The notes under the pieces: generated by a model
What the model was told of the DNA's origin: nothing
Databases searched by the model: none
The model's input: only the letters and a program-made list of their open reading frames with translations
DNA from: Streptomyces drozdowiczii
Lineage (GTDB): Bacteria > Actinomycetota > Actinomycetes > Streptomycetales > Streptomycetaceae
Length of the DNA: 64,000 bases
Assembly (NCBI RefSeq): GCF_026167665.1
Contig: NZ_CP098740.1
Coordinates: 5,580,001 to 5,644,000, forward strand
Reading direction: 5' to 3'
Translations under genes and position numbers: made by a program
Shown: piece after piece, positions 1-64,000 of the stretch
Layout of the letters: each line of letters begins with the position of its first letter
Numbering within the stretch: the first letter of the stretch is position 1

Positions 1-654
1 GTCTCCGCGGCGGAGATCAAGCAGATCAAGGACTCCGCGGGCGGCAACGCGGGCGCCCTGCGCATCGAGCACACCCCGGGCAAGTTCAACAAGCTGATCG
101 CCGGCGGTGACGCGATCTACGCCCCCGGCTGGCGCTGTTCCCTCGGGTTCAACGTCCACAGCGGCAGCACGTACTACTTCCTGACCGCCGGCCACTGCAC
201 CGACGGCAACCCGCCCTGGTACACCAACTCCTCGAACAGCACCTACATAGGCCCGACGGTCGGCTCCAGCTTCCCGACCAACGACTACGGAATCGTGCGC
301 TACGACAACACCTCGCTCGCCCACCCGGGCAAGGTCGGCAGCGTCACCATCACCGGCGCGGCCAACGCCACGGTCGGCATGTCGGTGACCCGCCGGGGCT
401 CCACGACCGGCATCCACAGCGGCACCGTCACCGGGCTCAACGCCACGGTCAACTACGGCAACGGTGACGTCGTCTACGGCATGATCAAGACCAACGTGTG
501 CGCCGAGGGCGGCGACTCGGGCGGTCCGCTCTACTCCGGCAGCAAGGCCATCGGCCTGACCTCCGGCGGCAGCGGCAACTGCAGCTCCGGCGGTACGACG
601 TTCTTCCAGCCGGTCACCGAGGCGCTGAGCGCGTACGGCGTCACCCTGAACTGA
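1..654 (+). CDS. Secreted S1-family serine protease (streptogrisin/alpha-lytic type), 5' partial
   Basis: The reading frame is open from the first base to a TGA at 652-654, so the signal peptide and most of the propeptide lie outside the window. The chymotrypsin-like catalytic triad is visible: His in TAGHC (codon at 193), Asp in NDYGIV (codon at 283) and Ser in GGDSGGP (codon at 517). Cysteine pairs flank the His and Ser loops, as in streptogrisins A to D and alpha-lytic protease. The family is made as a secreted proenzyme whose pro-region folds the protease and is then removed. The first ~35 codons look like the end of such a pro-region, and the mature domain probably begins near the IAGG sequence around base 91. 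Family assignment is secure; substrate preference cannot be told. A strong hairpin follows the stop. Confidence 0.93.
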
Positions 655-672
655 CGCCCGGTCCCGTACGGA

Positions 673-704
673 CACATGGCCCCCGGTCCGCCGGGGGCCA
701 TGTG
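673..704. terminator. Bidirectional hairpin terminator between convergent genes
   Basis: A perfect 12-bp inverted repeat (673-684 with 693-704, arm CACATGGCCCCC) encloses an 8-nt loop. It sits between the stop of the protease gene and the stop of the convergent phospholipase gene. There is no U-tract, which is usual for Streptomyces terminators. Confidence 0.85.
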
Positions 705-716
705 CGTGCGAGGGGA

Positions 717-1202
717 TCAGCCTCTGCCCGCGCCCGCCCCGGCCGGTGCCACGCCGAAGATGTCCACCGCGTGGTAGTACGTCCAGGCCGTGGCGTCGCA
801 CGAGGTCCGCTTGGCGCCGGAGTAGGCGGCGCACACGCGCTTGAGGTCCGCGTAGAGCGCGTTGTCGAGCCGGGCCTTGTTGGCGGAGAAGGTGCCGGCG
901 GCCTTGTAGTTCCGGTACCCGAAGTCATGGCGGGCGCAGGCCGTCTGGAACGGGAAGCCGAAGGGGTTGTCGGGCGAGGTACTGCAGTAGTCCGTCGACC
1001 AGTCGAAGCCGTACGCGGACCAGGCGCCCTTGTTGTTGCGGGCGGAGTTCCACGCGTTGTAGCTGGACGCGCTCGTCTGCGTCCAGGAACTGAGGACCTG
1101 GGGCTTGTCCGCGGGGGCCGCCGAGGCGGAGGCGGTGGGCAGCAGGGTGAGCGGGAGCGAGAGGCCGAGGGCGGCGAGCAGGGTGGCGACGCGACGGCGC
1201 AT
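717..1202 (-). CDS. Secreted prokaryotic phospholipase A2
   Basis: The 161-residue product has a signal peptide (RR start, hydrophobic core, AxA-type cleavage near residue 29). The mature domain has the size of bacterial PLA2 from Streptomyces violaceoruber. The motif CARHDFGYRNY at residues 89-99 carries the catalytic His92-Asp93 pair typical of the family, and four cysteines could form two disulfides. The enzyme would hydrolyse the sn-2 acyl ester of phospholipids outside the cell, with calcium. The ATG at 1200-1202 is preferred over an upstream in-frame ATG (1280) because GGAGG lies just ahead of it and a signal peptide follows at once. The gene is monocistronic and convergent with the protease. 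It fits the extracellular degradative set of this region, which also includes a lipase and an esterase. Confidence 0.9.
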   Translation of the reverse strand: MRRRVATLLAALGLSLPLTLLPTASASAAPADKPQVLSSWTQTSASSYNAWNSARNNKGAWSAYGFDWSTDYCSTSPDNPFGFPFQTACARHDFGYRNYKAAGTFSANKARLDNALYADLKRVCAAYSGAKRTSCDATAWTYYHAVDIFGVAPAGAGAGRG

Positions 1203-1339
1203 GGGCAACCTCCGTGGGGTGAGGGGCGGTTGGTGCGAACGCGCGGATGCGCGAGATCGCACCAGGATGCCGCCATGCACCTGTCACGCCTAGGGGCGTG
1301 CGGTGGCTGTCCGGTGTCGTGCGCCGTACCGGGTACGCA

Positions 1340-1891
1340 TCAGCGGGCGCGCCGCCGCCCCAGCAGGCGGGCCTGCTCCTTCTTCAGTTCGGCGAATCCC
1401 CGCCGCGCGTACACGGCTATCTCCTGACTGGGGAACGGTACGACCGAGAGGTGCTGTTCATGATTGCCCCGCGACCACCGGGCGGCCGTGATCTCGTAAC
1501 CCGAGACATGGGCGCACAGCTGGAGCAGGAGGGGCGGCATCACCGGCTCGCTCAGGAGGTCGGCGTGGGCGAGGACGAGATCGCGCATGGCCCGGATGTT
1601 CGGGAGGAAGACGCTCGTGACCCACAGCCGCCACTCGGCGAGTTCCTCCTCGGTGGGTGGCGTCTCGTGGACGAAGGGGGATCTGCCGTCGGGGCGGGCG
1701 TTGTGCTCCAGGAACGCGGCGAAGATGCGGCTGTTGGCCTCGGTGAGGGCCAACAGGGGGCCGTAGAAGTCGCCGAGCTGGCGGTTCACCCGGGCGAGGC
1801 GTTCCTGGCGCTGCGAGAGGCGCAGCCCGTTGAGATAGGTGAGGGCATAGCCGGCGAACGCGAGCCCGACGGTGACGGCCAGTGTGATCAT
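1340..1891 (-). CDS. Hypothetical protein with one N-terminal membrane segment
   Basis: A 183-residue protein that I do not recognise. Residues 1-22 form a hydrophobic helix without a cleavage site. A charged region with Arg/Gln-rich heptads follows (around residues 25-45, possibly coiled coil), then a mostly helical cytoplasmic part. The C-terminus is strongly basic. The start ATG lies 12 bases beyond the stop of the upstream frameshifted membrane protein, so the two are probably co-transcribed. Length and codon usage are those of a normal Streptomyces gene. No catalytic motif is visible, and the function is unknown. Confidence 0.7.
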   Translation of the reverse strand: MITLAVTVGLAFAGYALTYLNGLRLSQRQERLARVNRQLGDFYGPLLALTEANSRIFAAFLEHNARPDGRSPFVHETPPTEEELAEWRLWVTSVFLPNIRAMRDLVLAHADLLSEPVMPPLLLQLCAHVSGYEITAARWSRGNHEQHLSVVPFPSQEIAVYARRGFAELKKEQARLLGRRRAR

Positions 1892-1902
1892 GGGCGCCGA
1901 TG

Positions 1903-2927
1903 CTAACCGGGGGACGCCTCCGCCGTCGCCGGTCGGTTCGGCTTTTTGCGCATCGCCGTCAGCAGCGTGCCGGCCGTGCCCGCCACCGCCCAGGCGGACA
2001 GGACCAGCAGGGGGCCGGTCACCGCGTTGCCGTGGAAGTACGCGATCGAGCGGGCCGTCCAGGTCGAGGCGCCCGGGGCAGGGCGGGGCCGATCGCGCGC
2101 CAGAAGTCCGGGAGCATCGGGAGCGGGAAGGCGCCGCCCGCGCTCGGGTTGCCCGCGATGACCACGAGCAGGACGGCCAGGCCGATGCCGACGATGCCGG
2201 TCAGCCCCTCCAGGGCGAGGGTGATCATGCCGACCGCGAAGACGGTCAGCGCGCCCAGGCCCGACAGCCCCCAGAAGCTGCCGGGCAGCGCGTCGAGGAT
2301 CGGGCCGATGACGAGCGCGCCGCCGATGCCGCCCGCGATCGCGTACAGCGCCATGACCCCGGTCCGGATCAGCGCGCGCTGCCGGTTGGCGGGGCGGGTG
2401 CCCGCGCTGATCGCCAGGATCGAGGCGCACAGATAGCCGCCGACGCACCAGCCCACCGCCAGGTAGAACGCGGACAGCCCGTCGAAGTCCTGGCGCGAGG
2501 CCGGGGCCACGTCGACGGCGCGCACGGTGCGCCGCTCGGCCGCCTCCGCCTCCTTGACGATCTTCGTGAGCGAGGTGGCCAGGACGGTGCCCCCGCCGGA
2601 GGCGACCAGCACGGTGTCCCTCGCGCCCCGGGGGTCCACGATCAGGGCGCCGTCGAGCTCGCGGTCGAGGATCTGCCGACGGGCGGTCGCCTCGTCGGAG
2701 ACCGTACGCGGGTCGAGCGGGCCGCCGGGGAGGCCGTCCAGCTGGGCGACGAGCCGGGCGGACGCCTGCTGGGGCGCGACGACGCCGAAGGGGACGTCCG
2801 TCGGCTTCGGGTGGTGCAGCGCTCCGATGTAGGACGCGATGAACAGCAGCTGGAGCGCCAGCACCCCGATGACGAGCAGAGCGGCTCGGGGTGTGACGGC
2901 GTTCCGCACCTCGTCGGCGAAAGTCAT
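1903..2927 (-). pseudogene. YhgE/Pip or DUF3533-like membrane protein, interrupted by a -1 frameshift
   Basis: The N-terminal part (from ATG 2925-2927) has a membrane helix at residues 18-38. A soluble extracytoplasmic domain follows, then several membrane helices, a layout typical of YhgE/Pip-like DUF3533 proteins related to ABC-2 permeases. Near 2075-2078 the frame breaks. Beyond the motif FWRAIGPALP the original frame would run into basic nonsense. The expected last helix (GPLLVLSAWAVAGTAG) and a C-terminus ending AEASPG continue in another frame to the TAG at 1903-1905. One extra G in the run at 2075-2078 restores a 341-codon gene. This may be a genuine recent mutation or a homopolymer sequencing error. 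The gene is divergent from dnaE2 and probably co-transcribed with the small protein downstream. Function is unknown. Confidence 0.75.
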
Positions 2928-3030
2928 GCCCCCACGCTCCGGGCTGCCCCTCGCGCGCGCAGTCGGGGCGCGGCCGAACGGCGGAAGCGGAGGGCTGCCT
3001 GACCGGGGGAGATCGGGCGGACGCCGAGTA

Positions 3031-3046
3031 TCGTACGAGTGTTCGA
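3031..3046 (+). promoter_or_regulatory. LexA (SOS) box upstream of dnaE2
   Basis: The sequence TCGTAC-GAGT-GTTCGA matches the actinobacterial SOS box TCGAAC-N4-GTTCGA at 11 of 12 defined positions. It lies 65-80 bases ahead of the chosen dnaE2 start. DnaE2 is damage-inducible through LexA in mycobacteria and streptomycetes, so the placement fits. Confidence 0.8.
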
Positions 3047-3110
3047 AACTTGGTTTATGGTGGAGAGCGAGGGGGTGGCCAGCGCGTACGAATCGGTTCA
3101 GGAGGTGCAG

Positions 3111-6100
3111 GTGCCAGGGTTCACGCATCTGCATACCGCCTCCGGGTTCTCCCTGCGGTACGGGGCCTCGCACCCGGAGCGGCTGGCGGAGCGCGCCGCC
3201 GAGCGCGGCCTGGACGCCCTCGCGCTGACCGACCGGGACACCCTGGCCGGGGCGGTCCGGTTCGCCCGGGCCTGCGAGCGGGAAGGGGTGCGCCCGCTGT
3301 TCGGGGCGGACCTCGCGGTGGGGCCGTCGGGGGAGGGCGGGCCCGTCCGGCGCCCCCGCACCCCCGCCCGTGGGGGTGTCTTTGTCGATGAATCGGCACC
3401 CCGGGTCACCTTCCTCGCCCGCGACGGCGCCCTGGGCTGGGCCGAGCTGTGCCGGCTGGTCACCGCCGCCCACGCCGCCGTCCCCGAGGGCGGCCGGCCC
3501 CTGCTCGACCGGACCGCCCTGCCCGCCGAAGGGCTCACCGTGCTGCTCGGCCCCGCCTCCGACGTGGGCCGGGCCCTGTCGGCGGGCCGCCCCGACCTGG
3601 CCGCCGCCCTCCTCGCCCCCTGGCGCGAGCTGTACGGCGACGGCCTGCGCCTCGAAGCCGTCCACCACGGGCGGACCGGCACCGGGCCCGGTTCGCTGCG
3701 GCTCGCCGCCCGTACCGTCGGCCTCGCCGCCGAGCAGGGCGTACGGGCCGTCCTGACCAACGCCGTCCGGTACGCCGACCCGGGACAGGGCCCGGTCGCC
3801 GACGTGCTCGACGCCGCCCGCCGCCTCGTCCCCGTCGACCCGCGCCGCGCCCCGCTCGACAGCGGTGAGCGCTGGCTCAAGGACGCCCGCGCGATGGCGG
3901 AGACCGCCGAGCGGGTCACCTCCGCCGCCGGGCTCGGCGCCGGTGCCGGGGCGCGGCTGCTCGCGGAGACCCGGGACACCGCCGAGGCGTGCGTGGTGGA
4001 CCCCGGGGGCGACATCGGACTCGGCTCCGTCCACTTCCCCGAACCCGGCCTCGTCGGCGCGGGCCGGCGCACCGCCCAGCGGGTGCTGGCCTCCCGCGCC
4101 GCCGCCGGCATGGTCCTGCGCGGCTACGACCGCAGGCCGGAGTACTGGGACCGGATGCACCACGAGCTGGACATCATCGCCCACCACGGCTTCGCCTCGT
4201 ACTTCCTGACGGTCGCCCAGGTGGTGGACGACGTACGCGCGATGAAGGTGCGGGTGGCCGCCCGGGGCTCCGGGGCCGGTTCGCTGGTCAACCACCTCCT
4301 CGGCATCGCCCACGCCGACCCGGTCGAGCACGGGCTGCTGATGGAGCGCTTCCTGTCCAAGCGCCGCTTCGTGCTGCCCGACATCGACATCGACGTGGAG
4401 TCGGCCCGCCGCCTCGACGTCTACCGCGCGATCATCGACCGCTTCGGCGCCGAGCGGGTCGCCACCGTCGCCATGCCCGAGACCTACCGGGTGCGCCACG
4501 CCATCCGCGACGTCGGCGCCGCGCTCTCCATGAACCCGGCCGAGACCGACCGGCTCGCCAAGGCGTTCCCGCACATCCGGGCCCGCGACGCCCGCGCGGC
4601 CATGGAGGAACTGCCCGAGCTGCGCGAGGTCGCGAAGACCAAGGAGGCGTACGGGAGGCTGTGGGAGCTGGTGGAGGCGCTGGACGCACTGCCGCGCGGC
4701 GTCGCCATGCACCCGTGCGGGGTCCTCCTCTCGGACGCCTCGCTGCTGCGCCGCACCCCCGTCATGCCCACCAGCGGCGAGGGCTTCCCGATGTCCCAGT
4801 TCGACAAGGAGGACGTGGAGCACCTCGGGCTGCTCAAGCTGGACGTGCTGGGCGTGCGGATGCAGTCGGCGATGGCGCACGCGGTCGCCGAGGTGAAGCG
4901 GGCCTCGGGGCGCGAGGTGGACCTGGACGCCGTGGAGCCGGGCGACCCGCGCACGTACCAGCTGATCAGGACGGCCGAGACGCTGGGCTGCTTCCAGATC
5001 GAGTCGCCCGGCCAGCGCGACCTGGTCGGCAGGCTCCAGCCGGAGAACTTCCACGATCTGGTGGTCGACATCTCGCTGTTCCGGCCGGGTCCGGTCTCCG
5101 CCGACATGGTCCGCCCGTTCATCGAGGCCCGGCACGGCCGCGCGCCGGTCCGCTATCCGCACCCCGACCTGGAGGCCCCGCTGCGCGAGACGTACGGCGT
5201 GGTGGTCTTCCACGAGCAGATCATCCAGATGGTCGACATCATGACCGGCTGCGGCCGCGACGAGGCCGACCGGGTCAGGCGCGGGCTCTCCCACCCCGAG
5301 TCCCAGCCCCTGATCAGGGTCTGGTTCGCCCAGCACGCGGCGGCGCGCAAGTACGACGCGGAGGTCATCGCGCGCGCCTGGGAGATCATCGAGGCGTTCG
5401 GCAGCTACGGCTTCTGCAAGGCGCACGCGGTGGCCTTCGCCGTGCCCACGTACCAGTCGGCCTGGCTGAAGGCGCACCACCCGGCGGCCTTCTACGCCGG
5501 GCTGCTCACCCACGACCCCGGGATGTACCCGAAGCGGCTGCTGCTCGCCGACGCCCGGCGGCGCGGGGTGCCCGTGCTGCCGTTGGACGTGAACCGGTCG
5601 GCGGCCGCCCATCGAATCGAACTGGTGTCTGACGAGGGGGAGAGGGCGGAGCGCTGGGGGCTGCGGCTCGCGCTCTCCGACGTGCACGGCATCAGTGAGG
5701 CCGAGGTCGCCCGGATCGAGGCCGGTCAGCCCTACAGCTCCCTGCTGGACTTCTGGCAGCGGGCCCGGCCGGGAAAGCCGGCCGCCGAACGGCTGGCCCA
5801 GGTCGGCGCGCTCGACGCGTTCGGGGCCAACCGGCGCGACCTGCTGCTGCACCTGTCCGAGCTGCACCGCGCCCAGCGCGGCGCGGGCTCCGGCGCGCAG
5901 CTCCCGCTCGGCGGCGGGCACCGCACCGCGTCCGTCGGGCTGCCCGACCTCAACGAGGCGGAACGGCTCAGCGCCGAGCTGGGCGTGCTGAGCATGGACG
6001 TCTCGCGCCATCTGATGAGCGATCACCACGCCTTTCTGAAGGAGCTGGGGGCGGTCTCGGCCAAGCGGCTGCGGGAGGCGCGGCACGGGGAGACCGTGCT

Positions 6101-6581
6101 GGTCGCGGGCGCCAAGGCGGCGACCCAGACCCCGCCCATCCGCTCCGGCCGCCGGGTCGTCTTCACCACCCTGGACGACGGTACGGGCCTGGTCGACCTG
6201 GCCTTCTTCGACGACAGCCACGCCGCCTGCGCGCACACCGTCTTCCACTCCTGGCTGCTCCTTGTGCGCGGGGTGGTGCAGCGGCGCGGGGCGCGCAGTC
6301 TGAGCGTGGTCGGCGCGGCGGCCTGGAACCTGGCGGAGCTGGCCGAGCTGCGGCGCACCGGCGGACTCGACGCGGTCGCGGAGCGGCTGGCGCGGGTGCC
6401 GGAGCCGGAAGCGGAGGCCGGGGATCCGCCGTCGGACGAGTCTCCGGCCGGTGACGGCGGGCGGCGCATCCGGATGCCCACCGGTTACGAGATGAACCCC
6501 TGGGCCGACCTCAAGCCGCCCGGAGAAGGACTGCCCACCGGAAGGAAGCTGTGGCACCAGAGCCCGGGGAGCGCGGGATGA
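3111..6581 (+). CDS. dnaE2: Error-prone DNA polymerase III alpha subunit DnaE2
   Basis: The 1156-residue product is a C-family polymerase for damage-induced mutagenesis and translesion synthesis. It begins with a PHP domain (FTHLHTASGFSLRYG at the N-terminus). Then come the palm signatures RGSGAGSLVNHLLG, the catalytic PDIDID around residue 423, CFQIES and FRPGP. A helix-hairpin-helix region and a C-terminal OB fold (VVFTTLDDGTGLVDLAFF) follow. Its length is that of DnaE2, not DnaE1. The GTG at 3111 is chosen because AGGAGG sits 5 bases ahead and the PHP motif starts immediately; in-frame ATGs at 3039 and 3057 would overlap or adjoin the LexA box. The stop overlaps the start of the ImuB-like gene by ATGA, so the two are translationally coupled. 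SOS induction is expected through the box at 3031-3046. Confidence 0.95.
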   Translation: MPGFTHLHTASGFSLRYGASHPERLAERAAERGLDALALTDRDTLAGAVRFARACEREGVRPLFGADLAVGPSGEGGPVRRPRTPARGGVFVDESAPRVTFLARDGALGWAELCRLVTAAHAAVPEGGRPLLDRTALPAEGLTVLLGPASDVGRALSAGRPDLAAALLAPWRELYGDGLRLEAVHHGRTGTGPGSLRLAARTVGLAAEQGVRAVLTNAVRYADPGQGPVADVLDAARRLVPVDPRRAPLDSGERWLKDARAMAETAERVTSAAGLGAGAGARLLAETRDTAEACVVDPGGDIGLGSVHFPEPGLVGAGRRTAQRVLASRAAAGMVLRGYDRRPEYWDRMHHELDIIAHHGFASYFLTVAQVVDDVRAMKVRVAARGSGAGSLVNHLLGIAHADPVEHGLLMERFLSKRRFVLPDIDIDVESARRLDVYRAIIDRFGAERVATVAMPETYRVRHAIRDVGAALSMNPAETDRLAKAFPHIRARDARAAMEELPELREVAKTKEAYGRLWELVEALDALPRGVAMHPCGVLLSDASLLRRTPVMPTSGEGFPMSQFDKEDVEHLGLLKLDVLGVRMQSAMAHAVAEVKRASGREVDLDAVEPGDPRTYQLIRTAETLGCFQIESPGQRDLVGRLQPENFHDLVVDISLFRPGPVSADMVRPFIEARHGRAPVRYPHPDLEAPLRETYGVVVFHEQIIQMVDIMTGCGRDEADRVRRGLSHPESQPLIRVWFAQHAAARKYDAEVIARAWEIIEAFGSYGFCKAHAVAFAVPTYQSAWLKAHHPAAFYAGLLTHDPGMYPKRLLLADARRRGVPVLPLDVNRSAAAHRIELVSDEGERAERWGLRLALSDVHGISEAEVARIEAGQPYSSLLDFWQRARPGKPAAERLAQVGALDAFGANRRDLLLHLSELHRAQRGAGSGAQLPLGGGHRTASVGLPDLNEAERLSAELGVLSMDVSRHLMSDHHAFLKELGAVSAKRLREARHGETVLVAGAKAATQTPPIRSGRRVVFTTLDDGTGLVDLAFFDDSHAACAHTVFHSWLLLVRGVVQRRGARSLSVVGAAAWNLAELAELRRTGGLDAVAERLARVPEPEAEAGDPPSDESPAGDGGRRIRMPTGYEMNPWADLKPPGEGLPTGRKLWHQSPGSAG

Positions 6582-7618
6582 CCGGGGCGGCCGGGTCGGC
6601 CGGGGCCTCCGAGGCGGCCGGAGCCTCCGGGGCGGACATTCTCTGCCTGCGGTTCCGGCGGGTCGGCGGCGGGCTCCCGGACGCCGCCGGGTACGCGGGG
6701 CTGCTCGCCCTGCTCGGCTCGTTCACCCCGGTCGTGGAGGCGGCCCCGCCGGACGGGGCGCTCGCCGATGTGCGCGGCGCGCTGCGCTACTTCGGGCGCG
6801 ACGTGCGGGGCCTGGCCTCGGTGATCCGGGTCCGCGCGCTGGCCCTGCACGGGGTGGACTGCGCGATCGGGGCCGCCCCGAACCCGATGCTGGCCCGGAT
6901 GGCGCTGCGGCAGGCCGCGCCCGGGACGACCTTCGTGGTGCCCGCCGACGGGGTGGCCGCCTTCCTCGCGGACCGGCCGGCCGCCGCGCTGGACGGCGTC
7001 GGGGCGGCGACGGCCCGGACGCTGTGCGGGTACGGGCTCGACTCCGTCGGCCGGATCGCGGCGGCCCCGCTCGGCACCCTGCAACGGATCACCGGGACGC
7101 GGACCGGGCGCGACCTGTGGGAGCGGGCGCACGGCATCGACCGCACCGCCGTCCGGCCGAACGCCGCCGCCCGCTCGGTCGCCGCCGAGCGCACCTTCCC
7201 GCGCGACGAGCTGGACCGGGAGCGGCAGCGCCGCGCGCTCCTGTCGCTCACCGAGGAGCTGGGGGCGCGGATGCGCGGCGAGGGGCAGGTGTGCCGCGCG
7301 CTCGCGGTCTCCGTGCGCTACGCCGACCGCACCGGCTACTCGACGCTGACCCGGAGCCGTACGCTCCGCGAGCCCACCGCCCACTCCGCGGAGCTCACCG
7401 CGCTCGCGTACCGCATCCACGACTCGTTCGGGCTGCAACGGGCCCGGGTGCGGGGGATCGGGCTGCGCGCGGAGGGGCTGGGCGAGGCCGAACGGGCGGC
7501 CCGGCAGCTGAGCTTCGACCCGGTGGACGAGCGGGCCCGGCGGATCGAGGCGGTCGCGGACCGGCTGCGGGAGCGGTTCGGCCCCCGGGCCGTGATGCCG
7601 GGGCGGCTGGCGGCCTGA
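6578..7618 (+). CDS. imuB: ImuB-like, catalytically degenerate Y-family polymerase
   Basis: The 346-residue protein has the Y-family palm, helix-hairpin-helix (LDGVGAATARTLCGYG) and little-finger domains. It lacks both acidic catalytic motifs. The usual DMDxFFA stretch is replaced by ADILCLRFRR, and the SxDE motif by DGALADVRGALRYFGRD. It is therefore expected to be a non-polymerising adaptor like mycobacterial ImuB, which tethers DnaE2 to the sliding clamp. A candidate clamp-binding motif QLSF lies at residues 310-313. The ATG at 6578 overlaps the dnaE2 stop (ATGA); a GTG at 6551 is an alternative. There is no recognisable imuA-prime gene nearby. The stop is followed by an intergenic region with the lipase promoter. 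Confidence 0.85.
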   Translation: MTGAAGSAGASEAAGASGADILCLRFRRVGGGLPDAAGYAGLLALLGSFTPVVEAAPPDGALADVRGALRYFGRDVRGLASVIRVRALALHGVDCAIGAAPNPMLARMALRQAAPGTTFVVPADGVAAFLADRPAAALDGVGAATARTLCGYGLDSVGRIAAAPLGTLQRITGTRTGRDLWERAHGIDRTAVRPNAAARSVAAERTFPRDELDRERQRRALLSLTEELGARMRGEGQVCRALAVSVRYADRTGYSTLTRSRTLREPTAHSAELTALAYRIHDSFGLQRARVRGIGLRAEGLGEAERAARQLSFDPVDERARRIEAVADRLRERFGPRAVMPGRLAA

Positions 7619-7686
7619 GCGCGGGCCCGCCCCCGCCGCGTGGCCCGCGCACTTTTTACCGACGCGTAACTTCCCAGCGAACCCTA

Positions 7687-7711
7687 CTCATGCGTAATTT
7701 GGCATGAGCAC
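7687..7711 (+). promoter_or_regulatory. Inverted repeat with TTGGCATGAGCAC motif in the lipase promoter region
   Basis: CTCATGC (7687-7693) and GCATGAG (7702-7708) form a 7-bp inverted repeat with an 8-nt spacer. The right half belongs to the longer string TTGGCATGAGCAC (7699-7711). A near-identical string, TTGGCATGAACAC, occurs at 11305-11317 in front of the SGNH esterase gene. It lies about 85 bases ahead of the lipase start and is probably an activator or repressor site common to both exoenzyme genes. Confidence 0.6.
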
Positions 7712-7794
7712 GCAGAACATCAGCGGAAACTTGTGGTCCGGGCCGCAGGGTGCACAGACATCGCAACTCCCTTGAGCCGCAAGGAGACCCCACG

Positions 7795-8688
7795 ATGCTG
7801 CCCTGGACCCGTGCGTCGCGTTCCCCACGCGCTCGCCGGACGCTCGCCGCCCTGCTCCTCGCCGTCGCAGCGGTCGCCACCCCCGCCGCGACCGCGGCGG
7901 CAGCCCCCGCCGCCGCGACGGCCGCCACTTCGCGCGGCTGGAACGACTACTCCTGCAAGCCCTCCGCCGCCCACCCCCGCCCGGTCGTCCTGGTCCACGG
8001 GACCTTCGGGAACTCCGTCGACAACTGGCTCGTCCTCGCCCCCTACCTGGTCAACCGGGGCTACTGCGTCTACTCGCTGGACTACGGCCAGCTGCCCGGT
8101 GTGCCGGTCTTCAACGGGCTCGGCCCGATCGACAAGTCGGCAGGCCAGCTCGCGACCTTCGTCGACAAGGTGCTCGCCTCCACCGGCGCCGCCAAGGCGG
8201 ACATCGTGGGCCACTCGCAGGGCGGCATGATGCCGAACTACTACCTGAAGTTCCTCGGCGGGGCGGCCAAGGTGAACGCCATGATCGGGCTCGCGCCCGA
8301 CAACCACGGCACCACGCTGCTCGGCCTGACCAAGCTCCTGCCGTACTTCCCCGGCGTCGGTGACCTGCTCAACGCCGGTACGCCCGGACTCGCCGACCAG
8401 GTGGCCGGATCGCCCTTCATCAAGAAGCTCAACTCCGTGCCCGACACCGTGCCCGGAGTCCACTACACCGTGATCGCGACCCGGTACGACGAGGTGGTGA
8501 CCCCGTACCGGACCCAGTTCCTGGACGGGCCGGACGTGCGCAACGTCCTGCTCCAGGACCTGTGCCCGGTCGACCTCTCCGAGCACGTCGCCATCGGGAC
8601 CGTCGACCGGATCGCCTACCACGAGGTGGCGAACGCCCTGGACCCGTCGCACGCCACCCGGACCGACTGCGGCTCGGTCATCGGCTAG
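7795..8688 (+). CDS. Secreted triacylglycerol lipase, alpha/beta hydrolase
   Basis: The 297-residue product carries a signal peptide (RSPRARR, hydrophobic core, Ala-rich cleavage region ending near residue 45). The hydrolase domain shows the oxyanion-hole motif VLVHGTFGN near residue 69 and the nucleophile elbow GHSQGG with Ser141. The acid is probably the Asp before EVVTPY, and the His that of LSEHVA. The pattern matches actinobacterial secreted lipases; from memory the S. coelicolor counterpart is SCO1735. It would hydrolyse acylglycerol esters outside the cell. ATG 7795 is preferred over 7750 because AAGGAG precedes it and the signal peptide starts there. The gene stands alone between the SOS cassette and a methyltransferase and ends in a strong hairpin. 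Confidence 0.92.
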   Translation: MLPWTRASRSPRARRTLAALLLAVAAVATPAATAAAAPAAATAATSRGWNDYSCKPSAAHPRPVVLVHGTFGNSVDNWLVLAPYLVNRGYCVYSLDYGQLPGVPVFNGLGPIDKSAGQLATFVDKVLASTGAAKADIVGHSQGGMMPNYYLKFLGGAAKVNAMIGLAPDNHGTTLLGLTKLLPYFPGVGDLLNAGTPGLADQVAGSPFIKKLNSVPDTVPGVHYTVIATRYDEVVTPYRTQFLDGPDVRNVLLQDLCPVDLSEHVAIGTVDRIAYHEVANALDPSHATRTDCGSVIG

Positions 8689-8698
8689 AGCCCCTTGC

Positions 8699-8739
8699 GC
8701 CCCCGTTCCGGTGAGGTCCCTCCTCGCCGGGACGGGGGC
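8699..8739 (+). terminator. Terminator after the lipase gene
   Basis: Left arm 8699-8716 and right arm 8722-8739 pair over 18 positions, 16 Watson-Crick and two G-U, around the loop TCCCT. It starts 11 bases after the lipase stop codon. Confidence 0.85.
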
Positions 8740-8769
8740 GTTGTCAGTGGCGGCTGGCAGGATCGGATC

Positions 8770-9378
8770 ATGATGACGAATGACTGGGACTCCCTCGCCG
8801 CCACCTTCGACCAGGAGGCCGACCACGGGCTGCTCGACCCGGTGGTCCGCGACGCCTGGGCCCGGCGGCTGGAGAGCTGGCTGCCCGCAGGCCCGGCCGA
8901 TGTGCTCGACCTCGGCTGCGGTACGGGGAGCCTGGCGCTGCTCGCGGCCGGGCAGGGCCATCGGCTCACCGGCGTGGACAGTTCGCCGCGCATGGTGGAG
9001 CGGGCCCGCGCCAAGCTCGCCGGGACGGGCGCCGAGGTGCTGGTGGGGGACGCGGCCCGGCCGCCCGTGGGCGACCGGGGGTTCGACGTGGTCCTCGCCC
9101 GGCATGTGGTGTGGCTGCTGGCCGACCCGGCTGCCGTCCTGCGCCACTGGGCGGGGCTCCTGCGCCCCGGCGGCAGGCTGGTCCTGGTCGAGGGCGTGTG
9201 GAACGGGACCGGAATCCCCGCCGAACGCCTCACCGCGCTGCTCGCCCCGCTCACCGAGCGCGTCCACCACGAACGGCTCTCCGGCGACCGCGATCTGTGG
9301 GGCAAGGACGTGGACGACGAGCGGTACGCGCTGGTCGCCCCCGTGCGCGGGACGGGCGGTGGTGCCGCCGGTGAGTGA
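8770..9378 (+). CDS. Class I SAM-dependent methyltransferase
   Basis: The 202-residue protein contains the Rossmann-type methyltransferase motif I VLDLGCGTGSLALLA around residue 45. The post-I acidic residue lies in LTGVDSSPRMVERA, and motif III-like segments (LRPGGRLVLVEG) follow. This is the small-molecule methyltransferase fold of the UbiE/Methyltransf_11 type; the substrate is unknown. Two tandem ATGs (8770, 8773) are possible. No convincing Shine-Dalgarno sequence is present, and a CAGGAT box ends 7 bases before the ATG, so a leaderless transcript is possible. It converges with the DUF402 gene, with 18 bases between the stops. Confidence 0.85.
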   Translation: MMTNDWDSLAATFDQEADHGLLDPVVRDAWARRLESWLPAGPADVLDLGCGTGSLALLAAGQGHRLTGVDSSPRMVERARAKLAGTGAEVLVGDAARPPVGDRGFDVVLARHVVWLLADPAAVLRHWAGLLRPGGRLVLVEGVWNGTGIPAERLTALLAPLTERVHHERLSGDRDLWGKDVDDERYALVAPVRGTGGGAAGE

Positions 9379-9396
9379 GGGGTGAGGGCGGACCGC

Positions 9397-9894
9397 TCAG
9401 CTCAGCAGCGGGGCGAGCCCGTCCGCCGAGCGGGCCAGGCGGTCCAGCTCGTCCAGGGCCGCCAGCGCGGCCTTCGCCGCGTCCGGGTCGCGTGCGGTCA
9501 GGCCGCTCGCGGCGAACTCGTCCTCGTCCAGGCGCAGGATCTCCGAGCGGTCGGCCGACACCCACAGGTCGAGGTCCAGGTCCTCCACGACCAGTTCGCC
9601 GTCCCGGAGCACGGCCGGGCGGGTCACGTCGCAGTACCAGCCCTTGAGTTCGCCCGTGCCGGTGCGGACCTCCTTCACCGCGAACCAGGCGTCCCGCCAG
9701 TAGTGCTCGGTGAAGACGTCACCCGGCTCGAAGCGGACGAAGCCGAAGTCCCGGACGCCGGGGGCGGCCCAGGGGGCCCGCACGGTCACCCGGGTGCCGT
9801 CGTCGGCGACCAGGGCCGCCGGATACCTGATCTTGGTCTTCCCGGCCTTGACCAGGACGACGGTCACACCGGCGTCAGCCGAGCCTGCGGGCAT
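9397..9894 (-). CDS. DUF402-domain protein
   Basis: A 165-residue protein of the DUF402 family. Some characterised members of that family are metal-dependent nucleoside di/triphosphate phosphatases, and FomD is another. The conserved core WYCDVTRPAVLRDGELVVEDLDLDLWV is visible in the middle, with the acidic cluster expected for divalent-metal binding. The start ATG (9892-9894) is supported by GGAGGT five bases upstream; an in-frame ATG 18 bases earlier has no ribosome binding site. The gene overlaps the 3' end of the GNAT gene by 20 bases, suggesting translational coupling. The exact substrate is unknown. Confidence 0.8.
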   Translation of the reverse strand: MPAGSADAGVTVVLVKAGKTKIRYPAALVADDGTRVTVRAPWAAPGVRDFGFVRFEPGDVFTEHYWRDAWFAVKEVRTGTGELKGWYCDVTRPAVLRDGELVVEDLDLDLWVSADRSEILRLDEDEFAASGLTARDPDAAKAALAALDELDRLARSADGLAPLLS

Positions 9895-10795
9895 GGCGTA
9901 CCTCCGTGGCACAGATCTCGTAGCCGAACCAGCGGTTGACCGCCAGCATCGGACCGTTCCCGGCGTCGTTGCCGGTGTAGGCGTCGGTGTACCCGGCGGC
10001 GCGCGCCCGGTGCAGCGAGTCGTTCTTCGCGAGCTTGGCGAGGCCGCGGCCCCGGTGCGCCCGCCGGGTGCCCGTCATCCCGGAGCCGTAGCGGCTCACC
10101 CCGTCGGTCCGGGCGGCGCTGAAGGCCGCCACCTCGCCGCCGGCCAGTACGACCGAGGTGAGGTGGCGGTCGAGACCGGGGTCGTGCCAGGTCTCCGCGA
10201 GCCATTCCGCGTAGTCGTCGAGCCGGGCCGGTGTGTCGCTGGGCTCGTCCGCCGTGGCCTCGGCGTCCGCCTCGAAGAGCGGGCGCGGATCGTCGGCGAA
10301 GTCGGCCCCCGTACGCAGCTCGATCCCGGCGGGCAGCTCCTGACGGGGCGGCAGCGAGCCTTTCGCCAGGTCCAGATGGAGGAAGTGGGCCGACCGGCGC
10401 GGTGTGTAGCCGTGCTTCGCGGCGAACGCCCGGTTGCCGGGCGTGTCCAGGACCCAGGTGTGCACCGAGGCCGCCCCGGCCAGGGCCAGATACTCCTCGG
10501 CGGTCCGCAGCAGCAGGGTGCCCGCGCCCCGGCCGGTGCGCTCCGGGTGGGTGTACGGATTGCAGAACCCCTGCCCCGGCTCCGGGCTCTCATGGGCCAG
10601 GCCCACCTGCGCCGTCCCGATGATCTCGCCGTCCTCCTCGGCGACCAGCATCCGGTACCGCCGCCCCGCCGGGGCCCCGGTGAGCTCGGCCACGGTCTGC
10701 TCCGGTGTGGTGATCATGTACGGCAGGGCGGCGCGCCGTACCCGCACCCACCCCTCGGCGTCGTCGGGCCGGAAGTCGCGTACGAGGACAGTCAT
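9875..10795 (-). CDS. GNAT N-acetyltransferase with two tandem GNAT domains
   Basis: The 306-residue protein has two acetyltransferase halves. The first (about 1-150) shows the acetyl-CoA loop RTGRGAGTLLL. The second (about 160-306) shows RRAHRGRGLAKLAK followed by NDAGNGPMLAVNRWFGY, the usual GNAT C-terminal pattern of asparagine, leucine and phenylalanine. Such tandem proteins acetylate small amines or antibiotics; the substrate here is unknown. The ATG is at 10793-10795. Its 5' end faces the GntR gene across 70 bases, so the two share a divergent promoter region. The gene is coupled to the DUF402 gene downstream. Confidence 0.88.
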   Translation of the reverse strand: MTVLVRDFRPDDAEGWVRVRRAALPYMITTPEQTVAELTGAPAGRRYRMLVAEEDGEIIGTAQVGLAHESPEPGQGFCNPYTHPERTGRGAGTLLLRTAEEYLALAGAASVHTWVLDTPGNRAFAAKHGYTPRRSAHFLHLDLAKGSLPPRQELPAGIELRTGADFADDPRPLFEADAEATADEPSDTPARLDDYAEWLAETWHDPGLDRHLTSVVLAGGEVAAFSAARTDGVSRYGSGMTGTRRAHRGRGLAKLAKNDSLHRARAAGYTDAYTGNDAGNGPMLAVNRWFGYEICATEVRHARRLG

Positions 10796-10865
10796 GCGCC
10801 GGACGCTATCCACGCCCCGGACCCGAACGCCTCCCATTTTCCGCCGACGGGGGGACAATCGGCCC

Positions 10866-11240
10866 GTGACCCTGAAGATCGCTGTGGACCCGGACTCCGG
10901 CATCGCCCCGTACGAGCAGCTGCGCACCCAGATCTCCGAACAGGCCCGCTCCGGCGTGCTGCCGGTCGGCTACCGGCTCCCGACGGTACGCGGCTTCGCC
11001 GAGGAGCTGGGCCTCGCCGCCAACACGGTCGCCAAGGCGTACCGGGCGCTGGAGGCGGACGGCGTCATCGAGACCCGCGGCCGCAACGGCACGTTCGTCG
11101 CCGCCGCCGGAGACACCGCCGACCGCGGCGCCGCCGCCGCGGCCCGCGCGTACGCGGAACAGACCCGCCGCCTCGGCCTCTCCGGCGCCCGCGCCCTGGA
11201 ACTCGCCGAGGACGCGGTGCGCGCGGTCTTCTCCGACTGA
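10866..11240 (+). CDS. GntR-family regulator, small YtrA-type
   Basis: A 124-residue protein with an N-terminal winged helix (YEQLRTQISEQARSG, LPTVRGFAEELGLAANTVAKAYRALE). A short C-terminal helical tail follows in place of a large ligand domain, as in the YtrA subfamily. These repressors usually sit with ABC transporter genes, but none is present here. The GTG start at 10866 has no Shine-Dalgarno sequence. A GACAAT hexamer ends 7 bases ahead, so the mRNA may be leaderless. It is divergent from the GNAT/DUF402 pair, which it may control. Confidence 0.88.
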   Translation: MTLKIAVDPDSGIAPYEQLRTQISEQARSGVLPVGYRLPTVRGFAEELGLAANTVAKAYRALEADGVIETRGRNGTFVAAAGDTADRGAAAAARAYAEQTRRLGLSGARALELAEDAVRAVFSD

Positions 11241-11290
11241 CAGCCAGGCGGTCACTGGGTGACGGCCCGTCACCACGCCTTCGGTAAAAG

Positions 11291-11317
11291 CTCATCGGTT
11301 TGACTTGGCATGAACAC
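11291..11317 (+). promoter_or_regulatory. Second copy of the TTGGCATGA motif, upstream of the SGNH esterase
   Basis: CTCAT (11291-11295) and TTGGCATGAACAC (11305-11317) repeat the arrangement seen at 7687-7711, differing by one base in the 13-base core. The motif overlaps a possible -35 (TTGACT at 11300-11305) and lies about 75 bases ahead of the GTG start. Confidence 0.6.
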
Positions 11318-11389
11318 TTCCGGAATGGCCGTCCGCGCTGCTACCACTGAGTAGGCAGAGATCCTGCCGGTCGGTCCAAGGGAGATTCC

Positions 11390-12190
11390 GTGAAATTGTC
11401 CAGACTCGTGGCATTCTCGTCCTCGCTCCTGCTCGGCGCCGTCATCGCCCTGACCGGGGCGGCCACCGCGAATGCCGCACCGTCCGTCGACTACGTCGCC
11501 CTCGGGGACTCGTACTCCTCGGGTGTCGGCTCCGGGAGTTACATCGGCTCCAGCGGCGACTGCAAGCGCAGTACTCTCGCCTACCCCTCCCTCTGGGCCT
11601 CCGCCCACTCGCCCGCGTCCTTCTCCTTCACGGCCTGCTCCGGGGCGCGCACGGGCGATGTGATTGCCAATCAGCTCGGGCCGCTCAACTCCTCGACCGA
11701 CCTCGTCTCGATCTCCATCGGCGGCAACGACGCCGGCTTCTCCGACGTCATGACGACCTGCGTCCTCCAGTCGGAGTCCACCTGCCTCAACCGCATCGCC
11801 ACCGCCCGCAGCTACGTGGACACCACGCTGCCCGGCAAGCTGAACTCGGTGTACGACGCGATCCAGGCCAAGGCCCCCTCCGCCCATGTCGTCGTGCTCG
11901 GCTACCCGCGCTTCTACAAGATCGGCGGCAGTTGCGTCGTCGGGCTGAGCGACAAGGTGCGCAGCGCCATCAACGGTGCCGCCGACTACCTCAACGCGGC
12001 CACCGCCAAGCGCGCCGCCGACCACGGCTTCAGCTTCGGTGACGTCACCAGCGCCTTCACCGGGCACGAGATCTGCTCCGGAAGCGCCTGGCTGCACAGT
12101 CTCAACTGGCTGAACATCGGCGAGTCGTACCACCCCTTCGCCGCCGGGCAGTCCGGCGGCTACCTGCCCGTCCTGAACGCGCTCGACTAG
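11390..12190 (+). CDS. Secreted SGNH-hydrolase lipase/esterase
   Basis: The 266-residue product begins with a classical signal peptide (KLSR, hydrophobic core, ANAA at 27-30). Mature SGNH block I is VALGDSYSSG with nucleophile Ser41; block III is SIGGNDAGF; block V is SYHPFAAGQ with catalytic His248. Six cysteines fit the three disulfides known for Streptomyces rimosus lipase and the S. coelicolor homologue (SCO1725, from memory). It hydrolyses fatty acyl esters outside the cell. The GTG start follows AAGGGAG at a good distance. It is monocistronic with a terminator hairpin immediately downstream. Confidence 0.94.
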   Translation: MKLSRLVAFSSSLLLGAVIALTGAATANAAPSVDYVALGDSYSSGVGSGSYIGSSGDCKRSTLAYPSLWASAHSPASFSFTACSGARTGDVIANQLGPLNSSTDLVSISIGGNDAGFSDVMTTCVLQSESTCLNRIATARSYVDTTLPGKLNSVYDAIQAKAPSAHVVVLGYPRFYKIGGSCVVGLSDKVRSAINGAADYLNAATAKRAADHGFSFGDVTSAFTGHEICSGSAWLHSLNWLNIGESYHPFAAGQSGGYLPVLNALD

Positions 12191-12196
12191 GGTGAA

Positions 12197-12220
12197 GGCG
12201 CGCCTCGCGAGGGGCGCGCC
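12197..12220 (+). terminator. Terminator after the SGNH esterase gene
   Basis: GGCGCGCC (12197-12204) repeats as its own complement at 12213-12220, around the loop TCGCGAGG, which can pair further. It starts 7 bases past the stop. Confidence 0.75.
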
Positions 12221-12385
12221 GTGCGGCGGTCGGCCAACTCGCCCCGGAATCGGGCAGATTCACCGACGGATCGTCAACCTCCGTATATGTGTGCGCAATC
12301 CCGCTCCCGGGATACACGAGTGTCGGTGGCAGGCGATAGGGTTAACCTGCCCGGGCCGAGTGCCCTCGTACGGGTGGGGAGTGAC

Positions 12386-12649
12386 ATGGAACAGATAACG
12401 GTGCGCAGCAGGGCGCGCGTGCCTGCCATTACATGCGGGAGCAGCGCGACGAGTTCGCGCCTCGACCGCCATCTCGCGGTGCTCGGCGGTCCCGTCGTGC
12501 CGCAGCGCGAGGCGGCGGAAGCGACGCTGCTGATGCGCGAGCTGACCTCGCGCGACGCCGGACACGCCCGGCGCAGCAGAAGTGCGCGGGTGTCGCTCTT
12601 CGCGCCACTGCGCCGACTGCGGCGCTCGCTCTTCGGCAGCCGCCACTGA
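12386..12649 (+). CDS. Small conserved hypothetical protein
   Basis: An 87-residue basic protein starting at the ATG preceded by GGGGAG. The middle carries a conserved-looking stretch (RLDRHLAVLGGP, AAEATLLMRELTSRD); the C-terminus is Arg/Ser-rich (RSRSARVSLFAPLRRLRR). I recall similar short proteins at this place in other Streptomyces but know no function. There is no signal peptide or membrane segment. The TetR gene follows 166 bases later with its own promoter. Confidence 0.65.
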   Translation: MEQITVRSRARVPAITCGSSATSSRLDRHLAVLGGPVVPQREAAEATLLMRELTSRDAGHARRSRSARVSLFAPLRRLRRSLFGSRH

Positions 12650-12780
12650 CCCGACCGCGGTCCCGACTCCCGCAGCGCGCTGCTGCCCGCTCTTCCGTCA
12701 TCCCCGGAGCCGGCAGTGGCGCGTCGCCGTGTCCGTACCCGGTCACACACTGTGTCCGACGGGCCCGCATGGGTGCCGAG

Positions 12781-12800
12781 GTAATTCGGTGCCGAACTAC
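12781..12800 (+). promoter_or_regulatory. Palindromic operator in the TetR promoter
   Basis: The 20-bp sequence GTAATTCGGT-GCCGAACTAC is an imperfect palindrome matching at 8 of 10 positions per half. It ends 3 bases ahead of a TACACT -10 hexamer (12804-12809) and so covers the promoter spacer. It is probably the autorepression site of the TetR protein encoded at 12816. Confidence 0.6.
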
Positions 12801-12815
12801 TTCTACACTGTGCCC

Positions 12816-13457
12816 ATGCCCGAGAAGCGAGCCGCGCGTCTGCGCCCCGACGAGCGAAGGGCGCAGTTGGTGGCGATTGGCGTGGACATGCTCGCCGAGT
12901 GCTCCCTGGACGAGCTCTCCACCGATGCCGTGGCCCGGCGGGCCGGCATATCGCGCGGCCTGCTCTTCCACTATTTCGACTCCAAACGCGACTTCTACCG
13001 GTCCGTGGTGCGCCAGGAGTGCGACGACTTCGCCGCCGCCACCGACCCGGACCCCTCGCTGGACCCGGTCGCCTGGATGCGCGCGTTCATCGCCGGTTTC
13101 GTCGCGTACGTGACCGGGCGCCGCAAGATCTACCGCGCCCTCGTCCGGGGTGCCGCCGGCAGCCACCCCGCCGCCGGCGACATCGTGGAGGCCACCCGCG
13201 CCACCCTCGCCCGCCGGGTCGTGGAGGGGCAGCGCCGCCTCGGGATGGCGCCGTCGCCCCGGCTCACCCTGGCCGCCCGGGCCTGGCTCGCCTTCGCCGA
13301 GGAGGCGGTCACCGGCTGGCCGCCGGACGAGCCGGACGCCCTGGACGAACTCCGCGCCTTCCTGGAAACGGCCTTCGTCCGCCTCCTCGGCGACCTCGAC
13401 CGGCCGGCCGCCCTGGCCGAACAGCGCGGTGCCCCCGCTCACAGCAGCGCGAACTGA
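12816..13457 (+). CDS. TetR/AcrR-family transcriptional regulator
   Basis: A 213-residue repressor. The N-terminal helix-turn-helix runs AVARRAGISRGLLFHYFDSKRDFYRSVV (about residues 37-64). A helical ligand and dimer domain follows, containing a YVTGRRKIYRALVRGAAGS segment. The ATG at 12816 has no Shine-Dalgarno sequence but lies 7 bases after a TACACT -10 box, so it is probably translated from a leaderless mRNA; a GTG two codons earlier is possible. Its operator candidate is 12781-12800. The last 19 bases overlap the convergent gene at 13439. No obvious target gene adjoins it besides itself. Confidence 0.9.
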   Translation: MPEKRAARLRPDERRAQLVAIGVDMLAECSLDELSTDAVARRAGISRGLLFHYFDSKRDFYRSVVRQECDDFAAATDPDPSLDPVAWMRAFIAGFVAYVTGRRKIYRALVRGAAGSHPAAGDIVEATRATLARRVVEGQRRLGMAPSPRLTLAARAWLAFAEEAVTGWPPDEPDALDELRAFLETAFVRLLGDLDRPAALAEQRGAPAHSSAN

Positions 13458-14719
13458 CCGTCCGGCCCCTCCTCCTGATGGTCCAGGACCGAAGCGGGCC
13501 GCCGCGCCGCCTCCCCGACCGGCAGCACCCCCGCCGCCCGCAGCTCCTCCTCACCGCTCCCCGGGCCCGCCGCCAGCGCCTCGGCCAGCGCCTCCTGACG
13601 GGGCCGCAGCTCGGCGAGGAGCGCGAGGAGCGTCACCAGGTCCAGCAGCTCCGAGGTCCACTCCTGCGGCCAGGCGCGCGGCCGGACCGCGTCGAGCCCC
13701 GCCGCCTCCGCCCCCGGCGCCCCGCACGCCGCCGCCCGGCGCTCGAACCACAGATCGAGGACCCGCACCCCGCTCACCCGGAACTCCCAGGCACCGGCGG
13801 GCACCGGTGAGACGCGGCCGGTGCCGAGCGCGAGCACCCGCTCCTCGGCCTCGTACGACAGGGACGCCGGCACGGGCGGGACGGCCGCCCGCACATAGGG
13901 GCGCTGCCCGCCCGGCAGCCGGGGGCGCTCCGCCCCGCGCGCCCCGCGCAGCTGGAGCCGCAGCAGCTCGCGGCCCAGCTCGACCCCCTCCGCCCAGGTC
14001 GCGGTGTCCTCCGGGAGCGGGACCACGCAGCCTGCCGGTGAGGGGCGGGCCGCCGCCAGGATCCAGGCGAGCACCGACTCGGCGGTGACCGCGTCCCCGT
14101 ACCGGGCGCGCAGCACGGGGAGCAGGCCCGGGGCGAGGTTGGGTTCGAGGCCGCCGGGGCGGCGGTGGAGCGGGCGGACCCGGCCGGGGCGGCCGGCGGG
14201 GGAGTGGCCGTCGGGCAGCAGCGTCGTCACCGACACGGCCGGGCCCGGATCGTTCGGCACCCGGCCGTGCTCGACCAGGAAGAGCTGGTGGTCGTCGGCG
14301 ACCCGCCACAGCTCGGGCCTGGCCACGTCGATCAGGCGGTGGTCGGGCAGCAGCCACTGTTCGTCGTACGGCCCGTGCAGGATCCGTACCGGCTCCGGGC
14401 AGGGGCCCGTCTCCCGGGCGAAGCGGCCGGAGGCGCCGGACCGGCCGGGCAGGGCGGCCACGGCGCTCTGCTGCGTACGGGCGCGGGTCGGGGCGAACAG
14501 TCGCTCGCGCTCCTCGCCCGACGCCCGCACGAGGCGGTCCCAGCGGGCCCGCAGACAGGCCGCGTCCGGGGCGGTCACCCAGGTGCGGCCGGTGCGCAGC
14601 GGCCGTACGGACCAGGGCATGAGGTCGTCCAGGAGGGGGCCGCGCGGGCCCTCGCCGGACCCGGCCGCTGCCGGTGCTGCCACCGTTTCTTCCTCCCCGC
14701 CTGCCGCCTTCCCTGGCAT
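13439..14719 (-). CDS. Stand-alone protein resembling the type ISP restriction-modification C-terminal domain
   Basis: A 426-residue protein starting DDLMPWSVRPLR after a 30-residue Ala/Gly-rich lead. It contains the blocks WLLPDHRLIDVARPELW, LPDGHSPAGRPGR, RPLHRRPGG and WEFRVSGVRVLDLWFERR, and ends WPQEWTSELLDLVTLLALL. I assign these to the C-terminal target-recognition domain family of LlaBIII-type single-chain ISP restriction enzymes. The nuclease, helicase and methyltransferase domains of such enzymes are missing here and in the flanking genes, so it is not a complete restriction system. The ATG is 8 bases downstream of the GntR stop, and the gene is co-directional with gntR and hmgA. Its true role is unknown; family assignment is moderately sure. 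Confidence 0.7.
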   Translation of the reverse strand: MPGKAAGGEEETVAAPAAAGSGEGPRGPLLDDLMPWSVRPLRTGRTWVTAPDAACLRARWDRLVRASGEERERLFAPTRARTQQSAVAALPGRSGASGRFARETGPCPEPVRILHGPYDEQWLLPDHRLIDVARPELWRVADDHQLFLVEHGRVPNDPGPAVSVTTLLPDGHSPAGRPGRVRPLHRRPGGLEPNLAPGLLPVLRARYGDAVTAESVLAWILAAARPSPAGCVVPLPEDTATWAEGVELGRELLRLQLRGARGAERPRLPGGQRPYVRAAVPPVPASLSYEAEERVLALGTGRVSPVPAGAWEFRVSGVRVLDLWFERRAAACGAPGAEAAGLDAVRPRAWPQEWTSELLDLVTLLALLAELRPRQEALAEALAAGPGSGEEELRAAGVLPVGEAARRPASVLDHQEEGPDGQFALL

Positions 14720-14727
14720 CGTAGGAC

Positions 14728-15513
14728 TCAGTGGGCCTCCACCGTCACCGAGAACGAGAACCGGTCGCCCCGGTAGTGGATCCGGGCCACGTCGACCACC
14801 CGGCCGCCCTCGTCGTAGGTGATGCCCGTGTAGTAGAGGATCGGGCTCAGCAGCGGGACGCCCAGCAGTTCCGCCGTGGCCGGGTCGGCGAGGCGGGCCT
14901 CGACCGTGTCGGTGATCCGGGAGATCGGGACGCCGACCCGGTCCCGCAGCACCTTGGTCATCGGCCACCGGTCGAGGTCCGCCGGGTCCAGGTCCGCCGC
15001 GACCTCCGGGTGCACCCAGTTCTGCGCCCAGTTGGTCGGCTCGCCGGTCGTCCCGTCGCACCGCAGCCGGCGGTAGCCGACGACCTCCGCGCAGCCCGGG
15101 AAGTGCTCGGCCACCTCGCCCGGGACCGGGACCGGGCCGTGGCCGAGCAGGGTGGAGCGCTCGCCCGACTGCTGGGCCACGATCGCGTCGATCGAGCCGA
15201 GCAGCCGGACCGGGGAGCCCCGGCGGGCGTGCGGCTCGATGAACGTGCCGCGCCGCCGGTGCCGGCTGATCAGGCCCTCCGCCTCCAGCTCCTTGAGCGC
15301 CTGCCGCATGGTCAGGACACTGACCCCGTAGTGCGCCGCGAGCTGCTCCTCGGTGGGCAGCCGCAGCGTGGCGTCCGGGGCGCGGCCCAGTATGGACGCC
15401 CGCAGCGACTGCGAGACCTGGTACCACAGGGGCAGCTTGCGGTTCAGGACCAGCGAGTCGGGCGCGAAGGCGGTGCCCCGGGGCGCGGGGCTGTTCGCAG
15501 CGGGCTGCGGCAC
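14728..15513 (-). CDS. GntR-family regulator with UTRA ligand domain (HutC type)
   Basis: A 261-residue protein with an N-terminal winged helix (LPTEEQLAAHYGVSVLTMRQALKELEAEG, residues ~45-73) and a C-terminal UTRA domain (about 90-255). The GTG at 15513 is chosen because AGGAGG lies 5 bases before it; an ATG 15 bases upstream would place that ribosome binding site inside the coding region. It lies 43 bases downstream of hmgA, in the same direction. A regulator of homogentisate/tyrosine breakdown, acting on the inverted repeat ahead of hmgA, is the simplest inference. Confidence 0.88.
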   Translation of the reverse strand: MPQPAANSPAPRGTAFAPDSLVLNRKLPLWYQVSQSLRASILGRAPDATLRLPTEEQLAAHYGVSVLTMRQALKELEAEGLISRHRRRGTFIEPHARRGSPVRLLGSIDAIVAQQSGERSTLLGHGPVPVPGEVAEHFPGCAEVVGYRRLRCDGTTGEPTNWAQNWVHPEVAADLDPADLDRWPMTKVLRDRVGVPISRITDTVEARLADPATAELLGVPLLSPILYYTGITYDEGGRVVDVARIHYRGDRFSFSVTVEAH

Positions 15514-15556
15514 CTGGTCCTCCTGCATGCGTCGTCGCCGGGCCCGGGAGGGCGCG

Positions 15557-16885
15557 TCACGGCCTGAAGTTGCGGCTCAGACCCTGCCATACGTCGTCGT
15601 AGCCCTGCTGAAGGTGGTCCGCCGTCGCGGCCTGCGCGGTCGTGATGACCGGCCAGCGGGTCTCGAACATGAAGGCGAGGCCGTCGTCGATCTTCTGCGG
15701 CTTCAGCTCCGCCGCGCTCGCCTTGTCGAAGGTCTCCCGGTCCGGCCCGTGCGCGGACATCATGGTGTGCAGCGAGCCGCCGCCGGGTACGAAGCCGCCC
15801 TTTCCGGCCGTCTTGGCGTCGTACGCGCCCTCGATCAGGCCCATGTACTCGCTCATCACGTTGCGGTGGAAGTACGGCGGCCGGAAGGTGTCCTCGCCGA
15901 CCAGCCAGCGCGGCGCGAACACCACGAAGTCGACCCCGGCCAGGCCCGGTGTGTCCGAGGGCGAGGTCAGCACCGTGAAGATCGACGGGTCCGGGTGGTC
16001 GTAGCTGATCGAGCCGATGACGTTGAACCGGCGCAGGTCGTAGACGTACGGGGCGTGGTTGCCGTGCCAGGCGACGACGTCGAGCGGGGAGTGGTCGTAG
16101 GTCGCCGTCCAGAGGTTGCCGCAGTACTTGTTGATCACCTCGACCGGGCGCTCCACGTCCTCGTACGCGGCGACCGGGGCCAGGAAGTCCCGCGCGTTGG
16201 CGAGGCCGTTGGCGCCGATCGGGCCGAGGTCCGGGAGGGTGAACGGGCGGCCGTAGTTCTCGCAGACGTAACCCCGGGCGGTCTCGTCCAGCAGCTCGAC
16301 CCGGAAGCGGACGCCGCGCGGGATCAGGGCGACATGGCCGGGTTCGGCGCGCAGCAGGCCCAGTTCGGTGCGGAGCAGCAGCCCGCCGTACTGGGGGACG
16401 ATCAGCAGCTCGCCGTCGCTGTCGCTGAACACCCGGTCCGTCATCGCCGCGTTGGCGCTGTACAGGTGCACGGCCATGCCGGTGCGCTGGGCCGCGTCGC
16501 CGTTGCCGCCGAGCGTCCACAGGCCGGCCACGAAGTCCGTACCGGGGGCGGGCTCGGGGAGCGGGTCCCAGCGCAGCCGGTTCGGGTCGGGCACGGTCTC
16601 GGTGAAGGGGGCGGTGCGCAGCGCGCCGTTGTCCGTGCGGACGAACGGGGGATGGGCCGCCGAGGGGCGGATGCGGTACAGCCAGCTGCGGTGGTTGTGG
16701 GCGCGGGGCTCGGTGAACGCGGACCCACTCAGCTGCTCCGCGTACAGCCCCAGCGGGGCGCGCTGGGGCGAGTTGCGTCCGTGCGGGAGCGCTCCCGGCA
16801 CCGCCTCCGAGCTGTGCTGATTCCCGAACCCGGAGGAGTACTCAAGCCCCTCCGCCGTCTTCCTCGCCTGCTCGATGCCGCCCAT
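15557..16885 (-). CDS. hmgA: Homogentisate 1,2-dioxygenase
   Basis: The 442-residue protein opens the aromatic ring of homogentisate to maleylacetoacetate with non-haem iron, in tyrosine and phenylalanine catabolism. It shows the family start ([15 protein letters not shown]) and the iron-ligand region [18 protein letters not shown] with the expected His and Glu. [15 protein letters not shown], containing another conserved His, follows. The length is that of the bacterial and human enzymes. The ATG at 16885 has GGGAG upstream; an in-frame ATG 33 bases earlier would run into the operator. It is the first gene of a hmgA-gntR-ISP-like set. Maleylacetoacetate isomerase and fumarylacetoacetase are not in the window. 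Confidence 0.95.
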
Positions 16886-16904
16886 GTGCGCTCCCGTCCG
16901 AAGG

Positions 16905-16928
16905 AATCCTATGCACAACCGTAGGAAT
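16905..16928 (-). promoter_or_regulatory. Inverted repeat in the hmgA promoter
   Basis: TCCTA (16907-16911) and TAGGA (16922-16926) form an inverted repeat with a 10-bp spacer, extending to 6 of 7 matches per arm. On the hmgA strand the TAGGAT overlaps a plausible -10, so a bound repressor would block transcription. The adjacent UTRA-type GntR is the obvious candidate. Confidence 0.5.
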
Positions 16929-17004
16929 GGAAGCGTGGCGCGTCAACGCCATTCGTCGTGCAGAAGGGGTTCAAAAAGCTGAACAATGCTCTACTCTCCC
17001 GCAC

Positions 17005-19143
17005 ATGTCGTGGACACGAAGACTTTTGGCGGTTCTGGCGGTGCTCGCCGCCGCACTGCTCGCGGCCCCCGCCGCCCAGGCGCACGAGGAACGGCCGGTC
17101 ACCCTGCCCGACGGCACCGGCAGCGTCCCCGTGTACCGCACCGGCGAGCCCGACCTCCTGGTGTGCAAGACCGACCGGGCCGACTTCGAGCGCCGCATCT
17201 CCGGCTTCCCGGAAGCCCTGAAGGCGCGCAACCTCACGCTCTTCGAGCGGTGCCGCACCTCCGGCTACCGCCACCTCCAGCAGGCGGTCGACGCGGTCGA
17301 CGGCCCCGGGAAGAACATCGCGATCCTGCCCGGCCTGTACGAGGAGGAGCCCTCGCTCCCCGCGCCGAAGGGGGAGTGCGCCCGCCTCAAGGCGCCCGAC
17401 TCCAAGCTGGGCTACCAGATCCTCAGCTACGAGCAGCAGGCCCAGTGCCCGCACAACCAGAACCTGGTGGCGATCCTCGGCAAGAAGGACCTCCAGATCG
17501 AGGGCACCGGCGCCGCCCGCACCGACGTCGTCATCGACGCCAAGTACCGCAAGCTCAACGCGATCCGCTCGGACAAGTCGGACGGGATCTACTTCCGGAA
17601 CTTCACGGCCCAGCGCACCACCTTCAACTCGCTCTACGTCCTCGCCCAGGACGGCTTCGTCATCGACGACGTGCTGACCCGCTGGAACGACGAGTACGGC
17701 TTCCTGACCTTCGCCAGCGACCACGGCCTGTACAAGAACTGCGAGTCCTACGGCAACGGCGACTCCGGCATCTACCCCGGCAGCGCCTCCGACATCAACG
17801 ACGGCTACGGCTACGACGTACCGCGCTACTCCATCGAGATCACCGGCTGCCGCAGCCACCACAGCATGGTCGGCTACTCCGGCACGGCGGGCGACTCCGT
17901 CTACGTCCACGACAACGAGTTCGACCACAACATGGGCGGCGCCTCGATGGACAGCGCCTTCCCCGGCCACCCCGGACTCCCGCAGAACCACGCCCGCTTC
18001 GAGCGCAACCTGATCCACGACAACAACGCCGACTACTACCGCTACGTCGCCGACGGCACCTGCGCCAAGCCGCCCGCCGAGCGGGGTTACGAGGACGGCG
18101 TCGTCTGCCCGCAGATCTCCATGCCCCCGGGCACCGGCATCATCACCGCGGGCGGCAACTGGAACCGCTACGAGGACAACTGGATCTACGGCCAGAACCG
18201 CGCCGCGTTCTTCCTGAGCGCCGTCCCCGCGTTCATCCGCGGCGAGAACGCCCTCGGCAAGCAGACCGACACCTCGCACCACAACCGCTACTCCGGCAAC
18301 CACCTGGGCAAGGACAAGAACGGAAAGTCCCGCCCCAACGCCACCGACGTCTGGTGGGACGGCCAGGGCGACGGCAACTGCTGGCAGTCCGACGCGGGTG
18401 CCTCGACCCCGCGCTCCCTGCCGAGCTGCGGCGCCGAGCGGGGCGATGTCTCCGGCTCCACCGACCGGCTCGTGGGCGAGCCCGTCAAGCTCGCCCAGCT
18501 GCTGGTCTGCGCCGACTACGACGTACGCGCCCGGCGGCTGCCGGCCGGCTGCGACTGGTACGGGGCACGCGGCATCGCCCGCATCGAGGTCCAGGCCGCC
18601 CTGGGCATCGCCGTGGTCCTCCTGCTCGTCGGCGGGGTGCTGTGGTGGCGGCGGCTCCGCACCAGCCGGCTCGCCACGGTCGCGTCCGTCCTCGGTGTCA
18701 TCGGCCTCGGCCTGGACGTGGCCGGGTCCACCATGGGCCTCGCCGCCACCTACGTCCCCGCCGTCGCGCTGCTCCTGACCGGGCTCTGGTGGACCGGCAT
18801 CGGCCTGGCGCTGCGCCCGGCGCGGCCGGTGTTCGGCTGGGTGACCGTGGTCCTGGGCGCGCTGACGCTGCTCGACGCGCTGGACAAGGGCGTGTTCATG
18901 ATCCCGTGGATCCCGCTCAGCCCGGCCTGGGTACGGGGGCTGCTCGGCCTGGTCTGGGTCGTCTGGGCCGTCGTGGCCGCCGCCCGGCACGGTGTCCGCG
19001 CCGAAGGCGCGGACGGGGACGGGGGTGCGGAGGGCTCCGACGCGCCGGAGCCCGTGTCTGCCGCCCCCTCCACGCCCGCGCCTGCCGCGCCCGCCCCCTC
19101 CGCGAAGCCCGACGCCACCGCTTCGGAAGGCGACCCCTCATGA
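17005..19143 (+). CDS. Secreted right-handed beta-helix protein with C-terminal membrane domain
   Basis: A 712-residue protein with an N-terminal signal peptide (SWTRRLLAVLAVLAAALL, cleavage near AQA-HE). A long parallel beta-helix region (about 60-430) has recurring short strands and asparagine/glycine turns such as YGNGDSGIYPGSASD and VYVHDNEFDHNMGG. Four to five transmembrane helices follow (about 530-660), then an Ala/Pro-rich tail. The beta-helix resembles NosD/pectate-lyase-like folds, but no catalytic set is recognisable. The ATG has no Shine-Dalgarno sequence; TACTCT ends 7 bases before it, suggesting a leaderless start. The stop overlaps the next gene by ATGA. It is the first gene of a three-gene envelope cassette. 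Function is unknown; a surface-anchored carbohydrate- or matrix-binding role is only a guess. Confidence 0.8.
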   Translation: MSWTRRLLAVLAVLAAALLAAPAAQAHEERPVTLPDGTGSVPVYRTGEPDLLVCKTDRADFERRISGFPEALKARNLTLFERCRTSGYRHLQQAVDAVDGPGKNIAILPGLYEEEPSLPAPKGECARLKAPDSKLGYQILSYEQQAQCPHNQNLVAILGKKDLQIEGTGAARTDVVIDAKYRKLNAIRSDKSDGIYFRNFTAQRTTFNSLYVLAQDGFVIDDVLTRWNDEYGFLTFASDHGLYKNCESYGNGDSGIYPGSASDINDGYGYDVPRYSIEITGCRSHHSMVGYSGTAGDSVYVHDNEFDHNMGGASMDSAFPGHPGLPQNHARFERNLIHDNNADYYRYVADGTCAKPPAERGYEDGVVCPQISMPPGTGIITAGGNWNRYEDNWIYGQNRAAFFLSAVPAFIRGENALGKQTDTSHHNRYSGNHLGKDKNGKSRPNATDVWWDGQGDGNCWQSDAGASTPRSLPSCGAERGDVSGSTDRLVGEPVKLAQLLVCADYDVRARRLPAGCDWYGARGIARIEVQAALGIAVVLLLVGGVLWWRRLRTSRLATVASVLGVIGLGLDVAGSTMGLAATYVPAVALLLTGLWWTGIGLALRPARPVFGWVTVVLGALTLLDALDKGVFMIPWIPLSPAWVRGLLGLVWVVWAVVAAARHGVRAEGADGDGGAEGSDAPEPVSAAPSTPAPAAPAPSAKPDATASEGDPS

Positions 19144-19970
19144 CCCGCGCCCGCCCTGCCGCCCGTCCCGGCCGCGCCCGTCCCGGCCGCGCCCGCCCCG
19201 CCCTCGCCCTGCTCACCGCCGCCGTCCTCGTCCTCGGCGCGGGCGCCTGCGGGGGCAGGGCCACCACCCACCACAAGCCCGGCACCAGCCACGCCGAGGA
19301 CACCGGCAGCAACGGACGGCTCCTGAAGGCCGACGACGGCGACGGCCACCGGCTCCGCCAGGTCGACGCCGACGGCGCCCCCGAGGTGGACCTCGCCGTC
19401 CGGCCCGACTCGGAGGACGGCTGGAACGTCCACCTCACCGTGCGCCACTTCCGCTTCACCCCGGACAGCGTGGGCGGCGGCGCGCTCGCCGGACGCGGCC
19501 ACGCCCGGCTCTTCCTGGACGGCCACCCGCTCGCCCGGGTCTACGGGGCCTGGTTCCACCTCCCCGCATCGCTGCTCCGGGCGGCCGGGGGCGGCACCCG
19601 CCTCACCGCGGGGCTCTACGCGGACGACCACACCGCCTGGGCCGTCGGCTCCGCCCCGGTCCGGGCCGCCGCCACGCTCGGCGACGCCTCCGCGAGCCCC
19701 GATCCCGACGTCACCACGATCGAGTTGGCCATCAAGGACGGCAAGGTGAGCCCCGCCCCCGGCCGCACCGAGATCGAGAAGGGCCGCACCGTGCGCCTGC
19801 GGGTCCGCAGCGACCGGGACGACGTCCTGCACGTCCACGGCTACGACCGGGAGGCGAAGCTCCCCGCCGGACGGACCGTCACGGTCACCTTCACCGCCGA
19901 CCGCACCGGCCTCTTCGAGGTCGAGACCCATGAGTCGGACCTCCTGCTGACCCAGCTCGCCGTCCGGTGA
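19140..19970 (+). CDS. Lipoprotein with C-terminal cupredoxin-like domain
   Basis: A 276-residue protein with a basic lead, a hydrophobic stretch and the lipobox GAGAC (lipidated Cys37). The C-terminal ~100 residues have a cupredoxin-like beta pattern ending FTADRTGLFEVETHE. His231, His233 (LHVHGYD) and His264 are possible metal ligands, but the Cys of a type 1 copper site is absent. It overlaps both neighbours (ATGA at the start, GTGA at the stop), so the three proteins are probably made in fixed proportion. The N-terminus holds a 15-bp tandem duplication (19164-19178 and 19179-19193) that repeats PGRAR. Function is unknown; metal or redox handling outside the membrane is inferred only from the fold. 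Confidence 0.75.
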   Translation: MTRARPAARPGRARPGRARPALALLTAAVLVLGAGACGGRATTHHKPGTSHAEDTGSNGRLLKADDGDGHRLRQVDADGAPEVDLAVRPDSEDGWNVHLTVRHFRFTPDSVGGGALAGRGHARLFLDGHPLARVYGAWFHLPASLLRAAGGGTRLTAGLYADDHTAWAVGSAPVRAAATLGDASASPDPDVTTIELAIKDGKVSPAPGRTEIEKGRTVRLRVRSDRDDVLHVHGYDREAKLPAGRTVTVTFTADRTGLFEVETHESDLLLTQLAVR

Positions 19971-21451
19971 CGGGCGCCCCCGCCCCCGGTGCCGTGCGCG
20001 TCCTCGCCCACGGCATCGGGGCCCAGCACGACCTGCCCCTCTCGCCGTTCTACGCGTTCGCCGGGGCCTTCGCCGCGCTCTTCGTCTCGTTCCTCGCGCT
20101 CGGCCTGCTCTGGTCGGACTCGCGGTTCACGGGCGACACGGCGGGCCGCCCGCTCCCGGCCGCCGTCCAGCGCCTGGCGGACGCCCGCGCCACCCGGCTC
20201 GTCCTCGGCGCGCTCGGCCTGGCCGCCGCGCTCTCCGTCGTGCTGTGGCTGCTCCTCGGGCCCGCCGACCCGGACCGAAATCCGGCGCCCGGCGCGGTCT
20301 ACGTCCTCCTGTGGGTCGGGCTCGTCCCCGCGTCCCTGCTCCTCGGCCCCGTCTGGCGCCCGCTCAACCCCCTGCGCACCCTGCACCTCCTCGCCTGCCG
20401 GGCGCTCGGCCGCGACCCGGAGACCGGCCGACCCCTCCCCGTACGCCTCGGCATGTGGCCCGCCGCGGCCGGGCTCCTCGCCTTCACCTGGCTGGAACTC
20501 GTCGCCCCCGACCCCGCATCGCCCACCGCCCTGCTGGTGTTCCTCGGCGTCTACGCGGCCGTCCACCTCGCGGGCGCTGCGGCCTACGGCGCCCCCTGGT
20601 TCGACCACGCCGACGCCTTCGAGGTGTACTCCGGCCTCCTCGGCAGGCTCTCCCCGTTCGGCCGTGTCCGTGAAGTCCCGTCTGGCCCGCGACGCCCGGC
20701 ACGCCCTCTCGCCGCACCGGCCAACATCCCAAGTACGTCCAGTACGAGGGATGTCGGCCGGCACGCCGAGAGCACGCACCAGACGCCGCGGGCCACGCCC
20801 TACGGGCGTACGACGGGACTTCACGGACACGGCCGCCGCCGCCCCGCCGACGGCCGCCTCGTCGTCCGCTCGCCGTTCAACGGGCTCGACGCCACGCCCC
20901 GGCTCCCCGGACTCGTCGCCACCGTCTGCGTGATGCTCGGCTCCACCGCGTACGACGGCTTCTCCGACGCGCCGCGCTGGATCACCACCGTGCAGACCTC
21001 GGAGCTGGGCCGCACCACCACCGCCACCCTGGGGCTGCTCGGCGCCGTCGCCCTCGTCGCCGCCCTGTACGGGCTCTGCGCCGGCGCCACCCGGCTCGTC
21101 TGCGGAACGCCGGCCCACCCGCTCACCGCGTTCGCCCACTCACTGGTGCCGATCGCCCTCGGCTACCTCGTCGCCCACTACTTCACGCTCTTCGCCACCG
21201 AGGGCCCGCACACCCTCGCGCTGGCGGCCGGCGCGGACCGGCCCACCGTGCCCGAACCGCCCCTGGGACCGGGCGGGGTCGCGACGCTCCAGGTCTTCGC
21301 CATCGTCACCGGCCACGTCCTCGGGGTCGTCGCCGCGCACGACAGGTCCGTCCGGCTCATGCCGCCCCGGCGCGCCGTCATCGGCCAACTCCCGCTGCTC
21401 GTCCTGATGATCGCGTACACCGTGGGCGGCCTCGCCCTGCTCATCGCCTGA
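19967..21451 (+). CDS. Polytopic membrane protein carrying an in-frame palindromic insertion
   Basis: A 494-residue protein with about nine to ten hydrophobic segments; several carry charged or aromatic clusters (WRPLNPLRTLHLLACRALGRD, SPFNGLDATPRLPG). The GTG start overlaps the lipoprotein stop (GTGA). Residues ~232-290 are encoded by the 177-bp palindromic element at 20659-20835 and are Pro/Arg/Gly-rich, unlike the rest. Without it the loop would read from SPFGR almost straight to DGRLVVRSPFNG. The insert falls in a hydrophilic loop, keeps the frame and adds no stop, so the protein may still work. I know no function; it is third in the beta-helix/lipoprotein cassette and is followed 40 bases later by a TetR gene. 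Confidence 0.78.
   Translation: MTGAPAPGAVRVLAHGIGAQHDLPLSPFYAFAGAFAALFVSFLALGLLWSDSRFTGDTAGRPLPAAVQRLADARATRLVLGALGLAAALSVVLWLLLGPADPDRNPAPGAVYVLLWVGLVPASLLLGPVWRPLNPLRTLHLLACRALGRDPETGRPLPVRLGMWPAAAGLLAFTWLELVAPDPASPTALLVFLGVYAAVHLAGAAAYGAPWFDHADAFEVYSGLLGRLSPFGRVREVPSGPRRPARPLAAPANIPSTSSTRDVGRHAESTHQTPRATPYGRTTGLHGHGRRRPADGRLVVRSPFNGLDATPRLPGLVATVCVMLGSTAYDGFSDAPRWITTVQTSELGRTTTATLGLLGAVALVAALYGLCAGATRLVCGTPAHPLTAFAHSLVPIALGYLVAHYFTLFATEGPHTLALAAGADRPTVPEPPLGPGGVATLQVFAIVTGHVLGVVAAHDRSVRLMPPRRAVIGQLPLLVLMIAYTVGGLALLIA
20659..20835. repeat. 177-bp palindromic element (MITE- or RPE-like) inside a coding sequence
   Basis: Perfect 24-bp terminal inverted repeats (20659-20682 and 20812-20835; end CGGCCGTGTCCGTGAAG) flank a second arm pair (20683-20730 with 20748-20795) matching at about 37 of 48 positions. 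The centre AAGTACGTCCAGTACGA is itself partly self-complementary. The right arm holds a small extra hairpin (CGCCC-TA-CGGGCG, about 20796-20808). The whole element folds back on itself, encodes no transposase and is 59 codons long, so it is in frame with its host gene. I recall similar sequences elsewhere in Streptomyces but cannot confirm this here. No second copy was noticed in the window. Confidence 0.85.
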
Positions 21452-21491
21452 GCCCGGGCTCCCGCCGACGCCTCAGGAGGCCCACGGCATC

Positions 21492-22109
21492 ATGGAAGGC
21501 GTGCCCCACACGAACAACCTCCGCCGCGCCCCGGTGCAGCAGCGCAGCGCCGAACGCCTCGCCCGGATCCTCGACGCCTGCGCCGGACTCCTGGACGAGA
21601 TCGGCTACGAGCAGCTGACCACCCGGGCCGTGGCCCAGCGGGCCGGGGTGCCCATCGGCTCCGTCTACCGCTTCTTCTCCAACAAGCGGGCCCTGGCCGA
21701 CGCGCTGGCCCGCCGCAACCTGGACAGCTACGCCGAGCGCATCACCGCCCGGCTGACCGCCATCGAGACCGCCGACTGGCGCGGCGCGATCGACGCCGTC
21801 CTGGACGAGTACCTGGCGATGAAGCGCACCGTCCCCGGCTTCGCCCTGGTCGACTTCGGCGCCCCCGCACCCGACGAGGACCCGGCCGACGACGCCAACC
21901 AGCGCGTCGCGTCCCGGCTCACCGGACTCCTCGCGGGACAGCTCGGCCGGGAGGCCGACGCCGACCTGCTGCGCGCGATCCTGGTCTGCGTGGAGGCGGC
22001 CGACGCCCTGCTCAAACTCGCCTTCCGCACCGACCCGTCCGGCGACGACGCCCTCGTCGCCGAGACCCGCGAACTCATCCACGCCTACCTGGCCCGGAGG
22101 CTCGACTGA
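21492..22109 (+). CDS. TetR/AcrR-family transcriptional regulator
   Basis: A 205-residue protein with the helix-turn-helix TRAVAQRAGVPIGSVYRFFSNKRALADAL at about residues 43-71 and a helical C-terminal domain of the TetR_C type. The AGGAGG at 21475-21480 serves either the ATG at 21492 or a GTG at 21501. It starts 40 bases after the membrane protein of the envelope cassette, in the same direction, and may be its fourth gene. The target is unknown. An inverted repeat at 22176-22201 lies downstream, ahead of the next gene. Confidence 0.88.
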   Translation: MEGVPHTNNLRRAPVQQRSAERLARILDACAGLLDEIGYEQLTTRAVAQRAGVPIGSVYRFFSNKRALADALARRNLDSYAERITARLTAIETADWRGAIDAVLDEYLAMKRTVPGFALVDFGAPAPDEDPADDANQRVASRLTGLLAGQLGREADADLLRAILVCVEAADALLKLAFRTDPSGDDALVAETRELIHAYLARRLD

Positions 22110-22175
22110 CCTCCCCGCGGCTGTGAATGCGGCCGGGGCGTACCCAACTTTGCGCGAGTCATTCCCTCACCGGGC

Positions 22176-22201
22176 GCAGTGGGCTAATTTCGGGCCACTG
22201 C
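22176..22201 (+). promoter_or_regulatory. Inverted repeat around a putative -10 ahead of the ABC ATPase gene
   Basis: GCAGTGG (22176-22182) and CCACTGC (22195-22201) are perfectly complementary with a 12-base AT-richer spacer. The spacer holds TAATTT, a plausible -10 element. It could be an operator for the ATPase gene starting at 22247, or a weak terminator for the TetR gene. Confidence 0.45.
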
Positions 22202-22246
22202 TGCCGCTCCCCACCGCTCCATCACCATCCCTCCCGGGCGGAACAC

Positions 22247-23605
22247 ATGACTCGCGCCATCACCCTGAACAACGTCAGCAAGGCGTACGGACGGTCCCCG
22301 CGCGCCGTCGACCGTCTCTCGCTCTCCATCGACCCGGGCGAGTTCGTCGTCCTGCTGGGCCCCTCCGGCTGCGGCAAGTCGACCGTGCTCCGCATGATCG
22401 CCGGCCTGGAGGACACCAGCGAGGGCGAGATCCTCCTCGACGGCGAACCGGCCAACCACCTCACCCCGCGCGAACGCGGGATGGCCATGGTCTTCCAGAA
22501 CTTCGCGCTGTACCCGACGATGACCAACCGGGCCAACATCGGCTTCCCGCTGAAGCTGGAGAACCCGCGCGCCGACCACAACGAGCGCATCGAGAACACG
22601 GCCAGGATGCTCGGGATCGAGCGCATCCTGGACCGCCTCCCCGGCCAGCTCTCCGGCGGCGAGCGCCAGCGGGTCGCCATGGGCCGGGCCATCTCGCGCC
22701 AGCCCTCCGCCTTCCTCATGGACGAGCCGCTGTCCAACCTCGACGCCAAGCTCCGCAACCACCTGCGTGCCGAGATAGCCCAGCTCACCAAGGAACTCGG
22801 CGTCACCACCGTGTACGTGACCCACGACCAGGCCGAGGCCATGTCGCTCGGCCACCGGGTCGCCGTCATGCGCGGCGGCGTCCTCCAGCAGGTCAGCCCG
22901 CCGCGCGAGGTGTACGCCCTGCCGGAGAACGTGTTCGTCGCCGCGTTCATCGGGACGCCCCGGATCAACCTCCTCCAGGCCGTGGTGCACGCGCCCCTGG
23001 AGGGCCGGATGTCCATCGACCTGGGCCGCCAGCGCCTCCCGCTGCCCGAACCGCTCAGCCCCGACCACCAGCTCCTGCGCATCCAGCAGGGCCGCCCGAT
23101 CATCGTCGGCCTCCGCTCGGAGGCGGTCCGGATCGCCCCGCCCAGCCACGCCCGCCCGGGCGAGGTCGCGCTCAGCGGCATCGTGGAGCACGTCGAATAC
23201 CAGGGCCACGAGGCGCTGGTCCACCTCAACACCGGCTCCCGGCCCGCCGTGGTCCCCGAGCTGGAATCGGCCCGCACCGACCGGGGACCCGTGCGCAGGC
23301 GGCGCGGCGGCCAGGGCGGTACGGGGGTGCTGGAGCGGATCAGGGAGCGCGCCGGCGCCTACGTCGGCGGGTCCGTCGCCGTGCTGGACGCGCCGGAGGC
23401 CGACGACCTGCCATCGGGCATGCACAGCCCGGACCGCCCCGCCGTCACCGCGAGCGACCTGGTCGTGCGGACCGGGCCCGACATGATGCTGCGCACCGGC
23501 GGCCAGGTGCCCCTGCTGGTCGATCTCGCCCACCTGTACGTCTTCGACCACCAGGGCCGCCGCATCTGCCCGCTGCCGAAGGACGTGCCGGGGCTGGACA
23601 TGTAG
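22247..23605 (+). CDS. ABC transporter ATPase, sugar-type (MsiK/UgpC-like), without partner genes
   Basis: A 452-residue nucleotide-binding protein. The Walker A is GPSGCGKST near residue 38, the Q-loop sits in VFQNFALYP, and the signature is [14 protein letters not shown]. The Walker B is [17 protein letters not shown], and the H-loop is [11 protein letters not shown]-terminal TOBE/MalK-like regulatory domain follows. The family energises CUT1 sugar importers, and in Streptomyces one such ATPase can serve several permeases. No permease or solute-binding protein gene is adjacent. It is longer than MsiK (about 375) because of an Arg/Gly-rich insert in the C-terminal domain (around nt 23275-23370). 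The ATG at 22247 begins the conserved ATPase start; ribosome binding site weak. Confidence 0.9.
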
Positions 23606-23645
23606 ACGGGGCGGCCCGGTACGTGACGGGGGTCTCTGGCGCCTG

Positions 23646-23665
23646 AAAACTAACAGCGCTAGTTT
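23646..23665 (+). promoter_or_regulatory. TetR-type operator ahead of the aldehyde/alcohol dehydrogenase operon
   Basis: AAAACTAACAGCGCTAGTTT is a near-palindrome (7 of 9 per arm). It matches a second site, AAAACTAGCAGTGCTAATTA at 26911-26930, at 16 of 20 positions; shared core ACTARCAGYGCTARTT. It lies 47 bases before the dehydrogenase ATG, where bound repressor would cover the promoter. Confidence 0.7.
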
Positions 23666-23711
23666 GGGCTCCGGACGATCCCGTCCGTCACCGCGCCCGG
23701 GAGGAACAGCG

Positions 23712-25106
23712 ATGAAGGCCCACGACGGCATGTACATCGGCGGCGCCTGGCGGCCCGCCGCGGGAACGGACACGATCGCGGTCGTGAACCCGGCGGACGA
23801 GCAGGTCATCGGCCACGTCCCGGCCGGCACCGCCGAGGACGTCGACGCCGCGGTACGGGCCGCCCGCGCCGCCTTCCCCGGCTGGGCCGCCACCCCGCCC
23901 GCCGAGCGCGCCGCCCGCATCGCCGCGCTCCGCGACGTGCTGGGCGTCCGCGTGGAGGAGATCGCGGAGACGGTCACCGCCGAACTGGGCGCCCCGCCCG
24001 CGCTCGCCGTCTCCGTGCACGCGGGCCTCCCGGTCCTGGTCGCCGGAACGTACGCCGAGCTGGCCGCCACGTACTCCTTTGAGGAGCGGCACGGCAACTC
24101 GACGGTCTACCTGGAGCCCGTCGGGGTCGTCGGCGCGATCACCCCGTGGAACTACCCGCTGCACCAGATCGTCGCCAAGGTGGCCCCCGCGCTGGCCGCC
24201 GGCTGCACGGTCGTCCTCAAGCCCGCCGAGGACACCCCGCTCACCGCCCAGCTCTTCGCCGAGGCGGTCGCCGAGGCCGGGCTGCCCGCGGGCGTGTTCA
24301 ACCTGGTCACCGGCCTCGGCCCGGTCGCCGGACAGGCCCTCGCCGCGCACGAGGACGTCGACCTCGTCTCCTTCACCGGGTCCACCGCGGTCGGACGGCA
24401 GATCGGCGCCACGGCCGGCGCCGCCGTCAAGCGCGTCGCGCTGGAGCTGGGCGGCAAGTCCGCCAACGTCATCCTCCCCGGCGCCGACCTCGCCAAGGCG
24501 GTCAACGTGGGCGTGGCCAACGTGATGTCCAACTCCGGGCAGACGTGCAGCGCCTGGACCCGGATGCTGGTGGACGCGGAGCGGTACGAGGAGGCCGTGG
24601 CGCTCGCGGCGGCGGCCGTCGCCAAGTACGTGCCGGGGGACCGGGTCGGCCCGCTCGTCAACGCCAAGCAGCAGGCCCGGGTGCGCGGTTACATCGAGAA
24701 GGGCGTCGAGGAGGGCGCCCGCCTCGTCGCCGGCGGCCCCGAGGCCCCGCTCGCCACCGGCTACTACGTCAGCCCCACGGTCTTCGCCGACGTCACCCCG
24801 GAGATGACGATCGCCCAGGAGGAGATCTTCGGGCCCGTCGTCTCGATCCTGAAGTACGAGGACGAGGACGACGCGCTCCGCATCGCCAACGGCACGGTCT
24901 ACGGGCTCGCGGGCGCGGTCTGGGCCGCCGGCGACGAGACGGCCGTGGCCTTCGCCCGCCGGATGGACACCGGGCAGGTCGACATCAACGGCGGCCGCTT
25001 CAACCCGCTCGCGCCCTTCGGCGGCTACAAGCAGTCCGGCGTCGGCCGCGAACTCGGCGCGCACGGCCTGGCCGAATACCTCCAGACCAAGTCCCTCCAG
25101 TTCTGA
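23712..25106 (+). CDS. NAD(P)-dependent aldehyde dehydrogenase
   Basis: A 464-residue ALDH superfamily enzyme that oxidises an aldehyde to the acid. The cofactor-binding and catalytic segments are clear: [11 protein letters not shown], GFTxS-like [11 protein letters not shown], the general base Glu in LELGGKSAN, and the nucleophile Cys in [18 protein letters not shown] and [13 protein letters not shown] occupy their usual places. Start ATG 23712 follows GGGAGGAAC. The alcohol dehydrogenase gene follows after 44 bases, and the two probably form an operon oxidising an alcohol to an acid via the aldehyde. Control by the TetR protein at 26227 is inferred from the shared operator. The substrate cannot be told. 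Confidence 0.92.
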
Positions 25107-25150
25107 GCCCCGTACCGCCCACCAGCCACCGATCAGCAAGGAGCCAGTCC

Positions 25151-26230
25151 GTGGTCCGCGCCGCCGTACTGCCCGCCGTCGGAGCTCCGCTGGAGATCAC
25201 CGACATCGTCCTGCCGGAGCCCGCCCCCGGCCGGGTGCGCGTCCGCCTCGCGGCCGCCGGGGTCTGCCACTCCGACCTCTCGCTGTCCAACGGCACCATG
25301 CGGGTGCCCGTCCCCGCGGTCCTCGGCCACGAGGGCGCCGGTACCGTCGTCGCGGTCGGTGAGGGCGTCAGCCATGTCGCCCCGGGGGACGGCGTCGTCC
25401 TCAACTGGGCGCCCTCCTGCGGCAGCTGCCACCACTGCGGCATCGGCGAGGTGTGGCTCTGCGCGAACGCCCTGGCCGGTGCGGCCGACCTGCACGCCCG
25501 CACCGCCGACGGCACCGACCTGCACCCCGGGCTCAACGTCGCCGCCTTCGCGGAGGAGACCGTCGTCGCCGGGAACTGCGTGCTGCCCGCCCCGGACGGC
25601 ATCCCGCTCACCGACGCGGCGCTCCTGGGCTGCGCGGTGCTCACCGGCTACGGCGCGGTCCACCACAGCGCCCGGGTCCGCGCGGGGGAGTCCGTCGTGG
25701 TGTTCGGCATCGGCGGCGTCGGGCTCGCCGTGCTCCAGTCCGCCCGGATCGCGGGCGCCTCGCAGGTCATCGCGGTCGACGTCTCCCCGGAGAAGGAGGA
25801 GCTGGCCCGCCGGGCGGGCGCCACGGACTTCGTCATCGCCTCGGAGACCACGCCCCGGGACGTCCGGAAGCTGACCGGGGGCCAGGGCGCGGACGTGGCC
25901 GTGGAGTGCGTGGGGCGGGCGGCCACCATCCGGAGCGCCTGGGAGTCCACCCGCAGGGGCGGCCGCACCACGGTCGTCGGCATCGGCGGCAAGGACCAGC
26001 AGGTCACCTTCAACGCCCTGGAGATCTTCCACTGGGGCCGCACCCTGACCGGCTGCGTCTACGGGAACAGCGACCCGGCCCGCGATCTGCCGGTGCTCGC
26101 GGACCACATCCGCGCGGGCCGCTTCGACCTCTCCATGATGGTCACCGAACGCATCGGCCTGGACGGCATCCCGGCCGCCTTCGACCACATGATCGCGGGC
26201 AGGGGCGGCCGGGCGCTGGTGGTGTTCTAG
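25151..26230 (+). CDS. Zinc-dependent alcohol dehydrogenase (MDR family)
   Basis: A 359-residue medium-chain dehydrogenase. The catalytic zinc ligands are Cys in AGVCHSD and His/Glu in LGHEGAG. The structural zinc lobe [15 protein letters not shown] has four cysteines. The NAD-binding Rossmann motif is [12 protein letters not shown]. It resembles the aryl/class III-like alcohol dehydrogenases that act with an aldehyde dehydrogenase, and it is the second gene after one. The GTG start at 25151 follows AAGGAG. Its stop overlaps the convergent TetR stop by 3 bases. Confidence 0.92.
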
Positions 26231-26883
26231 GCGCGCTTGCGGGCGGGCTCCAGCTGCGCGTACTGCGTCTCCAGCCCGTCCACCAGCGCCCGCAGCCCGG
26301 TCTCGAAGGCCCCCTCGTCCACCTGCTGCCGCCGCTCGGCCAGCAGGTGCGCCTGGCCCAGGTGCGGGTAGTCGGCGGGGTCGTACGCCGTCTCGTCGTC
26401 CACGAAGCCCCGCGCGAAGGAGCCGAGCGCCGAGCCGGTGATGAAGTAACGCATCAGCGCCCCGATGTACGTGGCCTGCGCCGGCGGCCACCCCGCACGC
26501 ACCATGGCCCCGAACACGGCGTCCGCGACCCGCAGACCGGCCGGGCGGCGCCCGGGGCCCTGGGCGAGCACCGGGACGATGTGCGGATGCGCGGCCAGCG
26601 CGGCCCGGTAGGAGACCGCCCAGTCGTGCAGCGCGGCCCGCCAGTCCCGGGGATCGGACTCCTCGAACATCGACAGGTCGACCTGCGCCGAGACAGCGTC
26701 GGCGACCGCGTCCAGGATCTCGTCCTTGTTGCGGAAGTGGTTGTACAGCGAGGGCCCGCTGACCCCCAGCTCGGCCGCCAGCCGACGGGTCGACACCGCG
26801 TCGAGCCCTTCGGCGTCCACGAGGGCGCTCGCCGTCTCGACGATGCGTTCTCTGCTCAGGAGGGGCTTGCGCGGGCGGGCCAT
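26227..26883 (-). CDS. TetR-family regulator of the adjacent dehydrogenase genes
   Basis: A 218-residue repressor with the helix-turn-helix [29 protein letters not shown] and a TetR_C-like ligand domain. The ATG at 26881-26883 is the first of the conserved start MARPRKPLL; an ATG 9 bases upstream is possible. It is divergent from the acyl-CoA dehydrogenase gene and convergent with the alcohol dehydrogenase gene. The palindrome between it and the acyl-CoA dehydrogenase (26911-26930) is repeated upstream of the aldehyde dehydrogenase gene. The regulon is therefore predicted to be itself, the dehydrogenase operon and the acyl-CoA dehydrogenase. Confidence 0.9.
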
Positions 26884-26910
26884 GCCGCACATAGTAGGCC
26901 CTGCGATCCA

Positions 26911-26930
26911 AAAACTAGCAGTGCTAATTA
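26911..26930. promoter_or_regulatory. TetR-type operator in the tetR/acyl-CoA dehydrogenase divergent promoter
   Basis: AAAACTAGCAGTGCTAATTA is the second member of the operator pair with 23646-23665. It lies 28 bases upstream of the TetR start and 18 bases upstream of the acyl-CoA dehydrogenase ATG, so it can control both directions. Confidence 0.7.
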
Positions 26931-26948
26931 AAGCGGAGGGTGCGGCCG

Positions 26949-28100
26949 ATGAACCTGGAGCTGAGCGAGGAGCAGGAAGCCGTCCGGCAGCTCGCGCGGG
27001 ACTTCGTGGCCCGCGATGTCGCCCCGTACGCGGCCGAGTGGGACCGGTCCGAGAACGTCGACAAGTCGATCGTCAAGAAGCTCGGCGCCCTCGGCTTCCT
27101 CGGCCTGACCGTCCCCGAGGAGTGCGGCGGCTCGGGCGGCGACCACCTCGCGTACTGCCTGGTGACCGAGGAGCTGGGCCGGGGCGACTCCTCGGTGCGC
27201 GGGATCGTCTCGGTCTCCCTCGGCCTGGTCGCCAAGACCGTCGCGGCCTGGGGCGACGAGGAGCAGAAGCGCGCGTGGCTGCCCCGGCTCACCTCGGGCG
27301 ACGCGGTCGGCTGCTTCGGGCTCACCGAACCCGGCACCGGCTCGGACGCGGGCAGCCTGGCGACCCGGGCCGTGCGGGACGGCGCCGACTACGTGATCAA
27401 CGGCAGCAAGATGTTCATCACCAACGGCACCTGGGCCGACGTGGTGCTGCTCTTCGCCCGCACCAACGACACCCCCGGCCACAAGGGCGTCTCCGCCTTC
27501 CTGGTCCCCGCCGACACCCCCGGCCTCACCCGCCGCACCATCCACGGCAAGCTCGGCCTGCGCGGCCAGGCCACCGCCGAACTGGTCCTGGAGGACGTCC
27601 GGGTGCCCGCGAGCGCCCTGCTGGGCCCCGAGGGCAAGGGCTTCTCGATCGCCATGTCGGCCCTGGCCAAGGGCCGGATGTCGGTGGCGGCCGGCTGCGT
27701 CGGCATCGCCCAGGCGGCCCTGGACGCGGCCGTCGGATACGCCGGTGAGCGCGAGCAGTTCGGCAGGCCCATCGCGGGCTACCAGCTCGTCCAGGAGCTC
27801 ATCAGCGACATCTCCGTGGACGTCGAGGCGGCGCGCCTGCTCACCTGGCGGGTCGCCGACCTCATCGACCGGGGCCAGGACTTCGCCACCGCCGCGTCCC
27901 GGGCCAAGCTCTTCGCCTCCGAGGCCGCCGTCCGCGCCGCCAACAACGCGCTCCAGGTCTTCGGCGGCTACGGCTACATCGACGAGTACCCGGTCGGCAA
28001 GCTGCTCCGGGACGCCCGCGTGATGACGCTCTACGAGGGCACCAGCCAGATCCAGAAGCTGATCATCGGCCGCGCCCTGACCGGGGTTTCGGCGTTCTGA
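26949..28100 (+). CDS. Acyl-CoA dehydrogenase
   Basis: A 383-residue flavoenzyme that introduces a 2,3-double bond in acyl-CoA and passes electrons to ETF. It begins LELSEEQEAVRQLARDFV and contains CFGLTEPGTGSDAGS (flavin and substrate contacts). The C-terminal motif LYEGTSQIQKLIIGRALTG contains the glutamate typical of short- and branched-chain members. The ATG at 26949 has GGAGGG 8 bases upstream. Its promoter carries the TetR operator shared with the aldehyde/alcohol dehydrogenase operon, tying it to that pathway. The precise acyl substrate is unknown. Confidence 0.93.
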   Translation: MNLELSEEQEAVRQLARDFVARDVAPYAAEWDRSENVDKSIVKKLGALGFLGLTVPEECGGSGGDHLAYCLVTEELGRGDSSVRGIVSVSLGLVAKTVAAWGDEEQKRAWLPRLTSGDAVGCFGLTEPGTGSDAGSLATRAVRDGADYVINGSKMFITNGTWADVVLLFARTNDTPGHKGVSAFLVPADTPGLTRRTIHGKLGLRGQATAELVLEDVRVPASALLGPEGKGFSIAMSALAKGRMSVAAGCVGIAQAALDAAVGYAGEREQFGRPIAGYQLVQELISDISVDVEAARLLTWRVADLIDRGQDFATAASRAKLFASEAAVRAANNALQVFGGYGYIDEYPVGKLLRDARVMTLYEGTSQIQKLIIGRALTGVSAF

Positions 28101-28159
28101 GTACCGTCTGAGTATCCGAACCGATGTGGTGTGCGTCATACCGTCGGATGCTGGGCGCC

Positions 28160-28450
28160 ATGAGTGAGACGACACCGGTCAAACAGCAGACCACCGGCGC
28201 CTACTTCGGGCAGGCCGTCGCGTCCTTCGGGATCGCGATGGCCGCGGTGACCCTCGGAATCTACTTCCTCGACGCCGACGCCTGGGTGCGGGCCTTCCTC
28301 GCCATCGGCGTCCTCTACCTGGTCACGTCCTGCTTCACCCTGGCCAAGGTCATCCGGGACCGGCAGGAGGCGGGCCAGTTCGTCAGCCGGGTCGACCAGG
28401 CCCGGCTGGAGAAGATCCTCGCCGAGCACGACCCCTTCCAGAAGCTCTGA
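28160..28450 (+). CDS. YiaA/YiaB two-helix inner-membrane protein
   Basis: A 96-residue protein with two hydrophobic helices (about 17-38 and 43-65), separated by a short turn with the conserved FLDADAWVRAF. A charged C-terminal tail follows. The pattern is that of the YiaAB two-helix domain; no function is known for the family. The start ATG has no clear Shine-Dalgarno sequence. It follows the acyl-CoA dehydrogenase after 59 bases and may or may not be in its transcript. Confidence 0.82.
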   Translation: MSETTPVKQQTTGAYFGQAVASFGIAMAAVTLGIYFLDADAWVRAFLAIGVLYLVTSCFTLAKVIRDRQEAGQFVSRVDQARLEKILAEHDPFQKL

Positions 28451-28472
28451 CGCCCTTCCGCGCAACGTCTCC

Positions 28473-28488
28473 CTAAGCGCTTGCTCAG
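28473..28488 (+). promoter_or_regulatory. Operator ahead of the second acyl-CoA-type TetR gene
   Basis: CTAAGCGCTTGCTCAG occurs here and, identical over all 16 bases, at 29735-29750 in front of the MaoC gene. The core AGCAAGCGCTT resembles sites of TetR regulators of acyl-CoA catabolism. Confidence 0.7.
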
Positions 28489-28532
28489 GATCGGGGTATG
28501 GTGTGCGTCCTGGACTGAGAGGGGCGAGCGAG

Positions 28533-29156
28533 ATGAGCACGGCGCAGGAGACCGACGCCGAGGACCCGCCGTGGGCCGAGGTGACGCCCGAGGCCGCCCG
28601 GCGGCTCCTCGTCGCGGCCGTCGACGCCTTCGCCGAGCGCGGGTACCACGCGACCACCACCCGGGACATCGCGGGCCGCGCCGGAATGAGCCCCGCCGCG
28701 CTCTACATCCACTACAAGACGAAGGAAGAGCTGCTCCACCGGATCAGCCGGATCGGCCACGACCGGGCCCTGGCCGTGCTGGAGGCCGCCGCCGACGGCG
28801 ACGGCACGGCCGCCGAACGGCTCGCCACCGCCGTACGCTCCTTCGTCCGCTGGCACGCCGAACGGCACACCACCGCCCGCGTGGTCCAGTACGAGCTGGA
28901 CGCGCTCGGCGAGGAGCACCGCACCGAGATCATCGCGCTGCGCCGCAGGACCGACGCGGTGGTGCGCCGGATCATCGGTGAGGGCGTCGCCTCCGGCGAG
29001 TTCGACGTGCCGGACGTGCCGGGCACCACGCTCGCGGTGCTGTCGCTCTGCATCGACGTGGCGCGCTGGTTCAACGCGCAGGGCAGCCGGACCCCCGACG
29101 AGGTCGCCGAGCTGTACGCCGGTCTGGTGCTGCGGATGGTCGCCGCCGGGCGCTGA
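28533..29156 (+). CDS. TetR-family regulator linked to a MaoC-type hydratase
   Basis: A 207-residue protein with the helix-turn-helix [31 protein letters not shown] (about residues 40-70). The C-terminal domain contains [19 protein letters not shown], as in TetR proteins of fatty-acid and steroid catabolism. It starts at the ATG at 28533 after a purine-rich stretch. It converges with the MaoC gene over a shared terminator, and the two promoters carry an identical 16-bp site, so it probably represses both. Confidence 0.9.
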
Positions 29157-29163
29157 GCACGGC

Positions 29164-29202
29164 CGAACGCCCCCGGTCCCCTTATGGGGCCGGGGGCGTT
29201 CG
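29164..29202. terminator. Bidirectional terminator between tetR and the MaoC gene
   Basis: CGAACGCCCCCGG (29164-29176) pairs perfectly with CCGGGGGCGTTCG (29190-29202), and inner CCCC/GGGG pairs extend the stem. It sits just after the TetR stop and before the convergent MaoC stop. Confidence 0.88.
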
Positions 29203-29227
29203 CGTACGTACGCGGGCGGGCGCGGGC

Positions 29228-29689
29228 TCAGAAGTAGTAGCGCGACACCGACTCGGCGACGCAGGCCGGCTTGTCGCCGCCCTCGCGCTCGACCGTCACG
29301 ACGGCGGTGATCTGCACGCCGCCGCCCGCCTCCTCGACGCTCTTCAGGACGGCCGTCGCGCGCACCCGCGAGCCGACGGGCACGGGGGAGGGGAAGCGGA
29401 CCTTGTTGGTGCCGTAGTTGATGCCCATCTTCGCGCCCTCGACCGCCATCACCTGCGGGACGAGCACCGGCAGCAGCGACAGCGTCAGATAGCCGTGCGC
29501 GATGGTCTTCCCGAACGGGCCGGCCGCCGCCTTCTCCGGGTCCACATGGATCCACTGGTGGTCGCCGGTGGCGTCGGCGAACAGGTCGATCCGCTTCTGG
29601 TCGACCTCCAGCCAGTCGCTGTACCCCAGCTGCTCGCCCACGCCGTCCCGCAGCTCCTGCGCGGACTCGAAGACCCTCGGCTCAGCCAT
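29228..29689 (-). CDS. MaoC-like (R)-specific enoyl-CoA hydratase
   Basis: A 153-residue hot-dog-fold protein. The catalytic Asp and His lie in the R-hydratase motif [23 protein letters not shown] followed by [11 protein letters not shown]. It hydrates a trans-2-enoyl-CoA. The start ATG (29687-29689) follows GGGAG. The promoter holds the same 16-bp operator as the convergent TetR gene, which suggests acyl-CoA-responsive control of a beta-oxidation side activity. Confidence 0.92.
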
Positions 29690-29734
29690 GTCCCTGCTCC
29701 CTGCCCTTCACACTCTCCTGATCGTCCACGCTGT

Positions 29735-29750
29735 CTAAGCGCTTGCTCAG
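29735..29750 (-). promoter_or_regulatory. Operator ahead of the MaoC hydratase gene
   Basis: Identical 16-bp copy (CTAAGCGCTTGCTCAG) of the site at 28473-28488, 46 bases upstream of the MaoC start codon. It is on the same sequence strand at both places, and the motif is near-palindromic. Confidence 0.7.
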
Positions 29751-29818
29751 CATTGTGCTCAGGTGCGTTCCTGTCAACGACGGACCGGCGGCCGGGCGGG
29801 GGACGTAGGCTTCGACGG

Positions 29819-30349
29819 GTGCCCCAGATCCCGCAGACACTTCACGAACTCACCGTCGGCCAGCTCTCCGCGCGCAGCGGCGCCGCCGTGTCGGCCCTGC
29901 ACTTCTACGAGGCCAAGGGCCTGATCAGCAGCCGCCGCACCAGCGGCAACCAGCGCCGCTACAGCAGGGACGCGCTGCGCCGGGTCGCCTTCGTCCGCGC
30001 GGCACAGCGGGTGGGCATCCCGCTGGCCACCATCCGCGAGGCGCTGGCCGAACTCCCCGAGGAGCGCACCCCGAACCGCGACGACTGGGCGCGGCTCTCG
30101 CACGCCTGGCGCTCCGAGCTGGACGACCGGATCAAGCAGCTGGGCCGGCTCCGCGACCACCTCACCGACTGCATCGGCTGCGGCTGCCTCTCGCTGGAGA
30201 CCTGCGTCCTGTCCAACCCGGACGACATCAGCGGCGAGAAGATCAGCGGCTCGCGCCTGATGCCGGAGCGCAAGGCGGCGGACCGCGCACCGGCCGACCG
30301 CGCACCGGCGAAGCGTGAACCGGCGGAGAGCGCCGAGGGCTGCTGCTGA
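29819..30349 (+). CDS. soxR: Redox-sensing MerR-family regulator SoxR
   Basis: A 176-residue MerR protein. The N-terminal winged helix is [24 protein letters not shown]; a dimerisation helix follows. The [2Fe-2S] cluster motif is [12 protein letters not shown] (C-x2-C-x-C-x5-C). In Streptomyces SoxR responds to redox-active compounds such as actinorhodin and activates a handful of export and redox genes. The GTG start at 29819 lacks a Shine-Dalgarno sequence. A TAGGCT -10 hexamer ends 8 bases before it, so a leaderless transcript is likely. The C-terminus beyond the cluster is extended by DRAPA repeats and ends in two cysteines. Confidence 0.95.
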
Positions 30350-30360
30350 CCGACGCGTGC

Positions 30361-30389
30361 CGGGCGGTCCGCGCGCGGCGGGCCGCCCG
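30361..30389. terminator. Bidirectional terminator between soxR and the zinc-ribbon gene
   Basis: CGGGCGGTCCGC (30361-30372) pairs with GCGGGCCGCCCG (30378-30389), 12 positions with one G-U, around a 5-nt loop. It lies between two convergent stop codons. Confidence 0.75.
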
Positions 30390-30397
30390 TCCGTCCC

Positions 30398-31009
30398 TCA
30401 GGCCACCGTCGCCAGATCGCCCGCCCGGTCCCGGCGGGCCCGCGCCAGGGCCGCCGGGGTGAGCACGGGCTGCGGCACCACGATCCCGCACCCCGTGCAG
30501 ACCGGGCCCGACCACGGCTCGCTGTCCAGGTCGTGCCGCCAGGTGATCCCGGTCTTGCCGCACACCGGGCAGCCGGCCCCGGGCTCCGCCTCCAGGGCCG
30601 AGATCAGCCGGGCCAGCACCTCGGCGAGCGGGGCCGAGGGGTGGACCGCCGGGTCGTCGCAGCGCGCGACGCCGTTGCCGCCCCAGGTGCGCCGGTGCCA
30701 GTCGTCGAAGGCACCGGGCCGACGCAGCCCCCGGTGCTTCTCGCGCCTGCGGCGCTCCGCGAACCCCGCCTCGTAACCGAGCCAGACCGTGCGGGCCCGT
30801 TCCAGCTCGTCCAGTGCCCGCACCAGTCGCACCGGGTCCGGGGCCCGGTCCTCGGGGGCTATGCCGTGCCGTGCGCACAGATGGTCCCAGGTCGCCCGGT
30901 GCCCATAGGGGGCGAAGCGTTCCAGGCACTTGCGCAGCGAGTACCGCCGCAGCGCCAGATCGCTTCTCGGGTCGCGGACCTGTCTCGCCAGACTCCGGAA
31001 ACCGGCCAT
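30398..31009 (-). CDS. Hypothetical zinc-ribbon protein
   Basis: A 203-residue protein of unknown function. The N-terminal two thirds are Arg-rich and helical (LRKCLERFAPYGH, LDELERARTVWLGYEAGFAERRRREKHRG). The C-terminal part has two zinc knuckles, CPVCGKTG and CTGCG, about 28 residues apart, as in a zinc ribbon that binds nucleic acid or protein. GGAGGT precedes the ATG (31007-31009). It is divergent from the penicillin acylase gene across 229 bases. Confidence 0.75.
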   Translation of the reverse strand: MAGFRSLARQVRDPRSDLALRRYSLRKCLERFAPYGHRATWDHLCARHGIAPEDRAPDPVRLVRALDELERARTVWLGYEAGFAERRRREKHRGLRRPGAFDDWHRRTWGGNGVARCDDPAVHPSAPLAEVLARLISALEAEPGAGCPVCGKTGITWRHDLDSEPWSGPVCTGCGIVVPQPVLTPAALARARRDRAGDLATVA

Positions 31010-31191
31010 TGAGCCGCCACCTCCGTCGCTCGTACTCCGTCGCCCGTACTTCGGCGTCAGGGGATGGACGTACGCCTGCCCGGATCGGCTCCATCCAAAG
31101 GCCGAACCGTCCGAAAGATGAGACGCCGCACAGAATCCGGCGGCATGTGGCGATTCGGAAAAGGTGACCGATGTTCATCTTACCGGCCGGT

Positions 31192-31201
31192 CATACCGCC
31201 A
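31192..31201. promoter_or_regulatory. Palindrome in the acylase promoter region
   Basis: ACCGGCCGGT is a perfect 10-bp palindrome 38 bases ahead of the acylase start, in a locally AT-richer promoter-like stretch. It could be a repressor site, but short GC palindromes are common at this base composition. Confidence 0.3.
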
Positions 31202-31238
31202 GTAACCTGCGGCGCATCGGCCTCTCGGAGGAGTACGC

Positions 31239-34075
31239 ATGCCCCCACGCACCCGTATGACCCGCACCGGTACCACCAGAGCCGCCGCCCTCGCCGCGGC
31301 TCTCGCCCTCGGCACGTCCCTGCTCGCCGCCGCCCCCACGCGGGCGCCGCGGAGGCGGACCCCGTCCCCGACTACTGCCAGGGCCAGTGCGACGACATCC
31401 TGCCGCCCGGCGAGAACGGCAACGCCACCCTGGTGGAGATCCTGGGCAACAAGGCGTTCGGCACCCATCCCGCGCACAGCGACGACCAGCTCGACCGCTA
31501 CAACGGGCTGGTCGCCGGGCACACCGGGCTCACCGACCAGAAGCTCACCGACTTCTTCAACGACGCCTCGTTCGGCGTCCCGAAGGACCAGGTCGAGTCC
31601 GTCACCTCGCCGCGCGACGACGTCACCATCACCCGCGACAAGTCCTCCGGCGTCCCGCACATCAAGGGCACGACGCGCTACGGCACCGAGTTCGGCGCCG
31701 GGTACGCGGCCGGGCAGGACCGGCTGTGGCTGATGGACCTCTTCCGGCACATCGGGCGCGGCGAGCTGACCTCGTTCGCCGGCGGGGCCCTCGCCAACCA
31801 GGGCCTGGAGCAGCAGTTCTGGCCGCAGGCCCCGTACACCGAAGCCGATCTGGAGGCCCAGGTCGACTACATCAGGACCCATGAGGGGGCCAGGGGCGAA
31901 CAGGCCATGGCGGACGCGCAGGCGTACGTCGACGGCATCAACGCCTACCGCAAGAAGTCCAAGGACGGCCGCTACTTCCCCGGCGAGTACGTCCTGACCG
32001 GCAAGATCGACGCCATCACGAACATCGGCGAGATCCAGCCGTTCAAGCTGACCGACCTGATCTCCATCGCCTCGGTCGTCGGCGGCCAGTTCGGCGGCGG
32101 GGGCGGCGGCGAGGTCCAGGCGGCCCTGTCGCTGCTCTCCGCGCAGCAGAAGTACGGCGTCGCCGAGGGCACGAAGGTCTGGGAGTCGTTCCGCCAGCGC
32201 AACGACCCCGAGGCCGTGCTCACGATCCACGACGGCACCTCCTTCCCGTACGCCAACAAGCCCGAGAACGCCGTCGGCACGGCCCTCCCGGACCGGGGTT
32301 CCGTCACCGCCGAGCCCCTCATTTACGACCGCACCGGCTCCGCGGGCACGGGCGTGAAGGCCCCGGTCAAGGCGCCCTCCACGCTCAAGAAGGCGCAGGG
32401 CATCTTCGACAACGGCGTCATCCCGGAGGGCTCGCTGCCCGGGTCCGGCTCCGGCGCCCAGAAGCGCGGGATGTCCAACGCCCTGGTGGTGTCCGGCAAG
32501 AGCACCGCGAGCGGACACCCGATCGCCGTGTTCGGGCCGCAGACCGGCTACTTCGCCCCGCAGCTGATGATGCTCCAGGAGCTCCAGGGCCCCGGCATCA
32601 GCGCGCGCGGCGTCTCCTTCGCCGGTGTCGGCATGTACATCCAGATGGGCCGGGGCCAGGACTACGCCTGGAGCGCCACCTCGGCGGGCCAGGACATCAC
32701 CGACACGTACGCGATCGACCTCTGCGAGCCCGACGGCTCCACGCCCACCAAGGACTCCACGCACTACCTCTACCGGGGCACCTGCACCGCGATGGAGAAG
32801 ATGGAGAAGACCAACTCCTGGAAGCCGACCGTCGCGGACTCCACCGCCAAGGGCTCGTACCGCATGCAGGTCTGGCGCACGAACTACGGCATCGTCACCC
32901 ACCGCGCCACCGTGGGCGGCAAGCCCGTCGCGTACACCACGCTCCGCTCGACGTACCGCCACGAGGCCGACTCGATCATCGGCTTCCAGATGCTGAACGA
33001 CCCGGCGTACGTCACCGACGCGGCCTCCTTCCAGCGGGCGGCGAGCAACATCGACTACGCCTTCAACTGGTTCTACGCCGACTCCCGCACCGCCGCCTAC
33101 TACAACAGCGGCATGAACCCGGTGCGCCCGTCCGGCGTCGACCCGGCGCTCCCGATCCGCGCCGAGAAGGCGTACGAGTGGCAGGGCTACGAGCCGGGCG
33201 CCAACACCGCCTCGTACACCGCCTTCGCCGAGCACCCGCACTCCAGCGGCCAGGACTACTACATCTCCTGGAACAACAAGCAGGCCGAGGGGTACGCCGC
33301 TTCGGGCTTCGGGCTCAGCGCGGTGCACCGCGGCGACCTGCTGGACGACCGGGTCTCGGCCCTCGTCGCCGAGGGCGGCGTGACCCGCGCCTCGCTCACC
33401 CGGGCCATGGCGGACGCGGCCCTCACCGACCTGCGCGGCGAGCAGTTGCTGCCCGAGCTGCTGAAGGTCATCCGCTCCCAGCCGGTCACCGACCCGGACC
33501 TGAACGCGGCGGTCCAGCAGCTGGACTCCTGGCGCGCGGCGGGCGCCCAGCGCAAGGAGACGAGCCCCGGTTCGCACGCGTACGCCCACGCCGACGCGGT
33601 CCGGATCATGGACGCGTGGTGGCCGAGGCTGATCGAGGCGGAGTTCCGCCCGGGGCTCGGTGACGACCTGTACGGGGCGCTCACCGCGAACCTCGCCACC
33701 GACGAGTCCCCGGCCGCCAGCCACGGGCCGAGCGGGGCGCACAGCGGATCGGCCTTCCAGTACGGCTGGTGGGGCTTCGCCGACAAGGACCTGCGCCAGG
33801 TGCTCGGGCAGCCGGTCAAGGGCCCGCTGGCCAAGTCGTACTGCGGCGGCGGCGACCTGAGCGCCTGCCGTACGGCGCTGCTGAACTCGCTCAAGGAGGC
33901 GGCGGCGGTGCCGGCGGCCGAGGTCTACCCGGCCGACGACAGCTGCAAGGCCGGCGACCAGTGGTGCACGGACTCGATCATCCACCGTGCGCTGGGCGGC
34001 ATCGCCCAGAAGGCCATCCACTGGCAGAACCGCCCGACGTACCAGCAGGTGGTGGAGTTCCCGAGCCACCGGTAA
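31239..34075 (+). pseudogene. Secreted penicillin acylase-type Ntn hydrolase, frameshifted in the signal peptide
   Basis: The mature part is a penicillin G/AHL acylase-family enzyme. Its alpha chain shows QDRLWLMDLFRHIGRG, and a spacer ends QKRGM. The beta chain starts SNALVVSGKSTASGHP, where the N-terminal Ser is the nucleophile; the GPQTGYFAPQ and WSATSAGQD segments follow. It cleaves amide bonds of beta-lactams, acyl-homoserine lactones or lipopeptides. The good start (ATG 31239 after CGGAGGAG) encodes a signal peptide (AAALAAALALGTSLLAAAP) in a frame that leaves the mature frame at the C-run 31333-31337. One extra C restores ...AAAPHAGAAEADPVPDYC and a 945-residue precursor. It is either a recent null mutation or a homopolymer error; the rest is intact. 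Confidence 0.85.
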
Positions 34076-34083
34076 ACCCAGCC

Positions 34084-34102
34084 CGTCCGGCGTTCGAGGA
34101 CG
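34084..34102. repeat. Short hairpin of a motif common in Streptomyces intergenic DNA
   Basis: CGTCC-GGCGTTCGA-GGACG is a 5-bp stem just after the acylase stop. From memory, CGTCCGGCG(N)TTGAGGACG-like units recur at gene ends across Streptomyces genomes. Only one copy was noticed here. Confidence 0.4.
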
Positions 34103-34115
34103 GAACCACTGCGCA

Positions 34116-34158
34116 GGGCGGGCCCGCACCCGCATCACCGCTCCACGCGGGCCCGCCC
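34116..34158. terminator. Bidirectional terminator between the acylase and NamZ-like genes
   Basis: GGGCGGGCCCGC (34116-34127) is fully complementary to GCGGGCCCGCCC (34147-34158), a 12-bp stem with a 19-nt loop between two convergent stop codons. Confidence 0.75.
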
Positions 34159-34163
34159 GACCC

Positions 34164-35456
34164 TCACCGGTACTGCAGATACCGCTTCCGCACGGCCCGG
34201 AACTTCGCGAGGTCCGACGCCCACGCGCCGACCACCTCGTCCACGTCCGCCCCCGCATCGATCATCGTCCGCACCCGCGTGTTCCCCGTCAGCTTGTCGA
34301 TCCAGTTGTCCGACCGCCACGCGAACCCGCTCCACGTCCGCTTCGCGGTGATCAGCAGCGCGATCCCCGTACGCACCGGGTCGAAGACCTCGCGGTCCAG
34401 GACGTGCAGCTGCACCCCGCCCACCGTGACGCCCTGGAACTTCGAGAACGTCGGCGCGAAGTACGCCTCGCGGAACGCCACTCCGGGCAGTTCCAGCGCG
34501 TTGGCCGCGTCCGCCCACTTGTGGTCGATGCCCTCCGCGCCCAGCAGTTCGAACGGGCGGGTCGTGCCGCGCCCCTCGGAGAGGTTCGTCCCCTCGAACA
34601 TGCAGGTGCCGGAGTAGACGAGCGCCGTGTCGGGCGTCGGCATGTTGGGGCTCGGCGGCACCCACGGCAGGCCCGTCGCGTCGAAGAAGTCGGAGCGCGA
34701 CCAGCCCGACATCTTCACGATCTCCAGCTCGGCCGGGCGGGCCTTCAGGAACTCCCCGTTGAACAGCAGCGCCAGCTCGGTCACGGTCATCCCGTGCGCC
34801 TGGGAGATCTCCCGGCGGCCCACGAACGTGCCGAACGCCGGGTCCAGGACCGGCCCGAGCGCCGCCCGCCCGGTCACCGGGTTCGGCCGGTCGAGCACGA
34901 CGAACTTCTTGCCCGCGAGCGCGGCGGCCTCCATGCAGTCGTACAGCGTCCAGATGTACGTGTAGAAGCGGGCACCCGCGTCCTGGATGTCGAAGACGAT
35001 GGTGTCCACACCGGACGCGGTGAAGATGTCCGCGAGCGCCTGACCGCTCTTCAGGTACGTGTCGTAGACCGGGAGCCCGGTCGCCGGGTCGTCGTAACGC
35101 CCCTCCGAGCCGCCCGCCTGCGCGGTGCCCCGGAAGCCGTGCTCGGGGCCGAAGACGGCGGTGAGGTTCACCCGGTCGTCCGGGTGCATCACGTCCACGA
35201 TGTGCCGGACGTCGGACGTGATCCCGGTCGGGTTGGTGACGATGCCGACGCGCTGCCCCTTCAGCAGGGCGTAGCCGTCCGCAGCCAGCCGGTCGAAGCC
35301 GGTACGGACCCGCTGCCCGCCCCCGTGGCCGTTCCCGTGCCCGTGGCCCTTGCCGTGCGACGCACCGGCGGCCGCGGGGCCGGCCGATGCGGCCGTGGCC
35401 GCGAGGGCTCCCATCGCACCGCCGGCGGTCAGCAAACCACGCCTGGACAGGCTCAT
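34164..35456 (-). CDS. DUF1343 (NamZ-like) exo-beta-N-acetylmuramidase, Tat-exported
   Basis: A 430-residue protein with a Tat-type signal (SLSRRGLLTAGGAMG) and a His/Gly-rich linker (GKGHGHGNGHGGG). The DUF1343 domain contains GIVTNPTGI, VFGPEHGFRG, FDIQDAGARFYTYIWTLY and DRPNPV. The family founder NamZ of Bacillus subtilis (GH171) removes terminal MurNAc from peptidoglycan fragments. The ATG at 35454-35456 follows GGAGGT. It converges with the acylase gene; both products are exported. A role in wall recycling is inferred from the family. Confidence 0.88.
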   Translation of the reverse strand: MSLSRRGLLTAGGAMGALAATAASAGPAAAGASHGKGHGHGNGHGGGQRVRTGFDRLAADGYALLKGQRVGIVTNPTGITSDVRHIVDVMHPDDRVNLTAVFGPEHGFRGTAQAGGSEGRYDDPATGLPVYDTYLKSGQALADIFTASGVDTIVFDIQDAGARFYTYIWTLYDCMEAAALAGKKFVVLDRPNPVTGRAALGPVLDPAFGTFVGRREISQAHGMTVTELALLFNGEFLKARPAELEIVKMSGWSRSDFFDATGLPWVPPSPNMPTPDTALVYSGTCMFEGTNLSEGRGTTRPFELLGAEGIDHKWADAANALELPGVAFREAYFAPTFSKFQGVTVGGVQLHVLDREVFDPVRTGIALLITAKRTWSGFAWRSDNWIDKLTGNTRVRTMIDAGADVDEVVGAWASDLAKFRAVRKRYLQYR

Positions 35457-35602
35457 TCGGCTACCTCCAAGATCGCGACGAGTGTCATGGCCACGCACGC
35501 TAGCGCGCCGAGCGGCCCGGGGGAACGTGTCGGACGGGCCTGCCGCGCCGGGAGTGGCCGATGGGACGCCGCCACCCCTTCCCGCACGACACCCCTTCCC
35601 AC

Positions 35603-35619
35603 ACGACATACCGACTGGT
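35603..35619 (+). promoter_or_regulatory. 17-bp operator ahead of the SDR/acyl-CoA ligase/TetR operon
   Basis: ACGACATACCGACTGGT occurs here and, as an identical 17-base reverse complement, at 42124-42140 ahead of the kinase/acyl-CoA dehydrogenase operon. It lies 39 bases before the SDR ATG. Confidence 0.78.
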
Positions 35620-35657
35620 TAGTCTGCCGGTGTAGTCGGCTGAGAGGTGCGAGAGCG

Positions 35658-36422
35658 ATGAGTACGGTGCAGGGCGCGGGCGTGGTGGTCACCGGGGCCG
35701 GAGGCGGCATCGGCGCCGCCCTCGCCCGCAGATTCGCCGCCGAGGGCGCACGGGTCGTCGTCAACGACCTCGACGCGTCCCGGATCGAGGCGCTGGCCGA
35801 CGAGATCGGCGCCACCGCCGTCGCCGGGGACGCCTCCCGGATCGTGGACACCGCCCGGGACGCCCTGGACGGCACCGTCGACGTGTACTGCGCCAACGCG
35901 GGCCTCGCCTCGCCCGGCGACCCGATGGCCGACGAGGAGGTCTGGGCCGCGGCCTGGGACGTCAACGTGATGGCCCACGTCCGGGCGGCCCGCGCGCTGC
36001 TCCCGGACTGGCTGGAGCGCGGCAGCGGCCGGTTCGTCGCCACCGCGTCCGCCGCCGGGCTGCTCACCATGATCGGCGCGGCCCCGTACAGCGTCACCAA
36101 GCACGGCGCGGTCGCCTTCGCGGAGTGGCTGTCGCTGACCTACCGGCACCGGGGCGTGAAGGTCCACGCCATCTGCCCGCAGGGCGTGCGTACGGACATG
36201 CTCACCGCCGCCGGATCGGCCGGCGAACTCGTCCTCGCCCCCGGCGCCATCGAGCCCGAGGCCGTCGCGGACGCCCTGTTCGACGCCATGGCCGAGGACC
36301 GCTTCCTGGTCCTGCCGCACCCCGAGGTCGCCGGCTACTACGAAGCCAGGGCCGCCGACACCGACCGCTGGATCCGTGGGATGAACCGCCTCCAGCGCAC
36401 CTGGGAGGAGACCGGAGCATGA
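35658..36422 (+). CDS. Short-chain dehydrogenase/reductase
   Basis: A 254-residue SDR with the cofactor motif TGAGGGIG near residue 12, the NAG motif (CANAGL) and the active-site Ser and YSVTK. It oxidises or reduces a hydroxy/oxo group. It is first in an operon with an acyl-CoA ligase (ATGA overlap) and a TetR gene. By analogy with the levulinate pathway of Pseudomonas (LvaD), it may reduce a 4-oxoacyl-CoA to the 4-hydroxy form. That is an inference from the companion genes, not from the sequence of this enzyme alone. Confidence 0.9.
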   Translation: MSTVQGAGVVVTGAGGGIGAALARRFAAEGARVVVNDLDASRIEALADEIGATAVAGDASRIVDTARDALDGTVDVYCANAGLASPGDPMADEEVWAAAWDVNVMAHVRAARALLPDWLERGSGRFVATASAAGLLTMIGAAPYSVTKHGAVAFAEWLSLTYRHRGVKVHAICPQGVRTDMLTAAGSAGELVLAPGAIEPEAVADALFDAMAEDRFLVLPHPEVAGYYEARAADTDRWIRGMNRLQRTWEETGA

Positions 36423-38077
36423 CCGAGTCCATCTACGCGGCGAAGCCCTGGCTCCCGCTGCTCAGCGAGGCCCAGCGGGCCCCCGTCCACCCCGCCGAGA
36501 CCCTGGTGCACGCCTTCCGTGAGTCCGTGGACCGCACCCCGGGCCATCCGGCGCTCGCCTACTTCGACGGCCGCCTCACCTACCGCGAGACGGACGAGCT
36601 GTCCGACTCCGTGGCCGGCCACCTCGCCGCCCGGGGCCTGGAGCGCGGCGACCGGGTCGCGATCATGCTCCAGAACTCCCCGCAGTTCGTCCTCGCGCTC
36701 CTCGGCGCCTGGAAGGCCGGCGCCACCGTCGTCCCGCTCAACCCGATGTACAAGTCCGCCGAGGTCGGGCACGTACTCAAGGACGCCCAGGTCACCGCCC
36801 TGATCTGCGCCGACCGGGCCTGGGAGGCGTACCTCCGGGACACCGCCGCGGCCGCGCCCGGCGTCCGGATCGCGCTCACCGCCTGCGAGCTGGACCTCCA
36901 GACGGAGAACGACGAGCGGGTCCTGAACTTCGAGCGGCTGCCCGTCGCCGGGGACGCCGACGACCTGGTCGCCGTAGCCCGGCAGGGCCTCGCCGCCCCC
37001 GCCGGACGGCAGCTCACCGCCGCCGACACCGCGCTGATCAGCTACACCTCCGGGACCAGCGGCACCCCCAAGGGCGCCCTGAACTCCCACGGCAACATCA
37101 TGGTCAACGCCGAACGCCAGCGCACCGGCCACTCCGTCCCCGAGGGCGCCGCCTACTTCGCGCTCGCCCCGCTCTTCCACATCACCGGCATGGTCTGCCA
37201 GCTGGCCGCCTGCCTCACCAACGGCGGCACCCTCGTCCTCGCCTACCGCTTCCACCCCGGGGTCGTCCTCGACGCCTTCGCCGAGCACCGCCCCGCGTAC
37301 ACCGTCGGGCCCTCCACCGCCTTCATGGCGCTGGCCGCCACGCCCGGCGTGACGCCCGAGCACTTCGCGTCCTTCCAGGTCATCTCCTCCGGCGGCGCCC
37401 CGCTGCCGCCCGCGCTGGTGGAGCAGTTCCGGGAGGGCTTCGGCCCGTACATACGCAACGGCTACGGCCTCACTGAGTGCACCGCCCCCTGCGCCTCCGT
37501 GCCCCCGGAGCGCGAGGCGCCCGTCGACCCGGTCTCCGGCACCCTCTCGGTCGGCGTGCCGGGACCCGACACCGTCGTACGGATCCTGGACGAGAACGGC
37601 GCCGAGGTGCCCTTCGGGGAGCAGGGCGAGATCGCGGTGCGCGGCCCGCAGGTCGTCTCCGGCTACTGGGGACTCCCCGAGGCCACCGCGGCCGCCTTCC
37701 CCGACGGCGAGCTGCGCACCGGCGACATCGGCTTCATGGACCGCGAGGGCTGGCTCTACGTGGTCGACCGCAAGAAGGACATGATCAACGCCTCCGGCTT
37801 CAAGGTGTGGCCCCGCGAGGTGGAGGACGTCCTCTACACGCACCCGGCCGTCCGCGAGGCCGCCGTCGTCGGCGTGCCCGACGCCTACCGGGGCGAGACC
37901 GTCCGGGCCTACGTCAGCCTGCGCCCGGGCGCGTCCGTGGAACCGGACGAGCTGGGCGCGTACTGCAAGGAACGGCTCGCCGCGTACAAGTACCCGCGCG
38001 AGGTCGAGATCCTGGCCGAGCTGCCCAAGACGGCAAGTGGGAAGATCCTCAGGCGGGAACTGCGTTCAGCCCGCTAG
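36419..38077 (+). CDS. Acyl-CoA synthetase (AMP-forming)
   Basis: A 552-residue ANL-superfamily ligase that activates a carboxylic acid with ATP and CoA. The P-loop YTSGTSGTPKGAL is near residue 205; motif A5 is NGYGLTECTAP; ATP contacts lie in GELRTGDIGFMD. The hinge DRKKDMINASGFKVWPREVE and the catalytic lysine in LPKTASGKILRRELR are all present. The start overlaps the SDR stop. It probably activates the substrate of the pathway whose later steps are encoded at 39834-42078 under the same operator. Confidence 0.93.
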   Translation: MTESIYAAKPWLPLLSEAQRAPVHPAETLVHAFRESVDRTPGHPALAYFDGRLTYRETDELSDSVAGHLAARGLERGDRVAIMLQNSPQFVLALLGAWKAGATVVPLNPMYKSAEVGHVLKDAQVTALICADRAWEAYLRDTAAAAPGVRIALTACELDLQTENDERVLNFERLPVAGDADDLVAVARQGLAAPAGRQLTAADTALISYTSGTSGTPKGALNSHGNIMVNAERQRTGHSVPEGAAYFALAPLFHITGMVCQLAACLTNGGTLVLAYRFHPGVVLDAFAEHRPAYTVGPSTAFMALAATPGVTPEHFASFQVISSGGAPLPPALVEQFREGFGPYIRNGYGLTECTAPCASVPPEREAPVDPVSGTLSVGVPGPDTVVRILDENGAEVPFGEQGEIAVRGPQVVSGYWGLPEATAAAFPDGELRTGDIGFMDREGWLYVVDRKKDMINASGFKVWPREVEDVLYTHPAVREAAVVGVPDAYRGETVRAYVSLRPGASVEPDELGAYCKERLAAYKYPREVEILAELPKTASGKILRRELRSAR

Positions 38078-38116
38078 AACAGACATACGCGTACGCACGG
38101 AAGGAAGGCGGCGGCT

Positions 38117-38710
38117 ATGGCCAAGGAGACGGACGGGAGCGGCACCCCCGTCCCGCAGCGACTGCTGGCCGCCGCCACCCGGCTCTTCGCCGAGCAGGGC
38201 TACGACCGCACCTCGGTGCAGGAGATCGTGGAGGCGGCCGGCGTCACCAAGGGGGCGCTGTACCACTACTTCGGCTCCAAGGAGGACCTGCTCCAGGAGG
38301 TGTACGCCCGGGTGCTGCGCCTCCAGCAGGAGCGGCTCGACGCCTTCGCGAACGCCGAGGCGCCGATCGAGCAGCGGCTGCGGGACGCCGCGGCCGACGT
38401 GGTCGTCACCACCATCGAGAACCTGGACGACGCCTCGATCTTCTTCCGCTCCATGCACCACCTGAGCCCGGAGAAGAACAAGCAGGTACGGGGCGAGCGG
38501 CGGCGCTACCACGAGCGCTTCCGCGCCCTGGTCGAGGAGGGCCAGCGCAGCGGGGTCTTCTCCACGGCCACCCCGGCGGACCTCATCGTGGACTACCACT
38601 TCGGCTCGGTCCACCACCTGTCGACCTGGTACCGGCCGGACGGCCCCCTCACCCCGCAGGAGGTCGCGGACCACCTGGCCGACCTGCTGCTCCGGGCGCT
38701 CAGACCGTAA
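38117..38710 (+). CDS. TetR-family regulator of the SDR/ligase and kinase/dehydrogenase operons
   Basis: A 197-residue repressor with the helix-turn-helix TSVQEIVEAAGVTKGALYHYFGSKEDLLQEV. The C-terminal domain (ASIFFRSMHHLSPEKNKQVRGER, then YHFGSVHHLSTWY) matches TetR_C-type acyl-CoA regulators. It starts 39 bases after the ligase gene. The 17-bp site ahead of its own operon is repeated ahead of the kinase/dehydrogenase operon, so it is the likely repressor of both. Its 3' end overlaps the convergent LysR gene by 11 bases. Confidence 0.9.
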   Translation: MAKETDGSGTPVPQRLLAAATRLFAEQGYDRTSVQEIVEAAGVTKGALYHYFGSKEDLLQEVYARVLRLQQERLDAFANAEAPIEQRLRDAAADVVVTTIENLDDASIFFRSMHHLSPEKNKQVRGERRRYHERFRALVEEGQRSGVFSTATPADLIVDYHFGSVHHLSTWYRPDGPLTPQEVADHLADLLLRALRP

Positions 38711-39593
38711 CGGGGACGGGCTCCTCGCCGCACAGCTGCCCGAGCAGCGCTTCCGCCGCCGGGTTGCGCGGCCGGGGCGCCCGGCCCACCAGCAGCACCG
38801 TCCGGCCCGGCTCGGGCTGCCGGATGGTCACGCACGGCAGCCCCGCGTCCTGGCCGATCCGGCGCGGCACGATCGCCACCCCGATGCCCGCCCGGACGAG
38901 GTCGACCAGCAGCCGGATCTGCGTGACGTCACAGGTGATCCGGCGTTCCAGACCGCAGTGCGCGGCCAGCCGGCGCACCGCCGTCTCCAGGCCCGTACCC
39001 GCCCGGAAGTCCACGAACGGCTCGTCGGCGAGGTCCTTGATCAGGGTGCGACCGGCCGTCGCGAGGGGGTGCCCGGGCGCGGTGATCAGCACCAGCTCCT
39101 CGTGCCAGGTGGCGAAGGCGGTGATGCCCTCGGGCAGGTCGGCGGTGTCCGGCGCCAGATAGGCGAGGTCCAGCTCCCCGGCGCGCACCGCCGCCACCAG
39201 CTCCGGTGTCGTCGCCTCGCGCAGGGAGATCTGCACCCCGGGCCACAGCCGGTGGAACGCGGCCAGCTCGGCGGCCAGGTCGACGCAGGTCAGCGTCTGG
39301 ATCGTGCCGACCCGGACCCGCCCGGTGGCCAGCCCCGAGACGGCCGCGACCGCGTCCCGGGCGGCGTCCGTACCCGCGAGCACGGTGCGCGCGGCGGGCA
39401 GCAGCGCCCGGCCCGCCTCGGTGAGGACGACCCGGCGGCCGGTGCGGTCGAAGAGTTCGGCGCCCAGCTCCCGTTCCAGGTTGCGCACGGACGTGCTCAG
39501 CGCCGACTGCACGATGAGTTCGGCGCGGGCGGCGGCGGTGAAGCTGCCGTGCGTCACCACCGCCATGAAGTGGCGGAGCTGGCGAATCTCCAT
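38700..39593 (-). CDS. LysR-family transcriptional regulator
   Basis: A 297-residue protein with the N-terminal winged helix (IRQLRHFMAVVTHGSFTAAARAELIVQSALS). A periplasmic-binding-like effector domain (about 90-290) shows VRVGTIQTLTCVDLA and VDFRAGTGLE. The ATG is at 39591-39593. The region between it and the small reading frame at 39668 contains GATGG-N12-CCATC (39608-39629), a plausible LysR site. Its target is not obvious; the divergent small gene is the usual first candidate. Confidence 0.9.
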   Translation of the reverse strand: MEIRQLRHFMAVVTHGSFTAAARAELIVQSALSTSVRNLERELGAELFDRTGRRVVLTEAGRALLPAARTVLAGTDAARDAVAAVSGLATGRVRVGTIQTLTCVDLAAELAAFHRLWPGVQISLREATTPELVAAVRAGELDLAYLAPDTADLPEGITAFATWHEELVLITAPGHPLATAGRTLIKDLADEPFVDFRAGTGLETAVRRLAAHCGLERRITCDVTQIRLLVDLVRAGIGVAIVPRRIGQDAGLPCVTIRQPEPGRTVLLVGRAPRPRNPAAEALLGQLCGEEPVPVTV

Positions 39594-39607
39594 GCATCTA
39601 CATTATC

Positions 39608-39629
39608 GATGGCTCGCAGCGAATCCATC
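39608..39629. promoter_or_regulatory. Possible LysR-binding inverted repeat
   Basis: GATGG (39608-39612) and CCATC (39625-39629) are complementary with a 12-bp spacer, in the divergent region 15 bases before the LysR start. This resembles the dyad arrangement of LysR sites. Confidence 0.4.
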
Positions 39630-39667
39630 TGTTGGACCGCCTCCGGGACCGGCGCCAAGCTGGATTC

Positions 39668-39829
39668 ATGGCGCACATCCAGAGCTCCACCCGCATCCCC
39701 GCCCTGTGGACCGCGGCCTACGGCCGCCGCCCCCTCCCGGTCCGGCTGCTGGCCCGCACCCTGCTGCGGGTACGGGCCTTCGCCCGCGAACTGGCCCTGG
39801 CCGATCACGTACCGACCGGGGGCTATTGA
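39668..39829 (+). CDS. Possible small basic protein (53 residues)
   Basis: A short reading frame beginning with ATG 39668, encoding an Arg/Leu-rich peptide (ARTLLRVRAFARELALAD). No clear Shine-Dalgarno sequence precedes it. It is divergent from the LysR gene, in the position where LysR targets usually lie, and ends 5 bases before the convergent acyl-CoA dehydrogenase stop. No homology is recognised; it may be non-coding. Confidence 0.35.
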   Translation: MAHIQSSTRIPALWTAAYGRRPLPVRLLARTLLRVRAFARELALADHVPTGGY

Positions 39830-39833
39830 ACCG

Positions 39834-41048
39834 CTACAGGTACTTCTTGATCTCCCGCCGGGCCAGCGAGCGCTGGTGGACCTCGTCCGGGCCGTCCGCG
39901 AGCCGCAGCGTCCGGGCCGAGGCCCACAGCTCGGCCAGCGGGAAGTCCTGGCTCACCCCGCCCGCGCCGTGCAGCTGCACCGCCTGGTCGAGGATGGCGA
40001 CCACCGCGCGCGGGGTGGCGATCTTGATGGACTGGATCTCGGTGTGCGCGCCCCGGTTGCCGACGGTGTCCATCAGCCAGGCCGTCTTCAGCACCAGCAG
40101 CCGCAGCTGCTCGACGGTGACCCGGGCGTCCGCGATCCAGTTCTGTACGACGCCCTGCTGGGCCAGCGGCTTGCCGAAGGCGGTACGGGAGACCGCGCGC
40201 CGGCACATCAGCTCGATCGCGCGCTCCGCCATGCCGATGAGCCGCATGCAGTGGTGGATGCGCCCCGGACCCAGCCGGGCCTGGGCGATGGCGAAGCCGC
40301 CGCCCTCCTCGCCGATCAGGTTCGACGCCGGCACGCGCACGTCCTCGAAGACGACCTCCGCGTGGCCGCCGTGCCAGTGGTCCTCGTAGCCGTACACCCG
40401 CATGGCGCGCTTCACCGTCAGACCGGGGGTGTCCCGGGGCACCAGGATCTGCGACTGCTGGCGGCGGATGTCCGCGCCGTCCGGGTCCGTCTTGCCCATC
40501 ACGATGAAGACCTCGCAGTCCGGGTTCATCGCCCCGGAGATGTACCACTTGCGGCCGTTGATGACGTAGTCACCGCCGTCGCGGGTGATCCGGGTCTCGA
40601 TGTTGGTCGCGTCCGAGGAGGCGACCTCCGGCTCCGTCATCGCGAAGGCCGACCGGATCTCCCCGGCCAGCAGCGGCTCCAGCCACCGCTTCTTCTGCTC
40701 GTCCGTGCCGAACTCGGCCAGCACCTCCATGTTCCCGGTGTCCGGCGCCGCGCAGTTCGTCGCGGTCGGCGCCAGACGCGGCGAGCGGCCCAGGATCTCC
40801 GCCAGCGGCGCGTACTGGAGGTTGCTCAGACCGGCCCCGTGCTCCGTGCCCGGCAGGAAGAGGTTCCACAGGCCCTGCCGGCGGGCCTCCGCCTTCAGGT
40901 CCTCCACGACCTGCGGGGTCTGCCAGGGCGAGTCCAGCCCGTCGCGCTGCTCGTCCGCGATCCGCTCGGCCGGGTAGACGTGCTCGTCCATGAAGGCGAG
41001 GAGCCGGGTGCGCAGCTCCTCGGTGCGGGCGTCGAATGCGAAGTCCAT
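39834..41048 (-). CDS. Acyl-CoA dehydrogenase, ACAD10/11-like
   Basis: A 404-residue flavoenzyme with the signatures FAMTEPEVASSDATNIET and YVINGRKWYISGAMNP. The region GPGRIHHCMRLIGMAERA and the C-terminal GAGGVSQDFPLAELWASAR, RLADGPDEVH are typical of the ACAD10/11 branch. That branch handles 4-phosphoryl-acyl-CoA derived from 4-hydroxy acids (mammalian ACAD11, bacterial LvaC). It lies 7 bases downstream of an APH-like kinase gene, reproducing as separate genes the kinase-dehydrogenase pair fused in the mammalian proteins. A 17-bp operator controls the pair together with the SDR/ligase operon. Confidence 0.92.
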   Translation of the reverse strand: MDFAFDARTEELRTRLLAFMDEHVYPAERIADEQRDGLDSPWQTPQVVEDLKAEARRQGLWNLFLPGTEHGAGLSNLQYAPLAEILGRSPRLAPTATNCAAPDTGNMEVLAEFGTDEQKKRWLEPLLAGEIRSAFAMTEPEVASSDATNIETRITRDGGDYVINGRKWYISGAMNPDCEVFIVMGKTDPDGADIRRQQSQILVPRDTPGLTVKRAMRVYGYEDHWHGGHAEVVFEDVRVPASNLIGEEGGGFAIAQARLGPGRIHHCMRLIGMAERAIELMCRRAVSRTAFGKPLAQQGVVQNWIADARVTVEQLRLLVLKTAWLMDTVGNRGAHTEIQSIKIATPRAVVAILDQAVQLHGAGGVSQDFPLAELWASARTLRLADGPDEVHQRSLARREIKKYL

Positions 41049-41055
41049 GGGGGGT

Positions 41056-42078
41056 TCAGCCTTCCTGGAGGGTGGTGAGGCCGTGCTCGATGAAGACGGG
41101 GACGAGATCGCCGATGCGGTCGAAGCCGCCGCCGACCGTCTGGCCCAGCGTGTAGCGGTAGTGGATGCCCTCCAGGATCACGGCGAGCTTGAACCAGGCG
41201 AAGGCCGTGTACCAGGAGAGGGCGGAGGTGTCGCGGCCGGACCGGGCCGCGTAGCGCTCGATCAGCTCGGCGGGCGCCGGGTGGCCGGGCGCGCCGCTGG
41301 TCGTGGAGACCGGCGACTCCGGCAGCCCCAGGTCGGAGCTGTACATGACGAGCAGCCCGAGGTCGGTGAGCGGGTCGCCGAGCGTGGACATCTCCCAGTC
41401 GAGGACGGCCTTGATCTCGTCGTCGGCGCCGATCAGCGCGTTGTCCAGGCGGTAGTCGCCGTGCACCACGGTGGGCGCGGGGGAGACGGGCAGCGCGCGG
41501 CCGAGCGCCGCGTGCAGCTCCTCGATGCCGGGCAGTTCGCGGTTGCGGGAGGCGGCCAGCTGCTTGCCCCAGCGGCGCAGCTGCCGGTCGAGGAAGCCCT
41601 CGGGCCGCCCGAAGTCGCCGAGCCCGACCGCCTCGGGGTCCACGGCGTGCAGCTCGACCAGCGTGTCGACCAGGGCGAGCACCGCGGCGCGGGTGCGCTC
41701 GGGGCCGAGCGGGACCAGCTGCTCGGCCGTGCGGTACGGGGTGCCCTCCACGTACTCCATGACGTAGAAGGGCGCGCCGATGACCGCGTCGTCCTCGCAG
41801 AGCAGGAGCGGTTCGGGGACCGGTACCGCCGTCGGGTGCAGGGCGCTGATCACCCGGTGCTCGCGCTTCATGTCGTGCGCGGTGGCCAGGACGTGCCCGA
41901 GCGGGGGCCGCCGGACGACCCACTGGGCGGTGCCGTCGGTGACGACGTACGTCAGGTTCGACCGGCCGCCCTCCACGACGCGGGCGTCGAGCGGTCCGCC
42001 CACCAGGCCCGGGCGCTCGCGGTCCAGGTGTCCGCGCAGCCGGTCGAGGTCGAGACCTGGCGGATGGACGTGGCTCAT
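41056..42078 (-). CDS. APH-family phosphotransferase (4-hydroxyacyl-CoA kinase-like)
   Basis: A 340-residue aminoglycoside-phosphotransferase-fold protein. The nucleotide loop is GGRSNLTYVV, the motif WVVRRPP contains the ATP contact, the catalytic loop is VVHGDYRLDNALI, and the metal site is VLDWEMSTLGDPLTDLG. These are the features of ACAD10/11 kinase domains and of LvaA, which phosphorylates 4-hydroxyacyl-CoA, rather than of resistance enzymes. ATG 42076-42078 follows GGAGGT. First gene of the two-gene operon, 46 bases behind the shared operator. LvaB, a small partner in Pseudomonas, is not seen. Confidence 0.92.
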   Translation of the reverse strand: MSHVHPPGLDLDRLRGHLDRERPGLVGGPLDARVVEGGRSNLTYVVTDGTAQWVVRRPPLGHVLATAHDMKREHRVISALHPTAVPVPEPLLLCEDDAVIGAPFYVMEYVEGTPYRTAEQLVPLGPERTRAAVLALVDTLVELHAVDPEAVGLGDFGRPEGFLDRQLRRWGKQLAASRNRELPGIEELHAALGRALPVSPAPTVVHGDYRLDNALIGADDEIKAVLDWEMSTLGDPLTDLGLLVMYSSDLGLPESPVSTTSGAPGHPAPAELIERYAARSGRDTSALSWYTAFAWFKLAVILEGIHYRYTLGQTVGGGFDRIGDLVPVFIEHGLTTLQEG

Positions 42079-42123
42079 CGTGCGTACCTCCGGAGTGGGC
42101 GAACGGTCGCTCTCATGATGCCG

Positions 42124-42140
42124 ACCAGTCGGTATGTCGT
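42124..42140 (-). promoter_or_regulatory. 17-bp operator ahead of the kinase/acyl-CoA dehydrogenase operon
   Basis: The minus strand reads ACGACATACCGACTGGT, identical to 35603-35619. It continues into an inverted repeat, CCGAC-CA-GTCGG (42121-42132). It is 46 bases upstream of the kinase start and 91 bases upstream of the divergent glucarate dehydratase gene. Confidence 0.78.
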
Positions 42141-42230
42141 CCAGTGCGTCCCCGGAACCGGATGCGGAGTCTCCGGTCCCGGTACCGCCGGCCTCTGGTA
42201 TTCGGTCGCATCCCTGAATAGGGTTCACGT

Positions 42231-43520
42231 ATGGATACCGCGCTGCTCATCGACGAAGTCCGGCTCACCCCGATCCTCATCGCCGACCCGCCCCTGCTCA
42301 ACACCCAGGGCGTCCACCAGCCGTACACGCCCCGGCTCGTCGTGGAGGTCGTCACCCGGGGCGGGGTCACCGGGATCGGGGAGACCTACGGCGACGGCAA
42401 GTACCTCGAACTCGCGAGGCCGCTGGCCGCCGCCCTGCCCGGACGGCCGGTCAGCGATGTGAACGGACTGTTCGCCCTCGCCGACGAGGTGTGCGGCGAC
42501 TCACGGGCGGCCGACGAGCGGGTCGACGCGGGCGGGCTGCGCGGCGTCCAGACCGCGGACAAGCTGCGGCTCTCGGTCGTCTCCGGCTTCGAGGTGGCCT
42601 GCCTGGACGCGCTCGGCAAGGCCGTCGGGCTCCCGGTGCACGCGCTGCTCGGCGGGAAGGTCCGCGACCGGGTCGAGTACAGCGCGTACCTCTTCTACCG
42701 CTGGGCCGAGCACCCGGCGGGCGGCGAGCGCGACGACTGGGGCGCGGCGCTCGACCCGGCCGGGGTCGTCGCCCAGGCCCGCCGCTTCTCCCGCGACCAC
42801 GGCTTCTCCTCCTTCAAGCTCAAGGGCGGCGTCTTCCCGCCCGACGAGGAGATCGCCGCCGTCCGCGCGCTCGCCGAGGCGTTCCCCGGGCAGCCGCTGC
42901 GCCTGGACCCCAACGGCGCCTGGTCCGCGGAGACCTCGCTGTACGTCGCCGAGCAGCTGAAGGACGTCCTCGAATACCTGGAGGACCCGGCGAGCGGCAC
43001 CGACGCGATGGCCGCCGTCTCGGCGGGCACGGACGTGCCGCTGGCCACCAACATGTGCGTCACCACGCTCGCCGAGGTCCCCGAGGCGTTCGCCCGGGAC
43101 GCCGTCCAGGTCGTCCTGTCCGACCACCACTACTGGGGCGGGCTGCACCGCACCCGCGAGCTCGCCGCGATCTGCCGCCTGCACGGCGTCGGGCTCTCGA
43201 TGCACTCCAACACCCACCTGGGCATCAGCCTCGCCGCGATGACGCACGTCGCGGCCACCGTGCCCAACCTGGACTACGCCTGCGACAGCCACTACCCCTG
43301 GCAGACCGAGGACGTCATCACCACCCGCCACGTCTTCGAGGACGGCCGCCTCACCGTCCCGGACGCCCCCGGCCTCGGCGTCGAACTCGACCGGGACCGG
43401 CTCGCCGCACTGCACCGCCGCTGGCTGGACGACGACGGCACGATGCGCGAGCGCGACGACGCCGCCGCGATGCGCAAGGCCGAGCCGGAGTGGCGGACCC
43501 CGTCGATCCCGCGCTGGTGA
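42231..43520 (+). CDS. gudD: Glucarate dehydratase (enolase superfamily)
   Basis: A 429-residue enolase-superfamily protein. The N-terminal capping domain holds GIGETYGDGKYLE. The barrel shows the KxK-type FKLKGGVF, the metal ligand LRLDPNGAWS, further acids in EYLEDP, and the catalytic His/Asp in SDHHYWGG and MHSNTHLGIS. These match glucarate dehydratase, which converts D-glucarate to 5-keto-4-deoxyglucarate. The ATG has no Shine-Dalgarno sequence; TAGGGT (42219-42224) ends 7 bases before it, so translation is probably leaderless. It is divergent from the kinase operon and followed by an oxidoreductase gene 47 bases later. No transporter or later pathway gene is adjacent. Confidence 0.9.
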   Translation: MDTALLIDEVRLTPILIADPPLLNTQGVHQPYTPRLVVEVVTRGGVTGIGETYGDGKYLELARPLAAALPGRPVSDVNGLFALADEVCGDSRAADERVDAGGLRGVQTADKLRLSVVSGFEVACLDALGKAVGLPVHALLGGKVRDRVEYSAYLFYRWAEHPAGGERDDWGAALDPAGVVAQARRFSRDHGFSSFKLKGGVFPPDEEIAAVRALAEAFPGQPLRLDPNGAWSAETSLYVAEQLKDVLEYLEDPASGTDAMAAVSAGTDVPLATNMCVTTLAEVPEAFARDAVQVVLSDHHYWGGLHRTRELAAICRLHGVGLSMHSNTHLGISLAAMTHVAATVPNLDYACDSHYPWQTEDVITTRHVFEDGRLTVPDAPGLGVELDRDRLAALHRRWLDDDGTMRERDDAAAMRKAEPEWRTPSIPRW

Positions 43521-43567
43521 CCCCCGGCTGAGTTGCGGGAGCCCCGGACCGCCGCGAGGGTCGGAGC

Positions 43568-44500
43568 ATGAAGGCGATCAGCTACAGCAGGTTCGGCGAC
43601 GAGGACGTCCTGGAGTACGGCGAGCGGCCCGACCCGAAGGTGGGCCCCGACACCGTCCTGGTCAAGGTCCGGGCCGCCGCCGTGAACCCGGTCGACCGGC
43701 AGGCCCGCGAAGGCAGTCTGGACGGCATGCTGGACACGGCCTTCCCGGTGATCCCCGGCTGGGACGTCTCCGGGGTCGTCGTCCAGCCCGGCGTCGCCGT
43801 GGACGAGTTCGCGGTCGGCGACGAGGTCATCGGCTACGTACGGGAGGACTTCCTGAGCCGGGGGACCTTCGCCGAATACGTGGCCGCGCCCGTGCGCACC
43901 CTCGCGCGCAAGCCGCTGCGCCTGAGCTTCGAGGAGGCGGCGGGCCTGCCGCTGGCCGGGCTCACCGCCTACCAGGTGCTCCACCGCACCCTGCGCGTCC
44001 AGGAGGGCGAAACCGTCCTCGTCCACGCGGCGGCGGGCGGTGTCGGCTCGCTCGCCGTCCAGCTCGCCCGGCACGCCGGCTGCCGCGTCATCGGCACCGC
44101 CAGCGAACGCAACCACGACCACCTGCGCACGCTCGGCGCGGAGCCCGTGGCGTACGGGGACGGGCTGGCGGACCGGCTGCGGGAGCTGGCCCCCGAGGGC
44201 ATCGACGCCGCCTTCGACACGGTGGGCGGGGACGCCCTGCGCGCCTCCGCAGAGACCCTGGCCCCCGATGGACGCCTCGCCTCCATCGTGGACACCGAGG
44301 TCTTCTCGTACGGCGGCCGGTACGCGTTCGTCCGGCCCGACGCCGACGACCTCGCGCACCTCGCGGAACTGGCCGAGCAGGGCATCGTCACGGTCCACGT
44401 CGACCGGGTCTTCCCGCTCGCCGAGACGGCGGCGGCCCAGCGGCTCAACGCGGAGGGCCGGACCCGCGGCAAGATCATCGTCACCGTGGACTGGTCCTAG
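43568..44500 (+). CDS. Quinone oxidoreductase-like (zinc-independent MDR) protein
   Basis: A 310-residue medium-chain reductase with an N-terminal GroES-like domain (VRAAAVNPVDRQAREG) and the NADPH-binding motif VHAAAGGVGSLAVQLARHAG. The zinc ligands of alcohol dehydrogenases are missing, as expected for the quinone-reductase/enoyl-reductase branch. The ATG follows a GGAG-type site. Its stop overlaps the convergent DUF202 stop. The substrate is unknown. Confidence 0.9.
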   Translation: MKAISYSRFGDEDVLEYGERPDPKVGPDTVLVKVRAAAVNPVDRQAREGSLDGMLDTAFPVIPGWDVSGVVVQPGVAVDEFAVGDEVIGYVREDFLSRGTFAEYVAAPVRTLARKPLRLSFEEAAGLPLAGLTAYQVLHRTLRVQEGETVLVHAAAGGVGSLAVQLARHAGCRVIGTASERNHDHLRTLGAEPVAYGDGLADRLRELAPEGIDAAFDTVGGDALRASAETLAPDGRLASIVDTEVFSYGGRYAFVRPDADDLAHLAELAEQGIVTVHVDRVFPLAETAAAQRLNAEGRTRGKIIVTVDWS

Positions 44501-44808
44501 ACCAGCATCGCCGCCGCGAACACCGCCAGCGCCACCGTGCACGCGGCGGCGGTGATCGCGGCCGCCGCCGCCATCGGCTGCGGGCGGGCGCCCCCCATGG
44601 ACTGCACCCGGCGGTTCGCGACCCACAGGAACCCCAGCCAGGCCAGGGCGCTCAGCGACAGCGCGATGACCGCCGCCTTCGTCGCCCCGCCGTGCAGCGT
44701 CTGCCGCACGGCCAGCACCGCGGCCACCGTGCACGACAGCGTCGTACGCCGCCACGCCAGCCGGGTCCGCTCCGGCTGGAGCCCCGGATCGCGCTCCTCG
44801 GCGGTCAC
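44497..44808 (-). CDS. DUF202 membrane protein (second of pair)
   Basis: A 103-residue protein with three hydrophobic helices after the conserved start PERTRLAWRRTTLSCTV, the DUF202 signature. The GTG start overlaps the upstream DUF202 stop (GTGA), so the two are co-translated. The function of the family is not established; YidG/YidH of E. coli are arranged the same way. Confidence 0.82.
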   Translation of the reverse strand: MTAEERDPGLQPERTRLAWRRTTLSCTVAAVLAVRQTLHGGATKAAVIALSLSALAWLGFLWVANRRVQSMGGARPQPMAAAAAITAAACTVALAVFAAAMLV

Positions 44809-45200
44809 CGGCCCTCCCAGCCGAAGAGGACCACCACCACCATCGCCACCGCCACCACGGCGACCGCGATGCTCAGCAGCGTCGGGAAACGCGAGACCGG
44901 CAGGTCCTCGCCGCGCCGCATCGCCCGCTCGCACCGCACCCAGTGGTTCACCGCGCGCAGCGCGCACAGCACCCCCGCCGCCAGCAGCGCGAGCGCCAGA
45001 CCCGTGCGGACCCCCCAGGACAGCTCCGGCAGGAACTGGTCGACCGCGAAGCCTCCGCCGATCAGGGCCAGCGCCGTCCGGATCCAGGCCAGGAAGGTCC
45101 GCTCGTTGGCCAGCGAGAAGCGGTAGTCGGGGGTCTCGCCCTCGGAGCGGACGCGCTCCGGCGCGAACCACAGCCGCAGGCTCTGTACGAATTCGTTCAC
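44805..45200 (-). CDS. DUF202/YidH-family membrane protein
   Basis: A 131-residue protein with a soluble N-terminus and the DUF202 motif SLANERTFLAWIRTALALIGGG, followed by two more membrane helices and an acidic loop (MRRGEDLPVS). It is YidH-like. It overlaps the second DUF202 gene by 4 bases, an arrangement conserved from E. coli YidH/YidG. The function is unknown. Confidence 0.85.
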   Translation of the reverse strand: MNEFVQSLRLWFAPERVRSEGETPDYRFSLANERTFLAWIRTALALIGGGFAVDQFLPELSWGVRTGLALALLAAGVLCALRAVNHWVRCERAMRRGEDLPVSRFPTLLSIAVAVVAVAMVVVVLFGWEGR

Positions 45201-45243
45201 GCGTGGACCTTATCCGCCGCTTTTCCGTTCGCTTCCGACCGGC

Positions 45244-45765
45244 TCAGGCGGTTTCCCGGAACGCCCGCAGCCGCCGGTAGCAGTCCAGCCCGTCCGGCAC
45301 CCACAGCCAGTCGCCGAGCCGCCGCTCCAGCTCCGCGTCGTCCAGGAAGGTGTGCCAGGCGACCTCCTCCGCCTGCGGATTCACCGGCAGCTCGCACCGG
45401 ACCCGGTAGACCGACGACCACCAGGCGTGCCGGCCGTCCTCGTACAGGAACTTGAACAGCGGCTCCGGGCGCGGCAGCCCCGAGACGCCCAGCTCCTCCT
45501 CGGCCTCCCGGAGCGCCGCCTCGTCGTAGCTCTCACCCGCGCCGACCACCCCGCCGACGAACATGTCGTAGTGCGAGGGGAACACCAGCTTGCTCGCGGT
45601 CCTGCGGTGCACGAAGACCCGGCCCTCGGCGTCCCGCGCCTCGATGAACACGCACCGGTGGCGCAGCCCCCGGGCGGTCGCCTCGCCGCGCGGGGCCTGC
45701 CCCACGACCACGTCGTTCTCGTCGACGATGTCCAGGATCTCGTCAGAAGGGTTCATGCGGGCCAT
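45244..45765 (-). CDS. NUDIX hydrolase
   Basis: A protein of about 173 residues with an intact Nudix box, GGVVGAGESYDEAALREAEEELGV (GX5EX7REUXEEXGU). It resembles IPP isomerase-like or Nudix hydrolases of the YfcD type (start ILDIVDENDVVVGQAPRGEA, then LRHRCVFI and VFVHRRTASK). The reaction is hydrolysis of a nucleoside diphosphate linked to another moiety. Two in-frame ATGs (45765, 45756) are possible; neither has a good ribosome binding site. It lies 20 bases after the stop of the exporter gene, on the same strand. Confidence 0.87.
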   Translation of the reverse strand: MARMNPSDEILDIVDENDVVVGQAPRGEATARGLRHRCVFIEARDAEGRVFVHRRTASKLVFPSHYDMFVGGVVGAGESYDEAALREAEEELGVSGLPRPEPLFKFLYEDGRHAWWSSVYRVRCELPVNPQAEEVAWHTFLDDAELERRLGDWLWVPDGLDCYRRLRAFRETA

Positions 45766-45785
45766 CCAACAGCACCGCCTCGTAC

Positions 45786-46691
45786 TCAGTGCCGCTGGAG
45801 GCTGTGCGTACCGCGCCGCACCGGGCCCTCCGGCATCGCCGGATGCAGCCCCAGCAGCACGATGCCCGTCACGATCGCCGCGAGCCCGGCGGCCTGCCAG
45901 GCCAGCGCGCCCGTGTCCGTCCGCACCTGGTCGCCCAGGAAGCCGATCCCGCAGGCGATCCCGGCCAGCGGCTGGGCCGCCGTGAGCGCGGGCAGCGACA
46001 TCCGCAGCGGCCCCGTCTCGAAGGCGCTCTGCACCAGCAGCAGGCCGGTCACCCCGAGCACCAGCACCGCGTACGGCTGCCAGGACGTCAGCAGACCCGA
46101 CCAGCCGCCCTCCGAGAAGCGCTCGCCGCTGACCCGGGTCAGCGCGTCCTGCAAGCCGTAGAGCAGCCCGGCCGCCACCGCGAGCAGCGCCGGGGACGAC
46201 CGCGACCTGCGCCGCTTGGCGACCGCGGTCAGCAGCAGGGCGAGCCCGGCCACCACCCCGACGACCAGCCAGTGCCGCAGCGGGCTCGACACCGCCTCGC
46301 CGCCCTTCGGCTCGCCCGCCACCAGGAAGGCGGCGACCCCGAGGGCCAGCAGCCAGAGCCCCGCCCAGCCCTGGCGGCCGAGCCGCTGGCCGGTGCGGTG
46401 CCGGGACAGGGCCATCGCGAAGAGCAGGTTCGTCGCCAGCAGCGGCTCGACGACGGAGACCTCGCCCTTGCCGAGCGCCAGCGCACCCAGCACCATGCCG
46501 CACACCATCAGCCCGATGCCCGCCAGCCAGCTGCGCACCTTCATCAGGTCGAGCAGCAGCCGGAACGTCAGATAGTCGCGCTTGGGCGCGTGGGCGGCGG
46601 CGGCCTGCTGGAACACGAAGCCGAAGCCCAGGCAGCAGGCGGCCGTCACGGCGAGCACGAGGACCAGCACCGACACGCTTGTCCACCCCAC
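45786..46691 (-). CDS. DMT-superfamily transporter (EamA/EmrE-like)
   Basis: A protein of about 301 residues with nine to ten hydrophobic helices in two similar halves, as in drug/metabolite transporters. Examples are GLMVCGMVLGALALGKGEVSVVEPLL and PALTAAQPLAGIACGIGFLG, the small-residue packed helices of the family. The GTG at 46691 is the most likely start because the first helix follows. The upstream sequence is Arg-rich and out of character, and ribosome binding sites are weak. The substrate is unknown; it is probably co-transcribed with the NUDIX gene and divergent from the FAD dehydrogenase. Confidence 0.82.
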   Translation of the reverse strand: MGWTSVSVLVLVLAVTAACCLGFGFVFQQAAAAHAPKRDYLTFRLLLDLMKVRSWLAGIGLMVCGMVLGALALGKGEVSVVEPLLATNLLFAMALSRHRTGQRLGRQGWAGLWLLALGVAAFLVAGEPKGGEAVSSPLRHWLVVGVVAGLALLLTAVAKRRRSRSSPALLAVAAGLLYGLQDALTRVSGERFSEGGWSGLLTSWQPYAVLVLGVTGLLLVQSAFETGPLRMSLPALTAAQPLAGIACGIGFLGDQVRTDTGALAWQAAGLAAIVTGIVLLGLHPAMPEGPVRRGTHSLQRH

Positions 46692-46858
46692 GTCAGGCCG
46701 GAGGAGGGTGATGTGTTCCGACGATAACCGCCCGCCCCGGCCGGTGCGGCGACGGCGCGGCCGACCGGGGCGGATGACCGGGCGGTTGACGCGGGGACGG
46801 GCGGTGCCCAAGATCTGACGCACGAGTAACTTCGCGAGCCCCGACAAGGATGGAAACC

Positions 46859-48514
46859 ATGGCGTACGACGCTGATGTGATCGTGATCGGGGCGGGGCTC
46901 GCCGGGCTCGTGGCCACCGCGGAGCTGGTGGACGCGGGACGCTCGGTCCTCGTGCTCGACCAGGAGCCCGAGCAGTCGCTCGGCGGCCAGGCGCACTGGT
47001 CCTTCGGCGGCCTCTTCCTCGTGGACTCGCCCGAACAGCGCCGGATGCGCATCAAGGACAGCCATGAGCTGGCCCTCCAGGACTGGCTGGGCACCGCCGG
47101 TTTCGACCGCGAGGAGGACCACTGGCCGCGCAAGTGGGCCGAGGCGTACGTCGACTTCGCGGCCGGGGAGAAACGTTCCTGGCTGCACGCCCAGGGCATG
47201 CGGTTCTTCCCCGTCGTCGGCTGGGCGGAGCGCGGCGGCTACGACGCGAACGGCCACGGCAACTCCGTCCCCCGCTTCCACATCACCTGGGGGACCGGCC
47301 CCGGCGTCGTCGCCCCCTTCGAGCGCCGGGTCCGCGAGGGCGTCGCCAAGGGCCTCGTCACCTTCCGCTTCCGCCACCGGGTCACCGGCCTCGCCCGCAC
47401 CGGCGGCGCCGTCGACACGGTGACCGGCGAGGTCCTGGAACCGAGCGCCGCGCCACGCGGGACCGCCAGCGGCCGGGAGACCGCGGGCGCCTTCGAGCTG
47501 AGGGCCCAGGCGGTGATCGTCACCTCGGGCGGCATCGGCGGCAACCACGACCTCGTACGCGCCCAGTGGCCACAACGGCTCGGCACCCCGCCGGCCAAGC
47601 TGCTCTCCGGCGTCCCCGCGCACGTCGACGGGCTGATGCTCGGCGTCGCCGAGAAGGCGGGCGCCCACCACATCAACCGCGACCGGATGTGGCACTACAC
47701 CGAGGGCATCGAGAACTGGAACCCCATCTGGGACAAGCACGCCATCCGCATCCTGCCCGGTCCGTCCTCGCTCTGGCTGGACGCCACCGGCAAGCGGCTG
47801 CCCGTCCCGCTCTTCCCCGGCTTCGACACGCTGGGCACCCTCGAACACATCATGCGCACCGGCCACGACTACACCTGGTTCGTGCTCGACCAGAAGATCA
47901 TCGGCAAGGAGTTCGCGCTCTCCGGCTCCGAGCAGAACCCCGACCTGACCGGCAAGTCCGTCCGCGGCGTGATCGGCCGCGCCCGCGCCGACGTCCCGGC
48001 CCCCGTGAAGGCGTTCATGGACAACGGGGCGGACTTCGTCGTGGAGAAGGACCTCGGCGCCCTCGTACGCGGCATGAACGCGCTCACCGGGGACGGCCTC
48101 ATCGACGAGGACGCGCTGCGCCGCGAGATCACCGCCCGCGACCGGGAGATCGCCAACCCCTTCACGAAGGACCTGCAGATCACCGCGATCCGGGGCGCCC
48201 GCAGCTACCTGGGCGACAAGCTGATCCGCACGGCGGCGCCCCACCGCATCCTCGACCCGAAGGCCGGGCCGCTCATCGCCGTACGGCTGAACATCCTGAC
48301 CCGCAAGTCGCTCGGCGGGCTCGAGACCGACCTGTCCTCGCGCGTCCTGACCGGCGACGGCACCCCGCTGCCCGGGGTGTACGCGGCCGGGGAGGCGGCC
48401 GGTTTCGGCGGCGGCGGGGTGCACGGCTACCGCTCGCTGGAGGGCACCTTCCTGGGCGGCTGCATCTTCTCCGGCCGCGCGGCGGGCCGGGCGGCGGCGA
48501 AGGCGGTCGGCTGA
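46859..48514 (+). CDS. FAD-binding dehydrogenase (succinate/ketosteroid dehydrogenase-like)
   Basis: A 551-residue flavoprotein of the FAD_binding_2 family. The N-terminal dinucleotide fold is VIVIGAGLAGLVATAELVDAG; the family segment SLGGQAHWSFGG follows. A second flavin motif, VIVTSGGIGGNHDLVR, is central. The C-terminal GVYAAGEAAGFGGGGVHGYRSLEG is diagnostic. Members are often annotated as putative FAD-dependent ketosteroid or fumarate reductase-like enzymes. The ATG at 46859 has AAGGA 9 bases before it; an ATG at 46850 is less well placed. It is monocistronic as far as can be seen. The substrate is unknown. Confidence 0.9.
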   Translation: MAYDADVIVIGAGLAGLVATAELVDAGRSVLVLDQEPEQSLGGQAHWSFGGLFLVDSPEQRRMRIKDSHELALQDWLGTAGFDREEDHWPRKWAEAYVDFAAGEKRSWLHAQGMRFFPVVGWAERGGYDANGHGNSVPRFHITWGTGPGVVAPFERRVREGVAKGLVTFRFRHRVTGLARTGGAVDTVTGEVLEPSAAPRGTASGRETAGAFELRAQAVIVTSGGIGGNHDLVRAQWPQRLGTPPAKLLSGVPAHVDGLMLGVAEKAGAHHINRDRMWHYTEGIENWNPIWDKHAIRILPGPSSLWLDATGKRLPVPLFPGFDTLGTLEHIMRTGHDYTWFVLDQKIIGKEFALSGSEQNPDLTGKSVRGVIGRARADVPAPVKAFMDNGADFVVEKDLGALVRGMNALTGDGLIDEDALRREITARDREIANPFTKDLQITAIRGARSYLGDKLIRTAAPHRILDPKAGPLIAVRLNILTRKSLGGLETDLSSRVLTGDGTPLPGVYAAGEAAGFGGGGVHGYRSLEGTFLGGCIFSGRAAGRAAAKAVG

Positions 48515-48614
48515 GGGCGGTCGGCCGAGGGTTTCCCGCCCCGGGCGCGTCCGTCCGGTGGGGTTCCGGGGGCGGAACCGTGGGGAGACGCCGCTATCCG
48601 GGCATGGGAAGAAG

Positions 48615-49856
48615 ATGCCAGGAGTAGCCGAACCCGTCATCAACCTCGTCCGGCGCACCACGGAGCCCGTGGCGGCGCAGACCCTGCGCTCCACGGGCGC
48701 CGCGGTCATCGCCTATGCCGTGGCGACCGCGACCCTGACCGAGCCCGCCCCCCTGACCGCACCGCTGACCGCGCTGCTCGTCGTCCAGGTCACCCTCTAC
48801 GCCACCGTCAACATGTCGGTGAAGCGTGTGGTGGCCGTCGTCGTCGGTGTCCTCATCGCGAGCGGCTTCAGCGCCCTGGTCGGCATTTCCTGGTGGAGCC
48901 TCGGGCTGACCATCTTCACGGCGCTGATCATCGGCAGACTGGTCCGGGTGGACGAGTTCGTCCCCGAGGTGGCGATCAGCGCCATGCTGGTGCTCGGCGT
49001 CACCTCGCAGTCCGCGCGGTCCAGCATGGCGTGGGAGCGCGTGTACGAGACGCTGATCGGCGCCGGTGTGGGTCTGCTGTTCAACCTGCTGTTCGCCCCG
49101 CCCGTCTGGGTGCAGACCGCAGGCGCCTCCATCGACGGGCTGGCCCGCGAGATGGGGCAGATGTTCCGCGATCTGGGCAGCGACCTCGCCCGCCCGGTCA
49201 CCGTCCCGGAGGCGGCCGAGCGGCTGCACCGGGCCCGCCGGCTCGACCACGACATCGTGGAGGTGGACGCCTCCCTGCGGCAGGCCGAGGAAAGCCTCAT
49301 GTACAACCCGCGGGTGCGGCAGGGCCTGCTGCACCGCGTGGTGCTGCGGACCGGTCTGGACACGCTGGAGATCTGCGCCGTCGTCCTCCGGGTGCTGTCC
49401 AGGACCTTGACCGACCTCGCCAAGGACCGGGGCGACGCACCTCAGTTCCCGGCCGAGGTCGCCGCCCATATGACGGAGCTGTTCGAGCAGATGGCGGGGG
49501 CCATCGAGAGCTTCTCGGTGCTCATCACGACCCCGGTCGCCGCCAGCGCCGAGGAGGCCGAGGACCGGCTCACCGAGGCGCTCGACGCCAGCCGGCGGAC
49601 CCGCGACCTGGTGGCGGACATGCTGCTGGCCGCCGTCCAGGAGCACCCCCGGAAGTGGCAGCTGCACGGGGCGCTGCTCGCCGAGGTGGACCGCATCCTG
49701 GACGAGCTGGACATCGAGAAGCGCGCCGAGCGCCTGGGCCAGGAACTCGACCGCCGCTCGGCCGTGCTGCACGAACGCCACCCCCGGCTGCTCGCGTTCC
49801 GCCGCCGCCTGGGCCTGGTGAAGGGCGCGGACCGGAAGGAGCGGGCGGAGGCCTAG
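48615..49856 (+). CDS. FUSC/aromatic acid exporter-like membrane protein
   Basis: A 413-residue protein with six predicted membrane helices in the N-terminal ~150 residues (VIAYAVATATL, ALLVVQVTLYATV, VVAVVVGVLIASGFSALVG, IIGRLV). A long helical cytoplasmic domain follows (ELLDAS-type heptads, DEL, KRAERLGQELDRR). This is the ArAE/FUSC arrangement of small-molecule efflux proteins. The start ATG follows GGGAAGAAG. Its stop is 7 bases from the convergent ASCH gene. The substrate is unknown. Confidence 0.85.
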   Translation: MPGVAEPVINLVRRTTEPVAAQTLRSTGAAVIAYAVATATLTEPAPLTAPLTALLVVQVTLYATVNMSVKRVVAVVVGVLIASGFSALVGISWWSLGLTIFTALIIGRLVRVDEFVPEVAISAMLVLGVTSQSARSSMAWERVYETLIGAGVGLLFNLLFAPPVWVQTAGASIDGLAREMGQMFRDLGSDLARPVTVPEAAERLHRARRLDHDIVEVDASLRQAEESLMYNPRVRQGLLHRVVLRTGLDTLEICAVVLRVLSRTLTDLAKDRGDAPQFPAEVAAHMTELFEQMAGAIESFSVLITTPVAASAEEAEDRLTEALDASRRTRDLVADMLLAAVQEHPRKWQLHGALLAEVDRILDELDIEKRAERLGQELDRRSAVLHERHPRLLAFRRRLGLVKGADRKERAEA

Positions 49857-49863
49857 GGGCCGC

Positions 49864-50304
49864 TCAGCCGTCCACGTCCGGATCGATGCGCTCGACCACC
49901 CGGAACCGCTCGGCGACGATCATCGTCCGGTCGTCCACCGTGAAGTCCGGGTCGCCGAGCGCGTCCCGCATCTCCTCGCTGTGCCAGAACCGCTCGTGCG
50001 CCGCCCGCCACTCGGCGACCGACGCATGGCCCTCGCCCTCGTCCAGCGCGTGCTGGAGGTCCACGTCCGCCAGCGGCAGCACCCGTACCTCGGTCACCTC
50101 GATTACGGCGATCTCCCGGCCGTCCGAGTCGATGAGGGCGGACCGCTCACCGACCGGAGGCAGCTCCTCCTGCTCGATCTCGTACTCCACCAGCAGGCCG
50201 GACGTCGACACCTTCCGCCCGTCCAGGACCGCGGCGACCAGCTGGTCGCGCAGCGGCCCGGGAAAGGCGAGCAGGAAGGGCTTGAGCGCTTCACGGTTCG
50301 GCAT
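49864..50304 (-). CDS. ASCH-domain protein
   Basis: A 146-residue protein with the ASCH beta-barrel pattern: PGPLRDQLVAAVLDGRKVSTSGLL at the start, ERSALIDSDGREIAVIEVTEVRV in the middle and FTVDDRTMIVAERFRVV at the end. ASCH proteins bind RNA or act on N4-acetylcytidine, and the E. coli YqfB type is an amidohydrolase. The ATG is at 50302-50304. The exact role is unknown. Confidence 0.88.
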   Translation of the reverse strand: MPNREALKPFLLAFPGPLRDQLVAAVLDGRKVSTSGLLVEYEIEQEELPPVGERSALIDSDGREIAVIEVTEVRVLPLADVDLQHALDEGEGHASVAEWRAAHERFWHSEEMRDALGDPDFTVDDRTMIVAERFRVVERIDPDVDG

Positions 50305-50415
50305 GGGCGCCAGTCTGGCACCGGGCCCCTTCGCTGCGCGCGGTAAATCTGACGGGACGGTGACGGCCCGCCGCCGCCCCTGGCGTCCGGGCGCCCCGGG
50401 TGCTCGAATCGTGGG

Positions 50416-51153
50416 GTGAACAGTTCCCCACCCGACGACGGGCCGGACGGTGTCGGCGCCCCCGTCGGCCGCCGCGTGGTCCTGGCCATGCTGGGCCTCG
50501 GCGCCGCCGGGCTCGTCGCCGCGCCCGTGCTGCAACGGACCCTGGAATCGGGCCTGGGCGCGGTCGCCGGCAAGGACCCCACCGGGCTCACCGGGCTGCT
50601 GCCCAACGGCGGCGGCTTCCGCTACTACTCGGTCGCCTCCTCCGTACCGGCCAAGGGCGCCGCGGACTACCGGCTGAAGGTGGACGGGCTCGTCGACCGC
50701 CCGGCCACGTACACGCTGGACGCGCTGCGCGGGATGCGGCAGACCCGTACCGTCCGGGACGTCCAGTGCGTCACCGGCTGGCGGGTCCCGGAGACCGCCT
50801 TCGAGGGCGTGCGGCTCTCCGCCCTGCTGGACGCGGCCGGGGTGCGGCCGGGGGCCAAGGCCGTCCGCTTCACCTGCTTCGACGGGACCTACAGCGAGAG
50901 CCTGACGCTCGACCAGGCCCGCCGCGCCGATGTGCTCGTGGCGCTGCGGATGGACGGCAAGCCCGTGTCCCACGCCCATGGCGGGCCGGTGCGGCTGTAC
51001 GTGGCCCCGATGTACTTCTACAAGTCCGCGAAATGGCTCTCCGGGATCACCGTCACGGACTCCGTGCGCCCCGGCTACTGGGAGAAGCTCGGTTATGACG
51101 TCGACGCCTGGGTCGGCCGGTCCAACGGCCGCGACGACGCCCCCACGGTCTGA
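50416..51153 (+). CDS. Molybdopterin-dependent oxidoreductase (sulfite oxidase/MsrP-like)
   Basis: A 245-residue protein with an RR-containing hydrophobic N-terminus (GRRVVLAMLGLGAAGLVAAP), consistent with Tat export or a membrane anchor. The molybdopterin-binding domain carries the molybdenum-ligand Cys in RDVQCVTGW. The regions AVRFTCFDGTYSESLTLDQARR and GPVRLYVAPMYFYKSAKWLSGI also match. The GTG start lacks a clear Shine-Dalgarno sequence. It overlaps the following cytochrome b gene, its probable membrane redox partner, as in MsrP-MsrQ pairs. The natural substrate is unknown. Confidence 0.9.
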   Translation: MNSSPPDDGPDGVGAPVGRRVVLAMLGLGAAGLVAAPVLQRTLESGLGAVAGKDPTGLTGLLPNGGGFRYYSVASSVPAKGAADYRLKVDGLVDRPATYTLDALRGMRQTRTVRDVQCVTGWRVPETAFEGVRLSALLDAAGVRPGAKAVRFTCFDGTYSESLTLDQARRADVLVALRMDGKPVSHAHGGPVRLYVAPMYFYKSAKWLSGITVTDSVRPGYWEKLGYDVDAWVGRSNGRDDAPTV

Positions 51154-51778
51154 ACCGGCCGGCCGAATCCACCGGTTCGCCCGCCCGGTACGCCTGGTGC
51201 ACCGGGCCACGGCCGCGCTGACGCTGCTGTGCGTGGCCTCGGCCGCCTGCCTGTACGTGCCGCAGCTCGCCGAACTCGTCGGCCGCCGCCACCTCGTGGT
51301 CACCGTGCACGAGTGGTCCGGGCTGCTCATCCCCGTACCGCCGCTCGCGGGTCTCGCGGCGCGGCCGCTGCGGGCGGACCTGCGGCGGCTCAACCGCTTC
51401 GGGCCGCACGACCGGCGGTGGCTGCTGGCGGCGCTGCGGCGAGACCGGCGGCCCGGGGCGCGGGAGGCCGGGAAGTTCAACGCCGGGCAGAAGCTGTACG
51501 CCGCGTGGATCGCCGGGGCGGTGCTCGTCATGGCGGGCACCGGGCTGCTGATGTGGTTCACCGGCTTCGCCCCGCTGGTGTGGCGCACCGCCGCGACCTT
51601 CGTCCACGACTGGCTGGCCCTCGCGGCGGGGCTGGTGCTGGCCGGCCACATCGCCATGGCGTACGCCGACCCGGAGGCACGCCGCGGCATGCGCTCCGGG
51701 TCGGTGAGCCGGGAGTGGGCCCGCCGCGAGCACCCGCTGTGGGCGCCCGGAGCGGGGGACCGGCTAGAGGACGAGTGA
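51095..51778 (+). CDS. Cytochrome b561/b6-type membrane partner of the molybdoenzyme
   Basis: A protein of about 227 residues with four membrane helices (TLLCVASAACLYVP, LLIPVPPLAGLAA, LYAAWIAGAVLVMAGTGLLMW, ALAAGLVLAGHIAMAYAD). Histidines in HRFARPVRLVHR, VTVHEWSG, FVHDW and AGHIAM are likely haem ligands. The ATG at 51095 overlaps the molybdoenzyme by 59 bases. A GTG at 51197 is an alternative but would remove the first His. It would pass electrons between quinol and the exported molybdoenzyme. Its 3' end overlaps the convergent gluconate permease by 15 bases. Confidence 0.78.
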   Translation: MTSTPGSAGPTAATTPPRSEPAGRIHRFARPVRLVHRATAALTLLCVASAACLYVPQLAELVGRRHLVVTVHEWSGLLIPVPPLAGLAARPLRADLRRLNRFGPHDRRWLLAALRRDRRPGAREAGKFNAGQKLYAAWIAGAVLVMAGTGLLMWFTGFAPLVWRTAATFVHDWLALAAGLVLAGHIAMAYADPEARRGMRSGSVSREWARREHPLWAPGAGDRLEDE

Positions 51779-53161
51779 CAGCAGCAGGATGAAGACCAGC
51801 GAGGCCACGGAGATGATGGTCTCCATCACCGACCAGGTCTTCACCGTCTGGCCCACGTCCATGCCGAAGTACTCCTTCACCAGCCAGAAGCCGGCGTCGT
51901 TGACATGGCTGAAGAAGAGCGAGCCCGCGCCGACGGCGAGGACCAGCAGCGCCGCGTGCGAGGTCGACATGTCGGCCGCGAGCGGGGCGACCAGACCGGC
52001 CGCCGAGATCGTCGCCACGGTCGCCGAGCCGGTCGCCAGCCGGATCGCCACGGCGATCAGCCAGCCGAGCAGCAGCGCGGGGATCGACCAGTCCTCGGAG
52101 AAGTCCAGGATCATCTGGCCCACGCCCGCGTCGATCAGCGTCTGCTTGAAGCCGCCGCCCGCGCCCACGATGAGCAGCACACCGGCGATCGGGGCGAGGG
52201 ACTTCTCCACCGTGGTGGAGAGCCGCGCCCTGGTGAAGCCGGCCGCCCGGCCCAGCGTGAACATGCCGACGATCACGGCCGCCAGCAGCGCGATCAGCGG
52301 GGAGCCGATCACATCGGTGACCTTCTGGAGCCCCTGCTCCGGGTCGTCCACCACGATGTCCACGAGCGCCTTGATCAGCATCAGCACCACGGGCAGCAGG
52401 ATCGTGGCGAGGGTGGCGCCGAAGCCGGGGCGGCGCTCCAGGTCCTCGGAGGGGCGCTGCGGGATCATCTTCTCCGGCGCCTTGATGTCCACCCAGCGGG
52501 CGGCGTAACGCGAGAAGACCGGTCCGGCCAGGATCACCGTCGGGATCGCGACGACCACCCCGAGGGCCAGCGTGACGCCGAGGTTGGCGTCCAGCGCGTC
52601 GATCGCGACGAGCGGGCCGGGGTGCGGCGGGATGAGGCCGTGCATCACGGACAGGCCGGCCAGGGCCGGGATGCCGATGCGCATCAGGGAGTAGTTGCCG
52701 CGCTTGGCGACGAGCAGCACGACCGGGATCAGCAGGACGATCCCGACCTCGAAGAACAGCGGCAGGCCGATGATCGAGGCGATGAGGACCATCGCCCACG
52801 GCATGGCCCGCTGGCTCGTCCGCGCCAGGATCGTGTCCACGATCTGGTCGGCGCCGCCGGAGTCCGCGAGCAGCTTGCCCAGGATCGCGCCGAGCGCGAT
52901 CAGGACGCCGACGCCCGCGACGGTGGAGCCGAGGCCCGCGGTGAAGCTCGCTATCGTCTTCGCCGGCGCGGCACCGGCGAAGGAGCCGAGCGCCAGCGAG
53001 CCGATGGTGAGCGCGAGGAACGCGTGCATCTTGAACTTGGTGATGAGCAGGACGATGACGGCGATGCCCGCCAGGACGGCGATGCCCAACTGCGCGTTGC
53101 CGGCCGAGGTGATCGGTTCGGCGGCGTCCGCTGCCAGCGTCTCGACGCTGAGACTGGTCAC
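51764..53161 (-). CDS. gntP: Gluconate:H+ symporter, GntP family
   Basis: A 465-residue permease with about 12 membrane helices. The family motifs include VLIALGAILGKLLADSGGADQIVD, GLPLFFEVGIVLLIPV, GLSVMHGLIPPHPGPL, GAGGGFKQTLIDAGVG and GSLFFSHVNDAGFWLVKEYF. It imports gluconate. The GTG start lies 11 bases after the gluconokinase stop, so the two form an operon divergent from gntR. From memory it corresponds to SCO1680. Confidence 0.93.
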   Translation of the reverse strand: MTSLSVETLAADAAEPITSAGNAQLGIAVLAGIAVIVLLITKFKMHAFLALTIGSLALGSFAGAAPAKTIASFTAGLGSTVAGVGVLIALGAILGKLLADSGGADQIVDTILARTSQRAMPWAMVLIASIIGLPLFFEVGIVLLIPVVLLVAKRGNYSLMRIGIPALAGLSVMHGLIPPHPGPLVAIDALDANLGVTLALGVVVAIPTVILAGPVFSRYAARWVDIKAPEKMIPQRPSEDLERRPGFGATLATILLPVVLMLIKALVDIVVDDPEQGLQKVTDVIGSPLIALLAAVIVGMFTLGRAAGFTRARLSTTVEKSLAPIAGVLLIVGAGGGFKQTLIDAGVGQMILDFSEDWSIPALLLGWLIAVAIRLATGSATVATISAAGLVAPLAADMSTSHAALLVLAVGAGSLFFSHVNDAGFWLVKEYFGMDVGQTVKTWSVMETIISVASLVFILLLSLVL

Positions 53162-53172
53162 GGTGGTGGTCC

Positions 53173-53682
53173 TTAGCTGTCGAGCCGGCGCAACGCGGCG
53201 ACGGCTCGCTGGGTGATTTCTTCGGGGGTGCCGGAGACGTCCACGGAGACGCCGGCCTCGTCGTCCTCCAGCGGCTGGAGGGTGGCGAACTGCGAGTCGA
53301 GGAGCGCGGTCGGCATGAAGTGGCCCTTGCGGCCCGCCATCCGCTCCTCGATCAGGGACCGGTCACCGGTCAGGTGCAGGAAGACCGCGCCCGGGGCCTC
53401 GGCGCGCAGCCGGTCCCGGTAGGCGCGCTTGAGCGCGGAGCTGCTGACGACCCCGCCAAGCCCCGCCCGGCCGTGCGCCCACTGCCCGATCGCGTCGAGC
53501 CAGGGCCACCGGTCCGCGTCGTCCAGCGGGGTGCCGGCCGACATCTTGGCGATGTTCGCGGGGGGATGGAAGTCGTCGCCCTCGGCGTACGGGACGCCCA
53601 GTGCGTCGGCGAGCAGGGGACCGATCGTGGTCTTGCCGGTCCCTGCGACGCCCATCACCACGACGACGTGGGGGGTGCTCAT
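53173..53682 (-). CDS. gntK: Gluconokinase
   Basis: A 169-residue P-loop kinase of the GntK family. The Walker A is GVAGTGKTT near residue 10; the substrate-binding segment AEGDDFHPPANIAKMSAGTPLDDADRWPWL and the RKGHFMPTALLDSQFATLQPL segment follow. It makes 6-phosphogluconate from gluconate for the pentose phosphate pathway. ATG 53680-53682 starts the conserved STPHVVVVMG; first gene of the gntK-gntP operon. Confidence 0.95.
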   Translation of the reverse strand: MSTPHVVVVMGVAGTGKTTIGPLLADALGVPYAEGDDFHPPANIAKMSAGTPLDDADRWPWLDAIGQWAHGRAGLGGVVSSSALKRAYRDRLRAEAPGAVFLHLTGDRSLIEERMAGRKGHFMPTALLDSQFATLQPLEDDEAGVSVDVSGTPEEITQRAVAALRRLDS

Positions 53683-53744
53683 AGCGGTGCCTCGCTGTCT
53701 CTTCGATGTCTCCCTCGACATCGGTCCGTCGCGCCACTGAAACC

Positions 53745-53794
53745 CATACGTACGACTTATTCAAGAGGGTGTGACATAAACGTCGTACTTAATG
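53745..53794. promoter_or_regulatory. Paired inverted GntR sites in the gntK/gntR divergent promoter
   Basis: CATACGTACGACTTAT (53745-53760) and ATAAACGTCGTACTTAATG (53776-53794) are inverted copies sharing GTACGAC on opposite strands, with a 15-base spacer. They cover both promoters, so the FCD-type GntR encoded next door is the likely repressor, released by a gluconate-derived ligand. Confidence 0.65.
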
Positions 53795-53824
53795 CCCCTG
53801 GAGGCCGCCCCGTACCCTGGGGCC

Positions 53825-54526
53825 ATGACCACACCTGCCCAGGGGCTCCACACGCATGTCCTGGACGCCCTGGGCCTGGAGATCGCCGCGGGGCAGCACC
53901 CGCCGGGCCAGGTGCTGCGCACGGACGAGCTGGCCCAGCGCTTCGACGTCTCGCGCACGGTGGTCCGCGAGGTGGTCCGGGTCCTGGAGTCCATGCACCT
54001 GGTCGAGTCCCGCCGCCGCGTCGGCGTGACCGTACGGCCGGCCGAGGCGTGGAACGTGTACGACCCCCAGGTCATCCGGTGGCGGCTGGCCGGCGCCGAC
54101 CGCCCCCGCCAGCTGCGCTCCCTCACCGTGCTGCGGTCCGCGATCGAACCGGTCGCCGCCTCGCTCGCCGCCCGCCACGCCACCCCGGAGCAGTGCGCCG
54201 AGCTGACCGAGCGCGCCCTCGGCATGGTCGCCACCTCACGCGGCCAGCAGCTGGAGGGCTACCTCGCACACGACATCGCCTTCCACCGCATCGTCCTCAA
54301 CGCCTCCGGCAACGAGATGTTCGCGCGCCTGGGCGACGTGGTCGCCGAGGTCCTGGCGGGCCGCACCCACCACCAGGTGATGTTCGAGGACCCCGACCCG
54401 GCGGCCGTCACCCTGCACGTCCGCCTCGCCGAGGCCGTACGCGCCGGGGACGCGGCCGAGGCCGAGCGCCTGACGAAGGAGATCGCCGTCGGCGCCCTGC
54501 ACGAGCTGGACGTACTCGCGCCCTGA
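53825..54526 (+). CDS. gntR: GntR-family regulator with FCD domain (gluconate operon)
   Basis: A 233-residue FadR-subfamily regulator. The winged helix is [36 protein letters not shown]. The FCD ligand domain (about 90-225) carries the metal-binding histidines in [15 protein letters not shown] and [12 protein letters not shown]. It is divergent from gntK. The ATG has no Shine-Dalgarno sequence; TACCCT (53813-53818) ends 7 bases before it, so the mRNA is probably leaderless. From memory the S. coelicolor counterpart SCO1678 represses the gluconate genes. Confidence 0.93.
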
Positions 54527-54632
54527 GACCGCCCGCCGCCCGGCACCGCGTACCGTTGCCCGTGATCGATTCCCGGCCACGAACCGGGAGCACCGGTCTC
54601 AGCGAAGAGTCGGGATAAGGGAGTCCACGGGA

Positions 54633-55718
54633 ATGCCGCAGCACGTACAAGGGGTCATCGCACCGGGGAAGAACGAACCGGTCCGCGTCGAGACGATCGT
54701 CATCCCGGACCCCGGACCCGGTGAGGCCGTGGTCAAGGTCCAGGCGTGCGGCGTCTGCCACACCGACCTGCACTACAAGCAGGGCGGGATCAACGACGAG
54801 TTCCCCTTCCTCCTCGGCCACGAGGCCGCGGGCGTCGTGGAGTCCGTCGGCGAGGGCGTCACCGACGTGGCCCCGGGCGACTTCGTGATCCTCAACTGGC
54901 GCGCGGTGTGCGGCCAGTGCCGTGCCTGTCTGCGCGGACGCCCCTGGTACTGCTTCGACACGCACAACGCGAAGCAGAAGATGACCCTCCTCGACGGCAC
55001 CGAGCTGTCCCCGGCCCTGGGCATCGGCGCCTTCGCCGAGAAGACCCTCGTCGCCTCCGGCCAGTGCACCAAGGTCGACCCGGAGGTCGCCCCCGAGGTC
55101 GCCGGGCTCCTCGGCTGCGGCGTCATGGCGGGCATCGGCGCTGCCATCAACACCGGCCAGGTCGGCCGCGGCGACTCGGTCGCCGTCATCGGCTGCGGCG
55201 GCGTCGGTGACGCGGCGATCGCGGGCGCCCGGCTGGCCGGCGCGGCCCGGATCATCGCCGTGGACATCGACGACCGCAAGCTGGAGACGGCGAAGTCGAT
55301 GGGCGCCACGCACACCGTCAACTCCCGCTCCACCGACCCCGTCGAGGCCATCCGCGAACTGACCGGCGGCAACGGCGCCGACGTCGTCATCGAGGCCGTC
55401 GGCCGCCCGGAGACGTACAAGCAGGCGTTCTACGCCCGCGACCTCGCCGGCACCGTCGTCCTCGTCGGCGTCCCCACCCCCGAGATGCAGCTCGAACTCC
55501 CGCTGCTCGACGTCTTCGGCCGCGGCGGCTCGCTCAAGTCCTCCTGGTACGGGGACTGCCTGCCGTCCCGCGACTTCCCGATGCTGATCGACCTCCACCA
55601 GCAGGGCCGGCTCGACCTCGCCGCGTTCGTCACCGAGACCATCGGCCTCGGTGACATCGAGCAGGCGTTCGGCCGGATGCACGACGGCGACGTGCTGCGC
55701 TCGGTGGTGGTGTTCTGA
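54633..55718 (+). CDS. mscR: S-(hydroxymethyl)mycothiol dehydrogenase
   Basis: A 361-residue class III-type zinc alcohol dehydrogenase. The catalytic zinc ligands are in [11 protein letters not shown] and LGHEAAG; the structural zinc is in [15 protein letters not shown]; the NAD fold is [19 protein letters not shown]. The family-specific [18 protein letters not shown] start and [13 protein letters not shown] identify the mycothiol-dependent formaldehyde dehydrogenase. It oxidises the mycothiol adduct of formaldehyde to S-formylmycothiol. The downstream hydrolase gene starts within its stop (ATGA) and probably completes the pathway. Confidence 0.93.
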
Positions 55719-56347
55719 TGGCCGCCCGCATCGACCAGCTCGTCACCTCCGGCACCTTCGCGCTCGACGGCGGCGAGTGGGACGTCGACAACAACGTCTG
55801 GATCGTCGGTGACGACTCCGAGGCCGTCGTCATCGACGCCGCCCACGACGCCGCCGCCATCGAGGACGCCCTCGGCGGCCGTACGCTGCGCGCCATCATC
55901 TGCACCCACGCGCACAACGACCACATCGACGCCGCGCCCGCGCTCGCGGACGCCACCGGTGCGCCGATCCTGCTCCACCCGGACGACCTGCCGCTGTGGA
56001 AGCAGACCCACCCGGACCGGGCGCCCGACGGCGAACTGGCCGACGGCCAGGAGATCACCGTCGCCGGGACCACGCTGACCGTCCTGCACACCCCGGGCCA
56101 CGCCCCCGGCGCGGTCTGCCTGTACGCCCCCGAGCTGGCCACGGTCTTCACCGGCGACACGCTCTTCCAGGGCGGCCCGGGCGCCACCGGCCGGTCCTTC
56201 TCGTCGTTCCCGGTGATCGTGGACTCCATCCGGGACCGGCTGCTCACCCTGGACCCGGCGACCGAGGTGCGCACCGGCCACGGCGACTCCACCACGATCG
56301 GCGCGGAGGCCCCGCACCTGGACGAGTGGATCGCGAGGGGCCACTGA
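55718..56347 (+). CDS. Metallo-beta-lactamase-fold hydrolase, mycothiol-linked
   Basis: A 209-residue MBL-fold protein with the metal motif THAHNDHIDAAP. Further ligands are in HTPGHAPGAVC, FTGDTLF and the C-terminal RTGHGDST. This is the glyoxalase II-like set. Coupled by ATGA to the S-(hydroxymethyl)mycothiol dehydrogenase gene, it is the likely S-formylmycothiol hydrolase, releasing formate and mycothiol. That role is inferred from context; the fold itself is certain. Confidence 0.92.
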   Translation: MAARIDQLVTSGTFALDGGEWDVDNNVWIVGDDSEAVVIDAAHDAAAIEDALGGRTLRAIICTHAHNDHIDAAPALADATGAPILLHPDDLPLWKQTHPDRAPDGELADGQEITVAGTTLTVLHTPGHAPGAVCLYAPELATVFTGDTLFQGGPGATGRSFSSFPVIVDSIRDRLLTLDPATEVRTGHGDSTTIGAEAPHLDEWIARGH

Positions 56348-56351
56348 GGCT

Positions 56352-57287
56352 CTACTGATCCGGCCACGCGGAGAGCCGTAGCCCGCTCTCGAAGCGGCGC
56401 GGCTCTCCCGTGACCGGATCGGTGAACTCCAGCACCTGGGCGAGTAGTTGCAGCGGGCGCGAGAAATCACCGGGCGCCGCGTCCGGCTCTGTCACCGGAT
56501 AGACCGGATCGTTGACCAGCGGCAGCCCCAGGCTGTTCATGTGCACCCGCAGCTGGTGCGTACGCCCCGTGGCGGGCAGCAGCCGGTAACGGCCGAGCCC
56601 GCCCCGGTGCTCCAGCAACTCGATCCGGCTCTCGCTGTTCGGCTCCCCGGGCTCCTCGCGCGCCGCGAGCACCCCGCGCTCCTTCACGATGCGGCTGCGC
56701 ACCGTACGAGGCAGGTCGAGCCCGGGATCGTACGGCGCCACCGCCTCGTACTCCTTGCGCACCAGCCGGTCCCGGAAGAGCGTCTGATACGCCCCGCGCT
56801 CCTCGGGCCGCACCACGAACAGCACCAGCCCCGCCGTCATCCGGTCCAGCCGGTGCGCGGGCTGGAGCTGCGGCAGGTCCAGCCCGCGGCGGAGCCGGGC
56901 CACCGCCGTCTCCGTGATGTGCCGGCCACGGGGCATCGTCGCCAGGAAGTGCGGCTTGTCCGCGACGACCAGATGCGCGTCGCGGTACACGACCCCCACC
57001 GGGAACGGCACGGGCTCCTCCGGCGCGAAGTCCCGGTGGAACCAGAGATAGAGCCCCGCCCTGTACGGCTCGTCACCGAGGACCGGCCCCTCCACGGCCA
57101 CGAACCGCCCGTCCGCGAGCAGCGCCCGAACCCGCTCCGCCCCGATCGCCCCGGCGAACCGGTCGAGGAGATGGTCCCCGACGGTCGCCCACCGCCCCTC
57201 CGGATCGGCGGGAAGCCGAACCCGGACGGGGTCGACACCGTCACGCTGAGGCAGCGGCGCCACCGGCGGCTTAGCCCGCCCCCTCAC
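56352..57287 (-). CDS. RluA-family pseudouridine synthase
   Basis: A 311-residue protein. A weak N-terminal S4-like part is followed by the RluA catalytic domain: VVADKPHFLATMP, the catalytic Asp in AHRLDRMTAGLVLF, a Tyr/Lys segment LVRKEYEAVAPYDP, and the C-terminal GRTHQLRVHMNSLGLPLVNDPVYP. It isomerises uridine to pseudouridine in rRNA or tRNA. The start is a GTG (57285-57287). It converges with the hydrolase gene, with 4 bases between stops. Confidence 0.92.
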   Translation of the reverse strand: MRGRAKPPVAPLPQRDGVDPVRVRLPADPEGRWATVGDHLLDRFAGAIGAERVRALLADGRFVAVEGPVLGDEPYRAGLYLWFHRDFAPEEPVPFPVGVVYRDAHLVVADKPHFLATMPRGRHITETAVARLRRGLDLPQLQPAHRLDRMTAGLVLFVVRPEERGAYQTLFRDRLVRKEYEAVAPYDPGLDLPRTVRSRIVKERGVLAAREEPGEPNSESRIELLEHRGGLGRYRLLPATGRTHQLRVHMNSLGLPLVNDPVYPVTEPDAAPGDFSRPLQLLAQVLEFTDPVTGEPRRFESGLRLSAWPDQ

Positions 57288-57431
57288 CGGGGGCCCCGGC
57301 CCGGCACCGAAAAGCTGATGGTTCTCATGGTGCGGGGCATCCTTTCACGGAGCTGGGGGCCTGGCCGCCCGCGACCGGCGACGTACGCTGCCCGAACTCC
57401 ACCGCCCGAGCCGACGACTGGGAGCCCCAGC

Positions 57432-57974
57432 GTGACGACACAACCCTTCCTGTACGTCGTCGTCTGCGCAGCCGGGATCGCGGACGACGCCCACAAGCTG
57501 ATCACCGCCGCACAGGACAAGGGCTGGGGCGTCGGGGTCGTAGCCACACCCCAAGGGCTCAGCTTCCTCGACACGGAAGCGATAGAGGCCCAGACCGGCT
57601 ACCCGATCCGCTCGGCCTGGCGCAGTCCCGGCGACCCACGTCCGCTGCCACCCGCCGACGCCATCGCCGTCGCGCCCGCCACCTTCAACACGATCAACAA
57701 ATGGACGGCCGGCATCGCCGACACCCTGGCCCTCGGCATCCTGTGCGAGGCGTATGGGATGGGCATCCCGACCGCCGTCCTCCCGTACGTGAACACGGCC
57801 ATGGCCGCCCACCCGGCGTACGGCCGGAGCCTGGACCAGCTTCGGGGGATGGGCGTATTGATCGGGTCCTATGAGCCCCACTGGCCGAAGACAGGAGGCG
57901 GAGCGGACCGATTCTGCTGGGAGGAGGCGTTGGAACTGTTGGAGGACAAGATTGCCGATTCTCCCAGAAGGTGA
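57432..57974 (+). CDS. Flavoprotein (phosphopantothenoylcysteine decarboxylase-like)
   Basis: A 180-residue protein with the flavoprotein domain pattern: VVVCAAGIADDAHKL at the start, then APATFNTINKWTAGIADTL (the flavin-binding PAT/N region). PTAVLPYVNTAMAAHP matches the family's substrate-clamp P-x-M-N-like segment. It is a stand-alone HFCD-type flavoprotein. Similar genes occur in Streptomyces beside NUDIX or kinase genes; the reaction is unknown. The GTG start has a GGAG upstream. An SDR fragment lies immediately downstream. Confidence 0.82.
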   Translation: MTTQPFLYVVVCAAGIADDAHKLITAAQDKGWGVGVVATPQGLSFLDTEAIEAQTGYPIRSAWRSPGDPRPLPPADAIAVAPATFNTINKWTAGIADTLALGILCEAYGMGIPTAVLPYVNTAMAAHPAYGRSLDQLRGMGVLIGSYEPHWPKTGGGADRFCWEEALELLEDKIADSPRR

Positions 57975-57978
57975 TCGC

Positions 57979-58041
57979 CACTCCGCTGCGTTCATCACGG
58001 GGCAGTCCGTCCACGTCGACGGCGGCTGGCTGCTCCACTGA
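57979..58041 (+). pseudogene. C-terminal remnant of a short-chain dehydrogenase
   Basis: The frame ending at TGA 58039-58041 reads HSAAFITGQSVHVDGGWLLH, the nearly invariant C-terminus of SDR enzymes (YITGQxxxVDGGW). No start codon, cofactor motif or active site precedes it; upstream bases belong to the flavoprotein gene. It is a leftover of an SDR gene lost by deletion or replacement at this junction. Confidence 0.75.
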
Positions 58042-58072
58042 GCACTGTCAACAAGCAAGGAGACGAGCCGAA

Positions 58073-58504
58073 ATGATCGAACGAGTCCGTGCCGTACTCG
58101 TCACCCCGGATCACACGATGCTGGTCATCCGCCGCACCAGGCCCGGCATCCCCGTGTACTGGGTCCTGCCCGGTGGCGGTGTCGAACCCAGCGACGAGTC
58201 ACGCGAGGCTGCCCTCCACCGAGAGATCCACGAGGAGATCGCGGGGAAGGCCGACATCGTCCGTCTGCTGCACACGATGGAGTCCGACGACGAGCGTCAG
58301 CTCTTCTACCTCGCCCGCATCACGACCTGGTCCTTCGAAGACCGCACCGGCCCCGAGTTCAGCGCCGAAGGCCGCGGCGAGTACGCGTTGGAGGAGATCC
58401 CGCTGACCCTGGAGGGCCTCGACGCCATCGACCTCAAGCCCGAGGACATCGTCCATGTCCTACGGGGAGCCATCAGGGCCGACTCCGAGGTGGGTCGGCC
58501 CTGA
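58073..58504 (+). CDS. NUDIX hydrolase
   Basis: A 143-residue protein with the box GGGVEPSDESREAALHREIHEEIAGKA, matching GX5EX7REUXEEXGU except that the penultimate glycine region reads AGK, plus a YWVLPGG approach. The C-terminal half (DDERQLFYLARI, EFSAEGRGEYALEEIPL) suits small MutT-like enzymes that hydrolyse nucleotide derivatives. AAGGAG lies upstream of the ATG. It forms an apparent accessory block with the flavoprotein and the SDR remnant. Confidence 0.87.
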   Translation: MIERVRAVLVTPDHTMLVIRRTRPGIPVYWVLPGGGVEPSDESREAALHREIHEEIAGKADIVRLLHTMESDDERQLFYLARITTWSFEDRTGPEFSAEGRGEYALEEIPLTLEGLDAIDLKPEDIVHVLRGAIRADSEVGRP

Positions 58505-58534
58505 GGGCGTCGCTACGTGTCGGTTGCTTGGCGC

Positions 58535-59707
58535 TCAGGACGCCGAGGACTTGGGGAACGTAACCTTCTGCGGGCCGCAGCCGATGCGCTCGGACTCCGC
58601 TGCCACGTATGCCGGGAGCAGGTCGTGGGTGAAGGTGAAGCGGGTGCCCGGGCCCGCTGGGCGTAGTTGTTCCAGTACGAACATCACCTGGCCCGTCTGG
58701 CAGACCGCCCGGTACACCGCGCGGTTCCCGCCCACCTTTCCGTAGCCCCGGGTCCCCTTGACGGGTGCGCCCGAGTGGAGTGCGTCCGACGAGTAGATCT
58801 CGGCCAGCACCGGATCGGTGACCGTCGTCAGGCGCACGGCCTTCTCGGCGGAGTCGTACCCGGCCTCGCAGATCCGGGCCGGGCCGCCCTCGCCGCTGAC
58901 GCGGGTCTCACGGAGGTCCTTTCGGTACGCCGCCGGCAGGGCGAGGCCCTTGATCCCGCAGAAGGTGGAAGGCCGGGTGGTGTCCCACTCGACCGGGGCA
59001 GGCAGATCGCGCGGCTCCCGGTACGTGCCGGAGCAGCCGAAGTCGTCGATGACGCCGTTGACCGCGTCGAGCAGCGCCCCGGTCAGGGCCGCCCGGTCCC
59101 GCAGCGTGTACTCCGACGACACCTCGAAGTCCGCCCGGCCCATGCCGATGTCCACCACCGTGGGCCCGGTGAAGTCGTCGCGGCCGGTGCACGCCTGCGG
59201 CAGCGCGATCCAGGCGCGCGAGGACGAGGTCATGCCGGGCAGCCCGTCGCCGAGCGGCACCATCCCGGAGGACAGGAACTCCCTCGGCCAGTCCTGCGAG
59301 TCGGTGCCCCGCAGCCCGTCCAGCCGGCGCACGTTCACCGTCACCTGGCGGCGGGCCCGGTCGCCGTCGTAGCTCGTGACGCGGCACTGGCCGTACGAAC
59401 CGGTGTCGCCCATCGGGTCGTTGTGCAGCGCCTGCTCCTCCACCTCCGTCCGGCGGTCCCCGAACAGGGCGTCCATGGAACCGGAACCCAGCGAGTCCCA
59501 GCAGGGGGAGGGCCCGAGCAGCGGCAGCGTGTCCGTGCGCCAGGCGACCGTACCCGCGCCCAGCAGGGCCCCGGCCAGCGCGGCGGCGGTCGCGGCCCGG
59601 ACCGTACGGCTGCGCAGCAGACGGCGGACCAGCGGGGGCCGGGGGGCCTCGGGGGCCTCCGGCGCGGCCGGGGTCTCCGTGTCCGTCACGGCGTTCTCCT
59701 CGCTCAC
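58535..59707 (-). CDS. Membrane-anchored hypothetical protein (paralogue pair, second)
   Basis: A 390-residue protein. A short acidic cytoplasmic N-terminus is followed by one membrane helix (TAAALAGALLGAGTVAW, about 38-56) and a large extracytoplasmic domain. The domain has conserved-looking cysteines (PCWDSLG, QCRVTSYDG, CTGRDDF, FGCSGTYRE, FCGIKGL). The upstream gene has the same design with partly matching blocks (CWGAW, CTVSV, GCAPAQ, GCGSGSG), so they are ancient duplicates. The GTG start overlaps the upstream stop by GTGA. The function is unknown; the family is common in Streptomyces. Confidence 0.75.
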   Translation of the reverse strand: MSEENAVTDTETPAAPEAPEAPRPPLVRRLLRSRTVRAATAAALAGALLGAGTVAWRTDTLPLLGPSPCWDSLGSGSMDALFGDRRTEVEEQALHNDPMGDTGSYGQCRVTSYDGDRARRQVTVNVRRLDGLRGTDSQDWPREFLSSGMVPLGDGLPGMTSSSRAWIALPQACTGRDDFTGPTVVDIGMGRADFEVSSEYTLRDRAALTGALLDAVNGVIDDFGCSGTYREPRDLPAPVEWDTTRPSTFCGIKGLALPAAYRKDLRETRVSGEGGPARICEAGYDSAEKAVRLTTVTDPVLAEIYSSDALHSGAPVKGTRGYGKVGGNRAVYRAVCQTGQVMFVLEQLRPAGPGTRFTFTHDLLPAYVAAESERIGCGPQKVTFPKSSAS

Positions 59708-60774
59708 GCGTCCTCACCGCTTCCGCTTCCGCACCCGATGCGCTTGCCGACCGACTCGACGAAGCGGTTGAACACCTGCCGGTCGGAGGGGCGTCCCCGG
59801 TCCTGGAGACCCGCCTCCACCCGCCCGTAGAACACGGTCTGCCGCCCGTCGCAGCTGCGGCGCAGCAGCCCCTGCTCCGCGCCCTCCGGCAGGCCGTCGA
59901 AAAGGGCGGCCAGACGGTTTCCGCTCGCCATCACGTACTGCGCGGACGGCTCCTCCGGCATCCGCAGCTGCTTCCACACCACCGAGCACGTCTGGAGCCG
60001 GTCGGTGACCGCGCCCACCTGCTGCCGGTAGCGCGAGCCCTCGCCGTAGTCGAAGGTCATCCCCGGTATCCGGCACAGCGGGGACGCGGCGGACTCCTCG
60101 TCCTCGGCCACCGTCACCAGCGGGGAGCCACTGCGCAGCGGCTGCGCCGGCGCGCATCCCGTCTTCTCCATACCGGAGTTGGCGGCGGCGAGCAGCATCC
60201 GGACCACATCGGTCCGCGTGGCGATCGTGAACGGCATGGGGACCTTGCCGAGATGGCCGTCGCCCGTGCTCTCGCTGCGGATCGTCACCACGGACGGCGC
60301 GCCGTCCCTGTCGCAGGACGAGGGCAGCACCAGCATGCCCCGGTCCCCACCCACGAGGCCGTCGAGCCCGTCCGGCAGCGGCGACGCGGAGCCGTGGAAG
60401 AAGTGCGCCAGCCAGGCCCCCCGCTCCTTCGCCCCGGCGGGCACCTGCCCGTACTCCAGGGTCACCGACTCCTCGAAGGTCAGCGGCTCGTCCGAGTCGT
60501 CGTCCTCGACCGATGAGGTGACGGACACCGTGCAGGTGCCGTGCGGGCGGGCCGCCGAGGGCGCCGCGGACTCGGTGGAGCCGCGCTCGGAGCCGGACTT
60601 CTCCAGCGCCTCGTCCCCGAGGAAGGACGGCCCGCTGTTCTGCTCCCACGCGCCCCAGCAGTAACTGTCCCGGAACGGCCCGCTGTCCGTCGCCCACAGG
60701 ACGATGCCCGTCGCCAGCACCGCCCCGGCCACCACCCCGGCGATGACCGGGGCCCGTCGCCTCCCGACGCCCAT
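59704..60774 (-). CDS. Membrane-anchored hypothetical protein (paralogue pair, first)
   Basis: A 356-residue protein with a membrane helix at about 8-28 (VIAGVVAGAVLATGIVLW). The extracytoplasmic domain begins SYCWGAWEQNSGPSFLGDE and contains six or more cysteines. Its layout matches the following gene, with which it overlaps by 4 bases. ATG 60772-60774 follows AAGGGGGA. No catalytic motif is seen; function unknown. Confidence 0.75.
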   Translation of the reverse strand: MGVGRRRAPVIAGVVAGAVLATGIVLWATDSGPFRDSYCWGAWEQNSGPSFLGDEALEKSGSERGSTESAAPSAARPHGTCTVSVTSSVEDDDSDEPLTFEESVTLEYGQVPAGAKERGAWLAHFFHGSASPLPDGLDGLVGGDRGMLVLPSSCDRDGAPSVVTIRSESTGDGHLGKVPMPFTIATRTDVVRMLLAAANSGMEKTGCAPAQPLRSGSPLVTVAEDEESAASPLCRIPGMTFDYGEGSRYRQQVGAVTDRLQTCSVVWKQLRMPEEPSAQYVMASGNRLAALFDGLPEGAEQGLLRRSCDGRQTVFYGRVEAGLQDRGRPSDRQVFNRFVESVGKRIGCGSGSGEDA

Positions 60775-60881
60775 CACATTCCCCCTTGTGAAGCGGTAAA
60801 GATCGCGCAAAGCGCCGATGCTACGACGTCACCGGCCGCCCCGCGGAAGGGGGTTGCGGGCCCGGCCCGGGACAGAACGGA

Positions 60882-60910
60882 CCCGGTCGCCGATTCCGTA
60901 CGGCACCGGG
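60882..60910 (-). terminator. Probable terminator of the beta-galactosidase gene
   Basis: CCCGGT-C-GCC (60882-60891) pairs with GGC-ACCGGG (60902-60910), 9 pairs with one bulged C, starting 13 bases beyond the beta-galactosidase stop. Confidence 0.5.
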
Positions 60911-60922
60911 CCCGCCCCGGAC

Positions 60923-63850
<2,928 letters not shown>

Positions 63851-63862
63851 CTAATGAGCGAA

Positions 63863-63872
63863 GAACCGGTTC
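63863..63872 (-). promoter_or_regulatory. LacI-type palindrome ahead of the beta-galactosidase gene
   Basis: GAACCGGTTC is a perfect 10-bp palindrome with the AACCGGTT core typical of LacI-family operators, 48 bases upstream of the start. Its regulator is not in the window. Confidence 0.5.
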
Positions 63873-63910
63873 ACCATGGGCGGTCGGAGAGAGGGGCCGC
63901 ACAACGGCAC

Positions 63911-63941
63911 AGGCCCACGATTCCTGGGGAATCGTGGGCCT
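63911..63941 (-). terminator. Terminator of the tRNA-Leu gene
   Basis: A perfect 14-bp stem (AGGCCCACGATTCC, 63911-63924, with 63928-63941) and a 3-nt loop lie directly downstream of the tRNA 3' end, 5 bases past its CCA. Confidence 0.9.
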
Positions 63942-63946
63942 GTGGC

Positions 63947-64000
63947 TGGTGTCCGAGGGGGGACTTGAACCCCCACGCCCGATAAAGGGCACTAGCACCT
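63947..64000 (-). tRNA. tRNA-Leu (anticodon NAG), 3' part, cut by the window edge
   Basis: The minus strand ends with a T-arm (GGGGG TTCAAGT CCCCC), acceptor strand CTCGGAC, discriminator A and encoded CCA (63947-63949). Before it lies a long variable arm (TGCCC-TTTAT-CGGGCG), diagnostic of a type II tRNA. The last visible bases AGGT-GCTAG fit the 3' half of an anticodon arm with anticodon positions 35-36 = AG, so the gene decodes CUN leucine codons. The first anticodon base lies beyond the window. Confidence 0.9.

Follow-up and report, generated by a model that had tools for sequence, protein, structure and literature searches.

A 177-bp segment interrupts, in frame, a membrane-protein gene in the window (the whole stretch of 64,000 nucleotides that was analysed). 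It belongs to a non-autonomous (MITE) family that is spread across the genus: it is an insertion, it has many relatives, and the terminal inverted repeats (TIRs) of the family lie mostly between CTA and TAG. The elements are short, carry TIRs and no transposase gene, and occur as dispersed copies for which empty sites are found. As an explanation of the whole we consider it likely that IS5 transposases act on the family in trans, that the family changes partner by replacing its ends, and that its core folds from one strand, strand A.

The element (20659..20835, minus strand, bounds as in the initial annotation of this DNA) was characterized by its TIR pair, by DNA search and by RNA folds. The left TIR (20659..20682, plus strand) starts with the outermost GGCCGTGTCCGTGAAGT, which is of the IS5-family TIR type (GGCCGTGTCCGTAAAGT in L228/L229). 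The right TIR (20812..20835, minus strand) is its perfect complement, so that the 24-nt arms are 100% complementary, as the initial annotation had stated. Inside the TIRs lies an imperfect palindrome, whose left arm (20683..20736, plus strand) and right arm (20742..20795, plus strand) are 76% complementary and separated by a spacer of 5 nt; a second imperfect arm pair had been described correctly, except that its arms are 54 nt long and not 48. The conserved core of 101 nt (20689..20789, minus strand; G000:C1:5600689-5600789 on the genome contig, copy L001) matched the covariance model R1 from end to end with 102.4 bits. The RNA folds also contain a small side hairpin, ACGCCC-TAC-GGGCGT (20795..20809, minus strand), between the core and one TIR; it is present on one side of the element only and is conserved in many aligned family copies. 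The 177 bp hold only the host frame and overlapping mechanical ORFs, in agreement with the description of the element as transposase-free; the ORF list of the element contains no IS5 transposase gene.

Strand A is defined as the strand with GTGCGTGC and is the more stably folding one. In the window it is the minus strand, which leaves strand B for the host mRNA. The predicted energy of the minus-strand RNA fold is -167.3 kcal/mol (mean of 200 shuffles -89.95, z -15.5, none as low), and that of the plus-strand fold -132.5 kcal/mol (z -13.6, no shuffle as low). Both predicted folds are far beyond chance, and the plus-strand value agrees with the very stable mRNA hairpin expected from the initial reading. 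A search of the region 20400-21100 against Rfam yielded no family above the gathering score, and two chance-level hits only; a known RNA family was rejected on this ground.

The host gene (19967..21451, plus strand) encodes a 494-aa polytopic membrane protein, which matched no Pfam family at E<=0.001. Its 494-codon frame stays open across the element, as had been claimed. Split orthologues were found in 10 genomes other than the source: their halves abut where the window has residues ~233-291, and in the alignment the insert is missing in 10/10. When the ten closest loci were aligned (from 78 fetched), eight were empty and two, L353 and L359, had a short remnant at the site, which in L353 comprises 41 bp at 92.7%. 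The orthologue alignment that had been proposed as a check thus gave a clear answer: the 177-bp segment is an insertion absent from orthologues. The possibility of a native protein segment was rejected because the orthologues are empty.

The nearest empty allele is L349 of Streptomyces sp. CB01249, with 94.8% and 95.6% nucleotide identity on the two flanks. Only 3 nt of L349 correspond to the 177 bp of the window. GGCCG at the junction is common to element and target, and the net gain therefore amounts to 174 bp or 58 codons instead of 177 bp or 59 codons; of the initial statement that the element is exactly 59 codons long, the whole-codon length and the preserved frame hold, and the count does not. 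The TA duplication usual in the family is missing at this junction, where the target GGCCG continues into the TIR. The orthologue in Streptomyces sp. NBC_00209 (P0001) has the same insert, is open, and shows 94% amino acid identity across the protein. The remnant in L353 and L359 is present although the closer relative L349 is empty, so the host-gene site must have undergone loss, allele exchange or a second insertion.

DNA search of the source genome (7.39 Mb, single contig) found the element in six further places, and the core covariance model brought the total to at least nine distinct places. R1 represents the 101-nt core and was built from 23 copies. Among relatives, DNA search gave matches in 27/41 genomes. 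With R1 the core was detected in 125 of 151 sampled Streptomyces genomes, and it was absent from 26/151; over the class, 22/196 sampled genomes had it, seven of these outside Streptomyces, in four genera. The copies L210-L219, from four non-Streptomyces actinobacterial genera, are divergent, and some of them have a GTGCCGYGTCAGCC-type TIR. The family was found in 23 plasmid records (20 Streptomyces, 2 Embleya, 1 Kitasatospora). No phage record matched, and a phage origin was rejected. The initial annotation had recommended a search for other copies; they are present in the source genome and in other Streptomyces. Element lengths, taken from script-set ends in 107 copies, were 175 bp (24 copies), 163 bp (21), 173 bp (16), 162 bp (14) and others; these ends misplace some copies, and the window copy was scored as 145 bp. 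One locus, L164 (1074-1302), has two tandem cores within one outer TIR pair; this stretch contains an N, so an assembly fault is possible. Some copies in genome G018 contain another small palindromic repeat (CTGGGGG...CTCCCAGCGGTAGCTGGGGGAG) within the element arms: both arms of L072, L090 and L096 have it, with the same direction in each arm, and L080 has it in one arm.

The gatC leader is a second datable insertion of the family. Three full copies, L006 (source genome, 1478-1653, C1:2068161 region), L019 and L025, occupy the interval from the conserved CCCATAGGATTGGG promoter box to the gatC start. They represent three species, and in each the element directly follows a conserved TAGGAT box. 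Their TIRs differ from one another yet remain paired. The gatC gene was found in 101/101 genomes; of 30 gatC loci, two had a full element, two a hairpin remnant (L324 and L331, from two further species) and 26 were empty.

With script-set ends, TA was found on both flanks in 62/107 family copies, usually within CTAG. Three Streptomyces plasmids, of S. nigrescens (L106), S. globisporus C-1027 (L107) and Streptomyces sp. NBC_01334 (L108), carry elements of ~890 bp that have two transposase frames, the same CTA/TAG flanks and a TIR that is GGNCGTGTCCGCAAAGT or closely resembles it. Their transposase matched NF033580 (IS5 family) and PF13340/PF01609 above the cut-offs. We take the IS5-family (NF033580 type) elements with matching TIRs to be an IS427-like subgroup. 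In genome G018 the GGNCGTGTCCGCAAAGT-type TIR is found both on MITE copies and, beside them, on truncated IS ends. A transposase search gave matches in 112/121 genomes, and 39 of 93 transposase loci inspected had TA-flanked TIRs by script; among these scripted TIRs the pick for L106 was spurious (its true inverted repeat was found separately), and some other low-scoring picks were due to chance. At TIR positions 9-18, 37/111 copies matched an IS TIR at >=8/10 (shuffles 1.1%). The match was 10/10 for four types: CCGGCGGATC, CCGCAAAGTC, CCGGAAAGTC and CCGGGCGATC. The other 74/111 copies had no match at 8/10 to any sampled IS TIR, and the large TIR group GTGCCGCGGCAGGC... had no IS partner among the sampled IS TIRs. 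None of the IS elements inspected has the core beside its TIR. To judge from the sequences, the TIRs are shared with IS5-family elements, and the core is foreign to the IS elements inspected. Simple deletion from the inspected IS5 elements was rejected as the origin of the family, because those elements do not have the core.

A transposon with the same TIRs had been suggested as something to look for. For GGNCGTGTCCGCAAAGT and other TIR types, IS5 elements with matching TIRs were found in other Streptomyces; for the exact TIR of the window copy, none was found in the source genome. There the exact TIR pattern has six matches, none in an IS-like arrangement: two are the element's own TIRs, one belongs to copy L004, and three have no visible inverted mate. 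The source genome has only two weak relatives of the transposase, which weakens the case for a partner there.

TIR types vary between copies while the core stays homologous. Among the seven source-genome copies inspected (L001-L007) the outer 17-mer takes at least six clearly distinct forms, and their cores align throughout. Of 138 sites scored, 116 had a TIR, 20 had none and two were cut by contig ends. Cores in different TIRs can be aligned over 101 nt with 79% mean column identity, and R1 matches cores end to end, up to 111 bits. Grouping by TIR positions 9-18 gave 38 TIR groups in all, some of which resulted from misplaced ends; we relied on the nine groups with >=3 copies (76 copies), which are scattered over the core tree. 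In the tree of these 76 copies the TIR group changes 30 times (minimum 8; shuffled labels 51.0). The tree is weakly resolved (57/99 inner branches open), thus the number of TIR switches is uncertain; even on the well-supported branches alone, seven of the nine groups must have arisen more than once. From these patterns, taken with the matches to IS5-family TIRs, we infer TIR switching and cross-mobilisation.

What is conserved in the core is its fold: changes are compensatory, and wobble pairs favour one strand. In the core alignment of 23 copies 95.9% of the cells were paired, compared to 82.9% in shuffles. Covariation of the core was strong, at 0.380; shuffles had 0.140 (0/500 as high), and slid structures 0.055-0.088. 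Changes on both sides were found in 19 of the 38 core pairs. In 132 unique cores the inner stem of strand A had 164 G·T and 11 A·C cells, and the outer stem 729 G·T and 11 A·C cells. Because the outer stem was used to set orientation, strand is tested more fairly on the inner stem. After thinning, the inner stem had 28 G·T versus 4 A·C in 26 clusters (p 1.9e-5), and after further thinning 17 versus 2 in 17 clusters (p 7e-4); other inner-stem mismatches, chiefly G·A, numbered 32 and 28, respectively. Tandem G·U pairs of the outer stem are kept in nearly all copies. Mismatches in the TIRs lean the same way, 82:26, counted without thinning for kinship. On strand A the wobble mismatches are of the G·T type, with A·C being rare, so this strand appears to be selected as a folded single strand. 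Strand would make no difference to a cruciform in double-stranded DNA, but it would to a folded single strand, whether RNA or single-stranded DNA. Part of the strand bias could come from sequence motifs bound by a protein.

At six of 106 loci sampled as DNA a coding frame spans the insertion site. Four of these frames, including that of the window copy, are open, and all four are read with strand B as sense and in one frame (B0). The six possible frames are open at similar frequency (43 to 67 of 80). The B0 peptide, RRPARTLAAP-ESPSTSSTRAS-RHAESTHRTP, found 33 proteins; with another copy as query 64 were found, and together 78. In 56 of the 78 proteins the copy is internal (>=40 aa on both sides). 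The search that yielded 33 proteins used the B0 peptide only and, taken alone, is uninformative about frame. The hosts include an aldehyde dehydrogenase, an FAH hydrolase, kinases, ABC ATPases, SLC13 permeases, AMP-binding enzymes and regulators. Of ten hosts checked, seven have the insert inside a Pfam domain match or flanked by two parts of a single match. The enzyme P0013 is interrupted in its conserved ELGG stretch, so some insert-bearing genes may be non-functional. P0021 and P0028, SLC13 permeases of different Streptomyces species, have the insert at the same residue and with diverged ends, suggesting that the inserted form was kept through speciation.

A control search with the five other frames found 38 proteins, 22 of them with internal copies (A2 15, B2 4, B1 2, A1 1, A0 0); B0 had 47. 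The searches were unequal: the control used 100 words over 268 residues as against 54 for B0, and scored the 7982 best candidates. In a strong subset (>=85% identity over >=95% of the peptide) internal copies numbered 23 for B0, 4 for A2 and 1 for A1. The target's TAG bars frames B1 and A0, and the CTA|G phase is common to B0 and A2, hence the excess of B0 over A2 is the cleanest contrast: 47:15 for internal copies and 23:4 (p 3e-4) in the strong subset, with the control search being the less sensitive one. A simpler cause of the B0-over-A2 orientation would be that the mRNA then has fewer strong hairpins. In 37 thinned cores, 107 synonymous changes were counted in B0 versus 105.7 expected. 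There is thus no sign of peptide selection in B0, and peptide-level selection of this frame was rejected. Two frames other than B0 show a synonymous excess (131 versus 90.9 and 136 versus 100.5 expected). A heuristic codon-composition script, applied without thinning and not relied on, placed the downstream gene antisense to strand A 47 times and sense 21 times (p 0.002), and the upstream gene sense 36 and antisense 43 times.

These observations can be accommodated as follows. IS5-type transposases would act in trans on whichever TIR a copy bears, and the family would change partner by replacing its outermost ~17-20 bp. Replacement may proceed in two ways: either copies recombine within the shared core and the second arm is then corrected on the hairpin as template, or one arm is copied directly onto the other. 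The core would persist because strand A must fold single-stranded, as RNA or single-stranded DNA, at some step. A copy in a coding region would survive if its length and phase keep the frame; the 163- and 175-bp length classes would do so together with a 2-bp duplication (55 and 59 codons). In the host gene of the window the insert contributes a Pro/Arg/Ser/Thr-rich segment, which the protein seemingly tolerates; the orthologue of another strain keeps the same insert open. A broader reading, which we offer tentatively and think possible rather than probable, sees the family as a modular parasite with a core whose strand A is active as a single-stranded structure (RNA or DNA) that spread requires, swappable 17-20 bp ends renewed by hairpin templating, serial IS5 carriers, a range of Streptomyces and a few other actinobacterial genera, and repeated entry into host proteins.

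The pairing of the arms could also come from a process confined to DNA. With script-set ends, flanks other than TA/TA were complementary in 24 copies (TG/CA 14, CA/TG 7, AA/TT 3) and a direct repeat in one. Among the 107 copies the complementary non-TA flanks look as if arm pairing or arm copying had extended into the target. Pairing that reaches the flanking dinucleotides, and TIRs that are perfect despite quick change, would fit quasipalindrome correction, in which hairpin template switching copies arm onto arm and no folded strand is selected. DNA correction is strand-symmetric, yet the thinned inner stem has its 28:4 excess of G·T on strand A, and the outer stem preserves its tandem G·U pairs; as a full account this is rather improbable, but such correction may be the route by which both TIR arms change together. 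The same strand bias, together with the covariation, would be expected if the core were a functional RNA (a small RNA or an mRNA element) with a job in the host and spread by transposition, and the fact that three species have long kept the element in the gatC leader, with TIRs that changed yet are still paired, points in this direction too. We regard this as unlikely, because the searched region matched no Rfam family, the gatC-leader mRNA would carry strand B with its weaker fold, most of the 30 gatC leaders have no element, and 26/151 sampled Streptomyces genomes have no copy.

Even less credit is due to selection of a useful or specially tolerated peptide encoded by one frame, as proposed for the Rickettsia palindromic elements. 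B0 does dominate the internal matches over all five other frames, and is used at 4/4 read-through loci while other frames are open about as often; but its synonymous changes are as expected, the phase is largely set by the CTA|G target, and the difference between B0 and A2 can be an effect of mRNA folding. Separate origin of each TIR type, by internal deletion of several IS5 elements, would account for TIRs and a CTAG/TA target that match those elements. It would leave the likeness of the cores to convergence or sampling, and we find it very unlikely: no core stands next to the TIRs of the inspected IS elements, and convergence is implausible because cores in different TIRs align over their whole length and fit one model. 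The idea that the membrane protein natively has this segment as a variable loop, for which only the open frame would speak, can practically be dismissed, as orthologues do not have the segment and the same DNA is found elsewhere. The reading that we prefer remains a MITE family served in trans by IS5 transposases.

Among known systems, the initial annotation had likened the element to MITEs and Rickettsia palindromic elements, and in kind this was right: in-frame relatives are present inside many annotated Streptomyces proteins. The Rickettsia elements are described as ~150-bp palindromic transposase-free repeats found in frame in many unrelated protein genes (PMC10969869). The Streptomyces family shares with them the transposase-free palindromic repeat in frame in several unrelated protein genes. 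It differs in that its TIRs match IS5-family elements with an evident CTAG/TA target, that it exchanges TIRs round a shared core, and that coding sites are a minority, since only 6/106 sampled copies lie in a spanning coding frame; a preference for coding sites was not seen at these loci, and the likeness drawn here is one of kind. The bacterial MITEs bcr1 (Bacillus cereus), ERIC, NEMIS and YPAL are described as short, mainly intergenic, TIR-bearing and foldable as RNA (PMC3733652, PMC2267715). Compared by description, the Streptomyces family resembles them in being short, in having TIRs, in lying mainly between genes and in being able to fold as RNA, and differs from them by its one core with many TIRs and by wobble pairs that mark one strand. 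With Streptomyces IS5-family elements it shares the outer 17 bp of the TIR and the CTA/TAG flanks; unlike them it has no transposase and is usually 0.13-0.18 kb long, and its core is absent from the IS elements inspected. In the open-access literature we found no Streptomyces MITE family of this kind, and an earlier description elsewhere is possible; in the main text of a 2024 review of prokaryotic MITEs a term search found no mention of Streptomyces.

The initial annotation had described neither the swapping of TIRs around a common core nor the strand specificity of the fold. The family bears on how MITEs outlive their mobilising transposase, and would make partner switching directly testable in a genetically tractable genus. 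With its strand-specific fold, many recent copies and clean empty sites, it is an actinobacterial counterpart to the in-frame Rickettsia elements. Dozens of annotated proteins now hold a transposon-derived segment, which is relevant to gene annotation and structure prediction in Streptomyces.
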